Shown in pieces: positions 1-64,000 of a stretch of 64,000 nt of DNA. This DNA is from Streptosporangium lutulentum (GTDB taxonomy: Bacteria > Actinomycetota > Actinomycetes > Streptosporangiales > Streptosporangiaceae), in NCBI RefSeq assembly GCF_030811455.1, contig NZ_JAUSQU010000001.1:1984001-2048000 (forward strand). The letters run 5' to 3'. Under the pieces are notes generated by a model. The model was not told where the DNA came from. It saw nothing but the letters and a program-made list of their open reading frames with translations, and did not search any database. A program made the translations under genes and the position numbers. Position 1 is the stretch's first letter. Each line of letters opens with the position of its first letter.

Positions 1-678
1 GACTCCCAGGTGCAGACCTTCGTGGAGGCCGGCCACCGGGTGATCACCTACGACCGGCGAGGATTCGGCCGGTCCACCCACGCGTGGGACGGCTACGATC
101 TCGACACCTTCACCGCCGACCTGCACACCCTCGTGGAGCACCTGGGCCTGACCCGGGTCTCGCTGGTCGGTTTCTCCTCCGGCGGCGGCGAGGTGGCTCG
201 CTACGCCGCGACCTTCGGCACGGATCGCCTTCACCGGATCGTGCTGGCCGGCCCCGTCATCGGCGCGGACAGGCAGATGGCCGCCGACCTGACCATCGCT
301 TCGCGACGGCACCGGATCTCGATGCTCGACGACCTGCTGACCAGGTTCTTCTCCGTGGACGGTGAGAGCGCGCTGGACGAGCCGACCCGCCGGTACCTGC
401 TGCAGGCCGCCGCCGACGCCTCGGCCAAGGCCGTCACGGACTCGATCGGCGCGTGGTCGAACGCGGAACCGCTGGCCGACCTGATCCGGATCGACGTGCC
501 CACCCTGGTCGTCCACGGGGAGCAGGACGCGTTCATGCCCTACGAGGCCGGCGGCCGGCAGGTCGCCGCGGCCATCGCGGGAAGCGCCACGGTGCTCATC
601 CCCAGCGCGCCGCACGGCGTGCCGATCACCCACCACGAGCAGTGGAACCAGGCGGTGCTCGCCTTTCTGAACGACTGA
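1..678 (+). CDS. Alpha/beta hydrolase, chloroperoxidase-like (5' end outside window)
   Basis: The reading frame is open from base 1, so the N-terminus (first strand and oxyanion-hole region) lies outside the window; a GTG at 10 is probably an internal valine. Visible are DRRGFGRS, the nucleophile elbow GFSSGGGE, an acid-residue region VVHGEQDAFMPY, and a C-terminal SAPHG with the catalytic His. This order is that of cofactor-free haloperoxidase/esterase-type alpha/beta hydrolases, usually about 275 aa; some 50 aa are missing here. The family hydrolyses small esters and some members make peracids. The substrate cannot be deduced. It is followed by a convergent SDR gene. Confidence 0.85.
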   Translation, partial: DSQVQTFVEAGHRVITYDRRGFGRSTHAWDGYDLDTFTADLHTLVEHLGLTRVSLVGFSSGGGEVARYAATFGTDRLHRIVLAGPVIGADRQMAADLTIASRRHRISMLDDLLTRFFSVDGESALDEPTRRYLLQAAADASAKAVTDSIGAWSNAEPLADLIRIDVPTLVVHGEQDAFMPYEAGGRQVAAAIAGSATVLIPSAPHGVPITHHEQWNQAVLAFLND

Positions 679-777
679 CGTACCGCCGGTGTTCATCCGC
701 TCTGTCCCCCATAGGCGAGGTGATCCATGGCCTATGCGGAAGACAACCAGGATCGCGCGGCCCCGGCCATCGCGCGT

Positions 778-1440
778 TCACGCGATAAAGGGCCGCTCAC
801 CGTCCGGCGGGGTGTCACCTGTCACCTGCCACCGCTCGAACCCGGCGTGCCCGGCCGCCGGGACGACGACCTCTCCCCGGGCCTTTCCCGTGACGACCTC
901 GACGTAGGCGCGGGCGACCTCGCGGACCGGCGTGCCGTCGGCGCCGTCCATGCCGAGCTTTTCGAGCGTCTCCCTCACCCATCCGGGGCTGATGACGTTC
1001 ACCCGCAGGCCCCGCGGCATCTCGATGGCCGCGGCCCGGACGAACGCCTCCAGGCCGGCATTGACAAGGGCGCCGAACGCGCTGCCCGGCGTGGGCTTCT
1101 CGAAGGTGCCGCCGGTGAGGGTGATGGACCCGCCGTCTCGCACATGCTCCAGGGCCCGGCGCAGCAGCCGCACCTGGCCGAGAAGCTTGCTCTCCAGGCC
1201 GTGGGTGAAATCCTCGTCGGAGGAGGACACGAGCGGAGCCAGCCTGCCGCCGGCCGCGCAGCACACGACCGCGTCCACCTCGCCGACCGTGGCGAACAAC
1301 GCGTCGATGGAGGCCGGATCCTCCAGGTCGGCCCGGGTGGTGCCGCCGCGTGAGACGCGGATCACCTCGTGGCCGGCCTCCAGCGCGCCGGCGACCGCGC
1401 CGCCGATGACGCCCGTCGCTCCGATCACAATGACCTTCAT
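778..1440 (-). CDS. Short-chain dehydrogenase-like protein lacking the YxxxK motif
   Basis: A 220-aa Rossmann protein starting ATG at 1440 (MKVIVIGATG) with the dinucleotide-binding GATGVIGG at residues 7-14 and a CCAAGG stretch matching the NNAG position of SDRs. The usual Tyr-x-x-x-Lys is absent: that position reads FGALVNAGLEAF. This is typical of a subgroup of small SDR proteins and leaves real oxidoreductase activity uncertain. The gene is divergent from a LysR-type regulator across 129 bp, the classical arrangement of a LysR protein and its target. Substrate unknown. Confidence 0.85.
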   Translation of the reverse strand: MKVIVIGATGVIGGAVAGALEAGHEVIRVSRGGTTRADLEDPASIDALFATVGEVDAVVCCAAGGRLAPLVSSSDEDFTHGLESKLLGQVRLLRRALEHVRDGGSITLTGGTFEKPTPGSAFGALVNAGLEAFVRAAAIEMPRGLRVNVISPGWVRETLEKLGMDGADGTPVREVARAYVEVVTGKARGEVVVPAAGHAGFERWQVTGDTPPDGERPFIA

Positions 1441-1569
1441 GGTTCCTTCTCCCCCTGTCGTCACGGGAAGGCACCTGATCCGTCCGATGCCGGTCTCACC
1501 CCGATCAGTGTCGAACCTTGTCGCGGCCCCGGGGGCGTCGTCCAATACCCGCTTCCATAACCTGACGGC

Positions 1570-2478
1570 ATGGACATCGACACTCGGCTGCTGCGCTACT
1601 TCGCCGCGGTGATCGAGGAGGGCAACCTCACGCGGGCCGCACAGCGGCTCTTCGTCTCGCAGCCCGCGCTGACGAAACAGATCCGGCAGCTGGAAGCCCA
1701 GCTGGGGGTGGAGTTGTTCGTCCGATCCCGGGCCGGGATGAGCCCGACCGAGGCCGGTGAGGCTCTGGCCGGGCAGGCGGGTGCCGTGCTGGCCGCCTGG
1801 GAGTCCGCGTTGCGGGCCACCCGGGGCGCGAAGGCCCGGGCCGCGCGCACGCTGCGGGTCGGCTTCGTGGCCAGCGCCGCGAACGAGTTCACCCAGCGGA
1901 TCGTCGCCGACTTCGCCCGGCGGCGGCCCGGGTGGCGGGTCCGGATGCGGCAGACCGAGTGGTCCGATCCCACCGCCGGACTGGTCTCCGGCGACGTCGA
2001 CGTGGCGCTGCTGCGACTCCCCGTTCCCGGTCAGGACGACCTCGACGTCGAGATCCTGCTGACCGAGCCTCGCTGGATCGCCCTGCCCGCGGCTCACCGC
2101 CTCGCGGACAACGATCACATCTCCTTCCAGGATCTGTACGAGGAGCCGTTCGTGGCCACCCCCGCCGAGTCCGGGTGGTGGCGCGAATACTGGCTCGCCG
2201 CCGACGAACGCGAGGGGAGGCCGGTGCGGATCGGTGCGGTGGCTCACAATCCCGACGAATGGCTCAACGCCATCGCTCACGGCCAGGGCATCAGCCTCAC
2301 CCCCGAGGCCACCGCCCGCTTCTACCAGCGCCCCGACGTCGTCTACCGGCCCGTAACCGATGTCAGCCCCAGCCAGGTCGGCGTCGCCTGGCCCCGTACC
2401 CGGCTCGTCGACGCCGTCGTCGAGGACTTCGTCCGGAGCTGTCTCGCCGGGTGCCGGGATGATCCATCGCGCGAATGA
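1570..2478 (+). CDS. LysR family transcriptional regulator
   Basis: A 302-aa protein with an N-terminal winged helix (residues about 5-63, including NLTRAAQRLFVSQPALTKQI) followed by a substrate-binding domain of the periplasmic-binding-protein fold (about 90-295). LysR proteins are tetrameric DNA-binding regulators that usually activate a divergent gene and repress themselves in response to a small molecule. The divergent neighbour is the SDR-like gene starting at 1440, so the 129-bp gap should carry the operator. No convincing T-N11-A box could be singled out. Ligand unknown. Confidence 0.9.
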   Translation: MDIDTRLLRYFAAVIEEGNLTRAAQRLFVSQPALTKQIRQLEAQLGVELFVRSRAGMSPTEAGEALAGQAGAVLAAWESALRATRGAKARAARTLRVGFVASAANEFTQRIVADFARRRPGWRVRMRQTEWSDPTAGLVSGDVDVALLRLPVPGQDDLDVEILLTEPRWIALPAAHRLADNDHISFQDLYEEPFVATPAESGWWREYWLAADEREGRPVRIGAVAHNPDEWLNAIAHGQGISLTPEATARFYQRPDVVYRPVTDVSPSQVGVAWPRTRLVDAVVEDFVRSCLAGCRDDPSRE

Positions 2479-2514
2479 CCCGGGGCCGGTGACGGCGTCC
2501 GAGGGGAGGAGCCG

Positions 2515-3486
2515 TCAGGTCAGATAGTCGCGCAGGGCCCGGGACCGTGACGGGTGGCGCAGTTTGGTCATCGTCTTGGACTCGATCTGCCGGATGCGCT
2601 CGCGGGTCACCCCGTAGACCTTGCCGATCTCGTCGAGGGTCTTGGGCCGCCCGTCGAGCAGTCCGAAGCGCATGGACACGACTCCGGCCTCGCGCTCCGA
2701 CAGGGCCTCCAGGACCAGGTGCAGCTGCTCCTGGAGCAGGGCGAAGGCCACCGCGTCCTCGGGGGTGATCGCCTCGGAGTCTTCGATGAGGTCGCCGAAC
2801 TCGTTGTCGCCCTCGGTGCCGAGCGGGGAGTGCAGGGAGATCGGCTCGCGCCCGTACTTCTGGACCTCGACGACCTTCTCGGGGGTCATCTCCATCTCGG
2901 TGGCGAGCTCGTCGTGGGTGGGCTCGCGGCCGAGATCGGAGACCATCTGCCGCTGGATGCGGGCCAGTTTGTTGATCATCTCGACCATGTGGACCGGGAC
3001 GCGGATGGTCCGGGCCTGATCGGCCATGGCGCGGGTGACGGCCTGCTTGATCCACCAGGTGGCGTAGGTGGAGAACTTGAAACCCTTGGCGTAGTCGAAC
3101 TTCTCGACCGCGCGGATCAGACCCAGGTTGCCCTCCTGGATCAGGTCCAGGAACGGCATGCCGCGGCCGGTGTAGCGCCGGGCCAGCGAGACCACGAGGC
3201 GGAGATTGGCCTCCAGCAGGTGATTCTTGGCCCGGAGACCGTCTTCGGCGATCCATTCCAGCTCCGCCCGCACGTCGGCGAGCAGCCGGTCGCCGTCGTC
3301 GCCGAGCTGCTCGGCCGCGAACAGACCGGCCTCGATGCGCTTGGCGAGCTCGACCTCCTGCTCGGCGTTGAGCAGTGGGACCCTGCCGATCTGTTTAAGA
3401 TAATCCTTGACCGGGTCGGTGCTCGCACTCGCATTCGCGGCCGGGGTCAGGTCGTCTTCCTCCGCGGAGGTCTTCACAGAGCTCAC
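2515..3486 (-). CDS. RNA polymerase sigma factor, Hrd/SigA type (group 1/2)
   Basis: A 323-aa sigma-70 protein with region 1.2 ([20 protein letters not shown]), region 2 ([20 protein letters not shown], then [19 protein letters not shown]), region 3 and region 4 with the [15 protein letters not shown] close to the C-terminus. It lacks the long acidic N-terminal extension of the principal sigma factor HrdB, so it is more likely a group 2 factor of the HrdA/HrdD/SigB kind. The GTG at 3486 is only one base from the GGAAGG Shine-Dalgarno; GTG at 3477 (MKTSAEEDD) has a better spacing and may be the true start. It is transcribed singly. Confidence 0.93.
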
Positions 3487-3666
3487 ACCTTCCCGTGGGC
3501 AGCAGCGTAAACACCTGTGCAGATCAAGCTATGTCCTGTGACGGTGTGCTGTGGCCACAAAACAGCAGCAAGGACGATACGGCATGGCGACCTTCAGGGT
3601 CGGCGCCCTCTTTCCGGACGGCGTCGCCCTCGACGGCGGTGACCGGTCTCACACTCCGTCCGGACG

Positions 3667-4134
3667 CTAGACGTGGACGCGTGCGGCGGCTGTGGCCGGC
3701 TCGGGGACGGCGTCCGCCGTCTTGACGAGAACGGCCCACCGGGGGGTGCGTTCGCGCACGTCCTCGCTCCGGATCGCCATCACGGCGGGCGGGCTTCCCA
3801 GGTCACCGTACCGGGCGGCGACGGCCGCGGTGATCGCCCGGCCGGCGTCGGCGGCCATCTCCTTCGCCGATCCCGCCGGTCTGGAGGCCGACAGGTAGCC
3901 GAGCAGCGCCGCGAACCGCAGCTCCTCGGTCACCGGGTGGGGGAGCCCGTCGTCGGACGGCGGCGCCGGCCGATCCAGCCAGAACGCCCCGCCGCGCAGG
4001 GAACCCGGGTACGTCACCTCGCCGTGCTGGAGCGTCTGCACCGCGTCGGCCACCAACTGCCCGAATTCGGCCAGGTCTGTTTCCGGTGGCAGATCAGTCG
4101 TGACCAGCAGCGAAACCATCAGCGCATCCAGCAT
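3667..4134 (-). CDS. Hypothetical protein, 155 aa
   Basis: I do not recognise this family. The ATG at 4134 (MLDALMVSLL) is chosen because AAGGAGGGA lies about 11 bases upstream; an in-frame ATG 45 bases further up has no ribosome site. The protein is soluble, alanine-rich, without signal peptide or membrane segment, and third-position GC is as high as in its neighbours, which supports it being real. It lies between the sigma factor and a tyrosine recombinase, all on the minus strand, but gaps of 180 bases on each side argue against a common operon. Confidence 0.6.
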   Translation of the reverse strand: MLDALMVSLLVTTDLPPETDLAEFGQLVADAVQTLQHGEVTYPGSLRGGAFWLDRPAPPSDDGLPHPVTEELRFAALLGYLSASRPAGSAKEMAADAGRAITAAVAARYGDLGSPPAVMAIRSEDVRERTPRWAVLVKTADAVPEPATAAARVHV

Positions 4135-4318
4135 GTGCGGGCGTCCCTCCTTGAGGTGGCTCATCGTAAAGGGCGGCACCGACAGTTGTGGAAGGTGTGG
4201 TGAATTTTGAGGTGGTCAGGGGGCGGCCGTGGCGCAAAGATCGCCGCGGACCCCGGCGCCCGACGGCTCGTGGTGACCTGGGACGAGCCGGGCCACGGCG
4301 GTCCGGGGCGGCCGAAGG

Positions 4319-5293
4319 TCACAGCGGTCTGGGGGCGGGCATGGCGATCCTGTCGACGGCCTCGCGGCGGCGCCGTTCGGGACGCCGGTCGTAGCGGGCC
4401 GTGGTGGCGGGGGAGGAGTGACCGACGAGGGCCTGGGCCGTGGCCAGGTCCACACCGGCGTCGAGCAACTCGCCGATGAAGGTGCGCCGGAAGTCGTGCG
4501 GGGTGCGCGGAGCGGCTCCGGCCTCGGCCAGCCGCTTGCCCAGGATGTCGGCGATCGCCTGTCCCGTCATGGCCGCCGGTTCGCCGTCGCGGATCCGGAG
4601 CCCTCCGGACTTGCCGATGGGGCAGAACAACGCCCCGGCGGGACGGCCCCGTACGGCCAGCCAGCGCTCCATCCTGCCGACGGCCTCGGTGGTGAGATAG
4701 ACCATCCGCTCCTTGTCGCGCTTGCCGCGCACCCGTATCGAGCGGGATCCGGGGTCGTAGTCGCCCAGGGTCATCCCGGCGATCTCGGCGCGGCGGCAGC
4801 CGGTGGAGTAGAGCACCGCCAGCAGGGCGGCGTCGCGGAGCCCGGCGCGGGAGTCGTCGCGCTCGCACGCGGCCAGCGCGGCGCCCACGACCTCGGGCGG
4901 CACATGCTGTCCCGTGGGCAGGCGGGTGTGCTCGACCGTCGGGAGGTCGGCGGCGCGCTGGTATTCCTCGGCGGTCATCTGGCCGAGCCGCCAGGCCTCG
5001 CGCAGCACCCTGCGCAGCGCGACCAGATGCTTGTTGACGTAGGAGGGGGACCAGCCGCGCTCGGTCATGAGGGCGCGGAGGCGCACGGTGTGCTCGTAGC
5101 GCAGCAGGTGCCAGGGCTGGCCGGCGCCGGAGGAGACCTCGTCGCCGGAGATGAGGGCGGCCAGCCGGTCCAGGCAGCCGCGCATGGCGCGGCGGGACTC
5201 GGCGCTGGTGAGGGAGTCGAGATATACCTGGTAGGGGTCCCGTGCGGGTTCGACGGCGGGTCGGGGCGACTCGGGTACGGCGGGCGCGCTCAT
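4319..5293 (-). CDS. Tyrosine recombinase / site-specific integrase (XerC/D-like)
   Basis: A 324-aa protein (ATG 5293, AAGG eight bases upstream) with an N-terminal SAM-like core-binding domain (about 25-115) and a C-terminal catalytic domain. The active-site set is complete: Arg167 in TGCRRAEI, a Lys in RGKRDKER, His266 and Arg269 in HDFRR, His292 in GHSS and the nucleophile Tyr301 in ARYDRR. Such enzymes cut and rejoin DNA through a 3'-phosphotyrosine. No excisionase, phage genes, tRNA gene or att repeats are visible next to it, so it looks like a standalone chromosomal recombinase. It diverges from the MOSC gene. Confidence 0.88.
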   Translation of the reverse strand: MSAPAVPESPRPAVEPARDPYQVYLDSLTSAESRRAMRGCLDRLAALISGDEVSSGAGQPWHLLRYEHTVRLRALMTERGWSPSYVNKHLVALRRVLREAWRLGQMTAEEYQRAADLPTVEHTRLPTGQHVPPEVVGAALAACERDDSRAGLRDAALLAVLYSTGCRRAEIAGMTLGDYDPGSRSIRVRGKRDKERMVYLTTEAVGRMERWLAVRGRPAGALFCPIGKSGGLRIRDGEPAAMTGQAIADILGKRLAEAGAAPRTPHDFRRTFIGELLDAGVDLATAQALVGHSSPATTARYDRRPERRRREAVDRIAMPAPRPL

Positions 5294-5405
5294 CGGGCCG
5301 ACCTTATCGGCAACCCGCGAATCTACAATGTAAAGAGGCATGGACTGGTCAAAATAGCCTGAAAATCCCTTTTCGTCTTCGGTGGGGGCAGGGCAGGATC
5401 GTTCC

Positions 5406-5951
5406 ATGACGAACGGACGGGTAACGGCGGTCAGCAGCAGCGCCACGCACACCTTCGGCAAGGTCTGCCGGCCGGGCATCCGGTTGCTGGCGGGGCTGGG
5501 GGTGGAGGGGGACGCGCATCTCGGCGTGACGGTGAAGCACCGCTCGCGCGTGGCGCAGGATCCCACCCAGCCCAACCTGCGCCAGGTCCACCTGATCCAT
5601 GCCGAGCTTCACGACGAACTGCGGGCCGCGGGGTTCTCCGTGGCGGCGGGGGAGTTGGGGGAGAACGTCACCACCCGTGACGTCGACCTGCTGGGGCTGC
5701 CGGTGGGCGCGCTGCTGCGGCTGGGGGAGGAGGCGGTGGTCGAGGTGACCGGACTGCGCAACCCCTGCGTGCAGATCGAGGCGTTCCAGCCGGGCCTGCT
5801 GAAGCGGGTGGTGGGCCGGGACGAGACCGGTGAGCTGGTCCGCAAAGCCGGGGTGATGGGCGTGGTGGTGGCCGGTGGCGAGGTGCGGCCCGGCGACCCG
5901 ATCGAGGTGGAGCTTCCGCGGCCTCCGCACCGGCGCCTGGACCGGGTATAG
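5406..5951 (+). CDS. MOSC domain-containing protein
   Basis: A 181-aa single-domain MOSC protein of the YiiM-like type. ATG 5406 (MTNGRVTAVSS) fits the family start better than the in-frame GTG at 5382. Features seen are THTFGK near the N-terminus, a GVEGDAHLGVTVKH stretch, GENVTTRDVDL and the conserved single cysteine in GLRNPCVQIE that marks the molybdenum-cofactor sulfur-carrier domain. MOSC proteins move or bind sulfur for molybdoenzymes and some reduce N-hydroxylated compounds. No molybdenum cofactor genes are nearby. Confidence 0.88.
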   Translation: MTNGRVTAVSSSATHTFGKVCRPGIRLLAGLGVEGDAHLGVTVKHRSRVAQDPTQPNLRQVHLIHAELHDELRAAGFSVAAGELGENVTTRDVDLLGLPVGALLRLGEEAVVEVTGLRNPCVQIEAFQPGLLKRVVGRDETGELVRKAGVMGVVVAGGEVRPGDPIEVELPRPPHRRLDRV

Positions 5952-6001
5952 CCGGTTGACTCCATGTCGGAGGGGACCGGCCGTATGGTTGGCTGGTCGC
6001 A

Positions 6002-6799
6002 ATGGACATCTCATCGCGGGCTTCGGCCTATCTCCGCATCTATGACGAGCAGCTACGGGCCCGGCCGATGCCCGGCCGCACCGCCGAGAAGATCGGGCCG
6101 ATGCTGCGGACCGTGTCCAACGGGCACGGGCAGGGCGCTCTGACGTATCGGGATCTGGGCGGGCTGGACGGCGCCGAACTGGACGCGTTCATCGCGCGCC
6201 AGCGTGACTTCTTCACCCGGATCGGCCGGGAGGTGGAGTGGAAGTACCACGGCGACGACCTGCCCGTGGACCTGCCGGAGCGGCTGACGGCCGCCGGATT
6301 CGAGGCCCAGGAGCGGGAGACCATCCTGGTGGGTGAGGTCGCGGAGCTGACCGGGGCCGCCGAGCCGGCCGGTGGGGTGCGGTTGCGGGAGGTGAGCGGG
6401 CGGGCCGATCTGGAGCGGATCCGGGAGATGGAGGAGACGGTCTGGGACGCCGACCACGGCTGGCTGCCCGACATGCTGGAGCGCGACATCGCCGGGCCCG
6501 GCGATCCGTGCGTGGTGGTGGTCGCCGAGGTGGAGGACCAGGTGGTGTGCGCGGCGTGGATGCGGTGCCACGAGGGCACGGACTTCGTCTCGCTGTGGGG
6601 CGGCTCGACGTTGAAGGAGTGGCGGGGGCGAGGGATCTACCGGGCGACGGTGTCGTACCGGGCCCGGCTCGCGGTGGATCGGGGGTTCCGGCTGGTGCGG
6701 GTGGACGCCTCCGACGCCAGCCGGCCGATCCTGACCAGGCTGGGCCTGGAGGCGATCGCGACGACGACGCCCTACGTGTGGGTGCCCCCGGCCGTCTGA
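6002..6799 (+). CDS. GNAT family N-acetyltransferase
   Basis: A 265-aa protein with a C-terminal GNAT fold: the acetyl-CoA pyrophosphate loop is EWRGRGIYRA (about residues 204-213), preceded by a beta-strand and followed by a Tyr-containing helix (SYRARLAVDRGF) and a RLGLEAI strand typical of motif B. The N-terminal ~120 residues are not clearly conserved. Acetyl-CoA-dependent transfer to an amine is expected; the acceptor is unknown. There is no Shine-Dalgarno upstream; a TATGGT hexamer at 5984-5989 makes a leaderless transcript possible. Confidence 0.85.
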   Translation: MDISSRASAYLRIYDEQLRARPMPGRTAEKIGPMLRTVSNGHGQGALTYRDLGGLDGAELDAFIARQRDFFTRIGREVEWKYHGDDLPVDLPERLTAAGFEAQERETILVGEVAELTGAAEPAGGVRLREVSGRADLERIREMEETVWDADHGWLPDMLERDIAGPGDPCVVVVAEVEDQVVCAAWMRCHEGTDFVSLWGGSTLKEWRGRGIYRATVSYRARLAVDRGFRLVRVDASDASRPILTRLGLEAIATTTPYVWVPPAV

Positions 6800-6976
6800 C
6801 GGGCGGGTGCCCGGTGGAGTCGGCGTGGGAGCGTGCCGGCCGCAGGGCGGCACGGCTGGGCGGGGCGCGTCGATGACGGGCGTTCGAGCGGGACCCCTCG
6901 CCGATGAGGCGCTCAAACGGGGATCGTCGCGGACGTGACGTCCGGGCGGGGGCGTCGCGGGTGAGCGCGAATTATT

Positions 6977-7008
6977 TTGCGGAACGAATCATTCCGTTCT
7001 GCTATCGT
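6977..7008 (+). promoter_or_regulatory. Putative promoter with inverted repeat before the AlkZ-like gene
   Basis: An extended -10 (TGCTATCGT, hexamer 7003-7008) lies 39 bases before the start codon. Just upstream, 6981-6999 reads GGAACGAAT, C, ATTCCGTTC: an imperfect inverted repeat with GAACG/CGTTC ends, the look of a TetR-type operator. It sits where the -35 and spacer should be, so a bound protein would block transcription. The regulator is not identified. Confidence 0.4.
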
Positions 7009-7046
7009 GGCGAGAGTGGCGGAACCCCCCCGGCGAGAGGACAGGC

Positions 7047-8141
7047 ATGCCCCAGGTGCTCAGCAGGCGCGAGCTCAACCGAGCCACCCTGGACCGGCAG
7101 CTCCTGCTGACCAGGTCGGAGCTGCCCGCGCTGGAGGCCGTCCGGCACCTGTACGGCATGCAGGCCCAGGCGCCCGACCCTCCCTACATCGGGCTGTGGA
7201 CCCGCCTCGCCGGATTCGCCCACGACGATCTCGCCCGGCTGCTGCACGAGCGCCGGGTGGTACGGCTGGCCCTGATGCGTTCCACCATCCATCTGGTCAC
7301 GGCGGACGACTGCATGGCCCTGCGCCCGCTGCTGCAGCCGATGCTGACGCGGGCACTGCGGGGCGCGTACGGCAAGAGGCTGGCCGGGCTGGACCTGGAG
7401 GAGCTCGCCGCCGAGGGGCGGGCCCTGGTGGAGGAACGGCCGCTGACCTTCCGCGAGCTCGGGGAGCCGCTGCGGCGGCGGTGGCCGGAGCTCGCCCCGG
7501 CGGACCTGGTCGGCGCTGTGCGCAGCCTGCTGGCGCTGGTGCAGGTTCCGCCGAGGGGCATCTGGGGCGTGGGAGGGCAGGCCGCCCACACCACCGCGGA
7601 GGCATGGCTGGGGCGTTCCCAGGACGAGAGGTCCTCCCTGGCCGAGGCGATCCGCCGCTACCTGGCCGCCTACGGACCCGCGACGGTGATGGACATCCAG
7701 CAGTGGTCGGGCATGACCCGGCTGGGAGAGGTCGCCCGGGGCATGGGCCTGCGGGTCTTCGCGACCGAGGACGGCGCGGAGCTGCTGGACCTGCCCGAGG
7801 CGTCGCGGCCCGACCCGGACACCCCGGCTCCGGTGCGTTACCTGTCGGAGTTCGACAACATGCTGCTGTCGTTCGCCGACCGCACCCGGACCCGGATCAT
7901 GGCGGACGAGTATCGTGCGCGGGTCTTCACGATCAACGGCATCATCAAGGCGACCGTCCTGGTCGACGGGTTCGTCCGGGGCATGTGGAAGGTGACGGCG
8001 AAGCGGGGCGAGGCGATCTTGGAGGTGGACCTCTTCCAGCCGGTGAACGCGCGGGAGCGGGAGGCGCTGGAGTTGGAGGGGGCGCGCATGCTCGACTTCG
8101 TCGCCCCCTCGGCGAAGGTCCGCGACATCCGCCTCGGCTGA
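7047..8141 (+). CDS. Winged-helix DNA-binding protein, AlkZ-like glycosylase family (HTH_42)
   Basis: A 364-aa member of the HTH_42/AlkZ-like (AZL) family, built of tandem winged helices. The QxQ motif of DNA glycosylases in this family is present as Gln39-Ala-Gln41 (GMQAQAPDPPY). Also visible are LMRSTIHLVT and, towards the C-terminus, YLSEFDNMLLSFADR and VFTINGIIKATVLVDG, all conserved in the family. AlkZ from azinomycin producers unhooks DNA interstrand crosslinks and self-protects the cell; YcaQ is a homologue. Activity here is inferred. It has its own promoter region. Confidence 0.82.
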   Translation: MPQVLSRRELNRATLDRQLLLTRSELPALEAVRHLYGMQAQAPDPPYIGLWTRLAGFAHDDLARLLHERRVVRLALMRSTIHLVTADDCMALRPLLQPMLTRALRGAYGKRLAGLDLEELAAEGRALVEERPLTFRELGEPLRRRWPELAPADLVGAVRSLLALVQVPPRGIWGVGGQAAHTTAEAWLGRSQDERSSLAEAIRRYLAAYGPATVMDIQQWSGMTRLGEVARGMGLRVFATEDGAELLDLPEASRPDPDTPAPVRYLSEFDNMLLSFADRTRTRIMADEYRARVFTINGIIKATVLVDGFVRGMWKVTAKRGEAILEVDLFQPVNAREREALELEGARMLDFVAPSAKVRDIRLG

Positions 8142-8183
8142 GCGCGCCCCGCACCCGCGACCGGAGATCCGAAGCCGGTCTCG

Positions 8184-9179
8184 TCAGGGGCCGACGAGGG
8201 CCAGCAGCTCCGAGGCCGTCATGCTTCCCGGCGCTCGAAGCTCGCGTGCGAACTCGTTCGCCAGCCGTTGCAGAACCTCGTTGACCGGTGTGGAGACCCC
8301 GTGCGTGCGCCCCAGGAGGGTGATCTCGCCGTTGAGGTAGTCGGACTCGATGGACCCGGAACCCCGGGCCAGGCTCTGCCAGGACGAGCCGCCGCCGCGT
8401 CTCTCGCCCTCGACGCGCCTCAGCCGCACCCGATCGCCCCGCACCTCCGCCTGCTCCGCCACGCCGGCGTGGTCGATCCCCGCCGCCGCGAGTACGGCCT
8501 CTCCCTCGGCCATGGCCCGCCGGCTCAGTTCGAGCGCCTCGTCCCCGGTGATCGGCCCGCAGATCGCCTCCAGGGCGTTGCCGAGGTTGGACAGCAGCTT
8601 GGCGTACTTCCAGCGCATGACGTCGGGGGAGATCGGCGCGAGGAAGGCTGACTTCTCCAGGTCCGCGGCGATCCTCTCCAGGGTCTCCCCGGCGCCCGAG
8701 GGGTAGCGGCCGAGGTGCAGGATCCCGCTCAGGGGCGAGCCCGAGGCCGCGATCTTCCCCGGTTCGAGGTGCGACGCGGGAAGCCAGACGCACATGCCGT
8801 ACACATGGCGGAAGCGGCGCAGGGCCAGCCGCTCGTTCTCCACCCCGTTCTGCGCGCAGACCAGCGGCAGCAGGTCGGCCGCCGTGCCTCCGCCGGCCAC
8901 CGGCCGCCCGGCCCAGGCGTCCAGCAGCGCGACGCTGTGCTGGGTCTTCACCGCGAGGACGAGGACGTCGCCGGGCTGGAGTTCGAGCGCCTCGGGCCGA
9001 TCGACCGTGGGAATCGGCAGGGTGAGCACCTCGTCGGGCGTCGCGAGGTGGAGCCCGCCCTCGCGCAGCGCCTCGTAGTGCGGGCCGCGGGCCACGAGGA
9101 CGACCTCGTGGCCCGCGGCGAACAGCCGCCCGCCGATCGTTCCGCCGACCGCCCCTGCACCAATGATGATGTATCGCAT
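8184..9179 (-). CDS. Ketopantoate reductase family protein (PanE/ApbA)
   Basis: A 331-aa protein from ATG 9179 (GAAGG eight bases upstream). The N-terminal Rossmann fold has IIGAGAVGGTIGG (residues 4-16); LAVKTQHS and LVCAQNGVENE match the NADPH- and substrate-loop motifs; the C-terminal half holds MRWKYAKLLSNLGNALEAICG with the catalytic-lysine region and an all-helical domain ending in a NGEITLLGRTHGVSTPVNE block. The family reduces 2-dehydropantoate to pantoate for coenzyme A synthesis. Many actinomycetes have several paralogues, so this may act on another 2-keto acid. It is convergent with the AlkZ-like gene. Confidence 0.87.
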   Translation of the reverse strand: MRYIIIGAGAVGGTIGGRLFAAGHEVVLVARGPHYEALREGGLHLATPDEVLTLPIPTVDRPEALELQPGDVLVLAVKTQHSVALLDAWAGRPVAGGGTAADLLPLVCAQNGVENERLALRRFRHVYGMCVWLPASHLEPGKIAASGSPLSGILHLGRYPSGAGETLERIAADLEKSAFLAPISPDVMRWKYAKLLSNLGNALEAICGPITGDEALELSRRAMAEGEAVLAAAGIDHAGVAEQAEVRGDRVRLRRVEGERRGGGSSWQSLARGSGSIESDYLNGEITLLGRTHGVSTPVNEVLQRLANEFARELRAPGSMTASELLALVGP

Positions 9180-9230
9180 TATCAGACCTTCGCATGGAGG
9201 TCTGCGAGGTCCAAACCGTCGTCCCACGGC

Positions 9231-9328
9231 CGGTGGGGCGGGTCCGGCTCCCGGCTGCCCGGAACCGCGCCCCGCCACCGGTGGAGCGGGTCCTCACAAC
9301 CCCGCCTCGCAGCCTATGGAGCGGATCC
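9231..9328. repeat. Three degenerate copies of a 15-bp motif
   Basis: The words CGGTGGGGCGGGTCC (9231-9245), CGGTGGAGCGGGTCC (9279-9293) and CTATGGAGCGGATCC (9314-9328) lie in the non-coding stretch between the PanE-like and LysE genes. Spacing is uneven (48 and 35 bases), so this is a loose repeat with no evident function. Confidence 0.4.
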
Positions 9329-9436
9329 GGATTCCCCGGCCGCCGTCGGAGCCCGCTCGGGGGCCGACACCCTTTCAAGGCCATTAACGGGAATTGGCCG
9401 TTTTCCTGATAGGGGGAGGGGCCGGATGATTCGACA

Positions 9437-10081
9437 ATGGTCTCTGTCAACGCTTTCGCCGGCATCGGGGCGGTCGCTCTTGGAATGGTCCTCACCCCCG
9501 GACCCAACATGATCTACCTGGTCTCCCGGTCGGTGACCCAGGGGCGCCGGGCCGGGCTGATCTCGCTGTCGGGTGTCGCCGCGGGGTTCCTGGTCTACCT
9601 GGCGGCCGCGGCCGCCGGCATCGCGACGATCTTCGCCGTGGTGCCCGCCCTCTACACCGCGGTCAAGCTCGCGGGCGCCGGATACCTGCTGTGGCTGGCG
9701 TGGAAGGCGGTACGGCCGGGCGGCGAGCCGGTCTTCGCCCCCACCGCGCTGCCGGTGGATCCGCCGCGGAGGCTGTTCTCCATGGGGCTCCTCACCAACC
9801 TCCTCAACCCCAAGATCGCCATTCTGTACGTGTCGCTGCTTCCCCAGTTCGTCGATCCGGCGCTCGGCCACGTCGCCGAGCAGAGCCTTCTCCTCGGCCT
9901 CACCCAGATCGCCGTCGCCCTGTCGGTCAACGCCATGATCGTGCTGACCGCCGGGGCGGTCGCGGCGTTCATGGGCCGCAGGCCGATGTGGATGCGCGTT
10001 CAGCGCTACCTGATGGGCGCCGTGCTGGCGGGGCTCGCCCTCCGCATCGCCACCGACCGGTCGAGCGCCGTGGCGCCGTAG
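9437..10081 (+). CDS. LysE/RhtB family amino-acid exporter
   Basis: A 214-aa membrane protein with about six hydrophobic segments. The family signature GMVLTPGPNMIYLVSRS sits at the end of the first segment, and a second conserved block FSMGLLTNLLNPKIAILYVSLLPQF lies mid-protein. LysE/RhtB proteins export lysine, homoserine, threonine or similar compounds using the proton-motive force. A gap of about 15 bases separates the start from the best Shine-Dalgarno (GGGAGGGG), longer than usual. No regulator is adjacent. Confidence 0.9.
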   Translation: MVSVNAFAGIGAVALGMVLTPGPNMIYLVSRSVTQGRRAGLISLSGVAAGFLVYLAAAAAGIATIFAVVPALYTAVKLAGAGYLLWLAWKAVRPGGEPVFAPTALPVDPPRRLFSMGLLTNLLNPKIAILYVSLLPQFVDPALGHVAEQSLLLGLTQIAVALSVNAMIVLTAGAVAAFMGRRPMWMRVQRYLMGAVLAGLALRIATDRSSAVAP

Positions 10082-10275
10082 CCGGCCTTCCGGGAGCCCG
10101 CGCACGCCGCCGGGCCCGGGGCCGTCCAACCCCTCTCGCCGGGGCCGATGCCCCACGTGCCGAAGGAGGTGGTCAGGACACGTGTGAGCAACCCCCCCGG
10201 GCACCTCCCGAACTGTCGCAGCCGCCCGCTAGTGTCCTGCGATGAGGTGCTGCACATGATTCCGGGGAGCATACG

Positions 10276-12510
10276 GTGACCGTGCCCGCGAAGCCGTACC
10301 CGGCGGACGTGGAGGGCTCCGTCGAGCAACTGGTGTACGTCCGCGACGACGAGTACACGATCGCGCGGATGAGCGCCGAGGGCCTGCCCTCCTTCGTCGC
10401 CGCCGGCCGGGCGCTGGCCGGGGTGCAGCCCGGGGAGACGCTGCGACTGGCGGGGGAGTGGGAGGAGCACCCGCGCCACGGCAGCCGCCTGGTGGTCGAG
10501 CGGTGCGAGCGGGTGGTCCCCTCCACCGTGCGCGCCATCACGCTCTACCTCGGCTCGGGCCTGATCCGCGGGATCGGGCCGAGGCTCGCCCACGCCATCG
10601 TCAGCCACCTGGGGGAGCGGACGCTCACGGTCATCGACACCGAGCCGGAGCGACTGCGGGAAGTCCTCAACATCGGCGCCGTGCGGCAGGAACAGATCGT
10701 CCAGGCGTGGGCGGAGCAGAAGGAGGTCGCCGCGCTGATGGTCGTCCTCCAGGGCTTCGGGATCAGCCCGCTGCTCGCGGCCAAGGTCTACCAGGTGTAC
10801 GGCAACGACTCGCGAGAGGTCCTCACCGGCGACCCGTACCGGCTGATCGGCCAGGTCAGGGGGATCGCCTTCCACACCGCCGACCGGATCGCGCTGCGAT
10901 CGGGGGTGCCGGAGAACAGCCCGCAACGGATCAAGGCGGCGATCGTCGACAGGCTGGAGACGGCGTCCGCCCGTGACGGGCACTGCTTCCTGCCCCTGCG
11001 CGCCCTCCTCGTCGCGGTGGCGAGCCTGGTGGAGCAGGAGGAGGCGCTGATCCGCCGGGCGGTCGACGCGTTGATCGCCGACCACCGGATCGTCGTCGAG
11101 GCGTCGCCGGCGGGCTCCGGTCAGGTGGTGTACTCCAAGGAGCAGCACAGCCGCGAGGTCACGCTGGCGACGCACCTGGACAGGCTCTGGCGGGCCCGTT
11201 CGACGCTTCCGCTGCGCGCGTTCGCCGACGACGAGGGGCTGCACGAAGACCAGCGGATGGCCGTGAACCTGGCGCTGACCAGCACCGTGTCCATCCTGAC
11301 CGGCGGCCCCGGTTGCGGCAAGAGCCACACGGTGAAGGTGATCGCGGCGACCGTTCGGGCGATGGGCGGCACGGTGACCCTGGCCGCGCCGACGGGCAAG
11401 GCGGCCAAGCGCCTGTCGGAGCTCACCGGTCTGCCCGCGATGACCGTGCACCGGATGCTCGCCCCGCGGCCCGAGCTGGAGGGCACGCTGTTCCAGCAGT
11501 CTCCCGCGCAGGCGGATCTGATCGTGGTGGACGAGACGTCGATGCTGGACCTGCAGCTGGCCACCCGGCTGACGGCCGCGATCCCGGCGGGCAGCCACCT
11601 GCTGCTGGTCGGAGACAGCGACCAGCTCCCCAGCATCGGGCCCGGCAGCGTGCTGGCCGACCTGCTGCTGGTGGAGGAGATCCCGCGGGTCCGGCTGACC
11701 CACGTCTTCCGGCAGGCGCAGGACAGCGGGATCGTCCAGGCCGCCCACCGGATCCGGGCGGGTGAGCTGCCTGCGCTGCCCGGCAGGGGCGGTTTCTGGT
11801 TCGAGGAGCTCGACGATCCTGACCAGGTGGCCGAGCGGGTGGTCCACCTGGCGACGGAGGCGATCCCCCGCAAGCAGAACATCGGCAAGGACCAGGTCCA
11901 GGTGCTGAGCCCGATGCGCAAGGGGGCGACGGGCACGGCGGAGCTCGGCCGCAGGTTGCAGGAGCGGCTGAACCCCCCGCGTGAGGGAGCGGCCGAACAC
12001 TGGTCGGGCCCCGCGGTCTTCAGGGTCGGAGACCGCGTCATGCCGATCCGCAACAACTACGACAAGGGTGTGTTCAACGGGCAGACCGCCACGGTCACGG
12101 CGCTGAGCCCGCAGGAGCGGCTGATGGAGATCCGCACCGACGACGGGGTGAGCGTGGAATACACCTTCGGCGAGCTGGACGAGCTGACCCACGCCTACGC
12201 GATCAGCGTGCACCGCTCCCAGGGCAGCGAGTACCCGTTCGTGGTGGCGCCGATCGTGGCCGAGGCCGGAGGCGTGATGTTGCGCCGCAGGCTGCTGTAC
12301 ACCCTGGTCACCAGAGCGAAGGCGTGGGTGGTCCTCGTCGGCCAGCGCGAGGCGCTGGAAATGGCGGTGAACCAGCTCGGTTACCGGAGGAACACCGGCC
12401 TGGCCCCGAGGCTGGCCCTGAGCCTGGGAACCGTGCCGCGCACAGCGCGCGCGACGGCCGAGCCGGGCTCGGGGCCGGTCGTGAGCGAGAGCGGCCGATC
12501 TCCCGTCTGA
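10276..12510 (+). CDS. recD2: ATP-dependent RecD-like DNA helicase (RecD2 type)
   Basis: A 744-aa superfamily 1B helicase starting GTG 10276 behind GGGGAG. The N-terminal part (1-300) has an OB-like region and helix-hairpin-helix stretches (LIRGIGPRLAHAIVSHLGE; VLQGFGISPLLAAKVYQ). The motor follows: Walker A GGPGCGKSHT at about 342-351, Walker B VVDETSMLD at about 417-425, GDSDQLPSIGPG, and at the C-terminus the UvrD-like HRSQGSEYP (about 646-654) and YTLVTRAK. RecD2 enzymes unwind DNA 5' to 3' and act in repair without RecBC. It lies alone between unrelated genes. Confidence 0.95.
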   Translation: MTVPAKPYPADVEGSVEQLVYVRDDEYTIARMSAEGLPSFVAAGRALAGVQPGETLRLAGEWEEHPRHGSRLVVERCERVVPSTVRAITLYLGSGLIRGIGPRLAHAIVSHLGERTLTVIDTEPERLREVLNIGAVRQEQIVQAWAEQKEVAALMVVLQGFGISPLLAAKVYQVYGNDSREVLTGDPYRLIGQVRGIAFHTADRIALRSGVPENSPQRIKAAIVDRLETASARDGHCFLPLRALLVAVASLVEQEEALIRRAVDALIADHRIVVEASPAGSGQVVYSKEQHSREVTLATHLDRLWRARSTLPLRAFADDEGLHEDQRMAVNLALTSTVSILTGGPGCGKSHTVKVIAATVRAMGGTVTLAAPTGKAAKRLSELTGLPAMTVHRMLAPRPELEGTLFQQSPAQADLIVVDETSMLDLQLATRLTAAIPAGSHLLLVGDSDQLPSIGPGSVLADLLLVEEIPRVRLTHVFRQAQDSGIVQAAHRIRAGELPALPGRGGFWFEELDDPDQVAERVVHLATEAIPRKQNIGKDQVQVLSPMRKGATGTAELGRRLQERLNPPREGAAEHWSGPAVFRVGDRVMPIRNNYDKGVFNGQTATVTALSPQERLMEIRTDDGVSVEYTFGELDELTHAYAISVHRSQGSEYPFVVAPIVAEAGGVMLRRRLLYTLVTRAKAWVVLVGQREALEMAVNQLGYRRNTGLAPRLALSLGTVPRTARATAEPGSGPVVSESGRSPV

Positions 12511-12683
12511 CCGGGTGGCGATCGAGCCGGGCCGCGCCTCCCCGGCGGACGGACGATTCCGCCGGTGCTTCCTGCCGGGGGTCGCGAGTCCGCGGTGGGT
12601 GAAATCAGCGCGTTTTACTGGGGTTATGACCAGGAGTAACCGTACGATTCGTATTATGTCGTAAGCAGAGCTAATATTTGTGC

Positions 12684-13139
12684 ATGGGTACAGCAGACCT
12701 TCCCGAAGCCCTCTCCAATGTTCTGTTCGGCATCCAGCGGATCATCCGGCGCAAACTGCGCCACGCCCTGGATCGGCCCCGGCTGCGCGGTGCCCAGGTC
12801 GAGTTGCTCCAGCTGGTCGCGGCCAACCCCGGAATCGGCGTGTCGGCGGCGGCCAAGGAGCTTTACCTGGCGGGGAACTCGGTGTCCACGCTGGTCAACC
12901 AGCTCAGGGCGGTCGGTCTGCTGCACCGGGAGACAGACCCGCAGGACCGCCGGTCCGCGCTGCTGCTGCCCACCTCCGAAGCCGAGGCACAGCTCAGGGC
13001 CTGGCAGGAGCGGCGCGTCGCGCTCGTCCGCGAGCAGGTGGAGCGGCTCAGCGAGGACGACAGGGCGGCACTGGTCGCCGCGCTCCCGGCGCTTCACCAG
13101 CTCGCGGAAGGTTTGCAGGAGGAAGTGGAGAGACTATGA
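12684..13139 (+). CDS. MarR family transcriptional regulator
   Basis: A 151-aa winged-helix protein. ATG 12684 (MGTADLPEAL) is preferred to the upstream TTG at 12678. The helix-turn-helix is GIGVSAAAKELYLAGNSVSTLVNQLRAVGLL, cut here as ISVSAAAKEL-like and SVSTLVNQL segments at about residues 50-70, followed by the wing RETDPQDRRSALL. Its TGA overlaps the ATG of the next ABC ATPase by four bases, so it is the first gene of an operon with an ABC exporter that it probably controls. No clear Shine-Dalgarno is present. Confidence 0.9.
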   Translation: MGTADLPEALSNVLFGIQRIIRRKLRHALDRPRLRGAQVELLQLVAANPGIGVSAAAKELYLAGNSVSTLVNQLRAVGLLHRETDPQDRRSALLLPTSEAEAQLRAWQERRVALVREQVERLSEDDRAALVAALPALHQLAEGLQEEVERL

Positions 13140-14008
13140 GCGACGACGCACGGACGGCCGCCGATCCCGGGACGACGACGGGCGGGGCCGTCGAGGACGC
13201 CGTCACCTGCGGTGACCTGCGTTACTCCTTCGGCCAGGTCAAAGCCGTGGACGGCCTTGACCTCTCGGTCGCCTCCGGCGAGATATTCGGCCTGCTCGGC
13301 CCGAACGGCGCGGGCAAGAGCACCGTCATCCGCTGCGTGACCACGCTGCTGCCGGTCCCGCCCGGCATGGTGCGGGTCTTCGGCCACGACGCGGCCAGGG
13401 AAAGGATGGCGGTGCGCCGCCTGCTCGGTTACGTCCCCCAGCAGCTCTCCGCGGACGCGAGCCTCACCGGGCGGGAGAACGTCGCCCTGTTCGCCCGTCT
13501 CTTCGACGTCTCCCGCCGTGAACGTTCCGCCCGAGTCGCGGAGGCGCTGGAGGCGGTCGGGCTCGCCGACGCCGCCGACCGGATGGCGAGTACGTACTCC
13601 GGTGGCATGGTGCGTCGTCTCGAACTCGCCCAGGCACTGATCAGCGCGCCGCGCCTGCTGATGCTCGACGAGCCCACGATCGGGCTGGACCCCATCGCCC
13701 GCACCAGCGTGTGGGAGCACATCACCGCGGTGCGGGCCGCCACCGGGATGACGGTCCTGGTCACCACGCACTACATGGACGAGGCCGAGCAGTACTGCGA
13801 CCGGGTCGCGCTGATGCACCAGGGACGCATCCGGGCACTCGGTACGCCCGAGCAACTGGTGGCCGAGCTGCGCGCCCGCCGCGACGACGGCTCGACGCCG
13901 ACGCTGGAGGACGTCTTCCGGGACGTCGCGGGCAGCGGTCTCGACGAAGAAGGAGGGGAGTTCCGCGATGTCCAACGTACCCGCAGGACCGCGTCCCGCG
14001 TTGGCTGA
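13136..14008 (+). CDS. ABC transporter ATP-binding protein, DrrA-like
   Basis: A 290-aa single ATPase domain with Walker A GPNGAGKST (residues 55-63), Q-loop YVPQQLS, signature YSGGMVRRLELAQAL, Walker B LLMLDEPTIGLDP and the switch histidine in TTHYMDEAEQYCDR. The C-terminal TPTLEDVFRDVAG is characteristic of DrrA/NodI-type ATPases of drug exporters. Its start overlaps the MarR stop (ATGA), and it overlaps the permease gene by 41 bases, so the three genes are translationally coupled. Substrate unknown; a hydrophobic antibiotic is the family norm. Confidence 0.93.
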   Translation: MSDDARTAADPGTTTGGAVEDAVTCGDLRYSFGQVKAVDGLDLSVASGEIFGLLGPNGAGKSTVIRCVTTLLPVPPGMVRVFGHDAARERMAVRRLLGYVPQQLSADASLTGRENVALFARLFDVSRRERSARVAEALEAVGLADAADRMASTYSGGMVRRLELAQALISAPRLLMLDEPTIGLDPIARTSVWEHITAVRAATGMTVLVTTHYMDEAEQYCDRVALMHQGRIRALGTPEQLVAELRARRDDGSTPTLEDVFRDVAGSGLDEEGGEFRDVQRTRRTASRVG

Positions 14009-14828
14009 CAACCCCGGCGACCTGGGACTCGATCTGTTGCTGATCCCGCCGCGCGCCCGCGCGGGGTGGCGCGTGCTGCCCGCCAGGGTCGCCGCGATGT
14101 GCGTGGTGGAGCTGCAGAAGCTGCGTCACGACCGGACCGAGCTGTACACCCGTGCGGTCCAGCCGGCCCTGTGGCTGCTGATCTTCGGTGAGACGTTCAC
14201 CCGGATCAGGGCGATCCCGACCGGCGGCATCCCGTACCTGGACTACCTGGCTCCCGGGATCATCGCCCAGTCGGCGATGTTCATCGCCATCTTCTACGGC
14301 ATCCAGATCATCTGGGAGCGTGACGCGGGCGTCCTCACCAAGCTTCTGGTCACGCCGACCCCCCGTGCCGCGCTGGTCACGGGCAAGGCCTTCGCGGCGG
14401 GGGTGAAGGCGCTGATCCAGGCGGTCGTCGTGGTCATCATCGCCGCGGCGCTGGGCGTGTCCATGACCTGGAATCCGGTGCGCCTGATCGGTGTGGTCGC
14501 GGCCGTGATCCTCGGCTCGGCGTTCTTCTCCTGCCTGTCGATGACGATCGCCGGGATCGTTCTGACCCGCGACCGTCTGATGGGCGTCGGCCAGGCCATC
14601 ACGATGCCGCTCTTCTTCGCCTCCAACGCGCTCTACCCGGTCGCGATCATGCCCGACTGGCTTCGGGCGGTCAGCACGATCAACCCTCTCAGCTACCAGG
14701 TCGACGCCCTGCGCGGCCTGCTGCTGGGCACTCCCTCCCATCTGCCGCTGGACTTCGCGGTCCTCCTCGTCGCCGCGGCGATCGGCATCACGGCGGCGTC
14801 CTGCCTGCTGGGGCGGCTGGCGCGTTGA
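13968..14828 (+). CDS. ABC-2 type transporter permease, DrrB-like
   Basis: A 286-aa membrane protein with six predicted hydrophobic segments and the ABC-2 signature near NALYPVAIMPDWLRAVSTINP. The first 50 residues are cytoplasmic and lead into VELQKLRHDRTELYTRAVQPALW. The start ATG 13968 has AAGGAGGGGAG upstream and lies inside the end of the ATPase gene. With the DrrA-like ATPase it forms an efflux pump of the daunorubicin-resistance type under the MarR gene. A decayed monooxygenase gene lies immediately downstream. Confidence 0.92.
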   Translation: MSNVPAGPRPALADNPGDLGLDLLLIPPRARAGWRVLPARVAAMCVVELQKLRHDRTELYTRAVQPALWLLIFGETFTRIRAIPTGGIPYLDYLAPGIIAQSAMFIAIFYGIQIIWERDAGVLTKLLVTPTPRAALVTGKAFAAGVKALIQAVVVVIIAAALGVSMTWNPVRLIGVVAAVILGSAFFSCLSMTIAGIVLTRDRLMGVGQAITMPLFFASNALYPVAIMPDWLRAVSTINPLSYQVDALRGLLLGTPSHLPLDFAVLLVAAAIGITAASCLLGRLAR

Positions 14829-14837
14829 CGATCGGAC

Positions 14838-15048
14838 CGCGGCCGGGCATCGCGTCTCCGGCGCTCTCCGGTCTCCGGACGCCCACATCGCCGTCATGGC
14901 CGGCCGCCCCGGACGGGGGCTCCCCGCCGGACTGCTGATCCGCCCCGACGGCTACGTGGCCTGGGCGGCTCCCGCCGACCCTCAGGACGGGCCCGCGCAT
15001 CACGGTTCGCGTGAGGCGCTGTCCTCCTGGTTCGGCGAACCCGCTTGA
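14838..15048 (+). pseudogene. Relic: C-terminal tail of an FAD-dependent aromatic monooxygenase
   Basis: The frame ending TGA at 15046-15048 encodes LPAGLLIRPDGYVAWAAPAD and then REALSSWFGEPA. This is the C-terminal thioredoxin-like tail of PheA/TfdB-type FAD hydroxylases. The intact monooxygenase at 35263-36831 in this window ends with the matching APAGLLVRPDGFVAWASDT and LEAALSTWLGTPA. Only about 50 residues remain and nothing like the FAD-binding part is upstream, where the DrrB-like permease ends. The short frame from ATG 14896 is open, but a functional peptide is unlikely. This looks like the stump of a gene deleted downstream of the exporter operon. Confidence 0.75.
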
Positions 15049-15429
15049 CGCGCTCCCCGGTCTGAGGACCGGGGATTCAGCCCGTGCCGTCCGCCTCCGG
15101 CCGGGTCCGTACGGCACCCCACGATCATCGGGGTGCCGCGCGGCGGCGTCTCCGCCCTCGAATCCCCGCCTCCCCGGCCGTTGGGGACGATGGGGAGAAA
15201 AGGCGAGCGGATTCCGGCCGGGTTGAAAGGCACCTGACGCAGAGCCGACATGACAATGCGCCCTCTCCGTGATGATCAGTAAGATAACTTGTAAGGGTCA
15301 TAGCATGACATTTGACGGCTAATGCAGCCGTGGCGGGGACGGCGGGGACGGCGGGGGTGTAGGGCACCGTCCCGAGTCAGGGCCGCCGCCGGGGCTGGAC
15401 TGCCTGATCAAAGGCTTCCAAGGGGTGAC
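15049..15429. other. Intergenic region upstream of the first XRE-TPR regulator
   Basis: No gene seen. The last 170 bases are less GC-rich than the surroundings and contain an inverted repeat GTCAT-AGC-ATGAC at 15297-15309, a reasonable regulator site, and a run of GGCGGGGAC-like repeats at about 15329-15357. The promoter of the regulator gene is presumably here, but no hexamer pair stands out. Confidence 0.4.
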
Positions 15430-16728
15430 GTGGCCACTAAGGTTTTGACAGGGCCTGGGGGACGAATCAAAACAGTCCGCCGTCAACGCGGTCTCTCGCA
15501 GGCACAGCTAGCCCATCCTGAACTGTCGGACAGTTATGTGTCCCTGATCGAGAGCGGAAAACGAGTACCCACGCCGTCGGTTCTTGAACTGCTGGCCGGA
15601 AAACTCGATTGCTCCCTGTCCTATCTCATCAGCGGGGTGAACACCGAGCAGAGGGAGCAGATCGAGCTCAGTCTGCAGAGCGCGCGGAGGGCGCTGGACC
15701 ACGGCGACCCGGACAGGGCCCGCGCCGAGTACGCCGGCCTCGTGGCCGACGACACCCTGGCCGAGCTTCCCCAACTGCGGCGTGAGGCGGAGCTCGGGCT
15801 GGCGGACGCGATGCAGGCGGGCCGTCAGTGGGGCGAGGCGATCGAGCTGCTGACCCGGATCCGGGAACGCGACGCCGAGGTCATGTCCACCCAGGAACGG
15901 GTGAGCGTCGCCTGCGCGCTGTCGCGGTGCTATCGCCACAGCGGGGACCTGACCCGGGCGGTGCTGGTCGCGGAGGAGATGGTGGACAGCGCCGTCCGCT
16001 CCACCTGGAGCGAGGGGCTGGTGCGCCTGGGCGTCAAACTGCTCGTCGCCTACATCGAACGGGGAGACCTGCTGCGGGGCAGCCAGTTCTGCCGTGAGTT
16101 GCTCGTGGGCGCCGAGCTCGTCGGTGATTCCTCACTGCTCGCCTCCGTGCACCGGGTGGCCGCGATCCTGGCGGTGGAGAACGGGCACGGCGCCGAGGCG
16201 ATCAGACATGTGGAACGAGCCATAGTCGTCTACGGCGACGCCGGCGACCCGAGCCGCCTGCGCAGGCTTCGGAGTGATCACGCCCGTATCGTGCTGAGCA
16301 CATCCTCCGCGGACGCCGCGTCGGTGCGCACGTTGGTGGAGCAGATGGAGGCCGAACTCGCGGGCGATCCGGCGGCCTCGATCGACGCGATGCGATGCGT
16401 GATGAACCTGGTCAACGCCGAACTGCTGCGGGGACGCACCGGCAGGGCCGCGGAACACGTCGCGGCGCTCCTGCGGATCGTCGAAGGTCTTCCGGGGGAG
16501 CCGGCCGTCGAGGCCCGCCTGTCGGCGGGCCAGGCGCTGGTCGAGCTGAAACGGCCTCAGGACGCGATGCGCGAGCTGACGGTCGTGGCCGAGTGGCTGG
16601 GGCAGGCGCCTGCCACACAGCGGACCGCGCGAATGTGGCTGGCCGTCGCGAAGGCTCTGGAACGGATCGGCGAGCCCGCCCGGAGCGTGGACGCCTACCG
16701 GCGAGCGCTGGCCTGCGTAGGGGTGTGA
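15430..16728 (+). CDS. XRE family regulator with C-terminal TPR domain (paralogue 1)
   Basis: A 432-aa protein from GTG 15430 (AAGGGG five bases upstream). Residues about 9-62 are a Cro/CI helix-turn-helix (IKTVRRQRGLSQAQLA, then YVSLIESGKRVPT). The remaining ~360 residues are helical TPR-like repeats ending in AYRRALACVGV. TPR regulators of this shape bind small ligands or peptides in Gram-positive bacteria (RRNPP type); in actinomycetes their ligands are mostly unknown. A second paralogue starts at 17174 and a small secreted-peptide gene lies between them on the opposite strand. The first ~200 coding bases use many A/T-ending codons, unlike the TPR part. Confidence 0.9.
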   Translation: MATKVLTGPGGRIKTVRRQRGLSQAQLAHPELSDSYVSLIESGKRVPTPSVLELLAGKLDCSLSYLISGVNTEQREQIELSLQSARRALDHGDPDRARAEYAGLVADDTLAELPQLRREAELGLADAMQAGRQWGEAIELLTRIRERDAEVMSTQERVSVACALSRCYRHSGDLTRAVLVAEEMVDSAVRSTWSEGLVRLGVKLLVAYIERGDLLRGSQFCRELLVGAELVGDSSLLASVHRVAAILAVENGHGAEAIRHVERAIVVYGDAGDPSRLRRLRSDHARIVLSTSSADAASVRTLVEQMEAELAGDPAASIDAMRCVMNLVNAELLRGRTGRAAEHVAALLRIVEGLPGEPAVEARLSAGQALVELKRPQDAMRELTVVAEWLGQAPATQRTARMWLAVAKALERIGEPARSVDAYRRALACVGV

Positions 16729-16734
16729 ATGCGA

Positions 16735-16774
16735 GTGAGACCCCCTGGTCGTGGAAAGGACCAGAGGGTCTCAC
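16735..16774. terminator. Bidirectional hairpin terminator
   Basis: Arms of 16 bases (16735-16750 and 16759-16774) pair with a single mismatch around the loop GTGGAAAG. It lies between the end of the XRE-TPR gene (stop 16728) and the end of the convergent small peptide gene (stop 16843). There is no T-tract, as is common in actinomycetes. Confidence 0.85.
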
Positions 16775-16842
16775 CGTCGCCGGCGGTGTCGGGGAACGGT
16801 GTCCGAGCGGTGGAGCCCCCGCACGCTCGCCGGATCAGCGGT

Positions 16843-17004
16843 TTATTCGTAGCAGCACTTCCCGCCGCTGTGCAGCGCCGAGAGCGTTGCCGACGAGCTC
16901 GAGGCCGACAGGGAGGCCGCCGACGTCACGACGGGCACTCCGAGACTGAGGATGACCGTGCACGTGACAGTGAGCGCGGCTAACAAACGCCGTTCTTTAT
17001 TCAC
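16843..17004 (-). CDS. Small secreted peptide, 53 aa, candidate signal for XRE-TPR regulators
   Basis: GTG 17004 is preceded by GGAG at six bases (17010-17013); an in-frame ATG at 17016 has no good ribosome site. The product has a basic start MNKERR, a hydrophobic core LLAALTVTCTVILSLGVPVV, a likely signal-peptidase region TSAAS, a serine/alanine-rich stretch and the end HSGGKCCYE. Residue 8 is a TTA leucine codon, rare in such genomes and usually read by the developmental bldA tRNA. It is convergent with XRE-TPR gene 1 (terminator between) and divergent from XRE-TPR gene 2. I know no family match; a peptide signal sensed by the TPR proteins is inference. Confidence 0.65.
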   Translation of the reverse strand: MNKERRLLAALTVTCTVILSLGVPVVTSAASLSASSSSATLSALHSGGKCCYE

Positions 17005-17040
17005 AAATATCTCCATCGCGTTTTACGGGCCTTCATGGTG

Positions 17041-17117
17041 ATTGTCTCGCGTGTCGCTACAGGGCACAACTACCGATTGTGGCATTTGAGTAGTTATGGC
17101 TTAGTGGTGTCTAGTAT
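17041..17117. promoter_or_regulatory. Divergent promoter/operator region between peptide and XRE-TPR gene 2
   Basis: For the minus-strand peptide gene, TTGTGC (17069-17064) and GACAAT (17046-17041) are separated by 17 bases and act as -35/-10 candidates. The -35 overlaps a perfect inverted repeat CACAA-N7-TTGTG (17065-17081). A second repeat, AACTAC (17068-17073) with GTAGTT (17090-17095), shares bases with it. For the plus-strand regulator, TAGTAT at 17112-17117 is a -10 candidate. The overlap of repeats and promoter suggests binding of an XRE protein. Confidence 0.5.
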
Positions 17118-17173
17118 GCGCTGATGAAGTGATCCGCGCGAGCCTCCAACCGACGGCGTCCAGGGAGTACAAC

Positions 17174-18508
17174 GTGATCGGCAAGAGCGTGGGCGAGCGT
17201 CTGCAGGCATTGCGTCAGCAGCGCGACATGACCGTGCCGCAGCTTTCGGGGCCTGAACTGCCCGAGGAGGAGGTGAAGGCGATCGAGCGCGACGTGCGTG
17301 ACCCCGATGCCGCGGAGCTGCGGATCCTGGCGGAACGGCTGGACTGTTCCCCCGCCTTCCTGGGCCAGGGGATCACCGACCGGCAGGTGGCCGTTCTGTA
17401 CTCGCGGACGGATCGCGCTGAAGCGGCGCTGCGCGCGGGGGAGGTGCGGAAGGCCGGGCAGGAGCTCGCGCGGTTGGGCGCCGAGCCCGCGCTCGGCTTC
17501 CTGCCGGACCTACGCCGGCGTGTCGGCTACGGCTCGGCTCTCGCGCTGGAGGCCGCCGACAATCGGCCGGCGGCGATCGAGCAGCTGAGGACGCTGCTGG
17601 AGGAGGCGTGCTCGGTGCGCGCCGAAACGGCGGCCGCGCTGGCCGACACGGAGGTGGAGTTGCGCGAGCAGCGCATCTCGATCGCCCTGGCACTGTGCCG
17701 GTGTCACTGCGAGGTGGGCGAGGTGCAGGCGGCCGTACAGGTCGGAGAAGAGGCCCTGGAGCGTGAGGAGCCGCTGGGGTGGACCGACCGGCTGGTGGAA
17801 CTGGCCTCGACGTTGCTGGCGGCCTACATCGAGCGCGGCGACCGCGAGCGGATGACCCAGTTCGCCACCGAGCTCCTGGAGGAGGCCGATCGGATCAGAT
17901 CGCCTCGGGCCATCGTGGCGGCGTCCTGGAACAGTGCGATCGTGGCCCACATCCTCGGCGATCTGCTGGAAGCCGATCATCTGAGCAACCGGGCCATGCG
18001 GCTGCAGGCCACCTTGGACGATCCGCTGGCGGCAGGCAGGCTTCGAATGTGCATGGCCGAATACGCCCTGCAGCACGCCCCGGAGGACCTCGACATCGAG
18101 AAGATCGACAGGATGCTCACCACGGCGTACGGGGAGTTGACGGCGGCTTCGGCCCACCCGAGCGACATCGCCTCGTGCCTGCTGTCGCTGGCTCGCCTCG
18201 ATCTGCTGCGGGGCAGGCCCGATCGTGCCCTCGATCGCGGGCTGAAGACGGTGGAGCAGGGGGTGGAGCTGGTCGGGCCGGTGGCGGTGGAGGCACACCA
18301 GTTGCTGGCCCAGATCTACCAGGCGCTCGGACGTGTGGAGGAGGCGGTGGCCGCGCAGACCGAGGCCGCGCGGGAGCTGGAGCGGATGGAGGCGCTACGG
18401 CGAGCCTCGGAGGCGTGGATAGCCGTCGCCGACCTCTACGACGGCGCGGGACGGCCGGAGCAGGGGCACGCCGCGCTGCGGCGGGCGCTGGCGTGCGCGG
18501 CGTTGTAG
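17174..18508 (+). CDS. XRE-like regulator with C-terminal TPR domain (paralogue 2)
   Basis: A 444-aa protein from GTG 17174 (GGGAG seven bases upstream). It aligns from end to end with the protein at 15430-16728, including AAYIERGD in the TPR part and ALRRALACAAL at the end. Its N-terminal HTH region (VGERLQALRQQRDMTVPQLS, then EEEVKAIERDVRDPD) is degenerate in the recognition-helix area, so DNA binding may be altered. About 61 bases of this gene (18138-18200) recur downstream of the GH43 gene at 20530. The peptide gene diverges from it across 170 bases. A peptide- or metabolite-responsive regulator is likely. Confidence 0.85.
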   Translation: MIGKSVGERLQALRQQRDMTVPQLSGPELPEEEVKAIERDVRDPDAAELRILAERLDCSPAFLGQGITDRQVAVLYSRTDRAEAALRAGEVRKAGQELARLGAEPALGFLPDLRRRVGYGSALALEAADNRPAAIEQLRTLLEEACSVRAETAAALADTEVELREQRISIALALCRCHCEVGEVQAAVQVGEEALEREEPLGWTDRLVELASTLLAAYIERGDRERMTQFATELLEEADRIRSPRAIVAASWNSAIVAHILGDLLEADHLSNRAMRLQATLDDPLAAGRLRMCMAEYALQHAPEDLDIEKIDRMLTTAYGELTAASAHPSDIASCLLSLARLDLLRGRPDRALDRGLKTVEQGVELVGPVAVEAHQLLAQIYQALGRVEEAVAAQTEAARELERMEALRRASEAWIAVADLYDGAGRPEQGHAALRRALACAAL

Positions 18509-18559
18509 GGACGGACGCCGGAAGGCGGCGCGCCCCGTAGAGGCGGCTGCCGGGAGACG

Positions 18560-18707
18560 GCGGACACCGGCCCTGCGGAGGCGGACACGGCTCCATGGAA
18601 ACGGACACCGGCTCTGCGGCGGGCACCAGCCCCATGGAAACGGGTACCGGCTCTGCGGAGGCGGCGGGCACCGGTCCTGTGGAAACGGACACCGGGATGA
18701 GCGGGCG
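18560..18707. repeat. Degenerate tandem repeat block with a GGAAACGG core
   Basis: The words CCATGGAAACGGACACCGG, CCATGGAAACGGGTACCGG and CTGTGGAAACGGACACCGG recur at about 18594, 18632 and 18678, interleaved with CTCTGCGG and GCGGGCACC segments. It is non-coding as far as I can tell and follows directly on the XRE-TPR gene 2. Confidence 0.6.
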
Positions 18708-18838
18708 CGGTGGAAAGGACGCCGGCACGCGGCTGTCCGCCGCGCTCCGGCACCCGCCGGGACGCGGACGCGGAGACGCCGCGAACGAGAGGGCACCCTC
18801 GGGTCGATCAGGAAAGCCGACGTGGCGCCGCCGGACAA

Positions 18839-18852
18839 TGTTAACGCCAACA
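18839..18852. promoter_or_regulatory. LacI-type operator upstream of GH43 (distal)
   Basis: TGTTAACGCCAACA is a near-palindrome with the central CG and TGTTA/AACA ends of LacI-family operators, about 270 bases before the GH43 start. It matches the operators around the araB locus at 45 kb. Confidence 0.6.
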
Positions 18853-18933
18853 CTTAGTCGGGCGCCGATGGCGAGGGGCGGACCTCGCCCTTTCCAGCTC
18901 ACCAGGCCGTCGGCCGAGCGTGAACGTTGGGCC

Positions 18934-18962
18934 TTGACAGAGTTTCTGTTATCGCAAACACT
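18934..18962 (+). promoter_or_regulatory. GH43 promoter with overlapping LacI-type operator
   Basis: A consensus -35 TTGACA (18934-18939) is followed after seven bases by the operator TGTTATCGCAAACA (18947-18960). The weak -10 candidate AACACT (18957-18962, spacer 17) overlaps it. The same arrangement, base for base in these elements, occurs at 45138-45166 before the LacI gene, and 15 further bases downstream are also similar (GGnAACCnCAnCGAAAC). Confidence 0.75.
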
Positions 18963-19029
18963 CAGGAAACCTCACCGAAACAGGGCAGACGATATCTGCC
19001 CACCCCAGGAACGTCATTGCGACCTGGAA

Positions 19030-19043
19030 TGTTAGCGCTAACC
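19030..19043. promoter_or_regulatory. LacI-type operator upstream of GH43 (proximal)
   Basis: TGTTAGCGCTAACC contains the perfect 12-bp palindrome GTTAGCGCTAAC (19031-19042). It lies 80 bases before the GH43 start and downstream of the promoter, well placed for roadblock or looping repression together with the site at 18947. Confidence 0.75.
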
Positions 19044-19122
19044 AAGGTGGCTGCCAGGTCGAGAGATCGCATGTTCGGCACCGTTTCGCGCCTTCAGGCA
19101 CCCACCCCCCAGGAGCAACGCC

Positions 19123-20532
19123 ATGAAACGACGATGGGCGGCAGCCCTCGCCACGATCGCCGCGTTCGGACTCGTCCTCACCACGGCCGGACCGGCACCC
19201 GCCGCGAGCCCGATCACCACCGCCCTCTACACCGCCGACCCCGCCGCGCTGGTCGTCGGCGACACGATGTACCTGTACACCGGTCATGACGAGGCGGCCA
19301 CGGGCGGCACCAACTTCGTCATGCGCGACTGGCACGTGTTCTCCTCCACCGACGCGACCACCTGGACCGACAACGGGGCCAGGATGTCGCTCTCGAACTT
19401 CGCCTGGGCCGGAGGCGACGCCTGGGCGGGAGAGGTCGAACCCCGTAACGGCAAGTATTACTGGTACGCGCCGGTCAACGGCAGGGGCGCGGGCTGGATG
19501 GACATCGGCGTCGCGGTCGGCGACAGCCCGCTCGGCCCGTTCACCGACGCCAAGGGCGGACCGCTGATCAGTGACAGCACCCCGAACTCCTCGCCTCTCA
19601 ACATCGACCCGACCGTGTTCACCGACGATGACGGCCAGGCCTACATCTACTGGGGCTCCTACAACGGCGTGCGCGCCGCCAAGCTCAAGCCCGACATGAT
19701 CAACCTGGACGGCCCGGTGATCACCCCGGCGGGGGTCGGCAACTTCTGGGAGGCCCCCTGGATGTTCAAGCGCAACGGCACCTACTACCTGGCCTACGCC
19801 GCCAACGACTCCGGTTGCTCCTCGCCGGGCTACGCCTGCATCCGCTACGCCACCGCGAGCAACCCGATGGGCCCCTGGACCCACCGCGGGGTCGTGCTCG
19901 ACCAGGTCACCTCGACCACCAACCACCCGGCGATCATCGAGTTCAAGGGCCAGTGGTACATGGTCTACCACAACGCCGGAGCCCCTGGCGGCGGCAACTT
20001 CCGCCGCTCGGTCACCCTGGACAAGCTCTACTGGAACGCCGACGGCACGATGCAGAAGGTCGTGCAGACCACCACCGGCGGCGGAGGCGGCGGGCAGCCG
20101 CCCACCGGAACCAACCACGCTCTCGCCGCCACCGCCTCGACGTCGTTCGTCTCCGCCTGGGAGACGCTCGGGGCGATCAAGGACGGCTACGTTCCGGCGA
20201 GTTCCGCCGACCACAGCCACGGCGCCTACGGCAACTGGAGCCACCAGGGCACCGAATGGATCGAGTACCGATGGCCCGCCGCGCGTTCGATCGGCAAGGT
20301 GGCGACCTACTGGTTCGACGACAACCAGGGCATCGACCTGCCCGCGTCCTGCCAGGTGCAGTACTGGAACGGCAGCGCCTACGTGAACGTGCCGGGGCAG
20401 TCGGGCTGCGGTGTCGCGGGCAACACCTACAACATCACCACGTTCACCCCGGTCTCGACCACCCGGCTGCGTCTGAACATCACCTCGAGGAGCGGTTACT
20501 CGACCGGGGTCCTGGAGTGGATGGCGCTCTGA
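19123..20532 (+). CDS. Secreted glycoside hydrolase family 43 with C-terminal carbohydrate-binding-like domain
   Basis: A 469-aa exported enzyme (ATG behind AGGAG). Residues 1-28 are a signal peptide ending PAPAAS. Residues about 30-320 form a GH43 five-blade propeller: Asp39 in YTADPAAL is the likely base, NIDPTVF carries the second Asp and FWEAPWMF the acid Glu. A glycine linker (about 323-330) leads to a C-terminal beta-sandwich (about 335-469; WETLGAIKDG, WIEYRWPAA, RLRLNIT) like those on arabinan- and xylan-active enzymes. GH43 enzymes release L-arabinose or D-xylose. Three operators shared with the araB locus argue for arabinan-type substrates. Confidence 0.9.
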   Translation: MKRRWAAALATIAAFGLVLTTAGPAPAASPITTALYTADPAALVVGDTMYLYTGHDEAATGGTNFVMRDWHVFSSTDATTWTDNGARMSLSNFAWAGGDAWAGEVEPRNGKYYWYAPVNGRGAGWMDIGVAVGDSPLGPFTDAKGGPLISDSTPNSSPLNIDPTVFTDDDGQAYIYWGSYNGVRAAKLKPDMINLDGPVITPAGVGNFWEAPWMFKRNGTYYLAYAANDSGCSSPGYACIRYATASNPMGPWTHRGVVLDQVTSTTNHPAIIEFKGQWYMVYHNAGAPGGGNFRRSVTLDKLYWNADGTMQKVVQTTTGGGGGGQPPTGTNHALAATASTSFVSAWETLGAIKDGYVPASSADHSHGAYGNWSHQGTEWIEYRWPAARSIGKVATYWFDDNQGIDLPASCQVQYWNGSAYVNVPGQSGCGVAGNTYNITTFTPVSTTRLRLNITSRSGYSTGVLEWMAL

Positions 20533-20590
20533 CGGCGGCCTCGGCCCACCGGGCGACATCGCCTCATGCCCGCTGTCGCCGGCTCGCCTC
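20530..20590 (+). pseudogene. Duplicated 61-bp fragment of the XRE-TPR gene
   Basis: From the GH43 stop codon on, about 61 bases match 18138-18200 inside XRE-TPR gene 2, with roughly five substitutions and one missing base (for example GGCGACATCGCCTC and GGCTCGCCTCG are shared). The match ends abruptly on both sides. The one-base gap breaks the reading frame. It is a relic of a duplication or of a third copy that was lost. Confidence 0.75.
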
Positions 20591-20670
20591 GCTCACCGCG
20601 CGGGCGAACGCCGCCGCCGGCGCGACGGGAGGCTCCGCCTTCTCGGACTGACCGGCGCGCGAACCGATCA

Positions 20671-20711
20671 CGGGACGTGGGCGCCGCCGACGCGGCGGCG
20701 CCCACGTCCCG
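20671..20711. terminator. Bidirectional hairpin terminator (18-bp stem)
   Basis: Perfect 18-base arms 20671-20688 and 20694-20711 with a five-base loop. It lies between the convergent GH43 and GntR genes. Confidence 0.85.
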
Positions 20712-20726
20712 CGCGTGCGGGCCCGG

Positions 20727-21467
20727 TCAGCCCGACGAGGTGTCGAAGTGGAGCTCGGAGGTGATCCGGTAGCGGTCGCCGCGATAGATCGAGCGGGTGA
20801 ACTCGACGATCCGCCCGCCCGCGTCGCGGGAGGTGCGCTCGATGAGCAGCGCGGGGGCGTGCTGGGGGACGTCGAGGAGCTCGGCCTCGATCTCGTCGGT
20901 GACGGTCGGCTCGATGCTCTGGGTCGCGCCGCGCACGTCGACGCCGAAGCGGGTGCGCAGGAACTGGTAGAAGTTGCCCGACACCATGTCGTCGGGTTCG
21001 AGGCCCGTCACAAGGGCGTGCGGCAGGTGGATGCGCTCGATCGCGATGGGCTCGTCGTCCACCGTGCGCAGCCGTACCACGCGCAGGACGAGGTCGGCGG
21101 GGGAGACCTGGAGGCGGTGGGCGAGCCTGGCGGTGGCGGGGGCCGAGTCGAACTCCAGGATGCGGCTCAGCCAGTGGCCCTCGGCCGCGGGGGCGTGGAA
21201 GGAACTGCTCCCCGCCGCGAGGACCTGGGTGACCTTGCGGGGACCGGTGAACGTGCCCCGGCCGTGCTCCCGGATGAGGATGCCCCGGTGCACCAGCCCG
21301 TCGATCGCTGCGCGCAGCGTCGGGCGTGATACGCCCAGCTCCCGGCAGAGATCCCGCTCCGAGGGGATGGCGCTGCCCGGCTCCTTGTCCGCGATGAGGT
21401 CGAGCAGGAAGTCTCGGACCCGGTCGCGTTTGAGCCCCGTTGGAAGGTTCAACCCCGTTGTCTGCAC
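20727..21467 (-). CDS. GntR family regulator, HutC/DasR subgroup (UTRA domain)
   Basis: A 246-aa protein with an N-terminal winged helix (about 10-75: SERDLCRELGVSRPTLRAAI, then HGRGTFTG) and a UTRA effector domain (about 95-240: ILEFDSAPATARLAHRL, ERIHLPHALV, EIEAELLDVPQHAPALLIER, YRGDRYRITSELHF). DasR, the closest described type, binds phosphorylated amino sugars and represses chitin and GlcNAc genes. It diverges from an ABC importer operon ending with a GH20 hexosaminidase, and a dre-like operator lies between. It is most likely the local repressor of that operon. Confidence 0.9.
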   Translation of the reverse strand: MQTTGLNLPTGLKRDRVRDFLLDLIADKEPGSAIPSERDLCRELGVSRPTLRAAIDGLVHRGILIREHGRGTFTGPRKVTQVLAAGSSSFHAPAAEGHWLSRILEFDSAPATARLAHRLQVSPADLVLRVVRLRTVDDEPIAIERIHLPHALVTGLEPDDMVSGNFYQFLRTRFGVDVRGATQSIEPTVTDEIEAELLDVPQHAPALLIERTSRDAGGRIVEFTRSIYRGDRYRITSELHFDTSSG

Positions 21468-21548
21468 GTTTTGACCTTACCAACAACTTACCAGTGCTGA
21501 CAGCCGGGTTCCCTGATGAATGAGCAAGTCACTGGTTCATTACGCCTA

Positions 21549-21575
21549 TTGACATGCCAACTGGTTAAGACCACT
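21549..21575 (+). promoter_or_regulatory. Promoter -35 and dre-like (DasR) operator
   Basis: TTGACA at 21549-21554 is a consensus -35. ACTGGTTAAGACCACT (21560-21575) matches the described 16-bp DasR site ACTGGTCTAGACCACT at 14 of 16 positions and covers the spacer and -10 region. Looser ACTGGT/ACCAGT words occur at about 21490 and 21530 and may be extra half-sites for the GntR promoter. Confidence 0.8.
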
Positions 21576-21618
21576 CTCCTCTCATCGGGTTACCAATAAC
21601 TGACCACTGGGAGAACCC

Positions 21619-22890
21619 ATGAGGTACCGCTTACTCGCCATGGCGGCGGCGCTGTCCGTCGGCCTCACCGCGTGCAGCTCCTCGTCCGAGACCGTGGCCG
21701 CTCCGGACGGGGGCGCGAGCGAGAGCGCCACCACGCTGACCGTCTGGGTCATGCGGGACAGCTTCTCCACCGCCGTGCTCGACCGCTTCAAGACCGGCTT
21801 CGAGCAGTCTCACGCCGGGGTCACCCTCGACATCCAGATCCAGGAGTGGGACGGCATCGGCCAGAAGGTGATCAGCGCCCTGGCCAGCAAGGACGCCCCC
21901 GATGTGATCGAGGTCGGCAACACCCAGGTCGCCGAGTACTCCGCCAGCGGCGGCGTGAAGGACCTCACCGACAAGGTCGCCGACCTCGGCGGCGACGACT
22001 GGATCCCCGGCCTGGCCGAACCCGGCAAGATCGACGGCCGGCAGTACGGCATCCCGTGGTACGCCGCCAACCGGGTCGTGATCTACAACAAGGACCTCTT
22101 CGCCAAGGCCGGCGTCACCACGCCGCCGAAGACCAGGGACGAGTGGCTGGACGTCACCGCCAAGCTCAACAAGGGCGGCGACCAGGGCATCTACCTGCCC
22201 GGCCAGAACTGGTACGTCCTGTCCGGGTTCATCTGGGACGAGGGCGGCGACCTGGCGGTCAAGGAGGGCGACCGGTGGAAGGGCACGCTGGACACGCCGC
22301 AGGCGCTGGCCGGCGCCGACTTCTACAGGAAGCTGCAGGCTCTCGGCAAGGGTCCCAAGGACTCCGACGAGGCCAAACCGCCGCAGGCGACGGTCTTCGC
22401 CAAGGGCGACGTCGCCCAGCTCATCTCGGCTCCCGGCGGGGCCGTGGCGATCGAGGAGGCCAACCCCGAGCTGAAGGGCAAGCTCGGCTTCTTCCCGATT
22501 CCCGGCAAGACCGCCGACCAGCCGGGCGCCGTCTTCACCGGCGGCTCCGACCTGGTCATCCCCGAGGCCTCGCAGCACCAGGATCAGGCCTACGAGGTGG
22601 TCAAGGCCCTGGCGGGGGAGAAGTTCCAGCTCGACATGGCCAAGGAGATGAGCTACGTGCCCAACAAGGTCTCCTTCGCCGGGGTCCTGAGCGGCAGCGA
22701 GGCCACCGCCGCCATGGCGTCGGGCGCCGCGAACGGCCACGCGACCCCCAACTCGCCCAACTGGGCGGCGGTCGAGGCCAAGAACCTCATCAAGGAGTAC
22801 ATGACCAAGTTCCTCACCGGCGACGCCGCCGCCACCGACGCCGCCGCGGCCTCCGCGGGCATCACCGAGATCCTCAACACCACGTCCTGA
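21619..22890 (+). CDS. Sugar ABC transporter substrate-binding lipoprotein (DasA-like)
   Basis: A 423-aa lipoprotein: signal peptide with lipobox LTAC (Cys at residue 19), then an SBP_bac_1 fold with TLTVWVMRDSF, EWDGIGQKVISALASKDAPDV and YGIPWYAANRVVIYNKDLF. Such proteins capture oligosaccharides outside the membrane. The downstream GH20 enzyme and the DasR-like site suggest chitobiose or other N-acetylglucosamine oligomers. It is the first gene of a five-member unit (binding protein, two permeases, GH20, possibly CBM3-GH16), with no ATPase gene; a shared MsiK-type ATPase elsewhere is expected. Confidence 0.92.
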   Translation: MRYRLLAMAAALSVGLTACSSSSETVAAPDGGASESATTLTVWVMRDSFSTAVLDRFKTGFEQSHAGVTLDIQIQEWDGIGQKVISALASKDAPDVIEVGNTQVAEYSASGGVKDLTDKVADLGGDDWIPGLAEPGKIDGRQYGIPWYAANRVVIYNKDLFAKAGVTTPPKTRDEWLDVTAKLNKGGDQGIYLPGQNWYVLSGFIWDEGGDLAVKEGDRWKGTLDTPQALAGADFYRKLQALGKGPKDSDEAKPPQATVFAKGDVAQLISAPGGAVAIEEANPELKGKLGFFPIPGKTADQPGAVFTGGSDLVIPEASQHQDQAYEVVKALAGEKFQLDMAKEMSYVPNKVSFAGVLSGSEATAAMASGAANGHATPNSPNWAAVEAKNLIKEYMTKFLTGDAAATDAAAASAGITEILNTTS

Positions 22891-22929
22891 CCGGCCCTCC
22901 CGCCGAATCCACCATCCGAGGAGTGTGCT

Positions 22930-23910
22930 GTGTCCCCGGTGCCCGCCGCACCCCAGGCCACCCGGCCGCGTCCCCGCGCCCCGGAGGCGGCCCCGCCGCC
23001 CCGGCCCCCGAGACGGTCCAGGCCGGCCGACCTGTGGCCGTACCTGCTGATCGCGCCGACGCTGGCGGGCACCGCCTACCTGCTCGTCTATCCGCTGGTG
23101 CGCAGCGTCGTGATCTCCTTCCAGCACTTCAGGCTGGGCGAGCTCATCCGCGGCGGGGCGGAGTTCGCCGGCTTCGACAACTACGCCGAGGTGCTCGGGG
23201 GCGCCGAGTTCTGGACGGTGGTGCGGCGGACGCTCGTCTGGACCGCCGTCAACGTCGTCCTGATCACGCTGATCGCGACGCTGATCGCGCTGATGCTGCC
23301 CAGGCTCGGCCGCTGGATGCGGCTCACGGTGATGAGCGGGATGGTCCTCACCTGGGCCACCCCGGTGCTCGCCGCGACGACGATCTTCCAGTGGCTCTTC
23401 CAGTCGCGGCTCGGAGTGGTCAACTGGCTGCTCGTCACGCTCGGGTTCGACTCGTTCAAGGACTACACCTGGTTCGCCGACGGTGACTCGACCTTTGTCA
23501 TCCTCGTCGCGCTGGTGGTCTGGCAGTCGGTGCCGTTCGCCGCGCTCACCCTCTACGCGGGGCTGACCACCGTCCCCGCCGAGTTGTACGAGTCGGCGCG
23601 GATCGACGGCGCCACCGGCCTGCAGATCTTCCGCTCCGTCACCTTCCCGATCCTGCGGCCGCTCTTCGGCCTGGTCACCTCGCTGGAGGTGATCTGGGTC
23701 TTCAAGTGCTTCGCCCAGATCTGGGCGATCAGCAAGGGCGGCCCCGACGAGGCCACCACCACGCTGCCCGTCTACGCCTTCCAGATCGCGCAGTCGCTCC
23801 ACAAGTACGACCTCGGCTCGGCGGTGTCCACGCTCACCGTGCTGATCCTGATCGCGGTCCTCATCACCCACCTACGGCGGATGCTCAAGCACGAAGGAGA
23901 GCAACTATGA
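22930..23910 (+). CDS. Sugar ABC transporter permease (MalF-like)
   Basis: A 326-aa membrane protein starting GTG 22930 behind GAGGAG. A proline-rich cytoplasmic leader of about 35 residues precedes six hydrophobic segments. The permease EAA loop reads YESARIDGATGLQIFRSVTFPI-like, here split as ELYESARIDGATG and ITFPILRP-type sequence near residues 216-240. It pairs with the permease that overlaps its stop codon. Import of amino-sugar oligomers is inferred from context. Confidence 0.92.
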   Translation: MSPVPAAPQATRPRPRAPEAAPPPRPPRRSRPADLWPYLLIAPTLAGTAYLLVYPLVRSVVISFQHFRLGELIRGGAEFAGFDNYAEVLGGAEFWTVVRRTLVWTAVNVVLITLIATLIALMLPRLGRWMRLTVMSGMVLTWATPVLAATTIFQWLFQSRLGVVNWLLVTLGFDSFKDYTWFADGDSTFVILVALVVWQSVPFAALTLYAGLTTVPAELYESARIDGATGLQIFRSVTFPILRPLFGLVTSLEVIWVFKCFAQIWAISKGGPDEATTTLPVYAFQIAQSLHKYDLGSAVSTLTVLILIAVLITHLRRMLKHEGEQL

Positions 23911-24731
23911 GGCCGCGCCGCGTCCTGCTCAACCTCGCGGCCCTCGGGGTCCTGGTGGTCTCGGTCTTCCCCGTCTACTGGATGGTGCTGACCGCGTTCA
24001 AGCCGACGACCGACATCCTGTCGGAGACGCCGGGCTTCTGGCCCGCGCACCCCACCCTGGAGCACTTCACGACCGCCGTGGGGACACCGGGATTCTGGAC
24101 CTTCTGGGGCAACAGCCTGTCGATCACGGTGGGCGCGGTGCTGCTCGCGCTGGTCGTCGCGCTCCTGGCCGCCTTCGCGGTGGCCAGGATGCGCTGGCGC
24201 GGGCGGCGGGCCTTCATCCTGATGGTCTTCATCGCCCAGATGGCGCCCTGGGAGGCGCTGCTGGTGTCGATGTACATCGTCGCCCGCGACACCAACATGC
24301 TCGACAAGCTGTCGATGCTCACGCTGATCTACTTCATGGCCACACTGCCGTTCACGATCGTGACGCTGCGCGGCTTCATCGCGGCCATTCCCCCCGAGTT
24401 GGAGGAGGCCGCCCAGATGGACGGCTGCAGCCGCGCCGCGGCCTTCCGCAGGGTGGTGCTGCCGCTGCTGGCGCCGGGGCTGATGTCGACCTCGCTCTTC
24501 GGCTTCATCACCGCCTGGAACGAGTTCGCCTTCGCCAACGCGCTCATCATCAAGAACCAGGACGACAGGACCCTGCCCGTCTGGCTCTCCTCCTTCAGCA
24601 ACGTCTTCGGCACGGACTGGGGCGCCACCATGGCCGCCGCCACGCTCTTCATGCTCCCCGTACTCGCCATCTTCCTCGTCCTGCAGCGCCGGGTCACCTC
24701 AGGGTTGATCGCCGGCGCGGTGAAGGGATAA
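23907..24731 (+). CDS. Sugar ABC transporter permease (MalG-like)
   Basis: A 274-aa membrane protein with six hydrophobic segments, EAA loop ELEEAAQMDGCSRAAAFRRV at about 168-187 and the C-terminus RRVTSGLIAGAVKG typical of carbohydrate permeases of the MalG class. ATG 23907 overlaps the previous stop (ATGA), giving translational coupling. The GH20 gene follows after six bases. Confidence 0.93.
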   Translation: MRPRRVLLNLAALGVLVVSVFPVYWMVLTAFKPTTDILSETPGFWPAHPTLEHFTTAVGTPGFWTFWGNSLSITVGAVLLALVVALLAAFAVARMRWRGRRAFILMVFIAQMAPWEALLVSMYIVARDTNMLDKLSMLTLIYFMATLPFTIVTLRGFIAAIPPELEEAAQMDGCSRAAAFRRVVLPLLAPGLMSTSLFGFITAWNEFAFANALIIKNQDDRTLPVWLSSFSNVFGTDWGATMAAATLFMLPVLAIFLVLQRRVTSGLIAGAVKG

Positions 24732-24737
24732 ACCACC

Positions 24738-26018
24738 GTGATGATTCCGCGGCCACGTGAACTGGCCGTACTCGGGGGCTCCGTGCCGTTCCAGGACGAT
24801 CTCCTGCGGCACCGCCCCGACGACCCCTCGCTCGGCACGGAGGGATACCGGATCGAGGTCACGGCCTCGGCCGCCGAGGTGACCGCCGGAGGTCCTGCCG
24901 GCAGGTTCTACGCCCTGCGGACGCTGGAGCAGCTCGGGCCCGCCGTGCCGTACGGGGTCATCGAGGACTCACCGAGGTTCGCCTGGCGCGGCGTCATGCT
25001 CGACGTCGCCAGGCACTTCATGCCCAAGGACTTCGTGCTCCGCCTGATCGACCTCCTCGCGCTGCACAAGCTCAACGTCCTGCACCTGCACCTGACCGAC
25101 GACCAGGGCTGGCGCCTGGAGATCAAGGGTTACCCCCGGCTCACCGAGGTCAGCGGCGACTTCTACACCCACGAGGACATCCGCGAGATCGTCTCCTACG
25201 CGGCCGACCGGTTCGTGACCGTCGTTCCCGAGATCGAGATGCCGGGCCACACCCAGGCCGCCGTCGCCGCCTACCCCCGGCTCGGCAACCAGCCGTCCAG
25301 GCAGGTCGAGGTCTGGGACCGGTGGGGGGTCAGCGAGCACGTGCTCAACCTGGACGAGGCCACGCTCCGGTTCTGCACGGACGTGCTCGACGAGGTGGTG
25401 GACCTCTTCCCTGGGGAGTACGTCCACGTCGGCGGCGACGAGTGCCCCTCGGTGGAGTGGGAACGCAGCGAGACCGCCCGGCGGCGCCTGCGCGAGCTCG
25501 GCCTGCCGGGGGCCGGGGCCGCGCGGGCCTGGTTCACCGGCAGGATGGCGGCCCACCTCGCCGAGCGGGGACGCCGCCTCGTCTACTGGTACGAGAAATC
25601 CGACGGGACGCCCGGAACGACCGCGATGACCTGGCTGGACGAGGAGAGCGGTCCGCGTGCCGCGGCCGAGGGCCTGGACGTGGTGCTCACGCCGCACCGC
25701 CGCACCTACCTCGACTATCCGTCCGACGAACCGGGCCCGCAGGGGTTCGCGCTGACCCTCGCCGACACCTACGGCTTCGAGGCGCCCGAGACGCCCGACG
25801 GGGCGAGCGGCCGGATCCTCGGGGCGCAGTGCCAGCTCTGGACGGAGTACATGCCCACGCCCGAGCGGGTGGAGTACATGGCCTTTCCCCGCCTGTGCGC
25901 CTTCGCCGAGGTCGCGTGGGGCACGGCCGGCGACTACCCGGACTTTCTCCGGCGGCTCGAGGCGCACCTCGCCCGCCTCGCGGATCGAGGCGTCAACGTC
26001 GGCCCGCTCAACCCATAG
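24738..26018 (+). CDS. Beta-N-acetylhexosaminidase, GH20
   Basis: A 426-aa enzyme without signal peptide, so intracellular. It starts GTG 24738 or ATG 24741. An N-terminal GH20b-like domain (about 1-80) precedes the barrel: FAWRGVMLDVARHFMPKDF, NVLHLHLTDDQGWR, VPEIEMPGHTQAA, and the catalytic pair Asp234-Glu235 in HVGGDECPS. GH20 enzymes act by substrate-assisted catalysis and release terminal GlcNAc or GalNAc. As the last gene after the importer, it would split imported chitobiose-like sugars to GlcNAc. The length is shorter than exported GH20 proteins (about 500-550 aa). Confidence 0.93.
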   Translation: MMIPRPRELAVLGGSVPFQDDLLRHRPDDPSLGTEGYRIEVTASAAEVTAGGPAGRFYALRTLEQLGPAVPYGVIEDSPRFAWRGVMLDVARHFMPKDFVLRLIDLLALHKLNVLHLHLTDDQGWRLEIKGYPRLTEVSGDFYTHEDIREIVSYAADRFVTVVPEIEMPGHTQAAVAAYPRLGNQPSRQVEVWDRWGVSEHVLNLDEATLRFCTDVLDEVVDLFPGEYVHVGGDECPSVEWERSETARRRLRELGLPGAGAARAWFTGRMAAHLAERGRRLVYWYEKSDGTPGTTAMTWLDEESGPRAAAEGLDVVLTPHRRTYLDYPSDEPGPQGFALTLADTYGFEAPETPDGASGRILGAQCQLWTEYMPTPERVEYMAFPRLCAFAEVAWGTAGDYPDFLRRLEAHLARLADRGVNVGPLNP

Positions 26019-26053
26019 GACTCGGGGACCCCTCACCCTGAAAGGAAAGGCCG

Positions 26054-27454
26054 TTGTTCAAGAAGCTGTTATGGGGCGGGCTGGTGGCCGCGCTGCTGGC
26101 CGCACTGGCCGTGGTCACCCCCGCCAGCGCCGCGCAGTCTCTGCGGCTGCAGTACAGGACGAGCGCCACCGGCGCCACCGCCGACCAGGTCGAACCATGG
26201 TTCAACCTGGTCAACTCCGGCACGACGGCCGTGCCGCTGAGCGGTGTGAAGATCCGCTACTACTTCAAGGCCGACTCCGCCGCGCAGCAGTACCGTTTCG
26301 CCTGCTCCTGGGCGGTCGTCTCCTGCTCCACGGTGACCGGCGTCTTCGGCACCCTCTCACCCGGCACGGCCACCGCCGACCGCTACCTGGAGGTGGGCTT
26401 CACCACCGGCACGCTCGCGGCCGGCGCCTCCACCGGCGATCTCCAGCTTCGTTTCCACCGGGCGGACTGGCAGAGGCTGACCCAGAGCGACGACTACTCC
26501 TTCGGCGCAGCCCGGACCGCGTACGGCGACTGGGACAAGGTCGCCGTCTACACCGGTGGCAGCCTCGCGTGGGGCACACCGCCCGCGGGCGGAACGGGCC
26601 CGTCGCCCACCCCGACCCCGACCGTCCCGCCCACCAACCCCGGCGGTGACGGCGTGGTCTTCGACGACTTCGCCTACACCGGCTCGGCCGACCCGACCAT
26701 CGCCGCGCACAACTGGACGGTCCGCACCAACAGCGGCGGCCCCGGCGTGCCCGGTGCGAGCTGGCCGGCGTCCAACGTCACCTTCCCCACGATCGGCACC
26801 GGCAACAAGGCCCTGCAGCTCCGGGCTGCCACCGACGGAACCACCGGCGGGACCTCGCAGTCGGAGTTCCTCAACCAGCGCAAGTTCTTCGAGGGCACCT
26901 ACGCCGCCCGGGTGAAGTTCTCCGACGCACCGGAGAGCGGCCCCGACGGTGACAACATCGTGCAGACCTTCTTCACGATCACCCCGCTCGCCGCCGACCT
27001 CGACCCCGACTACAGCGAGCAGGACTTCGAGTATCTGCCCAACGGCGGCTGGGGCGCCCAGGGTCCGATCATGTACGCCACCACCTGGGAGACCTACCGC
27101 AACGAGCCCTGGCTGGCGGTCAACGTCCACACCGAGCGGACCGTCAGCTACAACGGCTGGCACGACCTGGTGTTGCAGGTCTCCGGAGGGAACGTCAAGT
27201 ACTACATCGACGGCGTCCTCTTCGCCCAGCACGGCGACATCTACTATCCCGAGACGCCGCAGTCGGTGAACTTCAACCTGTGGTTCATCGGCGGCGGGCT
27301 CGTCGGCAGCTCGACCCCGCGGGCCTACACCCAGCAGGTCGACTGGTTCTACTTCACCAAGAACGAGGTGGTCGCTCCGGCCGAGGTCGTCAACCGGGTG
27401 AACGGCTACCGCACGACCGCCACAACCTGGAAGGACACCGTTCCCAACCCCTGA
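26054..27454 (+). CDS. Secreted protein with CBM3 and GH16-like domain
   Basis: A 466-aa exported protein starting TTG 26054 (AAAGGA upstream); the signal peptide MFKKLLWGGL...ASAA supports that start. Residues about 28-180 are a family 3 cellulose-binding module (QYRTSATGATADQVEPWF, LSGVKIRYYF). A Pro/Thr linker (about 183-198) leads to a jelly-roll domain with EQDFE at 322-326, matching the GH16 ExDxxE motif (nucleophile Glu322, acid Glu326). GH16 enzymes cut beta-1,3/1,4-glucans and similar polymers. It starts 35 bases after GH20 and may be co-transcribed. Confidence 0.83.
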   Translation: MFKKLLWGGLVAALLAALAVVTPASAAQSLRLQYRTSATGATADQVEPWFNLVNSGTTAVPLSGVKIRYYFKADSAAQQYRFACSWAVVSCSTVTGVFGTLSPGTATADRYLEVGFTTGTLAAGASTGDLQLRFHRADWQRLTQSDDYSFGAARTAYGDWDKVAVYTGGSLAWGTPPAGGTGPSPTPTPTVPPTNPGGDGVVFDDFAYTGSADPTIAAHNWTVRTNSGGPGVPGASWPASNVTFPTIGTGNKALQLRAATDGTTGGTSQSEFLNQRKFFEGTYAARVKFSDAPESGPDGDNIVQTFFTITPLAADLDPDYSEQDFEYLPNGGWGAQGPIMYATTWETYRNEPWLAVNVHTERTVSYNGWHDLVLQVSGGNVKYYIDGVLFAQHGDIYYPETPQSVNFNLWFIGGGLVGSSTPRAYTQQVDWFYFTKNEVVAPAEVVNRVNGYRTTATTWKDTVPNP

Positions 27455-27468
27455 CGGACACCTGACGG

Positions 27469-27505
27469 CAAGGCGCCATCGCAAGGAGGCTGCGATGGCG
27501 CCTTG
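27469..27505. terminator. Bidirectional hairpin terminator (15-bp stem)
   Basis: Perfect arms CAAGGCGCCATCGCA (27469-27483) and TGCGATGGCGCCTTG (27491-27505), loop AGGAGGC, between the convergent CBM3-GH16 and GH127 genes. Confidence 0.9.
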
Positions 27506-27516
27506 ACGCCAATATG

Positions 27517-29385
27517 TCACACGCGCCGGTCGGCCGCGGGCAGCCAGACGCGCATGGTGGCGGGGCCCCGGTTGCCCCAGCGGTGGTACGGCACGAGCCT
27601 CAGGGTTTCGGGGGAGGCGGGCTGTCCGGAGGGGTCCGGATCGCCGTCCGGCCGCTCCGCCGGCTGCTCCGCCGGTTGCGCCGGGATGTAGGGCCAGGTG
27701 TCCGTCTCCGGGGAGATGCGCGTGCTCCTGACGTCGAGCTCGACGACGCCGTCGACGAGGTGCTCGACCGGGGGCGACATCCGCGCCTCGACGAGGGCGA
27801 GCTCGGGGACGTCCCCCACGGACTCGGCGCAGTAGACGACCGGGCCGCGTTCGACGGCCGCGCAGCCGCGCAACGCGTCCACCCGGTTGTCGGGGAAGGT
27901 CCACCGCGGCGTCACCGGCAGGTCGAGACGGATCTCGTCGCCCACCTGCCAGTCTCCCTCGGCGACCGCGTAGCCCGCCGGCGCCGGACGGTCGGTCCCG
28001 CCGTAGGAGATCCGCGCGCCGGAGGCCCACGCCGGAACCCGCAGGGAGATCCGTGCGGGCCTGGCCTCCAGTACGCGGACGGTCACCGCGCCCGACCACG
28101 GATAACCGGTCTCGACCCGCAGCGCGAGACCGTCGTGGCGGATCTCCCCGGGGGTGTGGTGGTGGATCTGCACGCCGGAGGCGTCCGAGGTGGCGAGGTA
28201 GGCGGCCAGCGAGGCGTACGTGCGGGCGATGTTGTTGGGGCAGCACGACACGGTGAACCACGGTGAGCGAAGGTCGCCCTCCACCCCCTGATTGATGCCC
28301 TCCGAGGGGGTGGCGGGCACCCGGACGTGCAGCGGGTTGGCGTAGAAGAACGAGCGGCCGTCGAGGGCGGGGGAGGTGGCCAGGACGTTGAACAGGGTCC
28401 GCTCGGCGAGGTCGGCGTAGCGCACGTCGCCGGTGGCCAGGAGCAGCCGCTGGGCGAGCATGACGGAGCCGACCCCGGCGCAGGTCTCGGCGTAGGCGCG
28501 GTCCGGGGGCAGCTCGAAATCCTCGCCGAAGGCCTCGTCGGCGTGATGAGAGCCCATGCCGCCGGTCAGGTGAACCCGCCGGGCGACGGTGCGGTCCCAC
28601 TGCGCCTCGATCGCCGCCAGCAGCTCGGTGTCCCCGGTCTCCACGGCCACGTCGACCGCGCCGCAGGCGAGATACGTGGCGCGTACGGCGTGGCCGCGGA
28701 ACACCTCCGCCTTCCGTACGGGCAGGTCGTCCTGGAAGTAGGCGCGGCCGAACGCGATGTCGGCCAGCGCCGGAGCCCCGCGCCGCTCGACGAACCGGCG
28801 GGCCATCTCCAGGTAGCGCTCGACGCCGGTCGCCCGGTACAGCTCGACCAGCGCCATCTCCACCACGGGATGGCCGCACGTTTCGGAGGTGTCCATGAAG
28901 CGCCGGCAGACGTGGTCGGCCGCCCGCCGGGCGACGGTGGTCAGCTCGTCCTCTCCGTGCATGCGAAGCCGTGCGACGCCGGCCTGGATCAGGTGGCCGT
29001 AGCAGTAGAGCTCGTGGCCCCACTCGAAGTCGGTGTAGCGGTCGTCGTGCCAGCGGGTGTTGAGGTAGCCGTCCTCCTCCTGAGCCCGGGCCACGGTCGC
29101 GGCCAGTTCCGGCAGGCCCGGATGGTCCGCCCAGGCCATCGCCTCCAGCAGCTTGTAGATCTCCGAGTCGCTGAACTCCCGGCCCTGCCGGGGCCGTGCC
29201 GGATTTTTGTTGAGTTCGCGGAAGTTGCCGATCCAGCCGTCCCGCTCCATCCATTCCCGGCAGTGGTCGATGATGACCTCGCGGCTGAGCGCGACGCGGT
29301 CGCCCCAGAAGCCGGGTGCCGGCCGTACCGAATCAAGGCCCAGGGGGGACAGCACGCCCGAGGAGGGCAGGACGGGACTAGCCAC
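27517..29385 (-). CDS. Beta-L-arabinofuranosidase, GH127 (DUF1680)
   Basis: A 622-aa cytoplasmic enzyme from GTG 29385 (AGGAG upstream). The family key residues can be placed against HypBA1: Glu284 (acid/base, DEAFGEDF), Glu300 and Cys302 (AETC) and Cys381-Cys382 (SCCPNN), the zinc-held cysteine nucleophile set. An (alpha/alpha)6 barrel forms the first two thirds, beta-sandwiches the rest. GH127 releases beta-L-arabinofuranose, found in plant extensin glycans. It is the last gene of a binding protein, two permeases and hydrolase operon, so the sugar is probably imported as a small oligosaccharide. Confidence 0.93.
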   Translation of the reverse strand: MASPVLPSSGVLSPLGLDSVRPAPGFWGDRVALSREVIIDHCREWMERDGWIGNFRELNKNPARPRQGREFSDSEIYKLLEAMAWADHPGLPELAATVARAQEEDGYLNTRWHDDRYTDFEWGHELYCYGHLIQAGVARLRMHGEDELTTVARRAADHVCRRFMDTSETCGHPVVEMALVELYRATGVERYLEMARRFVERRGAPALADIAFGRAYFQDDLPVRKAEVFRGHAVRATYLACGAVDVAVETGDTELLAAIEAQWDRTVARRVHLTGGMGSHHADEAFGEDFELPPDRAYAETCAGVGSVMLAQRLLLATGDVRYADLAERTLFNVLATSPALDGRSFFYANPLHVRVPATPSEGINQGVEGDLRSPWFTVSCCPNNIARTYASLAAYLATSDASGVQIHHHTPGEIRHDGLALRVETGYPWSGAVTVRVLEARPARISLRVPAWASGARISYGGTDRPAPAGYAVAEGDWQVGDEIRLDLPVTPRWTFPDNRVDALRGCAAVERGPVVYCAESVGDVPELALVEARMSPPVEHLVDGVVELDVRSTRISPETDTWPYIPAQPAEQPAERPDGDPDPSGQPASPETLRLVPYHRWGNRGPATMRVWLPAADRRV

Positions 29386-30145
29386 GCAAGGCTCCTGACA
29401 TGAATCCGCGCACGTAGTGGCGCTGAAGGACGATGAAGAGGATCAGGCAGGGTACGGCCATGACCATGACCCCCGCCTGCAACATGCCGTAGTCGATGGC
29501 GCCGAAAGTGCGCTGCGTCATGCTGACCACGGCCACCGGGAGGGTGAAGCTCTCGCCGTCGTTGAGCAGGATGAGCGGCGCGAAGAAATCGTTCCAGGAG
29601 GCGAGGAAGGCGAACAGTCCGACGGTGATCAGGGCGGGCCGCACCGCTTGGAGCAGGATGCGGACGAAGGCGCGGAAAGTGCCGCAGCCGTCGACGAGGG
29701 CGGCCTCCTCCAGCTCGCGCGGGATCGCCTCGAAGGCGTTGCGCATCATGAACAGCGCGAACGGGAGCTGGAACATCACGAAGACGAGGGAGAGGCCGAC
29801 CAGGGAGTTCTGCAGGCCGATGTAGCCGAGCAGGACGTAGAGCGGGATCAGGATGGTCGCATAGGGCACCATCAGGATCGCCAGCGTGACGAGGAAGAGC
29901 AGGTTCTTGCCGGGGAAGTCGAAACGGGCGAAGGCGTAGCCGCCGAGGGCGGAGACGATGAGCGTGCCGGTGACGGTCATCACCGACACCAGCACGCTGT
30001 TGGTCAGGTAGGTGCCGACGCCCTCGCCGAACCGGGCCATCTCGGCGTAGTTTTCCAGACCTCCGTCGAAGGAGGACCAGCCGCTCCACAGCAGCGGGAA
30101 AAGGAAGAGTACGGCCAAGGCCGACAGGGTGGTGTAGTACCTCAA
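29378..30145 (-). CDS. Carbohydrate ABC transporter permease (MalG-like)
   Basis: A 255-aa membrane protein. The start is TTG 30145, with AGGAGG five bases upstream, overlapping the stop of the preceding permease (TTGA). EAA loop: RELEEAALVDGCGTFRAFVR. The C-terminus YVRGFMSGALRG is the MalG-class end. Its end overlaps the GH127 start by eight bases, so translation is coupled. Substrate inferred as beta-arabinofuranosyl oligosaccharide from the hydrolase. Confidence 0.92.
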   Translation of the reverse strand: MRYYTTLSALAVLFLFPLLWSGWSSFDGGLENYAEMARFGEGVGTYLTNSVLVSVMTVTGTLIVSALGGYAFARFDFPGKNLLFLVTLAILMVPYATILIPLYVLLGYIGLQNSLVGLSLVFVMFQLPFALFMMRNAFEAIPRELEEAALVDGCGTFRAFVRILLQAVRPALITVGLFAFLASWNDFFAPLILLNDGESFTLPVAVVSMTQRTFGAIDYGMLQAGVMVMAVPCLILFIVLQRHYVRGFMSGALRG

Positions 30146-31071
30146 TTCGACCTCCTGAGCACGCGCATCTGCAGGACGTTGAGCGCCACCAGCGCGAGCA
30201 GCAGCACGACCGAGAGCGCGGCGGCGCCACCGAGGTCGAAGCGGGTGAACGCGTCGCGGTAGATGACCATGACCATGGAGACGGTGCTGTTGTCCGGGCC
30301 GCCGTTGGTGAAGATGAAGAACTGGTCGAAGGCGAGGAGCGAGCCGGTGATGCTGAGGATGAGCATCAGCGCGATCGTGGGTCGCAGGAGCGGCAACGTG
30401 ATCCTGGTGAAGATCTGCCACCGGTTGGCGCCGTCGCTCCTGGCCGCCTCGTAGACCTCCAGGGGGATCGCCTGCAGTCCTGTGAGCAGGATGAGCATGT
30501 TGAACCCCGCGAACCGCCAGAGCACCAGCGTGATCGTGGAGAACAGCGCCATGTTCGGGGTGCCGGTCCACTTCACCGGCTCGTCGATGATCCCCAGGGC
30601 TTGCAGGATCGGGTCGATCGGCCCGAAGTCGTTGTTCAGCATGCCGTAGAAGAGCAGCGCCGCCGAGGCGAAGCCGACCGCGCCGGGCAGGAAGAACGCC
30701 GTGCGGAAGAAGCCGATCCCCGGCCTGCGCTCCTGCACCAGCAGGGCCAGGCCGAGCGCCACCGCGGACAGCAGGATCGTGGTGATCACGGTGTACTTCA
30801 GCGTGAAGTACACCGCGTCGAGGAACAGGGGATTGTCGGCGATCTTGGCGTAGTTGTCCGGGGCGTTGAAGCGCGCCTGGCCGAGCAGGGGCCAGCGGTT
30901 CAGCGACATCCAGCCGATGAGCACCAGCGGCGCCAGGAAGAGCACGCCCACGATCAGTGCGGTGGGGGCGGCGTAGAGCCAGCCCTGGGCGCCCCGGGAC
31001 CGCCACCAGGAGGGCGGTGCCGGCCTGGTCGCCCGCACCGCCTGCCCGTCACGCTTTGTGATCACGGTCAT
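30142..31071 (-). CDS. Carbohydrate ABC transporter permease (MalF-like)
   Basis: A 309-aa membrane protein with six hydrophobic segments after a ~30-residue cytoplasmic leader, and EAA loop PLEVYEAARSDGANRWQIF. ATG 31071 overlaps the TGA of the binding-protein gene by four bases. Partner of the permease at 29378-30145 in the GH127 operon. No ATPase gene is present in the operon. Confidence 0.92.
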   Translation of the reverse strand: MTVITKRDGQAVRATRPAPPSWWRSRGAQGWLYAAPTALIVGVLFLAPLVLIGWMSLNRWPLLGQARFNAPDNYAKIADNPLFLDAVYFTLKYTVITTILLSAVALGLALLVQERRPGIGFFRTAFFLPGAVGFASAALLFYGMLNNDFGPIDPILQALGIIDEPVKWTGTPNMALFSTITLVLWRFAGFNMLILLTGLQAIPLEVYEAARSDGANRWQIFTRITLPLLRPTIALMLILSITGSLLAFDQFFIFTNGGPDNSTVSMVMVIYRDAFTRFDLGGAAALSVVLLLALVALNVLQMRVLRRSN

Positions 31072-32366
31072 TGCTGCAGGGACTTGGTGATGTCGGTGTT
31101 GAGCTGGGCGGCCTTGGCCGGGTCACCGAACACGGCCTCACGTGCCAGGCGCAGCCACGGCCCCTGCGGGTCGTTGTAGGTCTGGCCGAAGCGCAGCGCG
31201 TACGGCGTCTGTCCCTTGGCCACCAGCGAGTTGATCATTACCACGCGGGGGTCCTCGGCGGAGTACTTGTTGTTGGACAGGTCGGTGCGGGCGACCACGT
31301 CCTTGTTCTTGGCCATGACCTCGACCTGGGCCTCGTCGGAGACCGTCCAGGACAGGAACTCCCAGGCCGCGTCGGCGTTCTCGGTGGTCGAGGAGATGCC
31401 GACGGAGTCGCCGCCCACGAACGTGGACTCACCCCCGTCGGGACCGGCGATCGGCGCGACACCGATCTTCATGTCCTTGGGCATCAGGCCGAGCGTGGTC
31501 GAGGGCATCGGCATGACGCCGATCTCGCCCTTGGGGAAGAATCCAGTCCAGGTCGGGCCCTGCTCCTCCTTGGTCGTCGCGCCGGTGACGCCCTTGGCGT
31601 ACAGGTCCTTGTAGATGTTGAACACGTCCGTCATCGCGGGCTGGTCGTTGAGGGAGGTCGTGCCCTCGGCGTCCATGACCTGCGCGCCCGAGGCCCACAC
31701 CGAGGGCCAGAAGGTGAACACGTAGCAGCCGCCGCAGTTGCCGCCGAAGAACGTGCCGCTGACCTTGCCGTCCTTGCCCAGCTTCTCGTCCACGACGGTG
31801 GCCTGCTCGGCGAACTCCTTCAGCGTCGTCGGGCCCTTCTCCGGGTCCAGCCCGGCCTTCTCGTACAGGTCCTTGTTCCAGAACCAGACCGACAGGTCCA
31901 GGGTGTGCGGGAGCGTGTACTGCCGGCCCTCCATGGTGCCCAGCTTCATGTGCGAGGGCGCCAGGCTGTCCTTGTACGGCAGGGCGCCGACCCTGTCGGT
32001 GATGTCCAGGAACAGGCCCTGCGAGGTGTAGTTGGGAACGAAGATCACGTCGGAGGCGAAGATGTCGGGCAGCTGCTTGGCGCCCGCGGCCGCCGCGATG
32101 CGCGGCTGGTAGTTGTCCGTCGGGATGACGGTCATCTTCACCTGGTTCTTGTGGCTCTTGTTATAGGCGGCGACCAGGCGCTCGCTCTGCGCCTGGGTCG
32201 CGGCGCGCGTCCACATGGTGATCGTGACGCCTTCGGCGGACCCGGCGGAGGGCGCGGATCCCGCGGACTGCGGCTCGGTTCCGCCGCAGGCGGCCACGAC
32301 CGCCATGGTCAGCAAGCTCAGCAGCGCGACCCCGGCCCTTCGGCCTCGGGGTGAACGCAGATTCAT
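31068..32366 (-). CDS. Extracellular sugar-binding lipoprotein of the GH127 operon
   Basis: A 432-aa SBP_bac_1 protein starting ATG 32366 (GAGGAG seven bases upstream). The signal peptide has a lipobox VVAAC; the mature part begins with a Ser/Ala-rich linker and has TITMWTRAATQAQSERLVAA, QLPDIFASDVIFVPNY and FLSWTVSDEAQVEVMAK, typical of sugar binders. It is the first gene of the operon and lies downstream of a palindrome likely bound by the divergent LacI protein. Confidence 0.92.
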   Translation of the reverse strand: MNLRSPRGRRAGVALLSLLTMAVVAACGGTEPQSAGSAPSAGSAEGVTITMWTRAATQAQSERLVAAYNKSHKNQVKMTVIPTDNYQPRIAAAAGAKQLPDIFASDVIFVPNYTSQGLFLDITDRVGALPYKDSLAPSHMKLGTMEGRQYTLPHTLDLSVWFWNKDLYEKAGLDPEKGPTTLKEFAEQATVVDEKLGKDGKVSGTFFGGNCGGCYVFTFWPSVWASGAQVMDAEGTTSLNDQPAMTDVFNIYKDLYAKGVTGATTKEEQGPTWTGFFPKGEIGVMPMPSTTLGLMPKDMKIGVAPIAGPDGGESTFVGGDSVGISSTTENADAAWEFLSWTVSDEAQVEVMAKNKDVVARTDLSNNKYSAEDPRVVMINSLVAKGQTPYALRFGQTYNDPQGPWLRLAREAVFGDPAKAAQLNTDITKSLQQ

Positions 32367-32414
32367 GGTGTCTCCTCTCGGCATCCCCCGAGACGCCAGA
32401 AACAAAACTAAAAG

Positions 32415-32426
32415 GTTTTCGGAAAC
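32415..32426. promoter_or_regulatory. Putative LacI-type operator, GH127 operon
   Basis: GTTTTCGGAAAC has the form GTTT-N-CG-N-AAAC, a symmetric LacI-type site in an AT-rich stretch 49 bases upstream of the binding-protein start. The minus strand also shows TTATGTTTC twice just beyond it. The divergent LacI gene starts at 32590. Confidence 0.55.
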
Positions 32427-32589
32427 ATAAGAGAAACATAGGGAGCTGTCAATGGCCTGCGGATACCTTGCTGCAGCGCGAGGACTTGCCTACCGAAGAG
32501 GTGCTGGTTATGGTCTGTGCGACGGCCCGTGGTCGTCATGGGCCTGGAGCAATACGCCGGAGCAATGTGAAAGAAAAGGGTTTCGCTAG

Positions 32590-33612
32590 ATGGTCGATAG
32601 GCGATCGCGTGCGGTGACTATCAGCGACGTGGCCTCGCTCGCCGGGGTGTCCATCGCCACGGTCTCCAAGGCGCTGAACGGCAGGGACAACGTGCGGGCG
32701 GAGACCCGGCAGCGAGTGCTGGAGGCCGCGGAGGAACTCTCCTTCCAGCCCAACGCGCTGGCCAGGGGCCTGCTGTCCGGGCAGACCCGAACCGTCGGGT
32801 TACTCACCAGCGACAGCGTCGGCAGGTTCGGGATCCCGGTGCTCCTCGGCGCCGAGGACGCGTTCGGCGCGGGGGAGATGGCGCTGCTGCTGTGCGACGC
32901 CAGGGGCGACGCCATCCGCGAGCAGCACTACATCCGCACGCTCCTGTCCCGGCGCGTGGACGGTTTGATAGTGGTCGGCGAGAGCACGGACACGCGCTCG
33001 TCCATCAGCCGTGACCTGACCATCCCCGTGGTCTACGCCTACGGGGCGTCCGACGATCCGGGCGACGTCTCGTTCGTTCCCGACGACGTGGGGGGCGCGG
33101 CCCTCGCCGGGCGGCACCTGGTGGCCATGGGACGGCGCAGGATCGCGCACATCACGGGGCCGATGGACTACAAGGCCACGATCGACCGGGCCGAGGGCCT
33201 GGCGGTGGCGCTGGCGGAGACCGGCCTCGTTCAGACCGGAGAGACGCTTCACGGCACGTGGTCGCAGCGCTGGGGCCGGCACGCGGCCGAGATGCTGCTG
33301 ATGGCCGAGCCGGAGGTGGACGCGGTGTTCTGCGGGAGCGACCAGATCGCCGCCGGATTCGTCGAGGTGGCCAGGGAGCGAGGCCGTCGCATCCCCGACG
33401 ACATCGCGGTCGTGGGCTACGACAACTGGGAGATGCTCTCCGCCGAGACGCGGCCGGCGCTGACCACGGTCGACATGAATCTGGAGACGCTCGGCCGCAC
33501 CGCCGCCCAGCACCTGTTCGCCGCCATCGACGGCAGGGCCACGCCGGGCGTCCACCGCATGCCCTGCCGTCTCGTCATCCGCGACTCCACCGCCCCGCGC
33601 GGCTCCTCCTGA
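32590..33612 (+). CDS. LacI family transcriptional regulator of the GH127 operon
   Basis: A 340-aa protein with N-terminal HTH (TISDVASLAGVSIATVSKAL), hinge helix (NALARGLLSGQT) and a periplasmic-binding-like ligand domain ending with VRDST-type sequence (VIRDSTAP). It diverges from the ABC/GH127 operon across 223 bases that hold a GTTTTCGGAAAC palindrome, so local repression relieved by an arabinose-type ligand is likely. Its HTH differs from that of the LacI protein at 45200, in line with different operator words. Confidence 0.93.
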   Translation: MVDRRSRAVTISDVASLAGVSIATVSKALNGRDNVRAETRQRVLEAAEELSFQPNALARGLLSGQTRTVGLLTSDSVGRFGIPVLLGAEDAFGAGEMALLLCDARGDAIREQHYIRTLLSRRVDGLIVVGESTDTRSSISRDLTIPVVYAYGASDDPGDVSFVPDDVGGAALAGRHLVAMGRRRIAHITGPMDYKATIDRAEGLAVALAETGLVQTGETLHGTWSQRWGRHAAEMLLMAEPEVDAVFCGSDQIAAGFVEVARERGRRIPDDIAVVGYDNWEMLSAETRPALTTVDMNLETLGRTAAQHLFAAIDGRATPGVHRMPCRLVIRDSTAPRGSS

Positions 33613-33768
33613 TCCGGCGGATCCCTCGTGGAGCGGCGGGCCTCCCGGCGGCCGGCGCGTCTCCGGCGGAAGGGGGTCGCCGTGGAACCGGCCGAGAACC
33701 GGGCGGATACGGATCAGGGGCGGTCCCCGGCCTTGAGACGTGCGCGCCTGCCCGCCCGCCGGGCGGCT

Positions 33769-34383
33769 TTACGAGGCGTTCCCGGTCGCGAGGGCCTCAA
33801 GCATGTCCGCTCTGGCCGCGGCCGTCACCCGTGTCTGCTCATCGAGCCCGTCCCGGTCGCCGGTGGTTTGCGAACGGGCCCTCCGGATGCCGAGCGCACT
33901 CGCCTCCGCCTGGTATCGGCCGGTGGCGCGAGCCGCGGCCCGGCCTGAGCGGCGACGCGCGTCTCGCCTCCAGCGGCGGCGTTCTCCGAGGTTCGCGAGT
34001 GGTGTCACCTCTTCGGGCGCGATGAGGCCGTCGCGCGCGAGGGCCGGCAAGGCCGCGGCGACCATCTTCCCCTCGCGCTTGCGCAGTACGAGTGCCAGGA
34101 CCAGCGTCGCGAGGAACACCGGCACCATGACGGCTCCGTAGATCCTGTAGATCAGCAGCGGATCGCTTCCGGCGAGCCCCGCCCAATCCCATGCACCGTG
34201 CAGGATGATCGCGACGAGCAGGCCCACGAGGGCGAGTCCCGCGCGTGCGGCTCGGCTGCGCCTGCCCGCGGACGCCGCCGCGGCGACGCCGAGCCCGAAC
34301 ACGGCCACCATGAGCGGGTGGAAGAACGGCACCATCACCACGCGCAGGAAGAAGCCGGCCCCGAGCAGGGCGACGGCGTGCAC
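33769..34383 (-). pseudogene. Truncated PrsW-family membrane protein
   Basis: The frame encodes VHAVALLGAGFFLRVVMVPF, HPLMVAVFGLGVAAAASAG, ILHGAWDWAGL and a C-terminal cytoplasmic tail LANLGERRRWRRD with YQAEASAL, which matches the C-terminal half of PrsW-family intramembrane metalloproteases of actinomycetes. The N-terminal half with the conserved EE and other active-site residues is missing. Upstream sequence is unrelated, and the only candidate start (GTG 34383) has no ribosome site. I call it a 5'-truncated relic. Confidence 0.7.
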
Positions 34384-34540
34384 GTCAGACGTGTCCGACG
34401 AACCCGGCGCAGCTCGACGTGCTTGTGCGCATCTGGAAACAGCATGGCTGATCCGGGACCGTCCGCCTTGGGCGGCTGCCAGGGCCGGCCAGACGGCGGC
34501 CGGGCGACCACGCCGGTGATCGTGCGGACTCTGCCGCCGG

Positions 34541-35110
34541 TCAGGGCGTGGTCCGGCCTCGCAGCAGGGCGTCGAGGGAATCCACGATCCAGGACCAGGA
34601 TTCCTGCGGGTCGACGGCGGTGTGGCTGAAGCCCCCGGTCGTCTCCAGGCTGACATAGCCGTGGAAGACGCTGCCCAGCATCCGGACCGCGTGCGTCTGG
34701 TCCGGCTCCGTCAGGTCGTAGCCGCGCAGGATCGCCCGCGTCATCTGTGCGTGCCGCACCCCGGCGCCGGCCGCCGCCGTCTCGGGGTCGAGCCGGAGCC
34801 GGGCGGCGGCGTAGCGACCGGGGTGCTCCCGGGCGTAGTCGCGGTAGGCGTCCGCGAAGGCGGCCAAGGCGTCCTTGCCGGCACGCCCGGCCAGGGCGGC
34901 GGTCACCCGGTCGGCGAGTTCCTCCAGCGCGAACAGGGCGATCCTGGTCCTGAGGTCCTGGGAGTTCTTCAGGTGTGAGTACAGGCTCGCGACCTTGACG
35001 TCGAACCGCCTGGCGAGCACCGAGACGGTCACCTGGTCGAAGCCGATCTCGTCGGCCAGCTCCGCCCCCGCCCGGGTCAGGCGCTCCGGGGTCAGCCCTG
35101 CCCTGACCAT
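34541..35110 (-). CDS. TetR family regulator (TetR_C_33/WHG type)
   Basis: A 189-aa protein with the HTH FDQVTVSVLARRFDVKVASLYSHLKN at about residues 23-48 (given here as core VTVSVLARRFDVKVASLYSH) and a ligand domain with ESWSWIVDSLDALLRG at the end. ATG 35110 is preceded by GAGGAAGG. A perfect 11-base inverted repeat lies 33 bases upstream (35143-35169) and probably is its operator. The divergent target at that site is only a gene fragment, so the original regulated gene seems lost. Confidence 0.9.
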   Translation of the reverse strand: MVRAGLTPERLTRAGAELADEIGFDQVTVSVLARRFDVKVASLYSHLKNSQDLRTRIALFALEELADRVTAALAGRAGKDALAAFADAYRDYAREHPGRYAAARLRLDPETAAAGAGVRHAQMTRAILRGYDLTEPDQTHAVRMLGSVFHGYVSLETTGGFSHTAVDPQESWSWIVDSLDALLRGRTTP

Positions 35111-35142
35111 GGCCTTCCTCTCATCAAGGAAAGCCTATTATG

Positions 35143-35169
35143 CATTTGCCTAATAGTTTTAGGCAAATG
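35143..35169. promoter_or_regulatory. TetR operator, perfect palindrome
   Basis: Arms CATTTGCCTAA (35143-35153) and TTAGGCAAATG (35159-35169) with a five-base centre. The last three bases are the ATG of the plus-strand fragment, so that transcript would be leaderless. On the minus strand ATAATA at about 35137-35142 could be the tetR -10. Confidence 0.85.
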
Positions 35170-35262
35170 AGCCTGCCGTTCATGAAGCCACCGGCCGAGC
35201 GGGCCGGCGGTGCCGACGTCATCGAGCTGCCCCGTGCGCGGCGCCGCCTCCCGCCGCGTCGG
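35167..35262 (+). pseudogene. 5' fragment of the gene once divergent from TetR
   Basis: From ATG 35167 the frame reads MSLPFMKPPAERAGGADVIE and LPRARR before it turns into a compositionally biased arginine-rich run that overlaps the end of the convergent FAD monooxygenase (stop 35263). Family not recognised. The operator on its start codon suggests a genuine TetR-controlled gene whose 3' part was replaced when the monooxygenase arrived. Confidence 0.45.
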
Positions 35263-36831
35263 CTACGCCGCCGACTCGCCGATGGACGCGTTCGCGCCTT
35301 CCCCGGCGGGCGTGCCGAGCCAGGTGGACAGGGCCGCCTCCAGCGAGCCGGGGTCGGCGCCGACGGTGTCGGAGGCCCAGGCGACGAACCCGTCGGGCCG
35401 TACGAGCAGTCCGGCCGGCGCGGTCTCGTCGAGGACGGCCTCCGTGATCACCTTTATCCGGTCGCCGTAGCCGCCGGCCAGAGCCCGTAGTCCTCCCGAC
35501 GGGTCCAGCAGCAACGCCCTGCCCTCGTGCAGGTGGTCGGCGAGCCTGGACCCGTCGGCCAGTTCGAGGTCCGGCGCGCCGGCGCCGACCAGCGGGTGGT
35601 CGCCGTGAAGGTCGTAGCGCTGCCATACCCCGGAGATCTGCTTGGCGAAGTAGGTGGTCCCGGTGACGGTCTCCGTCAGTTCGGTCACCACCTCGCGAAG
35701 CGCCCTGGAGCGAGGGTCCGGGCGCATCAGCACGATCTGCGCGCGGGTCCAGTCCAGGACCCAGGCGCCGATCGGGTGCCGCTCGGTGGTGTAGGTGTCC
35801 AGCAGTCCTTCCGGGGCCCAGCCCCGTACGGTGGCCGCGAGCTTCCAGCCGAGGTTCACGGCGTCTCCCATGCCGAGGTTCAGGCCCTGCCCGCCGAAGG
35901 GCGAGTGGACGTGGGCCGCGTCGCCGGCCAGGAGCACCCTGCCCATCCGGTAGGTGGTGACCTGCCGGGCGTTGTCGGTGAACCGGGTCGCGGTCTTCAC
36001 CTCGGTGACGACGACGTCGGTCCCGCTGACGTTCCGGATCGACGCCTGCAGCTCCTCGGCGGTGACGGCGGCGTCCCGGTCGGCGGGCACGCCGCCGAAC
36101 TCCACGGTGAGGACGCGGCCCGGCAGCGGGCCGTGGGCGTAGACGCCGGTGGCCGTGGCGTGCCAGCCCGTCTTCAGGGCTTCCGAACCCTCCATCTCCA
36201 CCATCGCCTGGTGCGCGTTGATCTCCGGCTCGGTGCCGGGGAAGTCGAAGCCGGTGAGCTTGCGGACCGTGCTCCTGCCTCCGTCGCAGCCCACCAGCCA
36301 GCGCCCGCGGATCTCCTCCCCGCCCGCCGTCACCGTCACCCCGTCGGCGTCGGCCTTCAGGCCGGTCAGCTCCACGCCCCGGCGGATCTCGACCCCGAGT
36401 TTCACGGCGCGATCGGCGAGGATCCCCTCAAGCTGCTGCTGGGTGACCATGCCGATCAGGTCGGCGGGGCCGTGCCCGGCGAGCTCGGGGTCGGACGTGT
36501 CAAGCCGGTCGGCGCTGAGCATGATCCCGGCGAAGTGGCCGGCGAACCTCGGCGGCGCCTTGGCGGGCCCCCCGTCCGGGAACCGCTGCCGCATGAACGT
36601 GGCGAACTGCTCCATGTTGCGATCCTGCGCCTCCCGCAGCTCGGGCAGCATGCCGCGCCGGTAGAGCGCCTCCACGCTGGGGGTGTTCAGCGAGCCGGCC
36701 TTGATGGTGGGGTCCATCTCCGTCAGCCGCTCCAGCACCACGACCGAGGCTCCACCGATCAGCAGCTCGCAGGCCAGCATCAGGCCGACCGGTCCGCCCC
36801 CCGCCACCACCACGTCGACGTCGTATGACAT
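35263..36831 (-). CDS. FAD-dependent aromatic monooxygenase (PheA/TfdB, Rox-like)
   Basis: A 522-aa class A flavoprotein: FAD dinucleotide fold VVVAGGGPVGLMLACELL at residues 7-24, the DG motif VGCDGGRSTVRKL, and the GD motif GRVLLAGDAAHVHSPFGGQG. The C-terminal thioredoxin-like domain ends with LLVRPDGFVAWA. Such enzymes hydroxylate phenolic or polyketide rings using NAD(P)H and O2; relatives inactivate rifamycin or tailor aromatic antibiotics. ATG 36831 has GGAGGAG upstream. A TetR gene diverges from it across an AT-rich 77-bp gap and probably controls it. Confidence 0.92.
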   Translation of the reverse strand: MSYDVDVVVAGGGPVGLMLACELLIGGASVVVLERLTEMDPTIKAGSLNTPSVEALYRRGMLPELREAQDRNMEQFATFMRQRFPDGGPAKAPPRFAGHFAGIMLSADRLDTSDPELAGHGPADLIGMVTQQQLEGILADRAVKLGVEIRRGVELTGLKADADGVTVTAGGEEIRGRWLVGCDGGRSTVRKLTGFDFPGTEPEINAHQAMVEMEGSEALKTGWHATATGVYAHGPLPGRVLTVEFGGVPADRDAAVTAEELQASIRNVSGTDVVVTEVKTATRFTDNARQVTTYRMGRVLLAGDAAHVHSPFGGQGLNLGMGDAVNLGWKLAATVRGWAPEGLLDTYTTERHPIGAWVLDWTRAQIVLMRPDPRSRALREVVTELTETVTGTTYFAKQISGVWQRYDLHGDHPLVGAGAPDLELADGSRLADHLHEGRALLLDPSGGLRALAGGYGDRIKVITEAVLDETAPAGLLVRPDGFVAWASDTVGADPGSLEAALSTWLGTPAGEGANASIGESAA

Positions 36832-36908
36832 GTCACTCCTCCGGAAAATATGTACCGCCGCTAGAAATTTACTTCAGCTATAAATTTTTATCAACTATAG
36901 TAAGTTCC
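36832..36908. promoter_or_regulatory. AT-rich divergent promoter of monooxygenase and TetR
   Basis: This 77-bp gap is markedly AT-rich. TATAGT at 36896-36901 is a -10 placed so that transcription would start at about the GTG 36909, giving a leaderless tetR mRNA. The palindromic ACTATAGT lies on top of it. On the other strand CATATT-like sequence precedes the monooxygenase Shine-Dalgarno. Confidence 0.6.
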
Positions 36909-37535
36909 GTGAGTGACGAGCTTGGGCTTCGTGAGCGGAAGAAGCGGCAGACCCGCCAGTTGATCTCGGACGTGGCCTCCAGCCTCTTCGTCCAGCGCGG
37001 CTTCGACAACGTCGCGGTCGCGGAGGTGGCCGAGGCGGCCAACATCTCGACGAAGACGGTCTTCAACTACTTCCAGAGGAAGGAAGATCTCTTCTTCGAC
37101 CGGTTCCCGCAGGCCGTCGATCTGATCAGCTGGGCGGTCCGCGAGCGTCCCCCGGGGGAGTCACCGCTGGCCGCCCTGCGGCGTCTGGCCCTGGAATTGC
37201 TGAAGCAGCGCCATCCACTGGGCGGGGTCGGCGACCGCTACCGGTTCTTCTGGCAGGTGGTGCTGGACTCTCCGGCGCTTCAGGCCAGGGCCAGGGAGTT
37301 CGCCGAAGAAGTGGAGGTCCTGCTCGGCGCGCTGTTCGCGGAGGCGGCCGGAGCCGATCCCGACGATCCGTGGTGCCGGCTGACGGCGGCCCTGGTCGTC
37401 ACGGCCTACCGTACGGCCTACGTCGTCGCCGCCCAGAGGATCCTCGCCGGTGAACACGCGGACGACGTCGTCGACGACCACATCCTGCTGCTGAACCGCT
37501 CCTTCGACGCCCTGGAACGGGCGCTGGCCTCCTAG
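36909..37535 (+). CDS. TetR family regulator
   Basis: A 208-aa protein from GTG 36909 (MSDELGLRERKKRQTRQ). HTH: VAVAEVAEAANISTKTVFNY with FQRKEDLFF after it. No Shine-Dalgarno; the position of the -10 TATAGT indicates a leaderless transcript. It diverges from the FAD monooxygenase gene and is likely its repressor, with a phenolic or antibiotic-like inducer. Confidence 0.9.
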   Translation: MSDELGLRERKKRQTRQLISDVASSLFVQRGFDNVAVAEVAEAANISTKTVFNYFQRKEDLFFDRFPQAVDLISWAVRERPPGESPLAALRRLALELLKQRHPLGGVGDRYRFFWQVVLDSPALQARAREFAEEVEVLLGALFAEAAGADPDDPWCRLTAALVVTAYRTAYVVAAQRILAGEHADDVVDDHILLLNRSFDALERALAS

Positions 37536-37642
37536 GGACCCCCGCTCGCGCGGCAATCGGTGAATCCCGGCGATCCGGCTCCGCCCGCGTTGTCGCGGAC
37601 CGGTGGATGTCGCGTCCGGAACCGGTTTGAGAGGCTGTAGTC

Positions 37643-38170
37643 ATGACCGTACCGACGCCCCGACGCCTGATCGTGCTGCGGCACGCCAAGTCCGCCTGGC
37701 CGGATGTGAACGACTTCGAGCGGCCGCTCGCCCCGCGTGGACGCCGCGACGCCCCCGCGGCCGGGCACTGGCTACGGGATTCCGGCTGCCTGCCCGATCA
37801 CGTCGTCTGCTCGCCGGCCCGCCGTACCCGCCAGACGTGGGACCTCGTCGCCCAGGAACTGGGCGCCACGCCGCCGATCCTCTACGACGAGCGGGTGTAC
37901 GGCGCGAGCGTGCACGTGCTGCTCGACGTCGTGCGCGAGGTGGCGGAGCCGGTGCGGACCCTGCTGCTGATCGGGCACAACCCGGGTCTGCAGGAGCTGA
38001 CGCTGGCACTGGCCGGTGAGGCGGCCGGCGACGCGATCGAGCGGGTGGAGGAGAAGTTCCCGACCTCCGCGATCGCCGTGCTGACGTTCGAGGGATCCTG
38101 GCCGGAACTCGCCCCGGCCTCCGCCCTGCTGACCGACCTCGCCGTCCCGCGCGGAAAGAAGAAATCCTGA
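37643..38170 (+). CDS. Histidine phosphatase, SixA type
   Basis: A 175-aa protein with the RHG-type signature LIVLRHAKSAWPD (catalytic His at residue 14), the second conserved region CSPARRTRQTW and the C-terminal catalytic LIGHNPGLQEL. This pattern is that of SixA phosphohistidine phosphatases, which remove phosphate from histidine in phosphotransfer proteins; in actinomycetes the target is unknown. Single gene, 107 bases after the TetR gene. Confidence 0.9.
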   Translation: MTVPTPRRLIVLRHAKSAWPDVNDFERPLAPRGRRDAPAAGHWLRDSGCLPDHVVCSPARRTRQTWDLVAQELGATPPILYDERVYGASVHVLLDVVREVAEPVRTLLLIGHNPGLQELTLALAGEAAGDAIERVEEKFPTSAIAVLTFEGSWPELAPASALLTDLAVPRGKKKS

Positions 38171-38722
38171 AACCACCGATCGCCGGTCATTCCGGTTCGC
38201 CCATGAGGCAGGGCGGACCGGGCCGAGGCGGTCGACGGGCTGTCCACGGGAAGGCGCCGAAAAGTGGCCATCGCCTGAGCCGGAGAGATCGCGCGAATCG
38301 CTTGTCTCCATTTCTGGAGATTCGAACCCGCCCTTATACGCTGCGAAGTCAGCAAAAGCGGCTTCTATGATATTCCTCGCGTCCCACCACTAAACAGCAT
38401 TACTCGGATTGCTGGTTTCGAATGGCGACCACCGCGGGAAAGATCATTCCTGCCCTACGTCATTGCGGGTATTCGTGCTGGTCAGAAGTCATGCGATCGA
38501 AGAATTCGTTCGATTTGATCAAGACTATTGTGCTGGTCGAGTCGAGCGTGTCCGCTCGGCGGCACGGTCATATTTCCTTTATATCTGGGAACGGCTGTCA
38601 GATTTATATCTCCCGCATGTCGGACGGCGATGAAGAGCGCGCCTATTAGTAGGGTCGAAGGCAATGGCGCATCATCGGCAATGCGTCTGGACGGAGCAAT
38701 ACTAAAAGAAAAGGACGGCTTT
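38171..38722. other. AT-enriched intergenic region before the DUF3494-collagen gene
   Basis: About 550 bases, clearly lower in GC than the flanks. A 75-codon frame at 38422-38649 exists but has no recognisable product. A TCGAA-N7-TTCGA repeat lies at about 38496-38512. The region may hold the promoter and a long leader of the downstream secreted protein, or mark foreign DNA. Confidence 0.45.
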
Positions 38723-40225
38723 ATGATAGACGCCACTCGCTCTCGCGTAGTGCCGCGAATTGTCAAGCGTTCCTGGCTGGCGGGAGCTCTCACAGCCACG
38801 GTCGCGATGGGAGCCCTCGTCGCGACGCCACACACCGCGAGCGCGGCGGCGAAGGCGCCGGTGCCGGTGGCGCTCGGCACGGCTGCGGACTTCGCGGTTC
38901 TGGCTGGGAAAGCGGCCATAAGCACCGGCACCACCGTCGTCACCGGGGATCTCGGAGTGAGTCCCGGTTCGGCGGTCAGCGGCTTCCCTCCCGGTACCGT
39001 GAGCGGAACCACGCACACGGCCGACGCCGCCGCCGCGCAGGCCCAGGTCGACCTGGCCACCGCCTACAACGCCGCCGCCACCCAGGCTCCTGCCGCCACG
39101 GTGCCGACGCAGCTCGGCGGGACCACCTTGGGGCCGGGCATCTACAAGTCCACCGCCGGCACCTTCCAGATCAACGGGAACCTGACGCTCGACGCCCAGG
39201 GAGACCCCAACGCGGTCTTCATCTTCCAGACGACCTCCAGCCTCAGCACCGGAACCGCCAGCACGGTGACCCTCACCGGAGGCGCCCAAGAGTGCAATGT
39301 CTTCTGGAAGGTCGGCAGTTCGGCCGCTCTGGGAACGAACTCCGATTTCATCGGAAACATCCTCGCGTTGAACTCGGTCTCCACGGGCAACGGCACGACC
39401 GTGCAGGGTCGTGTCCTGGCCCGTACCGGCATCGTCACCCTGAACAAGAGCAGCGTCACACCGTCCGCCTGCCAGACCCCGCCGGGCACCGTGCAGGCCG
39501 CGCCGGGCACTGTGGAGGCCGCGCCGGGCGTCCCACCGATCGCGCCGTGCGTCCTGGTGCAGGGAGGTCCGTTCGCCTTCGGCATGCCGGTGGACATCTT
39601 GAGCATGGCCGTTCCCCCCGGATCGGTGGCCTACTTCGCCACCGGACCGCTTCTGGGAGCGCCCCAGTTCGGCACCGTCGGCCAGGTCGGCCCGACCGCC
39701 GCGGACCCCTGTGAGGGGATGGGCCAGCTCCCCGTCACCCCGGGCGCTCCGGGTGGCCCGGGTGCTCCGGGTGCCCCTGGCGCTCCGGGTGCTCCGGGTG
39801 CTCCGGGTGCTCCGGGTGCCCCTGGCGCTCCGGGTGTCCCTGGTGCCCCTGGCGCTCCGGGTGCTCCCGCCGCTCCTGGTTCTCCGGGCGCTCCGGATGC
39901 TCCTGGTTCCCCGGCTGCTCCGAGCGTTCCGGGTGCTCCGGGTGCTCCGAGCGTTCCGGCTGCTTCGAGCGGTCCAGGTGCTCCTGGTGCTCCGGGTGCG
40001 GGTACGCCGGGCGTGGACGCTCCGGGCGCCGGTACGGGAACTCCGGTCGCGGCGGCCTCGAACACGGCGGCCTCGAACACGGCTGTTCCGGGCGCGGTCG
40101 TCCAGAACGAGGGCGTGGGCCTCTACCCCCAGGGGATGGGCATGGCCGATCTGGGTTTCGGCGTCTCACCGATGGCGACCGGGGGCGTCGTCATCTACGG
40201 CTCGTGCACGCCGTGGGTGTGCTGA
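38723..40225 (+). CDS. Secreted DUF3494 (ice-binding-like) protein with collagen-like Gly-Ala-Pro tract
   Basis: A 500-aa protein from ATG 38723 (AAGGA seven bases upstream). Residues 1-42 are a long signal peptide ending TASAAA. Residues about 48-250 form a DUF3494 beta-helix: [41 protein letters not shown] and [20 protein letters not shown], as in ice-binding proteins and bacterial adhesins. A region with one proline-rich stretch follows, then about 100 residues of PGA/PGAP triplets (340-440), and a C-terminal domain ending [12 protein letters not shown]. No sortase signal or membrane anchor is seen. A surface-exposed rod or adhesin is inferred. Confidence 0.85.
39740..40044 (+). repeat. 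In-gene tandem repeat coding for collagen-like triplets
   Basis: Repeats of GGTGCTCCG and variants (Gly-Ala-Pro) inside the DUF3494 gene. Early units are nearly identical, later ones have diverged ([12 protein letters not shown]). Length variation between strains is likely through slippage. Confidence 0.9.
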
Positions 40226-40705
40226 TAAAACAATGCGTCGGTGCTGGACCCCGGACTACGGAGGCGCTCCGCATGGGGCCTCCGATAAGAGGCGGGCCTG
40301 ACCCACATGGGCGGATGCCGAGCCTTCTTCATCGGACTCCTTGATTCCGGAACGCCTCAAGGCGTGGGGAAGAATCCGATGCTCCCGACCGTGCCGATAC
40401 CGTCGGGGGCACGTTTCCTGGCATGACCCCACCGTTGATGTCCTTTCCATGACCTCACCGCTGGGGAGAACCGACCGCTCCTTACCGCTCGCCGATGTCC
40501 CACATGGTGCTCCTGGCCGTGCGGGACATCGGCTTTCGGCTTTCCCGGGCCGGGACGGACGCGTGGATCGGGCCGGCCGGACGATCGACGCGCCGAGGCG
40601 TGATTCGCCGGCGCGGTGGCCGTCCGCCTGCGAGGACGGCGGGAGAGGCACGTTCTGGCACGTGGACGCCGGAGCATCCGCCACACTTGTAGAGGAGGAG
40701 GAATC
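40226..40705. other. Intergenic region
   Basis: No gene recognised on either strand; the open frames here lack ribosome sites and family features. A weak inverted repeat CGGAGGC (40259-40265) / GCCTCCG (40278-40284) may terminate the DUF3494 transcript. Confidence 0.4.
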
Positions 40706-41821
40706 GTGACAGAACTGCCAGTTGATCCCTTGTGGAACACCGTGAAGAACTACGACTGGGGATCGCGTACGGCCATCGCCACGCTGACGGGGCGCCCCGC
40801 TCCCACGGAACTGCCCGAGGCCGAGATGTGGCTCGGCGCTCACTCGTCCGGATCCTCGTCGCTGGTGCGGCAGGGAACGCGGCGCACGCTCGCCGAAACG
40901 GTGGCCGCCGACCCGCTGACAGAGCTGGGGCGCTCGACCGCCGAGCGGTTCGGCTCGCGCCTGCCGTACCTGTTGAAGCTGATCGCCGTGGACCTGCCGC
41001 TGTCGTTGCAGGTTCACCCGTCGCGGGAGCAGGCGGAGGAGGGGTTCGCGAGGGGGGCTTACGTCGACCCGTTCTCCAAGCCCGAACTGATCTGCGCGCT
41101 GACGCCGTTCACGGCGCTGGCCGGCTTCCGCGCGCCACGCCGGGCGGCGGAACTTCTGGAAGAGCTGGGTGTGCCGGAGCTCCGGCCGGTCGTCGCGCTG
41201 CTCGCCGGGGAGGAGACCACGGCCGCTCTGCGAGTGCTCGTGGAGTGGCCGGCGGATTCCAGGCGTGAGCTCGTCGCCTCGATCGTGCGAGGCGCGGAGG
41301 CCGCGGGCGGCCCCGACCACGCGCTGGTCGTACGGCTGGCGGATCTCCACCCCGAGGACCCGGCCTGCCTGGCGCCGTTGCTGCTGGAGCGGTACGAGCT
41401 GGAGCCGGGTGAGGCGATCTTCCTCGGCGCGGGAGTTCTCCACTGCTACCTGAGCGGGTTCGGCGTGGAGATCATGAGCGGCTCGGACAACGTGCTGCGC
41501 GCCGGGCTGACCAGCAAGCCGATCGAGGTGGAGGAGCTGCTTCGGGTGACGGTCCCCACCGCGTCGCCCCTGCGGGTCGAGCCGGTGAAGAACGTCTACC
41601 GCACGCCCGCGCCGGAGTTCGGCCTGGGCAGCGTCAGCCCCGGCCCGGGCTTCCTGCTGGAGGGAGGCGTGCCACGCATCCTGCTGTGCACGTGGGGAGA
41701 GGTCGAGGCCGGAGGGCGGACCCTGCGCCAGGGGGAGTCCGCTTTCGTCTCCGCCGCGGCCGGGCCCATCGAGCTGCGCGGATCCGGGACGGTCTTCTGG
41801 GCGGAGCCCGGACAGGAGTAG
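40706..41821 (+). CDS. manA: Mannose-6-phosphate isomerase, class I
   Basis: A 371-aa enzyme from GTG 40706 (GGAGGAGG six bases upstream). Zinc ligands and active site are visible: LSLQVHPS (Gln, His), SKPELI (Glu), GVLHCYL (His) and SGSDNVLRAGLTSKP with the catalytic Arg. It interconverts mannose 6-phosphate and fructose 6-phosphate, linking mannose use and GDP-mannose synthesis to glycolysis. Single gene, followed by a strong hairpin. Other manA-linked genes (manB, manC) are not in the window. Confidence 0.95.
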   Translation: MTELPVDPLWNTVKNYDWGSRTAIATLTGRPAPTELPEAEMWLGAHSSGSSSLVRQGTRRTLAETVAADPLTELGRSTAERFGSRLPYLLKLIAVDLPLSLQVHPSREQAEEGFARGAYVDPFSKPELICALTPFTALAGFRAPRRAAELLEELGVPELRPVVALLAGEETTAALRVLVEWPADSRRELVASIVRGAEAAGGPDHALVVRLADLHPEDPACLAPLLLERYELEPGEAIFLGAGVLHCYLSGFGVEIMSGSDNVLRAGLTSKPIEVEELLRVTVPTASPLRVEPVKNVYRTPAPEFGLGSVSPGPGFLLEGGVPRILLCTWGEVEAGGRTLRQGESAFVSAAAGPIELRGSGTVFWAEPGQE

Positions 41822-41847
41822 TCGGCAAGCGGTACGTGGACGACATG

Positions 41848-41883
41848 TCAGGCGGTGCGGCTCGCGTGAGCCGCACCGCCTGA
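41848..41883 (+). terminator. Hairpin terminator of manA (16-bp stem)
   Basis: Perfect arms TCAGGCGGTGCGGCTC (41848-41863) and GAGCCGCACCGCCTGA (41868-41883) around the loop GCGT, 27 bases after the manA stop. Confidence 0.92.
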
Positions 41884-42144
41884 CGCGTGTCGGAGCGGCT
41901 CGGCGCCGGTCCCCGAGCTCGCTTTCGAAGGTGTCGTCCGTTCATCGCACGCTTCGGTCCACTGAGCGCGGCGTCACCCGTGAGCCGATGTCCGGAGGTT
42001 CGTGGAGAGCGCAGGATCAGGGTCGTGATCGGGTCTTCGGCGTCCGAATGACCCGCTAGATTGATCATGATATTTCGCGCTTTTGCACTAGCATCTACGA
42101 TGATCAGTTAGCGAATCGGTAGACGATCCAGTGGGAGACGGGCC

Positions 42145-43002
42145 GTGCCTGACAGAGATGAAGACCGGAACGTGGCCGAGGACCGGCCAGAGCACGCGCC
42201 GTCCGGGATCGACGTGTCCAAGCCGAGCATCTCGCGGGTCTATGACTTCATGCTCGGTGGCAAGGACAACTTCGCCGCCGACCGTCAGCTCGCCGAGATG
42301 GCTTTGAAGATCGCTCCTGACGCTCCGGCGGCCGCGCGGTCCAACCGGGAGTTCCTGCGGCGCGTGGTGCGCCACCTGACGGCCGAAGCGGGCATCCGCC
42401 AGTTTCTCGACATCGGCTCCGGTCTTCCCAGCCAGGGAAACGTGCACGAGATCGCTCACGAGACCGATCCGGAGACGCGGGTCGTCTACGTCGACAACGA
42501 CCCGATGGTCCTCGTGCACGGCAGGGCGCTTCTCGACAAGTCCGACACGACCACCGTCATCCAGGCCGACATCCGCGAACCGGACGCGATCCTGGAGCAC
42601 CCGCAGGTCCGGAAGCTCATCGACTTCAACGAGCCGGTCGGACTCCTGCTGTTCAGCATCCTGCACCATCTCAACGACGAGGAGGACCCGGACGGCATAG
42701 CGGCCCGCCTCCGCGACGCGCTCCCCTCAGGCAGTTACATCGCGGTGTCCCACTTCCACAACCCGGGTGCCGAGCGTCCCGTCGTCTCCCAGCAGGCCGC
42801 CGAGGCCGAGCGGATCTTCAACGAGAACCTGGGCACCGGACGGTGGCGCACCCGGGAGGAGATCCTCGGCTACTTCGGCGATCTGGAAGTGCTGGAGCCG
42901 GGCCTGGTGCCGCTGGTGGAGTGGCGGCCGGATTCGTACGACGACCACGAGGTCGGCATCACCTACTACACCTACGTGGGCGGCGTGGCCCGGAAACCCT
43001 GA
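42145..43002 (+). CDS. SAM-dependent methyltransferase, DUF574 (Methyltransf_19) family
   Basis: A 285-aa protein from GTG 42145 (GGGAG eight bases upstream). The family hallmarks are present: KPSISRVYDFMLGGKDNFAA at the start, REFLRRVVRHLTAEAGIRQF, the SAM-binding LDIGSGLPSQGNVHE, VVYVDNDPMVL and LLLFSILHHL. These proteins occur in many copies in actinomycetes, and their substrates are unknown. The 261 bases upstream (41884-42144) hold its promoter region, with an AT-rich stretch at 42060-42110. It converges with araB. Confidence 0.93.
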   Translation: MPDRDEDRNVAEDRPEHAPSGIDVSKPSISRVYDFMLGGKDNFAADRQLAEMALKIAPDAPAAARSNREFLRRVVRHLTAEAGIRQFLDIGSGLPSQGNVHEIAHETDPETRVVYVDNDPMVLVHGRALLDKSDTTTVIQADIREPDAILEHPQVRKLIDFNEPVGLLLFSILHHLNDEEDPDGIAARLRDALPSGSYIAVSHFHNPGAERPVVSQQAAEAERIFNENLGTGRWRTREEILGYFGDLEVLEPGLVPLVEWRPDSYDDHEVGITYYTYVGGVARKP

Positions 43003-43101
43003 ACGGAGCCGCTCCCGGCCGCGCGTCGAGCCGCCCAGGTGCGGTGGTACACGCGCCCGGATAGACGTCCGGCGGGCGTTCGACGGGCGGCCGACGGGTC
43101 C

Positions 43102-43135
43102 GTCGAACCGCTCGCCGCGCGGCGAGCGGTTCGAC
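43102..43135. terminator. Bidirectional hairpin terminator (15-bp stem)
   Basis: Perfect arms GTCGAACCGCTCGCC (43102-43116) and GGCGAGCGGTTCGAC (43121-43135), loop GCGC, in the 313-base gap between the convergent methyltransferase and araB genes. The rest of the gap appears empty. Confidence 0.92.
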
Positions 43136-43315
43136 CTGACAGGGGCACCGGTACGAACCCGGGGCAGGAGGTCGTCGCCTCCGTCGAGACGGACGGCGAC
43201 ACGAGGCCGATGGAGTTCGTCGCCTCGCCCGGCGATCCCCGCCCGCCTTCCCGGAGGTCCGCCCGCCGGGAAGGCGGGGCCGGTCGCTCCTCGGCGCCCC
43301 CGGCGGCCTTTCGGC

Positions 43316-44974
43316 TCAGGAGGCCGCGGCGTTGCGGATGTTCCTCAGGGTGTGGAGCGCGTCGCTGCCGCCCCGGCCGAAGTGGTCGTGCAGCTCGGTG
43401 TAGATCGCGTACAGCGCGTCGTAGCTCCTGGCCCGCTCTTCGTCGGGCAGATACACGTTCTTGTTGATCTTTCCCATGGACTTGGAGGCGGAGTACACGT
43501 CGGGGTAGGCGCCCGCGGCGACCGCCGCGTGGATGGCGGAGCCCAGGGCGGGCCCCTGCTCGGAGCCGATGGTGCTGAGCGGACGCCTGGTGACGTCGGC
43601 GTAGATCTGCATCAGGAAGGGGTTGCGGAGCATTCCTCCGGCGATGACCAGCTCCGACACGCCGACCCCCGCGGCCTCGAAGTCCTCGATGATCGTACGG
43701 GTGCCGAACGCGGTGGCCTCCAGCAGCGCCCGGTAGGTGTCCTCGGGCAGGGTGGCGAGCGTGGAACCGATCAGCACACCGGACAGGTCGTGGTCGACCA
43801 GGACGGAGCGGTTGCCGCTGTGCCAGTCGAGCGCGACCAGGCCGTGCCGGCCGACCTTCTGGCCGGCGGCTTTCTCCGTGAGCAGCTCGTGAGGGGACAG
43901 GCCCCGCGCGCGGGCCTCCTCGTAGTAGTCCTCCGGCAGGCCGGAGTTGACGAACCAGGCGAAGATGTCGCCGACGCCGCTCTGCCCGGCCTCGTATCCC
44001 CACAGGCCGGGGGTGACGCCGTCGGACACCACCCCGCACATCCCGGGGACCTCGGCCAGGGTGTCGGAGTTCATGATGTGACAGGTGCTGGTGCCCATCA
44101 CGGCGAGCATCTGGCCGGGTGCGACGGCCTGCGCGGCCACGTTCGTGACGTGGGCGTCGACGTTGCCGATCGCCACCGTGATCCCCTCGGGCAGCCCCGT
44201 CCACGCCGCCGCCCGCGCGGTCAAGCCGCCCGCCGCCGTGCCCATGGCCGACAGCGGATGCTCCAGCTTCTCGGTGAAATCGGCGAATCCGGGGTTCAGC
44301 TTGGCGAGGTACTCGGGGGAGGGCCGCCGGCCGTTCTGGTGGATGCCCTTGTAACCGGCGGTGCACAGGTTGCGGGTCTCACGGCCGCACAGCTCCCAGA
44401 TGATCCAGTCCGCGGCCTCGATCCACCGCTGCGCGCGGGCGTAGACCTCGGGGTCCTCCTCCAGGACCTGCAGCCCTTTGGCGTACTCCCACTCGCTGGA
44501 GATCTTTCCGCCGTAGCGGGGCAGCCAGTCCTCGCCGAGCTCGGCCGCCAGCGCGTTGATCCTGTCGGCCTGCGGCTGGGCGGCGTGGTGTCTCCACAGC
44601 TTGGGGTAGGCGTGCGGGCGGTCCCTGAGGTCTTCCAGCTCGCACAGCGGGGTGCCGTCGACGGTGGTCGGCAGGACGGTGCACGCGGTGAAGTCCGTAC
44701 CGATGCCGATCACCCGCTCGGGGGCGACCCCGGCGTCGGCCAGGGCCTGCGGGACGGCGTACCGCAGCACGTCCCGCCAGTCCTGGGGGATCTGGAGTGC
44801 CCAGTCGGGGCCGAGGGGGGCGTCCGTCGCGGGTAGGCGCCGGTCGACCACACCGTGCCGGTACTCATGCACGGCGGTGCCGAGTTCGGTGCCGTCGGCC
44901 ACCGAGACCACCACGGCGCGTCCGGACAGGGTGCCGTAGTCGATGCCGATGACAACTGCGGGGTCGTTGGACAC
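43316..44974 (-). CDS. araB: Ribulokinase
   Basis: A 552-aa FGGY kinase starting GTG 44974 (GGGAG upstream). Ribulokinase features: N-terminal VVIGIDYGTLSGRAVVV, IGIGTDFTACTVLP, HAYPKLWRHHAAQPQADRI, and the C-terminal FGGY ATP motif LVIAGGMLRNPFLMQIYADV. It phosphorylates L-ribulose to L-ribulose 5-phosphate after AraA; araA and araD are not in the window. A LacI operator (45019-45032) lies upstream, and it diverges from the LacI gene at 45200 and its importer. Confidence 0.94.
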   Translation of the reverse strand: MSNDPAVVIGIDYGTLSGRAVVVSVADGTELGTAVHEYRHGVVDRRLPATDAPLGPDWALQIPQDWRDVLRYAVPQALADAGVAPERVIGIGTDFTACTVLPTTVDGTPLCELEDLRDRPHAYPKLWRHHAAQPQADRINALAAELGEDWLPRYGGKISSEWEYAKGLQVLEEDPEVYARAQRWIEAADWIIWELCGRETRNLCTAGYKGIHQNGRRPSPEYLAKLNPGFADFTEKLEHPLSAMGTAAGGLTARAAAWTGLPEGITVAIGNVDAHVTNVAAQAVAPGQMLAVMGTSTCHIMNSDTLAEVPGMCGVVSDGVTPGLWGYEAGQSGVGDIFAWFVNSGLPEDYYEEARARGLSPHELLTEKAAGQKVGRHGLVALDWHSGNRSVLVDHDLSGVLIGSTLATLPEDTYRALLEATAFGTRTIIEDFEAAGVGVSELVIAGGMLRNPFLMQIYADVTRRPLSTIGSEQGPALGSAIHAAVAAGAYPDVYSASKSMGKINKNVYLPDEERARSYDALYAIYTELHDHFGRGGSDALHTLRNIRNAAAS

Positions 44975-45018
44975 AGCGGTGCTCCCAGGGAATACAGGCG
45001 CGGATCAAGTGGGCTGAT

Positions 45019-45032
45019 TGTTAGCGCTATCA
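45019..45032. promoter_or_regulatory. LacI-type operator of araB
   Basis: TGTTAGCGCTATCA, 45 bases upstream of the araB start; differs in two positions from the GH43 proximal site at 19030. Confidence 0.75.
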
Positions 45033-45137
45033 GAAGTACCGGTCAAGGCTACAGGTAGTCACGATTCGGGGTACATCCCTCTGGCTAGGGCAATTTCGAG
45101 CACAAGAGACCTATCCGAAAAGTTTTCGCCTCTGCTA

Positions 45138-45166
45138 TTGACAGCTTAAGTGTTATCGCAAACACT
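45138..45166 (+). promoter_or_regulatory. Promoter and operator of the LacI (arabinose) regulator
   Basis: -35 TTGACA (45138-45143), seven bases, then TGTTATCGCAAACA (45151-45164), with AACACT as -10 candidate (45161-45166). Identical in elements and spacing to the GH43 promoter at 18934. This implies autoregulation of the LacI gene. Confidence 0.75.
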
Positions 45167-45199
45167 CTGGTAACCCCAGCGAAACATGGCGAGGAACCC

Positions 45200-46231
45200 A
45201 TGACACCGAGTTTCGAGGATGGCAGGGCTCGTACCAGACCGGCGGTACTGGACGACGTCGCCGCACTCGCCGGAGTCTCCGCGATGACGGTCTCGCGTGC
45301 GCTGAACACGCCCGACAGGGTGCGTCCCGAGACCCGGGCGCGCGTCCTGGCGGCGGTGAGCGAGCTCGGATACCGCCCCAACTCGGCCGCGCGCCAGCTC
45401 GTCACGGGCCGTTCGGGGGTGCTCGGCGTGGTCAGCTTCGACACCACCCTGTACGGCCCGGCCTCCACGCTCTACGCGATCGAGCAGGCTGCCAGGCAGA
45501 ACGACTACGTGGTGAACATCGCCAGCCTCGGCCTGCTGAACCGCAGGTCGATCGGGGAGGGCGTGGACCGGCTCCGCGCGCAGTCGGTTGACGGCATCAT
45601 CATCGTGGCGCCGCACGAGTCGGCCGCGGAAGGACTGTGTCACCTCTCGCCCGACCTGCCGGTGGTCGCGGTGGACGCGGGGGAGGACATTCCCGTTCCC
45701 GTGGTCATGGTCGACCAGCGCGGCGGCGCCGTACGGGCGACGCGGCACCTGCTGAGCCTGGGGCACGAGACGGTGTGGCACCTGTCGGGCCCCGCGAACT
45801 GGATAGACGCCAAAGGGCGGGTCGACGGGTGGCGTTCGGTCCTCGAAGCCGAGGGCCGCCCGGTGCCCGAGGTGCCGGTCGGCGACTGGAGCGCGCACTC
45901 CGGCTACCAGCTCGGCAAACGCCTGGCGAGCGACCCGGCGGTCACGGCCATCTTCGTGGCCAACGACCAGATGACCCTGGGAGTGCTGCGGGCCCTGCGT
46001 GAGGCGGGCCGGCGCGTTCCCGAGGACATCAGCGTGGTCGGCTTCGACGACGTGCCGGAGGCCGCCTACTTCTGGCCGCCGCTGACGACGGTCAGGCAGA
46101 ACTTCGGCGAGGTCGGCAGGCACGCCTTCCAGTTGCTGCAGAGCCGCATCGAGGGCGCCTCGGGAGGAGGACCGCGCATTGTCGAACCCGAGCTGGTGGT
46201 CAGGGAGAGCACCGGCCCGGTCAAACGCTGA
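45200..46231 (+). CDS. LacI family regulator of the arabinose locus
   Basis: A 343-aa protein with HTH AVLDDVAALAGVSAMTVSRA, hinge NSAARQLVTGRSG and the ligand-binding fold ending ELVVREST. ATG 45200 follows GAGGAA. It lies between araB (divergent) and the sugar importer operon (same strand), and operators of the same type occur before all three units and before the secreted GH43 gene. An L-arabinose-responsive repressor (functionally like AraR, but LacI fold) is the best reading. Confidence 0.92.
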   Translation: MTPSFEDGRARTRPAVLDDVAALAGVSAMTVSRALNTPDRVRPETRARVLAAVSELGYRPNSAARQLVTGRSGVLGVVSFDTTLYGPASTLYAIEQAARQNDYVVNIASLGLLNRRSIGEGVDRLRAQSVDGIIIVAPHESAAEGLCHLSPDLPVVAVDAGEDIPVPVVMVDQRGGAVRATRHLLSLGHETVWHLSGPANWIDAKGRVDGWRSVLEAEGRPVPEVPVGDWSAHSGYQLGKRLASDPAVTAIFVANDQMTLGVLRALREAGRRVPEDISVVGFDDVPEAAYFWPPLTTVRQNFGEVGRHAFQLLQSRIEGASGGGPRIVEPELVVRESTGPVKR

Positions 46232-46271
46232 TCGCGGCGGGACCGGTGTCCGGCCCCGCCCCGGCCCGAAT

Positions 46272-46285
46272 TGTTAACGTTACCC
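46272..46285. promoter_or_regulatory. LacI-type operator of the arabinose importer
   Basis: TGTTAACGTTACCC lies 138 bases before the binding-protein start and matches the TGTTAnCG half of the other sites; the second half is weaker. Confidence 0.65.
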
Positions 46286-46423
46286 ATAGCAAGCGCTCGA
46301 CCAAGCCGCCGGCGGCGGGCTCCCCTTCGTCGGTACCGATATCGAATACGTCCAGGTCCGGGAGATCAGGCCCGGACCCGGTGACATCTCCTTCATCCCC
46401 CCAGAACAACAAGGAGAGAGACC

Positions 46424-47413
46424 ATGTTCAGACGTGGTTTGGCGGCGGCCCTGGCGGCCGGAGTGCTCGCCTCCGTGCTCGCCGCCTGCGGCTCGGGTCA
46501 GGACAGCGGCGCGAGCCGGCAGGGCGGCGGATCGGACCAGATCACACTCGGCTTCTCGCAGGTCGGCGCCGAGAGCGGCTGGAGGACCGCGAACACCAAG
46601 TCCGTCCAGGACGCGGCCAAGGAGGCCGGCATCGATCTGAAGTTCTCCGACGCCCAGCAGAAGCAGGAGAACCAGATCAAGGCCATCCGCTCGTTCATCC
46701 AGCAGAAGGTCGACGCGATCGCCTTCTCACCGGTGGTCGAATCCGGCTGGGACACCGTTCTGAAAGAGGTCAAGGACGCCGGAATCCCGGTCATCCTGAC
46801 CGACAGGGCGGTCGACTCCGCCGACACCTCGCTGTACAAGACGTTCATCGGCTCCGACTTCGTCGTCGAGGGGACGAAGTCCGGCGAGTGGCTGGTCAAG
46901 GAGTACGAGGGCAAGCCCGATCCGGTCAACATCGTCGAGCTTCAGGGCACCACCGGCTCCGCGCCCGCGAACGACCGCAAGAAGGGCTTCGGGGACGTCA
47001 TCGCGGCCGACCCGAAGTTCAAGATCATCGCTTCGCAGACCGGTGACTTCACCCGGGCCAAGGGCAAGGAGGTCATGGAGGCCTTCCTGAAGGCCCACAA
47101 GGACATCGACGTCCTGTTCGCCCACAACGACGACATGGGTCTCGGCGCCATCGAGGCGATCGAGGGCGCGGGTCTCAAGCCCGGTACGGACATCAAGATC
47201 ATTACTATCGACGGGGTCAGGGACGGGATGCAGGCCCTGGCCGACGGGAAGATCAACTTCATCGCCGAGTGCAGCCCCCTCCTGGGCCCGCAACTGATGG
47301 ACCTGGTCAAGAAGGCCGTCAAGGGCGAGCAGATCCCCACGCGGGTGCTCACCGAGGAGACCACCTTCACCCCCGAGCAGGCCAAGGCCGCCCTGCCGGA
47401 TCGTCAGTACTAG
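46424..47413 (+). CDS. Sugar-binding lipoprotein, YtfQ/AraU-like
   Basis: A 329-aa type I periplasmic-binding protein. The signal peptide has lipobox VLAAC. The mature part begins ITLGFSQVGAESGWRTANT, a stretch strongly reminiscent of YtfQ, with FIQQKVDAIAFSPVVESGWD, IVELQGTTGSAPANDRKKGF and FAHNDDMGLGAIEAIEGAGL. YtfQ of E. coli binds galactofuranose; related AraU proteins serve L-arabinose uptake. The araB neighbour and shared operators favour arabinose here. First gene of a four-gene importer. Confidence 0.93.
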   Translation: MFRRGLAAALAAGVLASVLAACGSGQDSGASRQGGGSDQITLGFSQVGAESGWRTANTKSVQDAAKEAGIDLKFSDAQQKQENQIKAIRSFIQQKVDAIAFSPVVESGWDTVLKEVKDAGIPVILTDRAVDSADTSLYKTFIGSDFVVEGTKSGEWLVKEYEGKPDPVNIVELQGTTGSAPANDRKKGFGDVIAADPKFKIIASQTGDFTRAKGKEVMEAFLKAHKDIDVLFAHNDDMGLGAIEAIEGAGLKPGTDIKIITIDGVRDGMQALADGKINFIAECSPLLGPQLMDLVKKAVKGEQIPTRVLTEETTFTPEQAKAALPDRQY

Positions 47414-47475
47414 CGCACGCCGGACGCGGGCGCCGACCCCCGGCGCCCGCGCGCCGTGCGCCGTCCACCGCGGCG

Positions 47476-47515
47476 GGGGACACCCCGGCCGGCACCCGCC
47501 GGCCGGGGTGTCCCC
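47476..47515 (+). terminator. Strong intra-operon hairpin (18-bp stem), probable attenuator
   Basis: Perfect 18-base arms 47476-47493 and 47498-47515 with a four-base loop, in the 238-base gap between the binding-protein and ATPase genes. No separate promoter is evident after it, so it likely lets the binding protein be made in excess over the membrane parts, by partial termination or by protecting the upstream mRNA. Confidence 0.8.
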
Positions 47516-47651
47516 ACCGGACGCGCGAGAACCACCCTGGGCGCCCGACACCCCGGACCCTTGACGACCGTCCGGACGTGTAGCGGCCACGGGGACACCC
47601 CCACACGGTTCGACCACCAGGAACCACCCGAACACGCAGGGAGCCACAGGG

Positions 47652-49175
47652 ATGGCAGAGCCCGCAGCGATCCTGGCGATGACGGGAATCACCAAGGAGT
47701 TTCCCGGCGTCAAGGCGCTGAGCGACGTCGACTTCCGGCTCTTCCCCGGTGAGGTGCACGCCCTCATGGGAGAGAACGGCGCCGGCAAGTCAACACTGAT
47801 CAAGGCCCTGACCGGGGTCTACGACATCGACGAAGGCGAGGTCGTTCTCGAAGGGGAGGCGGTGCGCTTCACCGGTCCCCTGCAGGCGCAGCAGGCCGGT
47901 GTCAGCACGGTCTACCAGGAGATCAACCTCTGTCCCAATCTGTCGGTCGCGGAGAACATCTTCATCGGCCGCGAACCGCGGCGACTCGGCGCGATCCAGT
48001 GGAAGAAGATCCACCGGCGGGCCACCGAGCTGCTCAAACGGCTCCGGCTCGACATCGACGCCTCGGCCCCGCTCGGCACCTATTCCATCGCCGTGCAGCA
48101 GATGGTCGCCATCGCGCGGGCCATCGACATCTCCGCCAAGGTGCTCATCTTCGACGAGCCGACCTCCAGCCTCGACGCGAAGGAGTGCGCGCAGCTCTTC
48201 CGCGTCATGCGGCAGCTCAAGGACGAGGGCATCGCGATCCTCTTCGTGACCCACTTCCTGGACCAGGTGTACGAGGTCTCCGACCGTGTCACGGTGCTGC
48301 GCAACGGCCGCCTGGTGGGCGAGCGCCTCACCGGGGAGCTCGCCCAGATCGACCTCGTCGCCATGATGATCGGCAAGGAGCTGGAGGTCCTGGAGCAGCT
48401 GGACGAGCACCCCAAACGCTCCCCGGCCGCCCGCCAGGACGTCCAGCCGGTGGTCGCGGCGCACGAGCTCGGGCGCGACGGCGCCGTGGCGCCCTTCAAT
48501 CTCGCGATCCACCGCGGAGAGGTCGTCGGCCTCGCCGGACTGCTCGGTTCGGGCCGGACGGAGGTGGCCCGGCTGCTGTTCGGGGCCGACCGGGCCGATC
48601 ACGGTCAGATCCAGGTGGGCGGCACCCCCGTGGCCATCCGCGGCCCGCGTGCGGCGATGGCCCACGGCATCGCCTTCTGCTCGGAGAACCGGCGGACCGA
48701 AGGACTGGTCGAGGACCTGACCGTGCGGGAGAACATCGTCCTCGCGCTCCAGGCCGAACGCGGGTGGTCGCGTCCGATTCCCCGGCGCCGCCAGGAGGAG
48801 CTGGTGGACAAGTACATCAAGGCCCTGCGGATCACCCCCGCCAACCCGGACATGGTGGTGCGCAACCTCAGCGGCGGCAACCAGCAGAAGGTGCTGCTGG
48901 CCCGCTGGCTGATCACCGAACCACGGCTGCTGATCCTCGACGAGCCCACCCGGGGGATCGACGTCGGCGCCAAGGCGGAGATCCAGCGGCTGGTGGTCTC
49001 GCTCGCCGACGGGGGGATGGCCATCCTGTTCATCTCGGCGGAGCTCGAAGAGGTCCTGCGGCTCAGCCACAAGATCGCCGTACTGCGTGATCGACATCTG
49101 GTGACCGAGATGCCCAACGACGGGGTGGACGTCGAGCACGTCATGCGGACCATCGCGAGCGGAGCCGTCGCATGA
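47652..49175 (+). CDS. Sugar ABC transporter ATPase, two-domain (YtfR/RbsA type)
   Basis: A 507-aa protein with two nucleotide-binding domains. Domain 1 has Walker A GENGAGKSTL, a QQMVAIARAIDI-type signature and LIFDEPTSSLD. Domain 2 has a degenerate A loop GLLGSGRTEVA, the signature NLSGGNQQKVLLARWL and LILDEPTRGIDVG. This asymmetry is normal for RbsA/XylG/YtfR. Its stop overlaps the next permease start by four bases. Part of the arabinose-type importer. Confidence 0.95.
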   Translation: MAEPAAILAMTGITKEFPGVKALSDVDFRLFPGEVHALMGENGAGKSTLIKALTGVYDIDEGEVVLEGEAVRFTGPLQAQQAGVSTVYQEINLCPNLSVAENIFIGREPRRLGAIQWKKIHRRATELLKRLRLDIDASAPLGTYSIAVQQMVAIARAIDISAKVLIFDEPTSSLDAKECAQLFRVMRQLKDEGIAILFVTHFLDQVYEVSDRVTVLRNGRLVGERLTGELAQIDLVAMMIGKELEVLEQLDEHPKRSPAARQDVQPVVAAHELGRDGAVAPFNLAIHRGEVVGLAGLLGSGRTEVARLLFGADRADHGQIQVGGTPVAIRGPRAAMAHGIAFCSENRRTEGLVEDLTVRENIVLALQAERGWSRPIPRRRQEELVDKYIKALRITPANPDMVVRNLSGGNQQKVLLARWLITEPRLLILDEPTRGIDVGAKAEIQRLVVSLADGGMAILFISAELEEVLRLSHKIAVLRDRHLVTEMPNDGVDVEHVMRTIASGAVA

Positions 49176-50233
49176 GCGAACGCGTGAGCGCCCTGACCGG
49201 GCGGCGGCTCTTCTGGCCGGTGACCGCCCTGGTCGTTCTCCTGCTGGCCAACCTCCTCTTCACACCGGACTTCTTCAAGATCGAGCTCAGGGGCGGCCAC
49301 CTCTACGGCAGCCTGGTCGACATCGTCCGCCTCGGCGCTCCACTGATCATGGTCGCCCTGGGCATGACCCTGGTCATCGCCACCAAGGGCATCGACCTGT
49401 CGGTGGGCTCGATCGTCGCCATCTGCGGAGCCCTGGCCTGCCTGTGGATCAGCCGGCAGGACGACCAGAACAGCGTCGGCGGAGTCCTGGGCGCGATCGG
49501 CCTGGCGCTCGGGCTGGCACTGGTACTCGGCCTGTGGAACGGCTTCCTGGTCGCGGGGGTCGGCATGCAACCGATCATCGCGACGCTGATCCTCATGGTC
49601 GCGGGGCGCGGACTGTCCCAGCTGATCACCGACGGGCAGATCCTCACGATCAACAGCACGCCGTACAAGCTCATCGGCGGCGGCTACTGGCTGACCGTGC
49701 CCTTCTCCATCCTGCTGGCCCTGGCCGTGACGGTCCTGGCCGTCGTGCTCACCCGCCGCACCGCGCTCGGCATGCTCATCGAGTCCGTGGGCGGCAACGC
49801 CGAGGCGAGCCGTCTGGCGGGCATCCGCTCCCGCCGGATCATCGTGATGGTCTACATCTTCTGCGCGTTCTGCGCGGGAATCGCCGGTCTGATGGTCAGC
49901 TCGAACGTCTCCAGCGCCGACGGCAACAACGCGGGACTGTGGATCGAGCTCGACGCGATCCTCGCCGTGGTGATCGGCGGCACGTCGCTGGCCGGAGGGC
50001 GCTTCTCCATCGGCGGCACCGTCGTGGGCGCCCTGCTCATCCAGGCGCTGTCCACCACCATCTACACCGTCGGCGTCCCGCCGGAGACGACCCTGCTGTT
50101 CAAGGCGCTGGTCGTCACCGTCGTGTGCCTCATCCAGTCATCGGCGTTCCGCGCCAAGGTTTTCCAACGCCGTCGCCGGCTGTCCGCGCGGACGGCCGCG
50201 CGGGAGAAGACGAAAGTCGAGGTCGCCCCATGA
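49172..50233 (+). CDS. Sugar ABC transporter permease (YtfT-like)
   Basis: A 353-aa membrane protein of the BPD_transp_2 (RbsC) fold with about ten hydrophobic segments. Conserved blocks: VALGMTLVIATKGIDLSVGS, VGMQPIIATLILMVAGRGLS and LDAILAVVIGGTSLAGGRFS. ATG 49172 overlaps the ATPase stop and its own stop overlaps the next start (ATGA both times). It forms a heterodimer with the following permease. Confidence 0.93.
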   Translation: MSERVSALTGRRLFWPVTALVVLLLANLLFTPDFFKIELRGGHLYGSLVDIVRLGAPLIMVALGMTLVIATKGIDLSVGSIVAICGALACLWISRQDDQNSVGGVLGAIGLALGLALVLGLWNGFLVAGVGMQPIIATLILMVAGRGLSQLITDGQILTINSTPYKLIGGGYWLTVPFSILLALAVTVLAVVLTRRTALGMLIESVGGNAEASRLAGIRSRRIIVMVYIFCAFCAGIAGLMVSSNVSSADGNNAGLWIELDAILAVVIGGTSLAGGRFSIGGTVVGALLIQALSTTIYTVGVPPETTLLFKALVVTVVCLIQSSAFRAKVFQRRRRLSARTAAREKTKVEVAP

Positions 50234-51219
50234 CCGGTCTGACCGGCAGATGGCCGGAACTGCGGCGGCCCCAGGGCAAGTACATCCCCGTGCTGGCGAC
50301 GTTGTCCCTGCTCGCGGTGATGTACGGGGTCGGGGCCGTCCGTTACGAGGCGTTCTCCGACGGACAGGTGATCCTCAACGTCTTCGTGGACAACGCCTTC
50401 CTGCTCGTCGTCGCCGCGGGGATGACCTTCGTCATCCTCACCGGCGGCATCGACCTGTCGGTGGGCTCGGTCGTCGCGCTGACGACGATGCTGTCGGCCT
50501 CGCTGCTGCAGGAGCAGGGGTGGCCGCCCTACGCCGTCCTGCCCCTCGTGTTGTTCATCGGCGCCTTCCTCGGCTTCACGATGGGCTGCATCATCCACTA
50601 CTTCGAGATCCAGCCGTTCATCGTCACCCTCGCCGGGATGTTCCTCGCCCGAGGCCTGTGCTACACGATCAGCACCTCCTCGATCCCGATCACCGATCCC
50701 TTCTGGACGTCGATGGCGCAGTCGAAGATCAGGTTCGGGGAGTACTTCGTGTCGCCGAGCGTGGTCATCGCCCTGGTCGTCGTCATCGCCGGCGTGTACG
50801 TCCTCAGCTACACCCGGCTCGGCCGCAACACCTACGCGATCGGCGGCAGTCCCGCCTCGGCGCTCCTGATGGGCCTGCCCGTCGCCAGGACCCAGATCAC
50901 GGTCTACGCGATCAGCGGTTTCTGCTCGGCGCTCGGCGGGGTGCTGCTCAGCTTCTACATGCTGTCGGGGTACGGCCTGCACGCGGTCGGCATGGAACTC
51001 GACGCGATCGCCGCGGTCGTCATCGGCGGGACCCTGCTCACGGGGGGATCGGGCTACCTGGTGGGAACAGTCCTGGGAGTTCTGGTCCTCGGCGTCATCC
51101 AGACCATCATCAGCTTCGACGGCACGCTGAGCTCGTGGTGGACGAAGATCGTCATTGGCGCGCTGCTCTTCGTCTTCATCCTTCTCCAGCGGGTCATCGG
51201 CGCCCGCAAGGCACCATGA
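50230..51219 (+). CDS. Sugar ABC transporter permease (YjfF-like)
   Basis: A 329-aa RbsC-type permease. Conserved blocks: VAAGMTFVILTGGIDLSVGS, EIQPFIVTLAGMFLARGLCY and LDAIAAVVIGGTLLTGGSGY. Second half of the permease pair, as in the ytfQRTyjfF operon of E. coli. Last gene of the operon; ends LLQRVIGARKAP. Confidence 0.93.
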   Translation: MTGLTGRWPELRRPQGKYIPVLATLSLLAVMYGVGAVRYEAFSDGQVILNVFVDNAFLLVVAAGMTFVILTGGIDLSVGSVVALTTMLSASLLQEQGWPPYAVLPLVLFIGAFLGFTMGCIIHYFEIQPFIVTLAGMFLARGLCYTISTSSIPITDPFWTSMAQSKIRFGEYFVSPSVVIALVVVIAGVYVLSYTRLGRNTYAIGGSPASALLMGLPVARTQITVYAISGFCSALGGVLLSFYMLSGYGLHAVGMELDAIAAVVIGGTLLTGGSGYLVGTVLGVLVLGVIQTIISFDGTLSSWWTKIVIGALLFVFILLQRVIGARKAP

Positions 51220-51255
51220 CCTCCCAGGTCGTCCGGTCTTGTCCCCGCGCCTGTT

Positions 51256-51285
51256 TATCGTTTATCGTTTTATCGAAAATCGATA
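51256..51285. promoter_or_regulatory. TATCG repeat operator before the DUF2975/HTH pair
   Basis: TATCG occurs at 51256, 51263 and 51271, and the last copy forms the perfect inverted repeat TATCG-AAAAT-CGATA (51271-51285). It lies 26 bases before the start at 51311 in an AT-rich patch. The small HTH protein of this operon is the obvious candidate binder. Confidence 0.65.
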
Positions 51286-51310
51286 TCCATTCGCTGGGGG
51301 AGGACCTGTC

Positions 51311-51925
51311 ATGGCCAAGCCGGGTGGGAACATCCGCAATCTGGAACTGGTGGTGTGGGTCGGGTTCGGGATCGCCCTGATCGGTGTGCTGATCTCTCTC
51401 ACCGGCATCTTCGCCGGTCCCGGCGCCGGGACACGCCCCGTCGAGATCAACCCCTACAAAACCGCGAGCTCGGCCGATGACCCGGCGCCCCTTCCGACCG
51501 GCCCGCCGGGAGCGGTCAGCCTGATCAAGCCGGCGTCCGACTACACCCTGGTCATCGCAGACCCCGGCGTCTCGCAGCGTTTCCTGCTCGCGCTGCCCGA
51601 TCTGCTGCTCGCAGTGATCATGAGTGTCGTCGCCGGTATTCTCCTGATGGTGATCCGGACTTTCAACCAAGACGATCCCTTCGTTCCGCGGAACGCGTGG
51701 AGGCTCTCGGTGATCGGCGTCCTGCTCCTCTCTCTCGCCGGTATTCCCGGAGTGGAGGAGCTGGCCCTGAAGGGGCTGCTCTCCGGCACCCCGCTGGAGA
51801 ACACGCCCGTCCAAAGCGCCGAGAACTTCTCCTGGGCCCTCATCGTCGGGCTCGCCGCTCTCGCGCTGGCGGAGGTGTTCCGGCAGGGCAGCAAGCTCAG
51901 GGCGGACACCCAGGGGCTGGTCTGA
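51311..51925 (+). CDS. Membrane protein, DUF2975-like
   Basis: A 204-aa protein with four hydrophobic segments (about 13-33, 96-116, 130-147 and 170-190) and an outside loop between the first two. ATG 51311 follows GGAGGACC. The segment order and linkage to a ~70-aa Cro/CI protein match DUF2975 proteins, which occur in Firmicutes and actinomycetes with a YozG-like regulator. Function unknown; a membrane sensor or toxin-like partner controlled by the HTH protein is possible. Confidence 0.75.
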   Translation: MAKPGGNIRNLELVVWVGFGIALIGVLISLTGIFAGPGAGTRPVEINPYKTASSADDPAPLPTGPPGAVSLIKPASDYTLVIADPGVSQRFLLALPDLLLAVIMSVVAGILLMVIRTFNQDDPFVPRNAWRLSVIGVLLLSLAGIPGVEELALKGLLSGTPLENTPVQSAENFSWALIVGLAALALAEVFRQGSKLRADTQGLV

Positions 51926-52146
51926 TGCCTCCGGAGGAAGAGCACCACGTCGTCGTGCACCTCGACAAGCTACTGGCCGACCGCGGAATGACCCTGACCG
52001 AGCTGGCCGACCGGGTGGGCGTGACGATCGTGAACCTGTCCATCCTGAAGAACGGCCGCGCCAGGGCGATCCGGTTCTCCACCCTCAGCGCGATCTGCCG
52101 CGAGCTCGGCTGCCAGCCCGGCGACCTGCTCGGCTACGATTCCTGA
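51925..52146 (+). CDS. Small Cro/CI (YozG-like) helix-turn-helix protein
   Basis: A 73-aa protein: VVVHLDKLLADRGMTLTELA followed by VGVTIVNLSILKNGRARAIR and CRELGCQPGDLLGY, nearly the whole length being one HTH. ATG overlaps the stop of the membrane-protein gene by one base (TGATG). YozG-like proteins regulate the operon with DUF2975; the TATCG repeat site upstream is the likely target. Confidence 0.9.
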   Translation: MPPEEEHHVVVHLDKLLADRGMTLTELADRVGVTIVNLSILKNGRARAIRFSTLSAICRELGCQPGDLLGYDS

Positions 52147-52150
52147 GGGC

Positions 52151-53110
52151 TCAGGCGGTTCCGAGCGCGGTGCGCAGGAAAGCGGTGGCCTGGGCGATGG
52201 CGGCGCGGGTGGCCCTGGTCTTGCTGAGCGAGTTGAGCAGCATGAAGTCGTGGACGGTGCCGTCGTAGCGCACGGTGGTGACCGGGACGCCGGCGGCCCG
52301 GAGCTTGGCGGCGTAGGACTCGCCCTCGTCGCGCAGCACGTCGGCCTCGTCGACGAGCAGGAAGGCGGGCGGCAGTCCGGCCAGTTGCTCGGCGGTGGCC
52401 TGGTTGGGGGAGGCGGTGATCTCCGCGCGCTGCGCCGGATCGGTGGTGTAGGCGTCCCAGAACCATTCCATGAGCTTGCGGCTGAGGTAGTAGCCGGTGG
52501 CGAACCGATCGTAGGAGCCGGTGTCCATGGCGGCGTCCGTCACCGGGTAGTACATCGACTGCTGCACGAAGGTGACGTCGCCGCGTTCCTTGGCCATCAG
52601 GGCCAGCGCGGCCGTCATGTTCCCGCCGACCGACTCGCCGGCGACCGCCATGCGGCCGGCGTCCAGGCCCTTGGAGGCGCCGTCGGCGGTGATCCACTGC
52701 GCGGTGGCGTAGCCCTGCTCGATGGCGACGGGATAGCGGGCCTCCGGCGAGGGGGTGTACTCCACGAAGGCGAACGCGGCCCTGGCGCCGACCGCCAGCT
52801 CGCGCACGAGCCGGTCGTGGGTGGCGGCGTTGCCCAGCACCCAGCCGCCCCCGTGCATGTACACCACGACGGGCAGCGTGCCGGTGGCGTTCCGCGGCTT
52901 GACGAGGCGCACGCGCACGTCGCCCACGGAGGCCGGCACGGTGATCCACTCTTCGTCGACGGGCAGCTTGTCGACCGGCGCGGCCTGAAGGTCGTCGAGG
53001 ACCTCGCGTGCGGCGGCCGGCTCCAGCTCGTACAGGAAGGGGGGCCTCGAGGTCGCGTCGGCGAGCTCCTGCGCGGCGGGTTCGAGGACGATCGGGTTCT
53101 GAACGCTCAT
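52151..53110 (-). CDS. Alpha/beta hydrolase, hormone-sensitive-lipase (family IV) esterase
   Basis: A 319-aa esterase. Oxyanion hole YMHGGGWVLG (about 84-93), nucleophile GESVGGN, acid region LVDEADVLRDEGE and the His in YDGTVHDFM. Family IV enzymes hydrolyse short acyl esters. It begins with an N-terminal cap helix region (AREVLDDLQAAP) and ATG 53110. It converges with the HTH gene with only four bases between stops, so the two transcripts must overlap. Confidence 0.92.
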   Translation of the reverse strand: MSVQNPIVLEPAAQELADATSRPPFLYELEPAAAREVLDDLQAAPVDKLPVDEEWITVPASVGDVRVRLVKPRNATGTLPVVVYMHGGGWVLGNAATHDRLVRELAVGARAAFAFVEYTPSPEARYPVAIEQGYATAQWITADGASKGLDAGRMAVAGESVGGNMTAALALMAKERGDVTFVQQSMYYPVTDAAMDTGSYDRFATGYYLSRKLMEWFWDAYTTDPAQRAEITASPNQATAEQLAGLPPAFLLVDEADVLRDEGESYAAKLRAAGVPVTTVRYDGTVHDFMLLNSLSKTRATRAAIAQATAFLRTALGTA

Positions 53111-53566
53111 GTGAGTGCTCCTAATGAGAGCTTGTCGAGAGGCGGGCTACGCGACGGGCCTCTGGCTTCTCGTTCGAGCTCACGTCATCGGCACGGGCCA
53201 CGTCCAGTGGAGTGTGCAGGAGTTGATCTCTGCATCATCAGGTTTTTGCAGGTTAAGCGGCAGATGTCCGCTGGATGAGATGGCTCCGCGGTGGCGTGCC
53301 GTCCGGCCTCGGGCCAAGAGCGATCACACCCGGGCGGTGACCATGACGTGCGTCACGAAGTGGCCATGAAAAGCGACATAAGGTATAAAAAAGGACACAA
53401 GTCCCTCTTTGGGGCCATCCAACCCCCGAGCCGCATTCGAGTGATCGCAAAGGACCGGCCATCTCCATCCCATGGCGGCCGGCTCCCCCCTTCCGGGGCC
53501 TCCGGCGGGCGTCTCCCCGCCGATCACACGGATGACACGTCCGCCGTCCCACGGGAGAGCCGCGCT
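53111..53566. other. Intergenic region
   Basis: 456 bases between the divergent esterase and DUF6400 genes. No gene seen. An AT-rich patch (53365-53415, with TATAAAAAAGGA) may hold a promoter for the rightward genes. Confidence 0.4.
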
Positions 53567-53815
53567 TTGAGCCAGGACAGCAACGGCGAACATGCCGTCT
53601 TCGAGATCGACCTCACTCTGGAGGAGACGCGCCGCAGGGCCGCGGTCATGGCGGCGCTGGAGCCCGGCTGGGATCCGCCGGCGGTGATGCGCGGCGAGGA
53701 GGAGGCGTACGACCTCCTCTACTCCGGGCTCGACGAGCGGCAGCGGGAGACCTACGACATGCTCGTGGACGCGGGAGTCCTGCCGCGGAGAGGGCCGGGC
53801 CATGCTGCCGCTTGA
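53567..53815 (+). CDS. DUF6400 family small protein
   Basis: An 82-aa acidic protein from TTG 53567 (GGGAG upstream). The pattern FEIDLTLEETRRRAAVMAAL, GEEEAYDLLYSGLDERQRET and MLVDAGVLP matches the actinobacterial DUF6400 family as I remember it; function unknown. The start is chosen by family length, since the open frame extends further up without sense. Overlaps the next gene by 14 bases. Confidence 0.75.
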   Translation: MSQDSNGEHAVFEIDLTLEETRRRAAVMAALEPGWDPPAVMRGEEEAYDLLYSGLDERQRETYDMLVDAGVLPRRGPGHAAA

Positions 53816-54032
53816 TCCGCACGCCGACCTCGGACGCAGGGCCTGGATCCCCTGCCCCCGGTGCCGCGACGACAGGGACTGCGGAGACTGCGGAGACAGC
53901 CGGAACTGCGGGGTGCACTGGCGCTACCTCATCGGCAACACCGGAAGCGTCCTGCACCTGCAGTGCCCGGGATGCACCCACCTGTGGAACCACGAGACCT
54001 CCTTCGGCGCCGGCGGGACCGCCCCCTTCTGA
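53802..54032 (+). CDS. Small Cys-rich protein, probable zinc ribbon
   Basis: A 76-aa protein with CPRCRDDRDCGDCGDSRNCG in the first half and LQCPGCTHLWNHE in the second. Two CxxC pairs plus extra cysteines suggest a zinc-binding fold. No family recognised. ATG 53802 lies within the end of the DUF6400 gene, so the two are translationally coupled. Confidence 0.65.
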   Translation: MLPLDPHADLGRRAWIPCPRCRDDRDCGDCGDSRNCGVHWRYLIGNTGSVLHLQCPGCTHLWNHETSFGAGGTAPF

Positions 54033-54070
54033 CCAGGCCGGGGCGGTGGGGGAGAGGGCCGCCCGCGGGT

Positions 54071-54817
54071 TTCCGCGTCGCGATCGCCCGTACCCCGGAC
54101 AAGACCGCCGATCTCACCGGCCGGGGCGTCGAGGTGCGGCGCGGTGACTACGACGACGCGGCCTCCCTCGACACGGCGCTCAAGGGGGTGGATCTCCTGC
54201 TGCTGGTGTCCGGTTCGGATCTGACGCCCGGGGTCCGCGTGGTCCAGCACCGGACCGTCCTGGAGCGCGCGGTCCGGGCGGGGGTACGGCACGTCGTCTA
54301 CACCAGCGGCATCGGCGCCGAGAACGGCCAGGGCTTCTCGGCCGATCACGCCGCCACCGAGGAGATGATCGGTGAGTCAGGCCTGACCTACACCCTGCTG
54401 CGCAACACGTTCTACTCCGAGGCGTTCGTGGCCACCGCACTGGCCCAGGCGAAGGAGACCGGCGAGATCGTCTCCTCGACCGAGGGCCGGCCCCTCAACA
54501 CGGCGCGGCTCCGCGACCTGGCCCTCGCGGCCGGCGCCGTACTGAGCGGATCCGGGCACGACAACGCGATCTACGAACTGCGCGGGCCTCTGTGGACCTA
54601 CCCCGAGCTCGCCGAGGCCCTGGCGAGGGTCCTGCGCCGGCCGGTCACGTGTCGGGAGGTCACCGACGCGGAGGCTGGATGGCTCGGAAGCCTGTTCCCG
54701 ATGGTGAGGGCAGGCGCCTTCGCCCAGACCGGCCCCGACCTCTCCCGCCTGCTCGGCCGGCCGGCCACCGGCCTCGAAGACACGATCACCGCGTTCGCCG
54801 AACGCGCCGGAGGCTGA
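54071..54817 (+). pseudogene. 5'-truncated NAD(P)H:quinone oxidoreductase-like gene (QorB/NmrA family)
   Basis: From about 54071 the frame reads FRVAIARTPDKTADLTGRGV and EVRRGDYDDAASLD, then VVYTSGIGAENG, TYTLLRNTFYSE and a C-terminus EDTITAFAERAGG. This matches QorB-type NmrA-fold reductases, but the first ~28 residues with the Rossmann GxxGxxG are gone; upstream sequence belongs to the Cys-rich gene and no usable start codon exists in frame. About 248 codons remain intact. Probably a recent deletion relic. Confidence 0.75.
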
Positions 54818-54944
54818 GGAACGGCACGGCCAGGGGCCTCCGGCCGTCCGGGCGGCCCCCTCCGAACCCGACCCCTGTCGTTCCCGGTGCGGGTCCGTCG
54901 CGGCGGCCGACGGCGGTGCGAGCCGCGGCCGGCTCGGGCCGTGG

Positions 54945-55349
54945 TCAGGGCAGGGGCTCGATCTCCACGCCGGGGGCGATCGCGAACAGATCCTCCCCGC
55001 GATCGGTGACGATCTGCCAGCCGTAGCGCAGGCCGCACCAGGCGACGTGGGCGAGGGCGACGTCGGCCACAGCGAGATCGGCGATCTCGTGGGCCTTCTC
55101 CCGATCCTCGATGTGGTTGAGGTCCACGGTGGGGGAGGTGGTGAGCAGCATGAGCTGCCAGCGCAGGTCCTGCGGAAGGATGGCGAGGGCCTGGACGTAG
55201 GCGCTGACCGGGATGAGCAGGGTGATGGTGCCGGACCGCAGGGAGGCGGCGATGAGCGCGCGGGCGTAGAGATGCTTGCCCGTCGCGGCGGACACCAGGG
55301 CAGAGGTGTCGAGAATGCGGCCGGACCCGGCGGGAGGAAAGGTGCTCAC
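54945..55349 (-). CDS. PIN domain ribonuclease toxin (VapC-like)
   Basis: A 134-aa protein from GTG 55349. The PIN signature begins ILDTSALVSAATGK (first acidic residue Asp14); further acidic positions are in DVALAHVAW and VTDRGEDLF. VapC toxins cleave tRNA or rRNA. The antitoxin gene ends 12 bases upstream and a palindromic operator lies before it, so this is a type II toxin-antitoxin module. Confidence 0.85.
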   Translation of the reverse strand: MSTFPPAGSGRILDTSALVSAATGKHLYARALIAASLRSGTITLLIPVSAYVQALAILPQDLRWQLMLLTTSPTVDLNHIEDREKAHEIADLAVADVALAHVAWCGLRYGWQIVTDRGEDLFAIAPGVEIEPLP

Positions 55350-55361
55350 CAGATCATGGTG

Positions 55362-55589
55362 TCAGGAAGCCGCGCGATCCTGCTCCATCCCGAGGGATCG
55401 CGCGGCGCGGTCGAGCTCGGCCTGCGGGATCGGCCCCCAGGCGTCGGTGAGACGGGAATGGACGGACAGGCGGGTCGCGCGCTCGTCGACCGCGAGCCTG
55501 ACCACCTGGGCCATGGACAACCCCTCGGCCTCGGCCATGCTGCGCAGGCGCTCGTTCTCTTCGTCTTCGAATCGGATGGTCATCGCCAT
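55362..55589 (-). CDS. Ribbon-helix-helix antitoxin (VapB-like)
   Basis: A 75-aa protein, start ATG 55589 (MAMTIRFEDEEN) or ATG 55583. The N-terminal beta-strand MTIRFEDEENERLRSMAEAE and helix MAQVVRLAVDERATR form an RHH DNA-binding unit; the C-terminal half (AWGPIPQAELDRAARSLGM) would bind the toxin. No clear Shine-Dalgarno. The perfect inverted repeat at 55611-55642 is the likely autoregulatory site. Confidence 0.85.
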   Translation of the reverse strand: MAMTIRFEDEENERLRSMAEAEGLSMAQVVRLAVDERATRLSVHSRLTDAWGPIPQAELDRAARSLGMEQDRAAS

Positions 55590-55610
55590 GTCGTCAACTG
55601 TAGCCGACAG

Positions 55611-55642
55611 GTGATACCACACACTACAGCTTGTGGTATCAC
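55611..55642. promoter_or_regulatory. Operator of the toxin-antitoxin module
   Basis: Perfect arms GTGATACCACA (55611-55621) and TGTGGTATCAC (55632-55642), ten bases apart, 22 bases upstream of the antitoxin start. One helical turn between arm centres plus spacer suits two RHH dimers. Confidence 0.85.
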
Positions 55643-55723
55643 TGGAGATTTCCATGGCTTTGGTGCACCGGGCGGAGCGCGAACCGCACGGCCGTGCGAG
55701 GCTCGTCTGAAGGGGGAAACGAC

Positions 55724-56407
55724 ATGCGCATAGTCATCGCGGGCGGGCACGGGAAGATCGCCCTACGGCTGGAGCGGCTGCTCGCCCAGCGCGGCGACGA
55801 GCCGGTCGGCCTGATCCGCCGGCCCGAGCACGAGCCCGACCTCCGGGCGATCGGCGCCAAGGCCGTCCTGTGCGACCTGGAGCAGGCCGGTCTGGAGGAG
55901 GTCACCGCCCATCTGCTGGGGGCCGACGCCGCGGTGTTCGCCGCGGGGGCGGGGCCGGGCAGCGGCGTTGCCAGGAAGAGCACCGTCGATCGCGGGGCCG
56001 CGGTCCTGTTCGCCGAGGCGGCCGAGCGTGCCGGGGTGCGCCGCTTCATTCAGATCTCGTCGATGGGAGCCGGCAAGCCGCCCGCACCGGGTTCCGAGGA
56101 GGTGTGGGTGGCGTACATCCAGGCCAAGACCGACGCGGAAAGCGATCTGCGCACCCGTGACCTGGACTGGACGATACTCCGTCCCGGAGGCCTGACCGAC
56201 GATCCGGGAAAGGGCAGGGTCACGCTGTCGGAGCCGCCGCTGCCCCGCGGCCAGGTTTCCCGGGACGACGTCGCCGCGGTGATCGTCGCGCTGCTGGACG
56301 GGCCCGGCGCCCGTCACCGGAGCCTGGAGCTCATCGGGGGAGACGACCCGATCCCCGACGCCGTCGGAAAGCTGGAGGATGGTTCGGGGAGGGCGTCGGA
56401 AAGCTAG
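55724..56407 (+). CDS. NAD(P)-binding SDR-like protein (NmrA/YwnB type)
   Basis: A 227-aa atypical SDR: MRIVIAGGHGKIALRLERLL with the nucleotide loop at residues 6-12, VFAAGAGPGSG, RRFIQISSMGAG, KTDAESDLRTRDLDWTILRP and VSRDDVAAVIVALLD. These features fit the flavin-reductase/biliverdin-reductase-like NmrA group. ATG 55724 follows AGGGGGAAA. Substrate unknown. It converges with the TetR gene, the two stops overlapping. Confidence 0.9.
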   Translation: MRIVIAGGHGKIALRLERLLAQRGDEPVGLIRRPEHEPDLRAIGAKAVLCDLEQAGLEEVTAHLLGADAAVFAAGAGPGSGVARKSTVDRGAAVLFAEAAERAGVRRFIQISSMGAGKPPAPGSEEVWVAYIQAKTDAESDLRTRDLDWTILRPGGLTDDPGKGRVTLSEPPLPRGQVSRDDVAAVIVALLDGPGARHRSLELIGGDDPIPDAVGKLEDGSGRASES

Positions 56408-57072
56408 GGGACGGCCTGGGCCTCCCGCATGGGGGGCTCGGCGGGAGGGACGCCTGGCAACGAGCTCGGGCGGTCGGTGCGCAACCCGTCCAGGACGATC
56501 GCGAGGTTGCGCTCCCACTGTTCGGCGCCCGCCGTGATGCGCAACGTGTGCCCGCCGGTCGCGACGGCGGCCAGCAGGAAGGGTACGTCCTGCCACGCGA
56601 CGTCCCGGCGCATCGCGCCCGCCGCCTGGGCGCGCTCGACCAGAAGCCGGATGCGCTCGCGCAACTCGGCCAGGATTTCGTCGAGGGCAGGCCCGCAGGC
56701 ACCCCCCAGTGCCTCGCTGATGCCGCAGCTCTCGGCACGCAGTCGTACGAAGACGACAGAGAAGTCATGGAATCCACGCCAGGGGTCGGTGTCGTCCAGG
56801 GATCGGTCCGCCAGGTCCAGAGCCTGGCCGAGCACCTCGATGACCACCGTCTCCAGCAATGCCCCACGGGAGGGTACGCGCCGGTAGAAGGTGCCGATGC
56901 CAACCCCGGCCCGGCGGGCGATCTCGTGCGCGGTGACGTCGATGCCGACCTCGGCGACGGCGGATCGGGCCGCCGCCACCAGCCGCTCGAGGTTGCGCCG
57001 CGCGTCCGCGCGGGGTCGGCGACCCGTGCCATCCAGAAGTAGCCGGTCCACGGCGCTGCCCGACCTGCTCAT
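56404..57072 (-). CDS. TetR family regulator
   Basis: A 222-aa protein with HTH VTAHEIARRAGVGIGTFYRR at about 45-64 and a C-terminal domain typical of the TetR_C_ 'SBD-like' group. It diverges from the Gfo/Idh/MocA dehydrogenase across 102 bases that hold two perfect inverted repeats (57094-57108 and 57126-57148), so it very likely represses that gene and itself. Ligand unknown. Confidence 0.9.
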   Translation of the reverse strand: MSRSGSAVDRLLLDGTGRRPRADARRNLERLVAAARSAVAEVGIDVTAHEIARRAGVGIGTFYRRVPSRGALLETVVIEVLGQALDLADRSLDDTDPWRGFHDFSVVFVRLRAESCGISEALGGACGPALDEILAELRERIRLLVERAQAAGAMRRDVAWQDVPFLLAAVATGGHTLRITAGAEQWERNLAIVLDGLRTDRPSSLPGVPPAEPPMREAQAVP

Positions 57073-57093
57073 ACGGTGATCCTACCAACAAAT

Positions 57094-57148
57094 GGACTTC
57101 TGAAGTCCGGTTACTCTATATTTCAAAACGGACGGTTATGGTCCGTTT
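57094..57148. promoter_or_regulatory. Two palindromic operators between TetR and dehydrogenase
   Basis: GGACTTC-T-GAAGTCC (57094-57108) and AAACGGAC (57126-57133) with GTCCGTTT (57141-57148). Both have GGAC/GTCC cores. CTATATTTC between them (57115-57123) gives a -10 for the rightward gene. Confidence 0.75.
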
Positions 57149-57174
57149 ATATGCTCATGAGGGGAGAGCGGATC

Positions 57175-58293
57175 ATGACAGCGGATACGGTCCGGGTGGG
57201 GATCATCGGTGCCAACCCCGATCGGGGTTGGGCGGCACGTGCGCACATCCCGGCACTGCGAGCATTGCCGGACTTCGAGATCACCGCGGTCGGCACCAGC
57301 CGCGAGGCCAGTGCCCGGGAGGCGGCCCGCCGGTTCGGAGTCCTGCATGCCTTCACCGACCCGCGGAGGCTCGCCGCGCACCCGGAGGTGGACCTGGTCG
57401 TCATCACGGTCAAGGTGCCGTTTCATTTCGAGCTGATTCAGGCGGCCCTCGACGCGGGTAAGCATGTCTACTGCGAGTGGCCGCTGGCGCGTACGACCGA
57501 GGAGGCGGCGGTCCTGGCCGGGGCGGCCCGCGACGCGGGCGTGTACGCCACGATCGGCCTGCAGGCCCGCCATTCACCCGTGATCGGTTACGCACGCGAG
57601 CTGATCGCCGGCGGTTACGTCGGCCGGGTCACGGCGGCGACGATTTACGCCGCACGCGCCAAGGGTGCCGGCGGCCTGCTTCCCACCGGATTCGAGTACA
57701 CCGTCGACCGGGCCAACGCCGCCGGGACGCTGGAGGTCGCGGGCGGGCACACGCTCGACGCGCTGGAACATCTCCTCGGCGGCATCACCGAGCTCTCGGC
57801 CGGCCTGTCGATCCGGCGCTCGCGGCAGACCGTTCCCGAGACCGGGGAGACCCTCGAGGTGACCAGTCCCGATCAGATCGTTCTCCACGCGACCCTGGCC
57901 GGTGGTGCCGTGGTCTCCGCGCACATCCACGACGCCAAGGCCACCGACGGCCGTACCCGGTTTGAGATCACCGGCACTGAGGGCGACCTGGCGATCGTCT
58001 CCGGAGCAGGCGGTCCGGGCGGCATCCAGATGAGCGAACTGCGCCTTCTGGGAGCCCAGGGCGTCGGTGGCTCGTGGCAGGAGCTGCCGGCCCCGGACCG
58101 GTACCGCTGGATTCCCGGGGCGGCCCACGGAATCGAGGTCTTCAACGTGGCGCAGACCTACGCGCGGATCGCCGATGACCTGCGTACCGGCGCCCGTACC
58201 ACGCCGGATTTCGACGATGGACTGCGGCTGCACCGCCTGCTCGACACCGTACGGCTGTCCGCCGAGACCGGCACCCGACGATCCGTTCCATGA
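57175..58293 (+). CDS. Gfo/Idh/MocA family oxidoreductase
   Basis: A 372-aa NAD(P)-dependent dehydrogenase from ATG 57175 (GGGGAG eight bases upstream). N-terminal Rossmann VGIIGANPDRGWAARAHIPA, the family motif GKHVYCEWPLA (EKP replaced by EWP), and a C-terminal alpha/beta domain with GHTLDALEHLLGG carrying the likely catalytic His. GANPDRGWA and the QARHSP stretch resemble Gal80-like proteins, which may bind rather than oxidise sugars. Under the divergent TetR. Confidence 0.88.
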   Translation: MTADTVRVGIIGANPDRGWAARAHIPALRALPDFEITAVGTSREASAREAARRFGVLHAFTDPRRLAAHPEVDLVVITVKVPFHFELIQAALDAGKHVYCEWPLARTTEEAAVLAGAARDAGVYATIGLQARHSPVIGYARELIAGGYVGRVTAATIYAARAKGAGGLLPTGFEYTVDRANAAGTLEVAGGHTLDALEHLLGGITELSAGLSIRRSRQTVPETGETLEVTSPDQIVLHATLAGGAVVSAHIHDAKATDGRTRFEITGTEGDLAIVSGAGGPGGIQMSELRLLGAQGVGGSWQELPAPDRYRWIPGAAHGIEVFNVAQTYARIADDLRTGARTTPDFDDGLRLHRLLDTVRLSAETGTRRSVP

Positions 58294-58346
58294 GCGGACG
58301 AACACGGCCTCTGGGTTCATGATGAACTCCGGGCGCAGGCGGCCGC

Positions 58347-58531
58347 TCAGCGCGGAGCCTCAGTGGTGCCGGCCTCCGGCCCGCTGGAGGTGGAGGCCGT
58401 GCGCGGCGGCGAGTAGAGGATCCGATCGTGCCGGTGTCCGCCGCCCCACCGTGCTTCGCGCAGGACGCCTTCGCGCTGGAACCCGGACTTCTCTGGCGCG
58501 CGCTGCTCGGCGTGATCCTGGATTATCTGTG
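58347..58531 (-). pseudogene. Relic: C-terminal part of a GNAT (RimJ/RimL-like) acetyltransferase
   Basis: The minus strand encodes PEKSGFQREGVLREARWGGG followed by HRHDRILYSPPR, stop at 58347. The (E/R)K-GF-EG-LR pattern with a terminal Asp-x-x-x-Tyr is that of RimJ/RimL-type acetyltransferases. Only the last motif remains, without start or acetyl-CoA loop upstream. Confidence 0.65.
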
Positions 58532-58855
58532 AAGGTCTGGGCCCTCACAGAGAACGGATGGATCGAAACATCGGACCGTTCCACTCCGGCAGGCTTACCG
58601 GTCAAGACCTAGACGCCTTGCTCGTCGTGCTCTCTCGTTGGTCCGACCGATAACACTCGGAAAGTAGGTATTTTTTTGCGAAAAGAAGTAGAAACATTGC
58701 GGACATTCAGGCGTCATTCTATGGTGTGCACAACGCTGTCCTGCCGATTTTCGGCTGACGGCGGCGATCTTCCCGCCCCCCACCCTGCCGGATCGCGGTG
58801 ACCGTAAGCCCCGACGACCGCGGTGATCCGGCCCTGCGTGACGAAGGGTCAGCCG
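58532..58855. other. Intergenic region upstream of GH99
   Basis: 324 bases without a gene. An AT-rich part at 58640-58710 (with a T7 run) presumably contains the GH99 promoter. No TGTTAnCG-type LacI site is seen here, so GH99 is not evidently part of the arabinose regulon. Confidence 0.4.
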
Positions 58856-60700
58856 ATGAAGACATCCGATCAATCAGTCGGTCTTCTGCCATCCGCCAGA
58901 CGCCGCAAACCCGTCATCCTCATGGTCCTCCTCCTCGTGCTGTGCTGGACGGGAGTGCAGGCGGCGCCGACGGCGCGCGGGGCGGCGGTTCCCGAGCTGT
59001 CCACCAACGTCCATCTGTTCTACTACCCCTGGTACGGCAATCCCCAGGTCGGCGGTGAATGGCGGCACTGGCAGCAGGGCGGTCGCACCCCGCCGAACGA
59101 CATCGGCGCGGATCTGTATCCCAGCCTCGGCCCCTATGACTCCGGCGACCACGCGGGCGCCGTCACCAAGCACATGCAGTGGATCAAGCAGGCCGGAGTC
59201 GGCGTCCTGGTCTACAGCTGGTGGGGTCAGGGAAGCTACGAGGACAACCTGGCCGCGGGCGTGATGAACATCGCCGCGCAGCACGGCATCAAGGTGGCCT
59301 GGCACATCGAGCCGTACGGCGGACGCTCGGCGGCCTCGGTCGTCGACGACATCCGGTACATCAACAACCGTTACGGCGGCAGCCCGGCCTTCTACCGCGA
59401 CGCCGAGCACGGCAACCGCGCGGCCTTCTACGTGTTCGAGAGCCTGAAGATCACCGACTGGGCCGCGCTCGACCAGGTGACCCAGAACAACATCGTGCTC
59501 GCCCAGACCACCGACACCTCGAAGATCGCCCACTTCTCCGGTCTGTACACCTACGACGGGATCGCCGGTGCCACCGCGCCCGGCTGGGCGAACGCGGGTG
59601 CCTACGCCAAGCAGAACGGCCTGATCTGGGCGCCCTCGGTCGCGCCCGGCTACATCGACGACCGCGCCGTCCCCGGCAACACCTCGCCGACGCTCGGCCG
59701 CGCGAACGGCGCCACCTACGACCTGGAGTGGGCCAACGCCCTCGACCCCGCCAAGGGCGGCCTGCCGTCGTGGGTCTCGATCACCTCGTTCAACGAGTGG
59801 CACGAGGGCAGCTCGATCGAGCCCGCCCACGCCAACCCGCCCGCCGGATTCGGATACCAGACGTTCGAAGGCGCGTACGGCAAGACCGGGGCCGCCGCGG
59901 AGACCGCCTACCTGGACCGGACGAAGTACTGGGCGACGGAGTTCGAGACCCGCAGGGGCACCGGGGGCCAGCAGGACACCCAGCCGCCGTCGGCGCCGGG
60001 TAACGCGCGCTCCACCGCGACCACCGAGACCAGCGTCGCGCTGGCCTGGAACGCCTCCACCGACAACGTCGGCGTGAGCGGCTACGACGTCTACCGCGAG
60101 GCGGGCGCCACCGGCGTCAAGGTGGGCAGCGCGTCCGGGACGTCGTTCACCGTCACGGGTCTCAGCCCGTCGACGTCCTACCGGTTCTACGTGGTGGCCA
60201 GGGACGCCGCGCAGAACACCTCGCCGCCCTCCGCCACGGTGACCGCGGTGACCAAGACCCCCACCGGGTGCTCGCCGGGAACCGGCGACCTGGCCCGAGG
60301 CAAGTCGATCACGGCCAGTGGCGCCACGCAGAACTACGTCCCGGCCAACGCCGTCGACGGGAACGCGTCGACCTACTGGGAGAGCGCCAACCACGCCTTC
60401 CCCCAGTCGATCACGGTCGACCTCTGCGCGCAGGCCGGGGTCAAGCGGGTGGTGCTGAAGCTGCCGCCGATCTCAAGCTGGAACACGCGCACCCAGACCC
60501 TGTCGGTGCTGGGCTCCGTCAACGGCATCGATTTCGGCACCCTGGTCGCGTCGAAGGGCTACGTCTTCGACCCGGGCACCGGCAACACCGTCACCATCGC
60601 CGTGCCGTCGACGACCCAGAGATACCTGCGGCTGAACATCACCGGTAACACCGGCTGGCCCGCCGGGCAGCTCTCCTCGTTCGAGGTCTACTCCTCCTAG
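58856..60700 (+). CDS. Secreted GH99 endo-alpha-mannosidase-like enzyme with FN3 and F5/8 type C domains
   Basis: A 614-aa exported enzyme from ATG 58856 (AAGGG eight bases upstream). The signal/anchor segment is at about 20-40. The GH99 barrel (about 48-375) shows HLFYYPWYGNP, WHIEPYGGR with Glu152, and TSFNEWHEGSSIEP where Glu314 and Glu317 have the spacing of the family's catalytic pair. A fibronectin type III domain (about 382-465) and a discoidin-like carbohydrate-binding domain (about 470-614) follow. GH99 cuts inside alpha-mannans or glucosylated mannosides. Single gene, followed by a hairpin. Confidence 0.9.
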   Translation: MKTSDQSVGLLPSARRRKPVILMVLLLVLCWTGVQAAPTARGAAVPELSTNVHLFYYPWYGNPQVGGEWRHWQQGGRTPPNDIGADLYPSLGPYDSGDHAGAVTKHMQWIKQAGVGVLVYSWWGQGSYEDNLAAGVMNIAAQHGIKVAWHIEPYGGRSAASVVDDIRYINNRYGGSPAFYRDAEHGNRAAFYVFESLKITDWAALDQVTQNNIVLAQTTDTSKIAHFSGLYTYDGIAGATAPGWANAGAYAKQNGLIWAPSVAPGYIDDRAVPGNTSPTLGRANGATYDLEWANALDPAKGGLPSWVSITSFNEWHEGSSIEPAHANPPAGFGYQTFEGAYGKTGAAAETAYLDRTKYWATEFETRRGTGGQQDTQPPSAPGNARSTATTETSVALAWNASTDNVGVSGYDVYREAGATGVKVGSASGTSFTVTGLSPSTSYRFYVVARDAAQNTSPPSATVTAVTKTPTGCSPGTGDLARGKSITASGATQNYVPANAVDGNASTYWESANHAFPQSITVDLCAQAGVKRVVLKLPPISSWNTRTQTLSVLGSVNGIDFGTLVASKGYVFDPGTGNTVTIAVPSTTQRYLRLNITGNTGWPAGQLSSFEVYSS

Positions 60701-60720
60701 TCCGATCCGGCCCGATGGTC

Positions 60721-60743
60721 CCCCAGGCCCGATCGGCCTGGGG
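60721..60743 (+). terminator. Hairpin terminator of GH99
   Basis: Perfect arms CCCCAGGCC (60721-60729) and GGCCTGGGG (60735-60743), 20 bases after the stop. Confidence 0.8.
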
Positions 60744-60868
60744 TGAGGACACGCCGAAGGCGCGGCCGGCCGGCCGGCCGCGGCAACCGTCCGGGCCGGT
60801 AGGCAAAGCGCCGACGGGCTGTTTCTTTGGAGTCACGTCCAGCCGGCGCTATGGAAAATGACTTTGTG

Positions 60869-60900
60869 TGTCACTACAGTGACTCGATGTCATTACAAGT
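60869..60900 (+). promoter_or_regulatory. Direct repeats and palindrome upstream of the graspetide precursor
   Basis: TGTCACTACAGT (60869-60880) and TGTCATTACAAGT (60888-60900) start 19 bases apart. The first also forms the palindrome GTCACT-AC-AGTGAC. Ten bases further on, TTGGT-TG-ACCAA (60900-60911 region) is another palindrome. They lie directly in front of the precursor start at 60927 and look like regulator sites. Confidence 0.55.
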
Positions 60901-60926
60901 TGGTTGACCAACCGGAGGCCAAAGCC

Positions 60927-61139
60927 GTGGCAGACCCGACGCACTTCATCGTGGATCTTCCTGACAGTTTGGCGGGTGGCGCCCGCCAGGCGGGAGGATT
61001 CGGCATGACGCCGAAGCTTGATGACGGCCCGACCACGTATATGACCGGTGAGGAAGGTGGGGAGTACACCACCTACATGACCGGAGAAGAAGGCGGAGAC
61101 TACACCACGTACGCGATCGGAGAGGAAGGCGGCTGGTAG
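60927..61139 (+). CDS. Graspetide (omega-ester peptide) precursor with three TTYxxGEEGG repeats
   Basis: A 70-aa precursor. GTG 60927 is chosen because GGAGG lies nine bases upstream; an open frame back to ATG 60858 has no ribosome site. Residues 1-35 are a leader (MADPTHFIVDLPDSLAGG and a Gly/Ala-rich part). The core has three units: TTYMTGEEGGEY, TTYMTGEEGGDY and TTYAIGEEGGW. Each fits TTxxxxEE, the motif in which plesiocin-type (group 2) graspetides form two side-chain esters between Thr and Glu. The ATP-grasp ligase gene follows after 45 bases. No transporter or protease is in the immediate unit. Confidence 0.88.
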   Translation: MADPTHFIVDLPDSLAGGARQAGGFGMTPKLDDGPTTYMTGEEGGEYTTYMTGEEGGDYTTYAIGEEGGW

Positions 61140-61184
61140 GGCGAGGGCGGAGACGGTGACGACGAAGAACAGGCGCTTCGAGGC

Positions 61185-62147
61185 ATGACGCGCTGGGGGA
61201 TCATCGGCCCGCCGGGCGACGAGCAGGTGGCCAGGGTGGCGAGTTGCCTGCGAGAGCGCCGGGCGGAGCCGGTCATCCTCGATCTTTCGAGGTTTCCGGC
61301 CGAGACGACGTTCTCGCTGTTGGACGGCCTGCCCATGGCTCCGGGGCTCGGATCCGGCCCGGAAGGGCCCTGGTACGTCCGCTCGTTGCCGTTGCCTCTG
61401 CCCTTCCTTCCCCGTCACGGAGTGGAGGGCACCGCGACGGCGGAGGAGCGGGAGAGCGGGTGGCGTTCGGCCTACGCGAACGGCCGCGAGCTCCGCTCGT
61501 TCGTGTTCAGCTTCGTCTCGGCCCTCGAACGCGCCGGTGCGCTCCTCGTCAACCCTCCGTCGACGTTCGGACAGCACTTCCTGAAACTCGACCAACTCCA
61601 GCGACTGCGGGACGCCGCCGTTCCGGTTCCGCGGACGCTCGCCACCAACGATCCCGTGGCCGTCGCCGACTTCGCCCGGAGCATCGGCGGGCCGATCGTC
61701 TACAAACCCGTCGCGGGAGGAGCCCTGTGCCGCCGCGTGACGGAGGGTGACCTGCTTCCGGAGCGGCTCGGCCTGCTCGCCGGCGCCCCCGTGCTGTTCC
61801 AGGAGGAGGTTTCCGGGCGCAACCTGCGGGTGTACGTCGTCGCGGGCAAGGTGGTCGCCTCGTACGAGATCGTCTCCGACGAGCTCGACTACCGGGGCGC
61901 GGAGACCGCGGTGTTTCCGGCCCCGCCCAGTGAGGAGGAGCGAGACGCGTGCCTCCGGGCGACCGAGGCGTGCGAGATGGTGTTCACCGGCATCGACATC
62001 CGCCGCCGGGACGACGGCACCTTCGCGCTGCTGGAGTGCAACCCCTCACCCATGTTCGCCGCCGTCGAACGAAGAACGGGGGAGTCGGGCGTCACCCGGG
62101 CCCTGGCGGAGCTCCTGCTGGGATCGGCGCCTCGCCCGCCCGGATGA
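61185..62147 (+). CDS. ATP-grasp ligase, graspetide maturase (MvdD/MdnB-like)
   Basis: A 320-aa ATP-grasp protein. N-terminal pre-ATP-grasp part WGIIGPPGDEQVARV; NPPSTFGQHFLKLDQL-type substrate region; the ATP-lysine block GGPIVYKPVAGG; VLFQEEVSGRNLRVYVVAGK; and the metal-binding LLECNPSPMF. This order is that of maturases that join Thr/Ser or Lys to Glu/Asp side chains in a precursor peptide. Placed 45 bases behind a TTxxxxEE precursor, it should form the ester bonds. ATG 61185 has only a weak ribosome site (GAGGC directly before), so it may be coupled to the precursor. Confidence 0.9.
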   Translation: MTRWGIIGPPGDEQVARVASCLRERRAEPVILDLSRFPAETTFSLLDGLPMAPGLGSGPEGPWYVRSLPLPLPFLPRHGVEGTATAEERESGWRSAYANGRELRSFVFSFVSALERAGALLVNPPSTFGQHFLKLDQLQRLRDAAVPVPRTLATNDPVAVADFARSIGGPIVYKPVAGGALCRRVTEGDLLPERLGLLAGAPVLFQEEVSGRNLRVYVVAGKVVASYEIVSDELDYRGAETAVFPAPPSEEERDACLRATEACEMVFTGIDIRRRDDGTFALLECNPSPMFAAVERRTGESGVTRALAELLLGSAPRPPG

Positions 62148-62164
62148 GCGGTGCCCGGGCTTCC

Positions 62165-62212
62165 GGCGCACCGTTCTTACCGGTAGAGGGGGAATGCGCC
62201 GGTAAGAACGGT
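62165..62212 (+). terminator. Overlapping alternative hairpins after the graspetide unit
   Basis: Hairpin A: perfect 14-base arms ACCGTTCTTACCGG (62170-62183) and CCGGTAAGAACGGT (62199-62212). Hairpin B: GGCGCA (62165-62170) with TGCGCC (62195-62200). They share bases at both ends, so only one can form. A is much stronger and is the likely terminator. Confidence 0.75.
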
Positions 62213-62247
62213 CGAAGACCACATTCTGGACCCGGCACCTTTGAGGC

Positions 62248-62712
62248 TCACGTCATCGGAGAGGGTTCGGTGGGGTGGGCGATGATGAGGATCATGGTGT
62301 CGAGGAGACGCTGCCAGTCGCGTTCGGACAGGTCGTCGCGTCCCAGGCCGCGGGCGACGGCGGCCAGTGCGTCGATTAGACGGCTCCGGACATGATGCGG
62401 CTCCTCCCCGAGTGACGTGGCCAGCCTGCCGGCCTCCCGGCGGAAATAGCGGGTCCGGGTGAAGCCGAGGAGCGCGGGTGGTGGAGGCGGTTCCCCGGAA
62501 CCGCTGTCGGGGTCGGCGAGGGTGACGGTCAGGCGGGTGCCGAGCGCTTCGGCGAGCCGGTCGAGGGCGGAGACGGTGGGGTTGCCCCGGCCGTTCTCCA
62601 GATTGGCCACGTACGGCACCGACAGTGCGGCCTCGGCGGCGACGGAGGCGACGGTCCGGCCGAGCGCGGCACGGCGGGAGCGCAGGCGCTGGCCCAGTTC
62701 GGCGTGATCCAT
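62248..62712 (-). CDS. XRE family transcriptional regulator
   Basis: A 154-aa protein with an N-terminal Cro/CI HTH (LGQRLRSRRAALGRTVASVA, then VPYVANLENGRGNPT) and a helical C-terminal part of unknown ligand (YFRREAGRLATSLGEEP). ATG 62712 lies two bases from a set of ATCCTGT/ACAGGAT half-sites that reach to the divergent MFS gene, so it probably regulates both. It could also control the graspetide unit, which converges on it, but that unit has different upstream repeats. Confidence 0.88.
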   Translation of the reverse strand: MDHAELGQRLRSRRAALGRTVASVAAEAALSVPYVANLENGRGNPTVSALDRLAEALGTRLTVTLADPDSGSGEPPPPPALLGFTRTRYFRREAGRLATSLGEEPHHVRSRLIDALAAVARGLGRDDLSERDWQRLLDTMILIIAHPTEPSPMT

Positions 62713-62713
62713 G

Positions 62714-62769
62714 ATCCTATCTTGACAGAATAGTTTGATCCTGTTTCTCTCTTCACAGGATAGTCCTGA
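62714..62769. promoter_or_regulatory. Operator array between XRE and MFS genes
   Basis: Half-sites ATCCTAT (62714-62720), ACAGAAT (62725-62731), ATCCTGT (62738-62744) and ACAGGAT (62755-62761): two inverted pairs, the second perfect. TTGACA at 62723-62728 may serve as a -35 for the rightward MFS gene. CAGGA-TAG-TCCTG at 62757-62769 adds a further palindrome. Confidence 0.7.
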
Positions 62770-62781
62770 AGGGGGGAAGCT

Positions 62782-64000
62782 GTGCTGCGGGCCTTACGAG
62801 TGCGGGACTTTCGACTGCTCTGGGTAGCGCGGGCGGCTGCCGTCTTCAGTGCCAACCTTCTGGTGGTCGCGGTCCCCGCCCATGTTTACGCGGTGACCGG
62901 ATCGATATTCGCGACCGGGCTCACCCTGGCCGCCGAGTATCTTCCGGTTCTGCTGCTGGGGCCGTTCGCCGGGGTGCTGGCCGATCGTTGGGATCGCCGG
63001 CGCCTGATGTTTCTCACCGGCGTCGCTCACGTGGCGGTCATCTCCCTGTTGTTCCTCACCCGCACCCCCGACACGGTCTGGATCGTCTATCTGGCGGTGT
63101 TCGGCGAGGGCATCGTGGGGGTGCTATTCCGTCCGGCGGCCCAAGCGTACACACCTGCCGTCGTGGGCACAGGCCCCTTGCTGACCAGTGCTAACGCCCT
63201 GAACTCCTTCACCTCCGGTGTCATCGGGCTGGGCGCGGCCCCGCTCGGTGGCCTGCTGTTCGCTGTCTTCGGCATCGACGCGGCCATCACCGTCGCCCTC
63301 GTCGGCTACCTGATATCCGCCGTGGCGATCGGGTTCACCCGGCCACATCCTCATCGCCGGGAGCTCTCCCAGCGCGTGCTCGCCGAGTTGAGGGACGGGC
63401 TGCGCCACGTCGGGCGGGCCGCCGCCACCCGGGCCCTGCTGGTCGCCAACGGCGTCTACCTTCTGGCGAACGCGGCGCTCACGGCACTGCTGGTGCCGTT
63501 CGGGGTCTCCTCCCTCGGGGGCAGCACGCAGGTCGGCTGGCTGCTGTCGGCGCTGAGCGCCGGTTTCCTGATCGGCGCCCCGATCAGCGGAAGGATCGTC
63601 GAGCGCCTGCCCGTCCGGACGACGGTCGCCGCCGGCCAGATTCTCGTCGCCGGCGCGTTCTTTCTGATGTTCAACGCCCGGTCCTTGCCCGTGGCGCTGC
63701 TCGCGGCGGTCCTCCTCGGGATTCCCGCGGTCACGGTGATCGTCGCCCTGCAGACCTGGCTGCAGCGGTCCACCCCGGTGGCGCTCCTTGGCCGTGTCGG
63801 CGCGGTGTTCATCACCGCCGAGGCCGCCGCGTCGACGGTCGGCGCGTTGGCCGGCCCCGCCCTGAGCGCGTTCAGCCTGCCCATCGCCCTCAACGTGGCC
63901 TGCGCGGTCGCGGCGGTAGCCGCCGTCCTCACTTTCTGCCTGGTTCCGGGCCCCCTGGCCGAAGGCGCCGATCACCTGCCGGTCGGGGTGCCGCCGCAAC
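62782..64000 (+). CDS. MFS transporter (MFS_3/enterobactin-exporter-like), 3' end outside window
   Basis: Open from GTG 62782 (AAGGGGGGAAG upstream) to the window end, 406 codons seen; usual length is about 400-430, so little is missing. It begins MLRALRVRDFRLLWVARAAA, the start typical of MFS_3, and has GVLADRWDRRRLM (the loop 2-3 MFS motif), AYTPAVVG and many hydrophobic segments. Codon 5 is TTA. Drug or siderophore efflux is the family norm. It diverges from the XRE gene; export of the nearby graspetide is possible but unproven. Confidence 0.9.
   Translation, partial: MLRALRVRDFRLLWVARAAAVFSANLLVVAVPAHVYAVTGSIFATGLTLAAEYLPVLLLGPFAGVLADRWDRRRLMFLTGVAHVAVISLLFLTRTPDTVWIVYLAVFGEGIVGVLFRPAAQAYTPAVVGTGPLLTSANALNSFTSGVIGLGAAPLGGLLFAVFGIDAAITVALVGYLISAVAIGFTRPHPHRRELSQRVLAELRDGLRHVGRAAATRALLVANGVYLLANAALTALLVPFGVSSLGGSTQVGWLLSALSAGFLIGAPISGRIVERLPVRTTVAAGQILVAGAFFLMFNARSLPVALLAAVLLGIPAVTVIVALQTWLQRSTPVALLGRVGAVFITAEAAASTVGALAGPALSAFSLPIALNVACAVAAVAAVLTFCLVPGPLAEGADHLPVGVPPQ

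What the first reader, a model, noticed from the sequence alone, without database searches (positions are those of the whole stretch)
60869..62147. Compact graspetide RiPP locus with a three-repeat TTYxxGEEGG core
The sequence shows a 70-codon precursor with three near-identical units (TTYMTGEEGG twice, TTYAIGEEGG once) and, 45 bases on, an ATP-grasp ligase. TTxxxxEE is the described ester-forming motif of plesiocin-type graspetides, known mainly from myxobacteria. Here it occurs in an actinomycete with Tyr inside each loop and GG linkers, and with no dedicated exporter or protease. Three bicyclic hairpins in series would be predicted. Protease inhibition is the usual activity, but this is inference.
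Basis: partly seen in the sequence, partly recalled or inferred. Interest (0 to 1): 0.93.

Follow-up and report, generated by a model that had tools for sequence, protein, structure and literature searches.

The report
Plesiocin-type graspetide locus in Streptosporangium
Two neighbouring genes in a soil actinomycete appear to make a small ring-locked peptide of the known plesiocin kind, probably a protease inhibitor; it looks like an ordinary if uncommon member of that family with an unusual loop sequence.

Summary
A 70-codon precursor (60927-61139) carries TTYMTGEEGG twice and TTYAIGEEGG once; 45 bases on lies a 320-aa ATP-grasp ligase (61185-62147). A Streptosporangium subroseum locus keeps both genes, with two units.

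Of 41 related loci, 37 have a TT....EE precursor within 2.5 kb of the ligase, across many bacterial phyla and archaea. Tyr or Phe in the loop, GG linkers and a bare gene pair recur there. What stands out is Thr at loop position 5: 3 of 129 units, all in Streptosporangium. PsnB-like ligases were found in 2 of 16 genus genomes and 1 of 394 of the class, the window's own.

Verdict: new member of group 2 (plesiocin) graspetides. Product, cross-links and target are untested.

The parts
60927..61139 (+). Precursor peptide, 70 aa, GTG start
   Evidence: GGAGG upstream; start aligns with the S. subroseum homologue, 52 aa
60942..60971 (+). Leader motif HFIVDLPDSL, proposed ligase recognition site
   Evidence: The pattern [LHM][FY]I.DL.[DEN][ST][LV] is seen in 7 of the 7 precursors listed (window, L006-L011)
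61032..61061 (+). Core unit 1, TTYMTGEEGG
61068..61097 (+). Core unit 2, TTYMTGEEGG
   Evidence: only synonymous differences from unit 1
61104..61133 (+). Core unit 3, TTYAIGEEGG
61185..62147 (+). PsnB-like ATP-grasp ligase, 320 aa
62170..62212 (+). Strong inverted repeat (two 15-base arms) just after the ligase, possible terminator without a T run
   Evidence: 62140-62240 folds at -48.2 kcal/mol, z -3.17; the T-run terminator scan found none

Best explanation
A two-gene biosynthetic locus for a plesiocin-type (group 2) graspetide. Shown: the precursor, its three tandem units, and a ligase of PsnB-like sequence and predicted fold. Inferred: the ligase binds the HFIVDLPDSL leader motif, activates the two Glu side chains of each unit with ATP, and esterifies them to the two N-terminal Thr hydroxyls. 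This gives two nested rings per unit, six esters in all (loss of six waters, about 108 Da). A protease encoded elsewhere then removes the leader. The product would be a three-domain hairpin inhibitor of serine proteases. Position 3 of each unit (Tyr) is the likely specificity residue, which points to a chymotrypsin- or subtilisin-like target.
For: PsnB is the top PDB sequence (E 2.8e-48; next 1.2e-10) and the top fold (7drp, E 1.2e-30, TM 0.83; model pLDDT 88.7). The PsnA2 peptide is the only PDB sequence hit of the precursor up to E 10, weak at E 0.16. Tree: PsnB plus the 42 ligases of the set (window and 41 loci) are split from nine other ATP-grasp proteins of the genus or family, 98/98 support. 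Of 41 related loci, 37 have a TT....EE precursor within 2.5 kb of the ligase start. Ligase dN/dS is 0.28 against S. subroseum. Columns invariant in the 17 ligases aligned include YK...GG, R215, D271 and ECNPSPMF. Position 3 is the variable loop site while positions 4-6 are nearly fixed over 129 units, as expected of a specificity residue. Plesiocin as a hairpin serine-protease inhibitor whose potency rises with the number of units: PMC13097080 (passage seen).
Against: No product or mass data. The ligase is far below the NCBIfam graspetide cut-off (TIGR04187: 72.9 of 350 bits); I did not test whether PsnB itself passes it. Thr at position 5 of units 1 and 2 departs from the L/I/V/M/K of the 126 other-loop units. 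Leader GG is not conserved: AGG here, AEG in S. subroseum, so cleavage by a C39 peptidase is doubtful. PsnB's exact place within the set is unresolved. The role of position 3 in target choice is partly recalled and rests on no paper I read.
Confidence: 0.87

Rival explanations
1. The peptide is cross-linked, but with another pattern: loop Thr5 of TTYMTGEE takes part, or only some esters form, so that units 1-2 differ from unit 3.
For: Thr5 occurs in 3 of 129 units, all in the two Streptosporangium loci. A group 2 peptide, Gra-5, showed only one dehydration in E. coli although two acceptors were conserved (PMC9576775, passages seen).
Against: All five Streptosporangium units keep TT and EE; a Thr5 to Glu7 or Glu8 ring would be very small (inference); unit 3 has the common kind of loop and the same ligase must act on it.
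Confidence: 0.1
2. The ligase is a general amino-acid ligase (RimK/LysX-like) that adds glutamate to the acidic peptide, and the repeats are incidental.
For: Pfam RimK domain (E 4.6e-10); RimK family score E 5.8e-20; RimK structures are lower fold hits.
Against: PsnB (2.8e-48) beats the first RimK entry (1.3e-8) by about 40 orders of magnitude; precursor and ligase lie together in 37 of 41 loci.
Confidence: 0.02
3. The locus is a silent or decaying relic.
For: It is patchy: 2 of 16 genomes of the genus, 1 of 394 sampled from the class, the window's own.
Against: Intact frames in two species; ligase dN/dS 0.28; the core is kept while the leader-core linker diverges.
Confidence: 0.05

Closest known systems
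Plesiocin (PsnA2/PsnB, Plesiocystis pacifica; prototype of graspetide group 2)
   Same: TTxxxxEE units in tandem, one PsnB-like ligase; GG before the first unit is shown in the PsnA2 match, an FI.DL-type leader is recalled
   Different: Ligase about 35% identical in the fold alignment; three units against four (PMC12291112, legend seen); Tyr3 and Thr5 in the loop
S. subroseum two-unit locus (L006/L050)
   Same: Same gene order and flanks, ligase 89% identical
   Different: 52-aa precursor with two units; last unit ends GEEGC
Two-gene loci of Pseudonocardia, Solirubrobacteraceae and Thermomicrobiales (L007-L012)
   Same: Precursor directly upstream of a ligase 59-64% identical; DL-type leader, DLP in 3 of the 5 seen whole
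   Different: Loops T[TS][MTLQHFD][AMT][VLI]GEE, linkers mostly GD or GE; precursors of 88-215 aa in 4 of the 5 measured, 51 aa in L009
Graspimiditide loci (group 13, TIGR04187 plus PIMT)
   Same: ATP-grasp graspetide ligase; one such locus seems to lie elsewhere in this genome
   Different: That locus's ligase (L003) lies on the other side of the 98/98 split; nested single core and methyltransferase (PMC12291112, PMC13097080, passages)

Membership tests
Graspetide group 2 (plesiocin type) | Tandem TTxxxxEE core units | tested here: met
   Three units
Graspetide group 2 (plesiocin type) | Single ligase nearest to PsnB | tested here: met
   Sequence, fold and tree
Graspetide group 2 (plesiocin type) | Conserved leader motif shared with PsnA-type precursors | tested here: inconclusive
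   Motif shared by the window and L006-L011; the PsnA2 match shown covers only VTGGKGGPYTTLAIGEE, the rest of its leader being recalled
Graspetide group 2 (plesiocin type) | Two esters per unit (loss of two waters per unit) | not testable with these tools
   Needs mass spectrometry
Graspetide group 2 (plesiocin type) | Placement in the published similarity network (alignment score 70) | not tested
   Network data not held
Graspetide group 2 (plesiocin type) | Frequent companion, not a defining feature: NHLM-type transporter (PMC13097080, section 7 read) | tested here: not met
   Flanking genes are GH99 and an HTH regulator, then an MFS gene (Pfam run on its S. subroseum homologue); the only C39 peptidase match in the genome lies about 3.2 Mb away
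TIGR04187 GRASP_SAV_5884 maturases | Score at or above the curated 350 bits | tested here: not met
   72.9 bits

The most novel reading that the evidence does not exclude
Streptosporangium has evolved a distinct plesiocin subtype in which two of three units carry a third hydroxyl (TTYMTGEE), giving either a new ester connectivity or a new loop aimed at a protease that ordinary TTxA[VIL]GEE units do not bind, with unit 3 (TTYAIGEE) keeping the old activity: a two-specificity inhibitor.
Probability: 0.12. Interest if true: 0.5.

Novelty: new member of a known kind. Interest (0 to 1): 0.3.

Why it matters
It adds a minimal two-gene graspetide system from an actinomycete, with a natural pair (three-unit and two-unit) and a loop variant that could show how unit number and loop residues set activity. 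The loop survey of 129 units gives a testable prediction that position 3 sets target choice.

Tried and rejected
Empty-site test: GH99 catalytic part and HTH gene both occur in G002 and G004, but on different contigs (G002) or about 210 kb apart (G004), so insertion borders could not be drawn.

Adjacent MFS as dedicated exporter: judged unlikely. The HTH and MFS genes sit together in G002 and G004, which had no match to the ligase profile at 1e-15.

Mobile element origin: no relative in viral contigs (one scan with two short patterns); at E 1e-20 only two haloarchaeal plasmids in 72,556 records. The phage collection was not searched.

T-run terminator and sigma-70 promoter scans found nothing. 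A search with the L010 precursor in the PDB found nothing.

Papers: a search for Streptosporangium with graspetide returned none in the open library. Of the main catalogues, Ramesh 2021 is not held, Lee 2020 was not looked up by id, and supplements are capped at 0, so whether the S. subroseum locus is already listed is unknown.

Limits of scans: the class search scored only five candidates for each genome listed. In the tree, several rows had shortened N-termini from my start choice, for example L022, L026, L030, L035.

Full report
What is there. The precursor runs from GTG 60927 to TAG 61139 (70 aa) and the ligase from ATG 61185 to TGA 62147 (320 aa), with 45 bases between them. The 12-codon repeat holds TTYMTGEEGG, TTYMTGEEGG and TTYAIGEEGG. 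In 100 codon shuffles of the window no open segment had two or more TT....EE matches.

Whose genome. The window lies at C1:1984001-2048000 of a 10.6 Mb genome. G011, labelled same genus, carries the 89% identical ligase on a contig of 105,369 bases, the length of NZ_FZOD01000029.1 of Streptosporangium subroseum, which carries the same match; I take them as the same record.

The ligase. NCBIfam and Pfam give only broad ATP-grasp matches (TIGR04187 72.9 of 350 bits; RimK domain). Against PDB sequences PsnB is first (E 2.8e-48) and the next is 1.2e-10. That these entries are PsnB with its precursor is stated. The predicted structure (pLDDT 88.7) matches PsnB chains at ranks 1 to 15, then MdnC, a Chryseobacterium ligase, PruB, MdnB, LysX/ArgX and RimK. 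Thirty-seven columns are invariant among the 17 ligases aligned (17 of the 42 in hand), including K174, R215, D271, E284 and N286.

Relatives. One scan of genome contigs with six peptide patterns from this ligase gave 41 loci. Within 2.5 kb of 37 of these 41 ligases I found a T[TS]....EE frame, mostly just upstream but beyond the ligase in L042, L044 and L046; L019, L021, L028 and L037 gave none, L019 lying close to a contig end. With the window that is 38 records and 129 units. Positions 1, 2, 7 and 8 are set by the search pattern and say nothing. Position 3: L 45, M 39, Q 19, Y 7, F 6, D 4, H 3, E 2, R 2, T 1, A 1. Position 4: A 118 of 129. Position 5: L, I or V in 124; T in 3; M 1; K 1. Position 6: G 127. 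Some loci are near-duplicates (for example L017/L018, L026/L030, L027/L032), so units are not independent. Thr5 is confined to the window (two units) and S. subroseum (one).

Tree. Of 52 rows (window, L002, L003, L005-L046, PsnB and six genus paralogues), the window pairs with S. subroseum (100/100), then groups with Solirubrobacteraceae (80/25, weak) and Thermomicrobiales (98/91), then Pseudonocardia (100/99). PsnB joins the larger set of 43, and nine other ATP-grasp proteins of the genus or family, which I named as outgroup, stand on the other side of a 98/98 branch. PsnB's place inside is open.

Rarity. Of 149 genomes in the relatives search, three matched at 1e-20: the window's genome, G011, and G080 at 33% identity, which falls with the outside group. 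In the class sample only the window's own genome of 394 matched at 1e-30. With the family profile, 14 of 16 genus genomes had some ATP-grasp match at 1e-15, but only two near 1e-130; the best of the others was 3.6e-29. The genome-contig scan did find four Pseudonocardia loci.

Selection and unit turnover. Against S. subroseum the ligase shows dN 0.055, dS 0.195. The precursor keeps HFIVDLPDSL and the core units, except the last residue of the final unit (GEEGG to GEEGC), while the linker changes and one unit is missing there. Precursor dN/dS is 0.38 on few sites and an uncertain alignment.

Surroundings. Upstream is a GH99 glycosidase with fn3 and F5/8C domains; downstream is an HTH regulator and then an MFS gene, whose S. 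subroseum homologue matches MFS_1. The flanks are shared with S. subroseum. The eight neighbour ORFs tested around L007, L008, L009, L011 and L012 (none from L010) match nuclease/phosphatase, PIN, isochorismatase, enoyl-CoA hydratase and, in the two related Pseudonocardia L011 and L012, glucuronate isomerase; two match nothing. None is a transporter or peptidase by these matches, so the bare gene pair seems usual in this clade. A strong hairpin follows the ligase.

Mechanism and limits. The enzyme class and motif follow from the tests above. Leader binding, ATP activation of Glu, ester formation and nested rings are carried over from plesiocin. Seen for this: passages of PMC12291112 and PMC13097080, section 7 of the latter, passages of PMC9576775, which names plesiocin the prototypical group 2 graspetide, abstract, passages and section 5 of PMC8939145, passages of PMC7823629 and PMC10373908. 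Which Thr joins which Glu, and that the loop residue sets specificity in plesiocin, are recalled, not read. Leader cleavage is unexplained; the genome has one C39 peptidase match, at 5.21 Mb, and GG is not kept in the sister species.

Judgement. A sound new member of a known family, uncommon in its class sample, with a modest loop novelty.

Noticed in passing
L049:8802-11164 (G000:C1, about 7.285 Mb): A second graspetide-like locus in the same genome: an 88-aa possible precursor, an ATP-grasp gene (9072-10037) and a gene read by eye as a PIMT-type methyltransferase (10025-11164), like group 13 graspimiditides; no family search was run on it.
   Followed up: partly
L049:17795-19938: A third ATP-grasp gene with downstream reading frames that look like 2-oxoglutarate oxygenases by eye.
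   Followed up: no
L082:2528-3906 (Halocatena salina plasmid NZ_CP096022.1): A small frame absent from the listed annotation (ends MTEDVHFIEELEERENATPIGVTTMAMGEEVGDLSLPLI) just upstream of an annotated ATP-grasp gene: a likely plesiocin-type precursor on a haloarchaeal plasmid. The second plasmid hit (L083) showed no such frame.
   Followed up: partly
L044:7039-7168, L046:4077-4179: Thermoplasmatota loci with very small one-unit precursor frames (43 and 34 codons stop to stop) and a second ATP-grasp reading frame beside the first.
   Followed up: partly
window 62248-63999: Divergent HTH regulator and MFS transporter pair, found also in two genus members (G002, G004) without a PsnB-like ligase match.
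   Followed up: yes
window 58823-60700: GH99 family glycosidase with fibronectin III and F5/8C domains; in G002 and G004 the match covers only the catalytic part.
   Followed up: no
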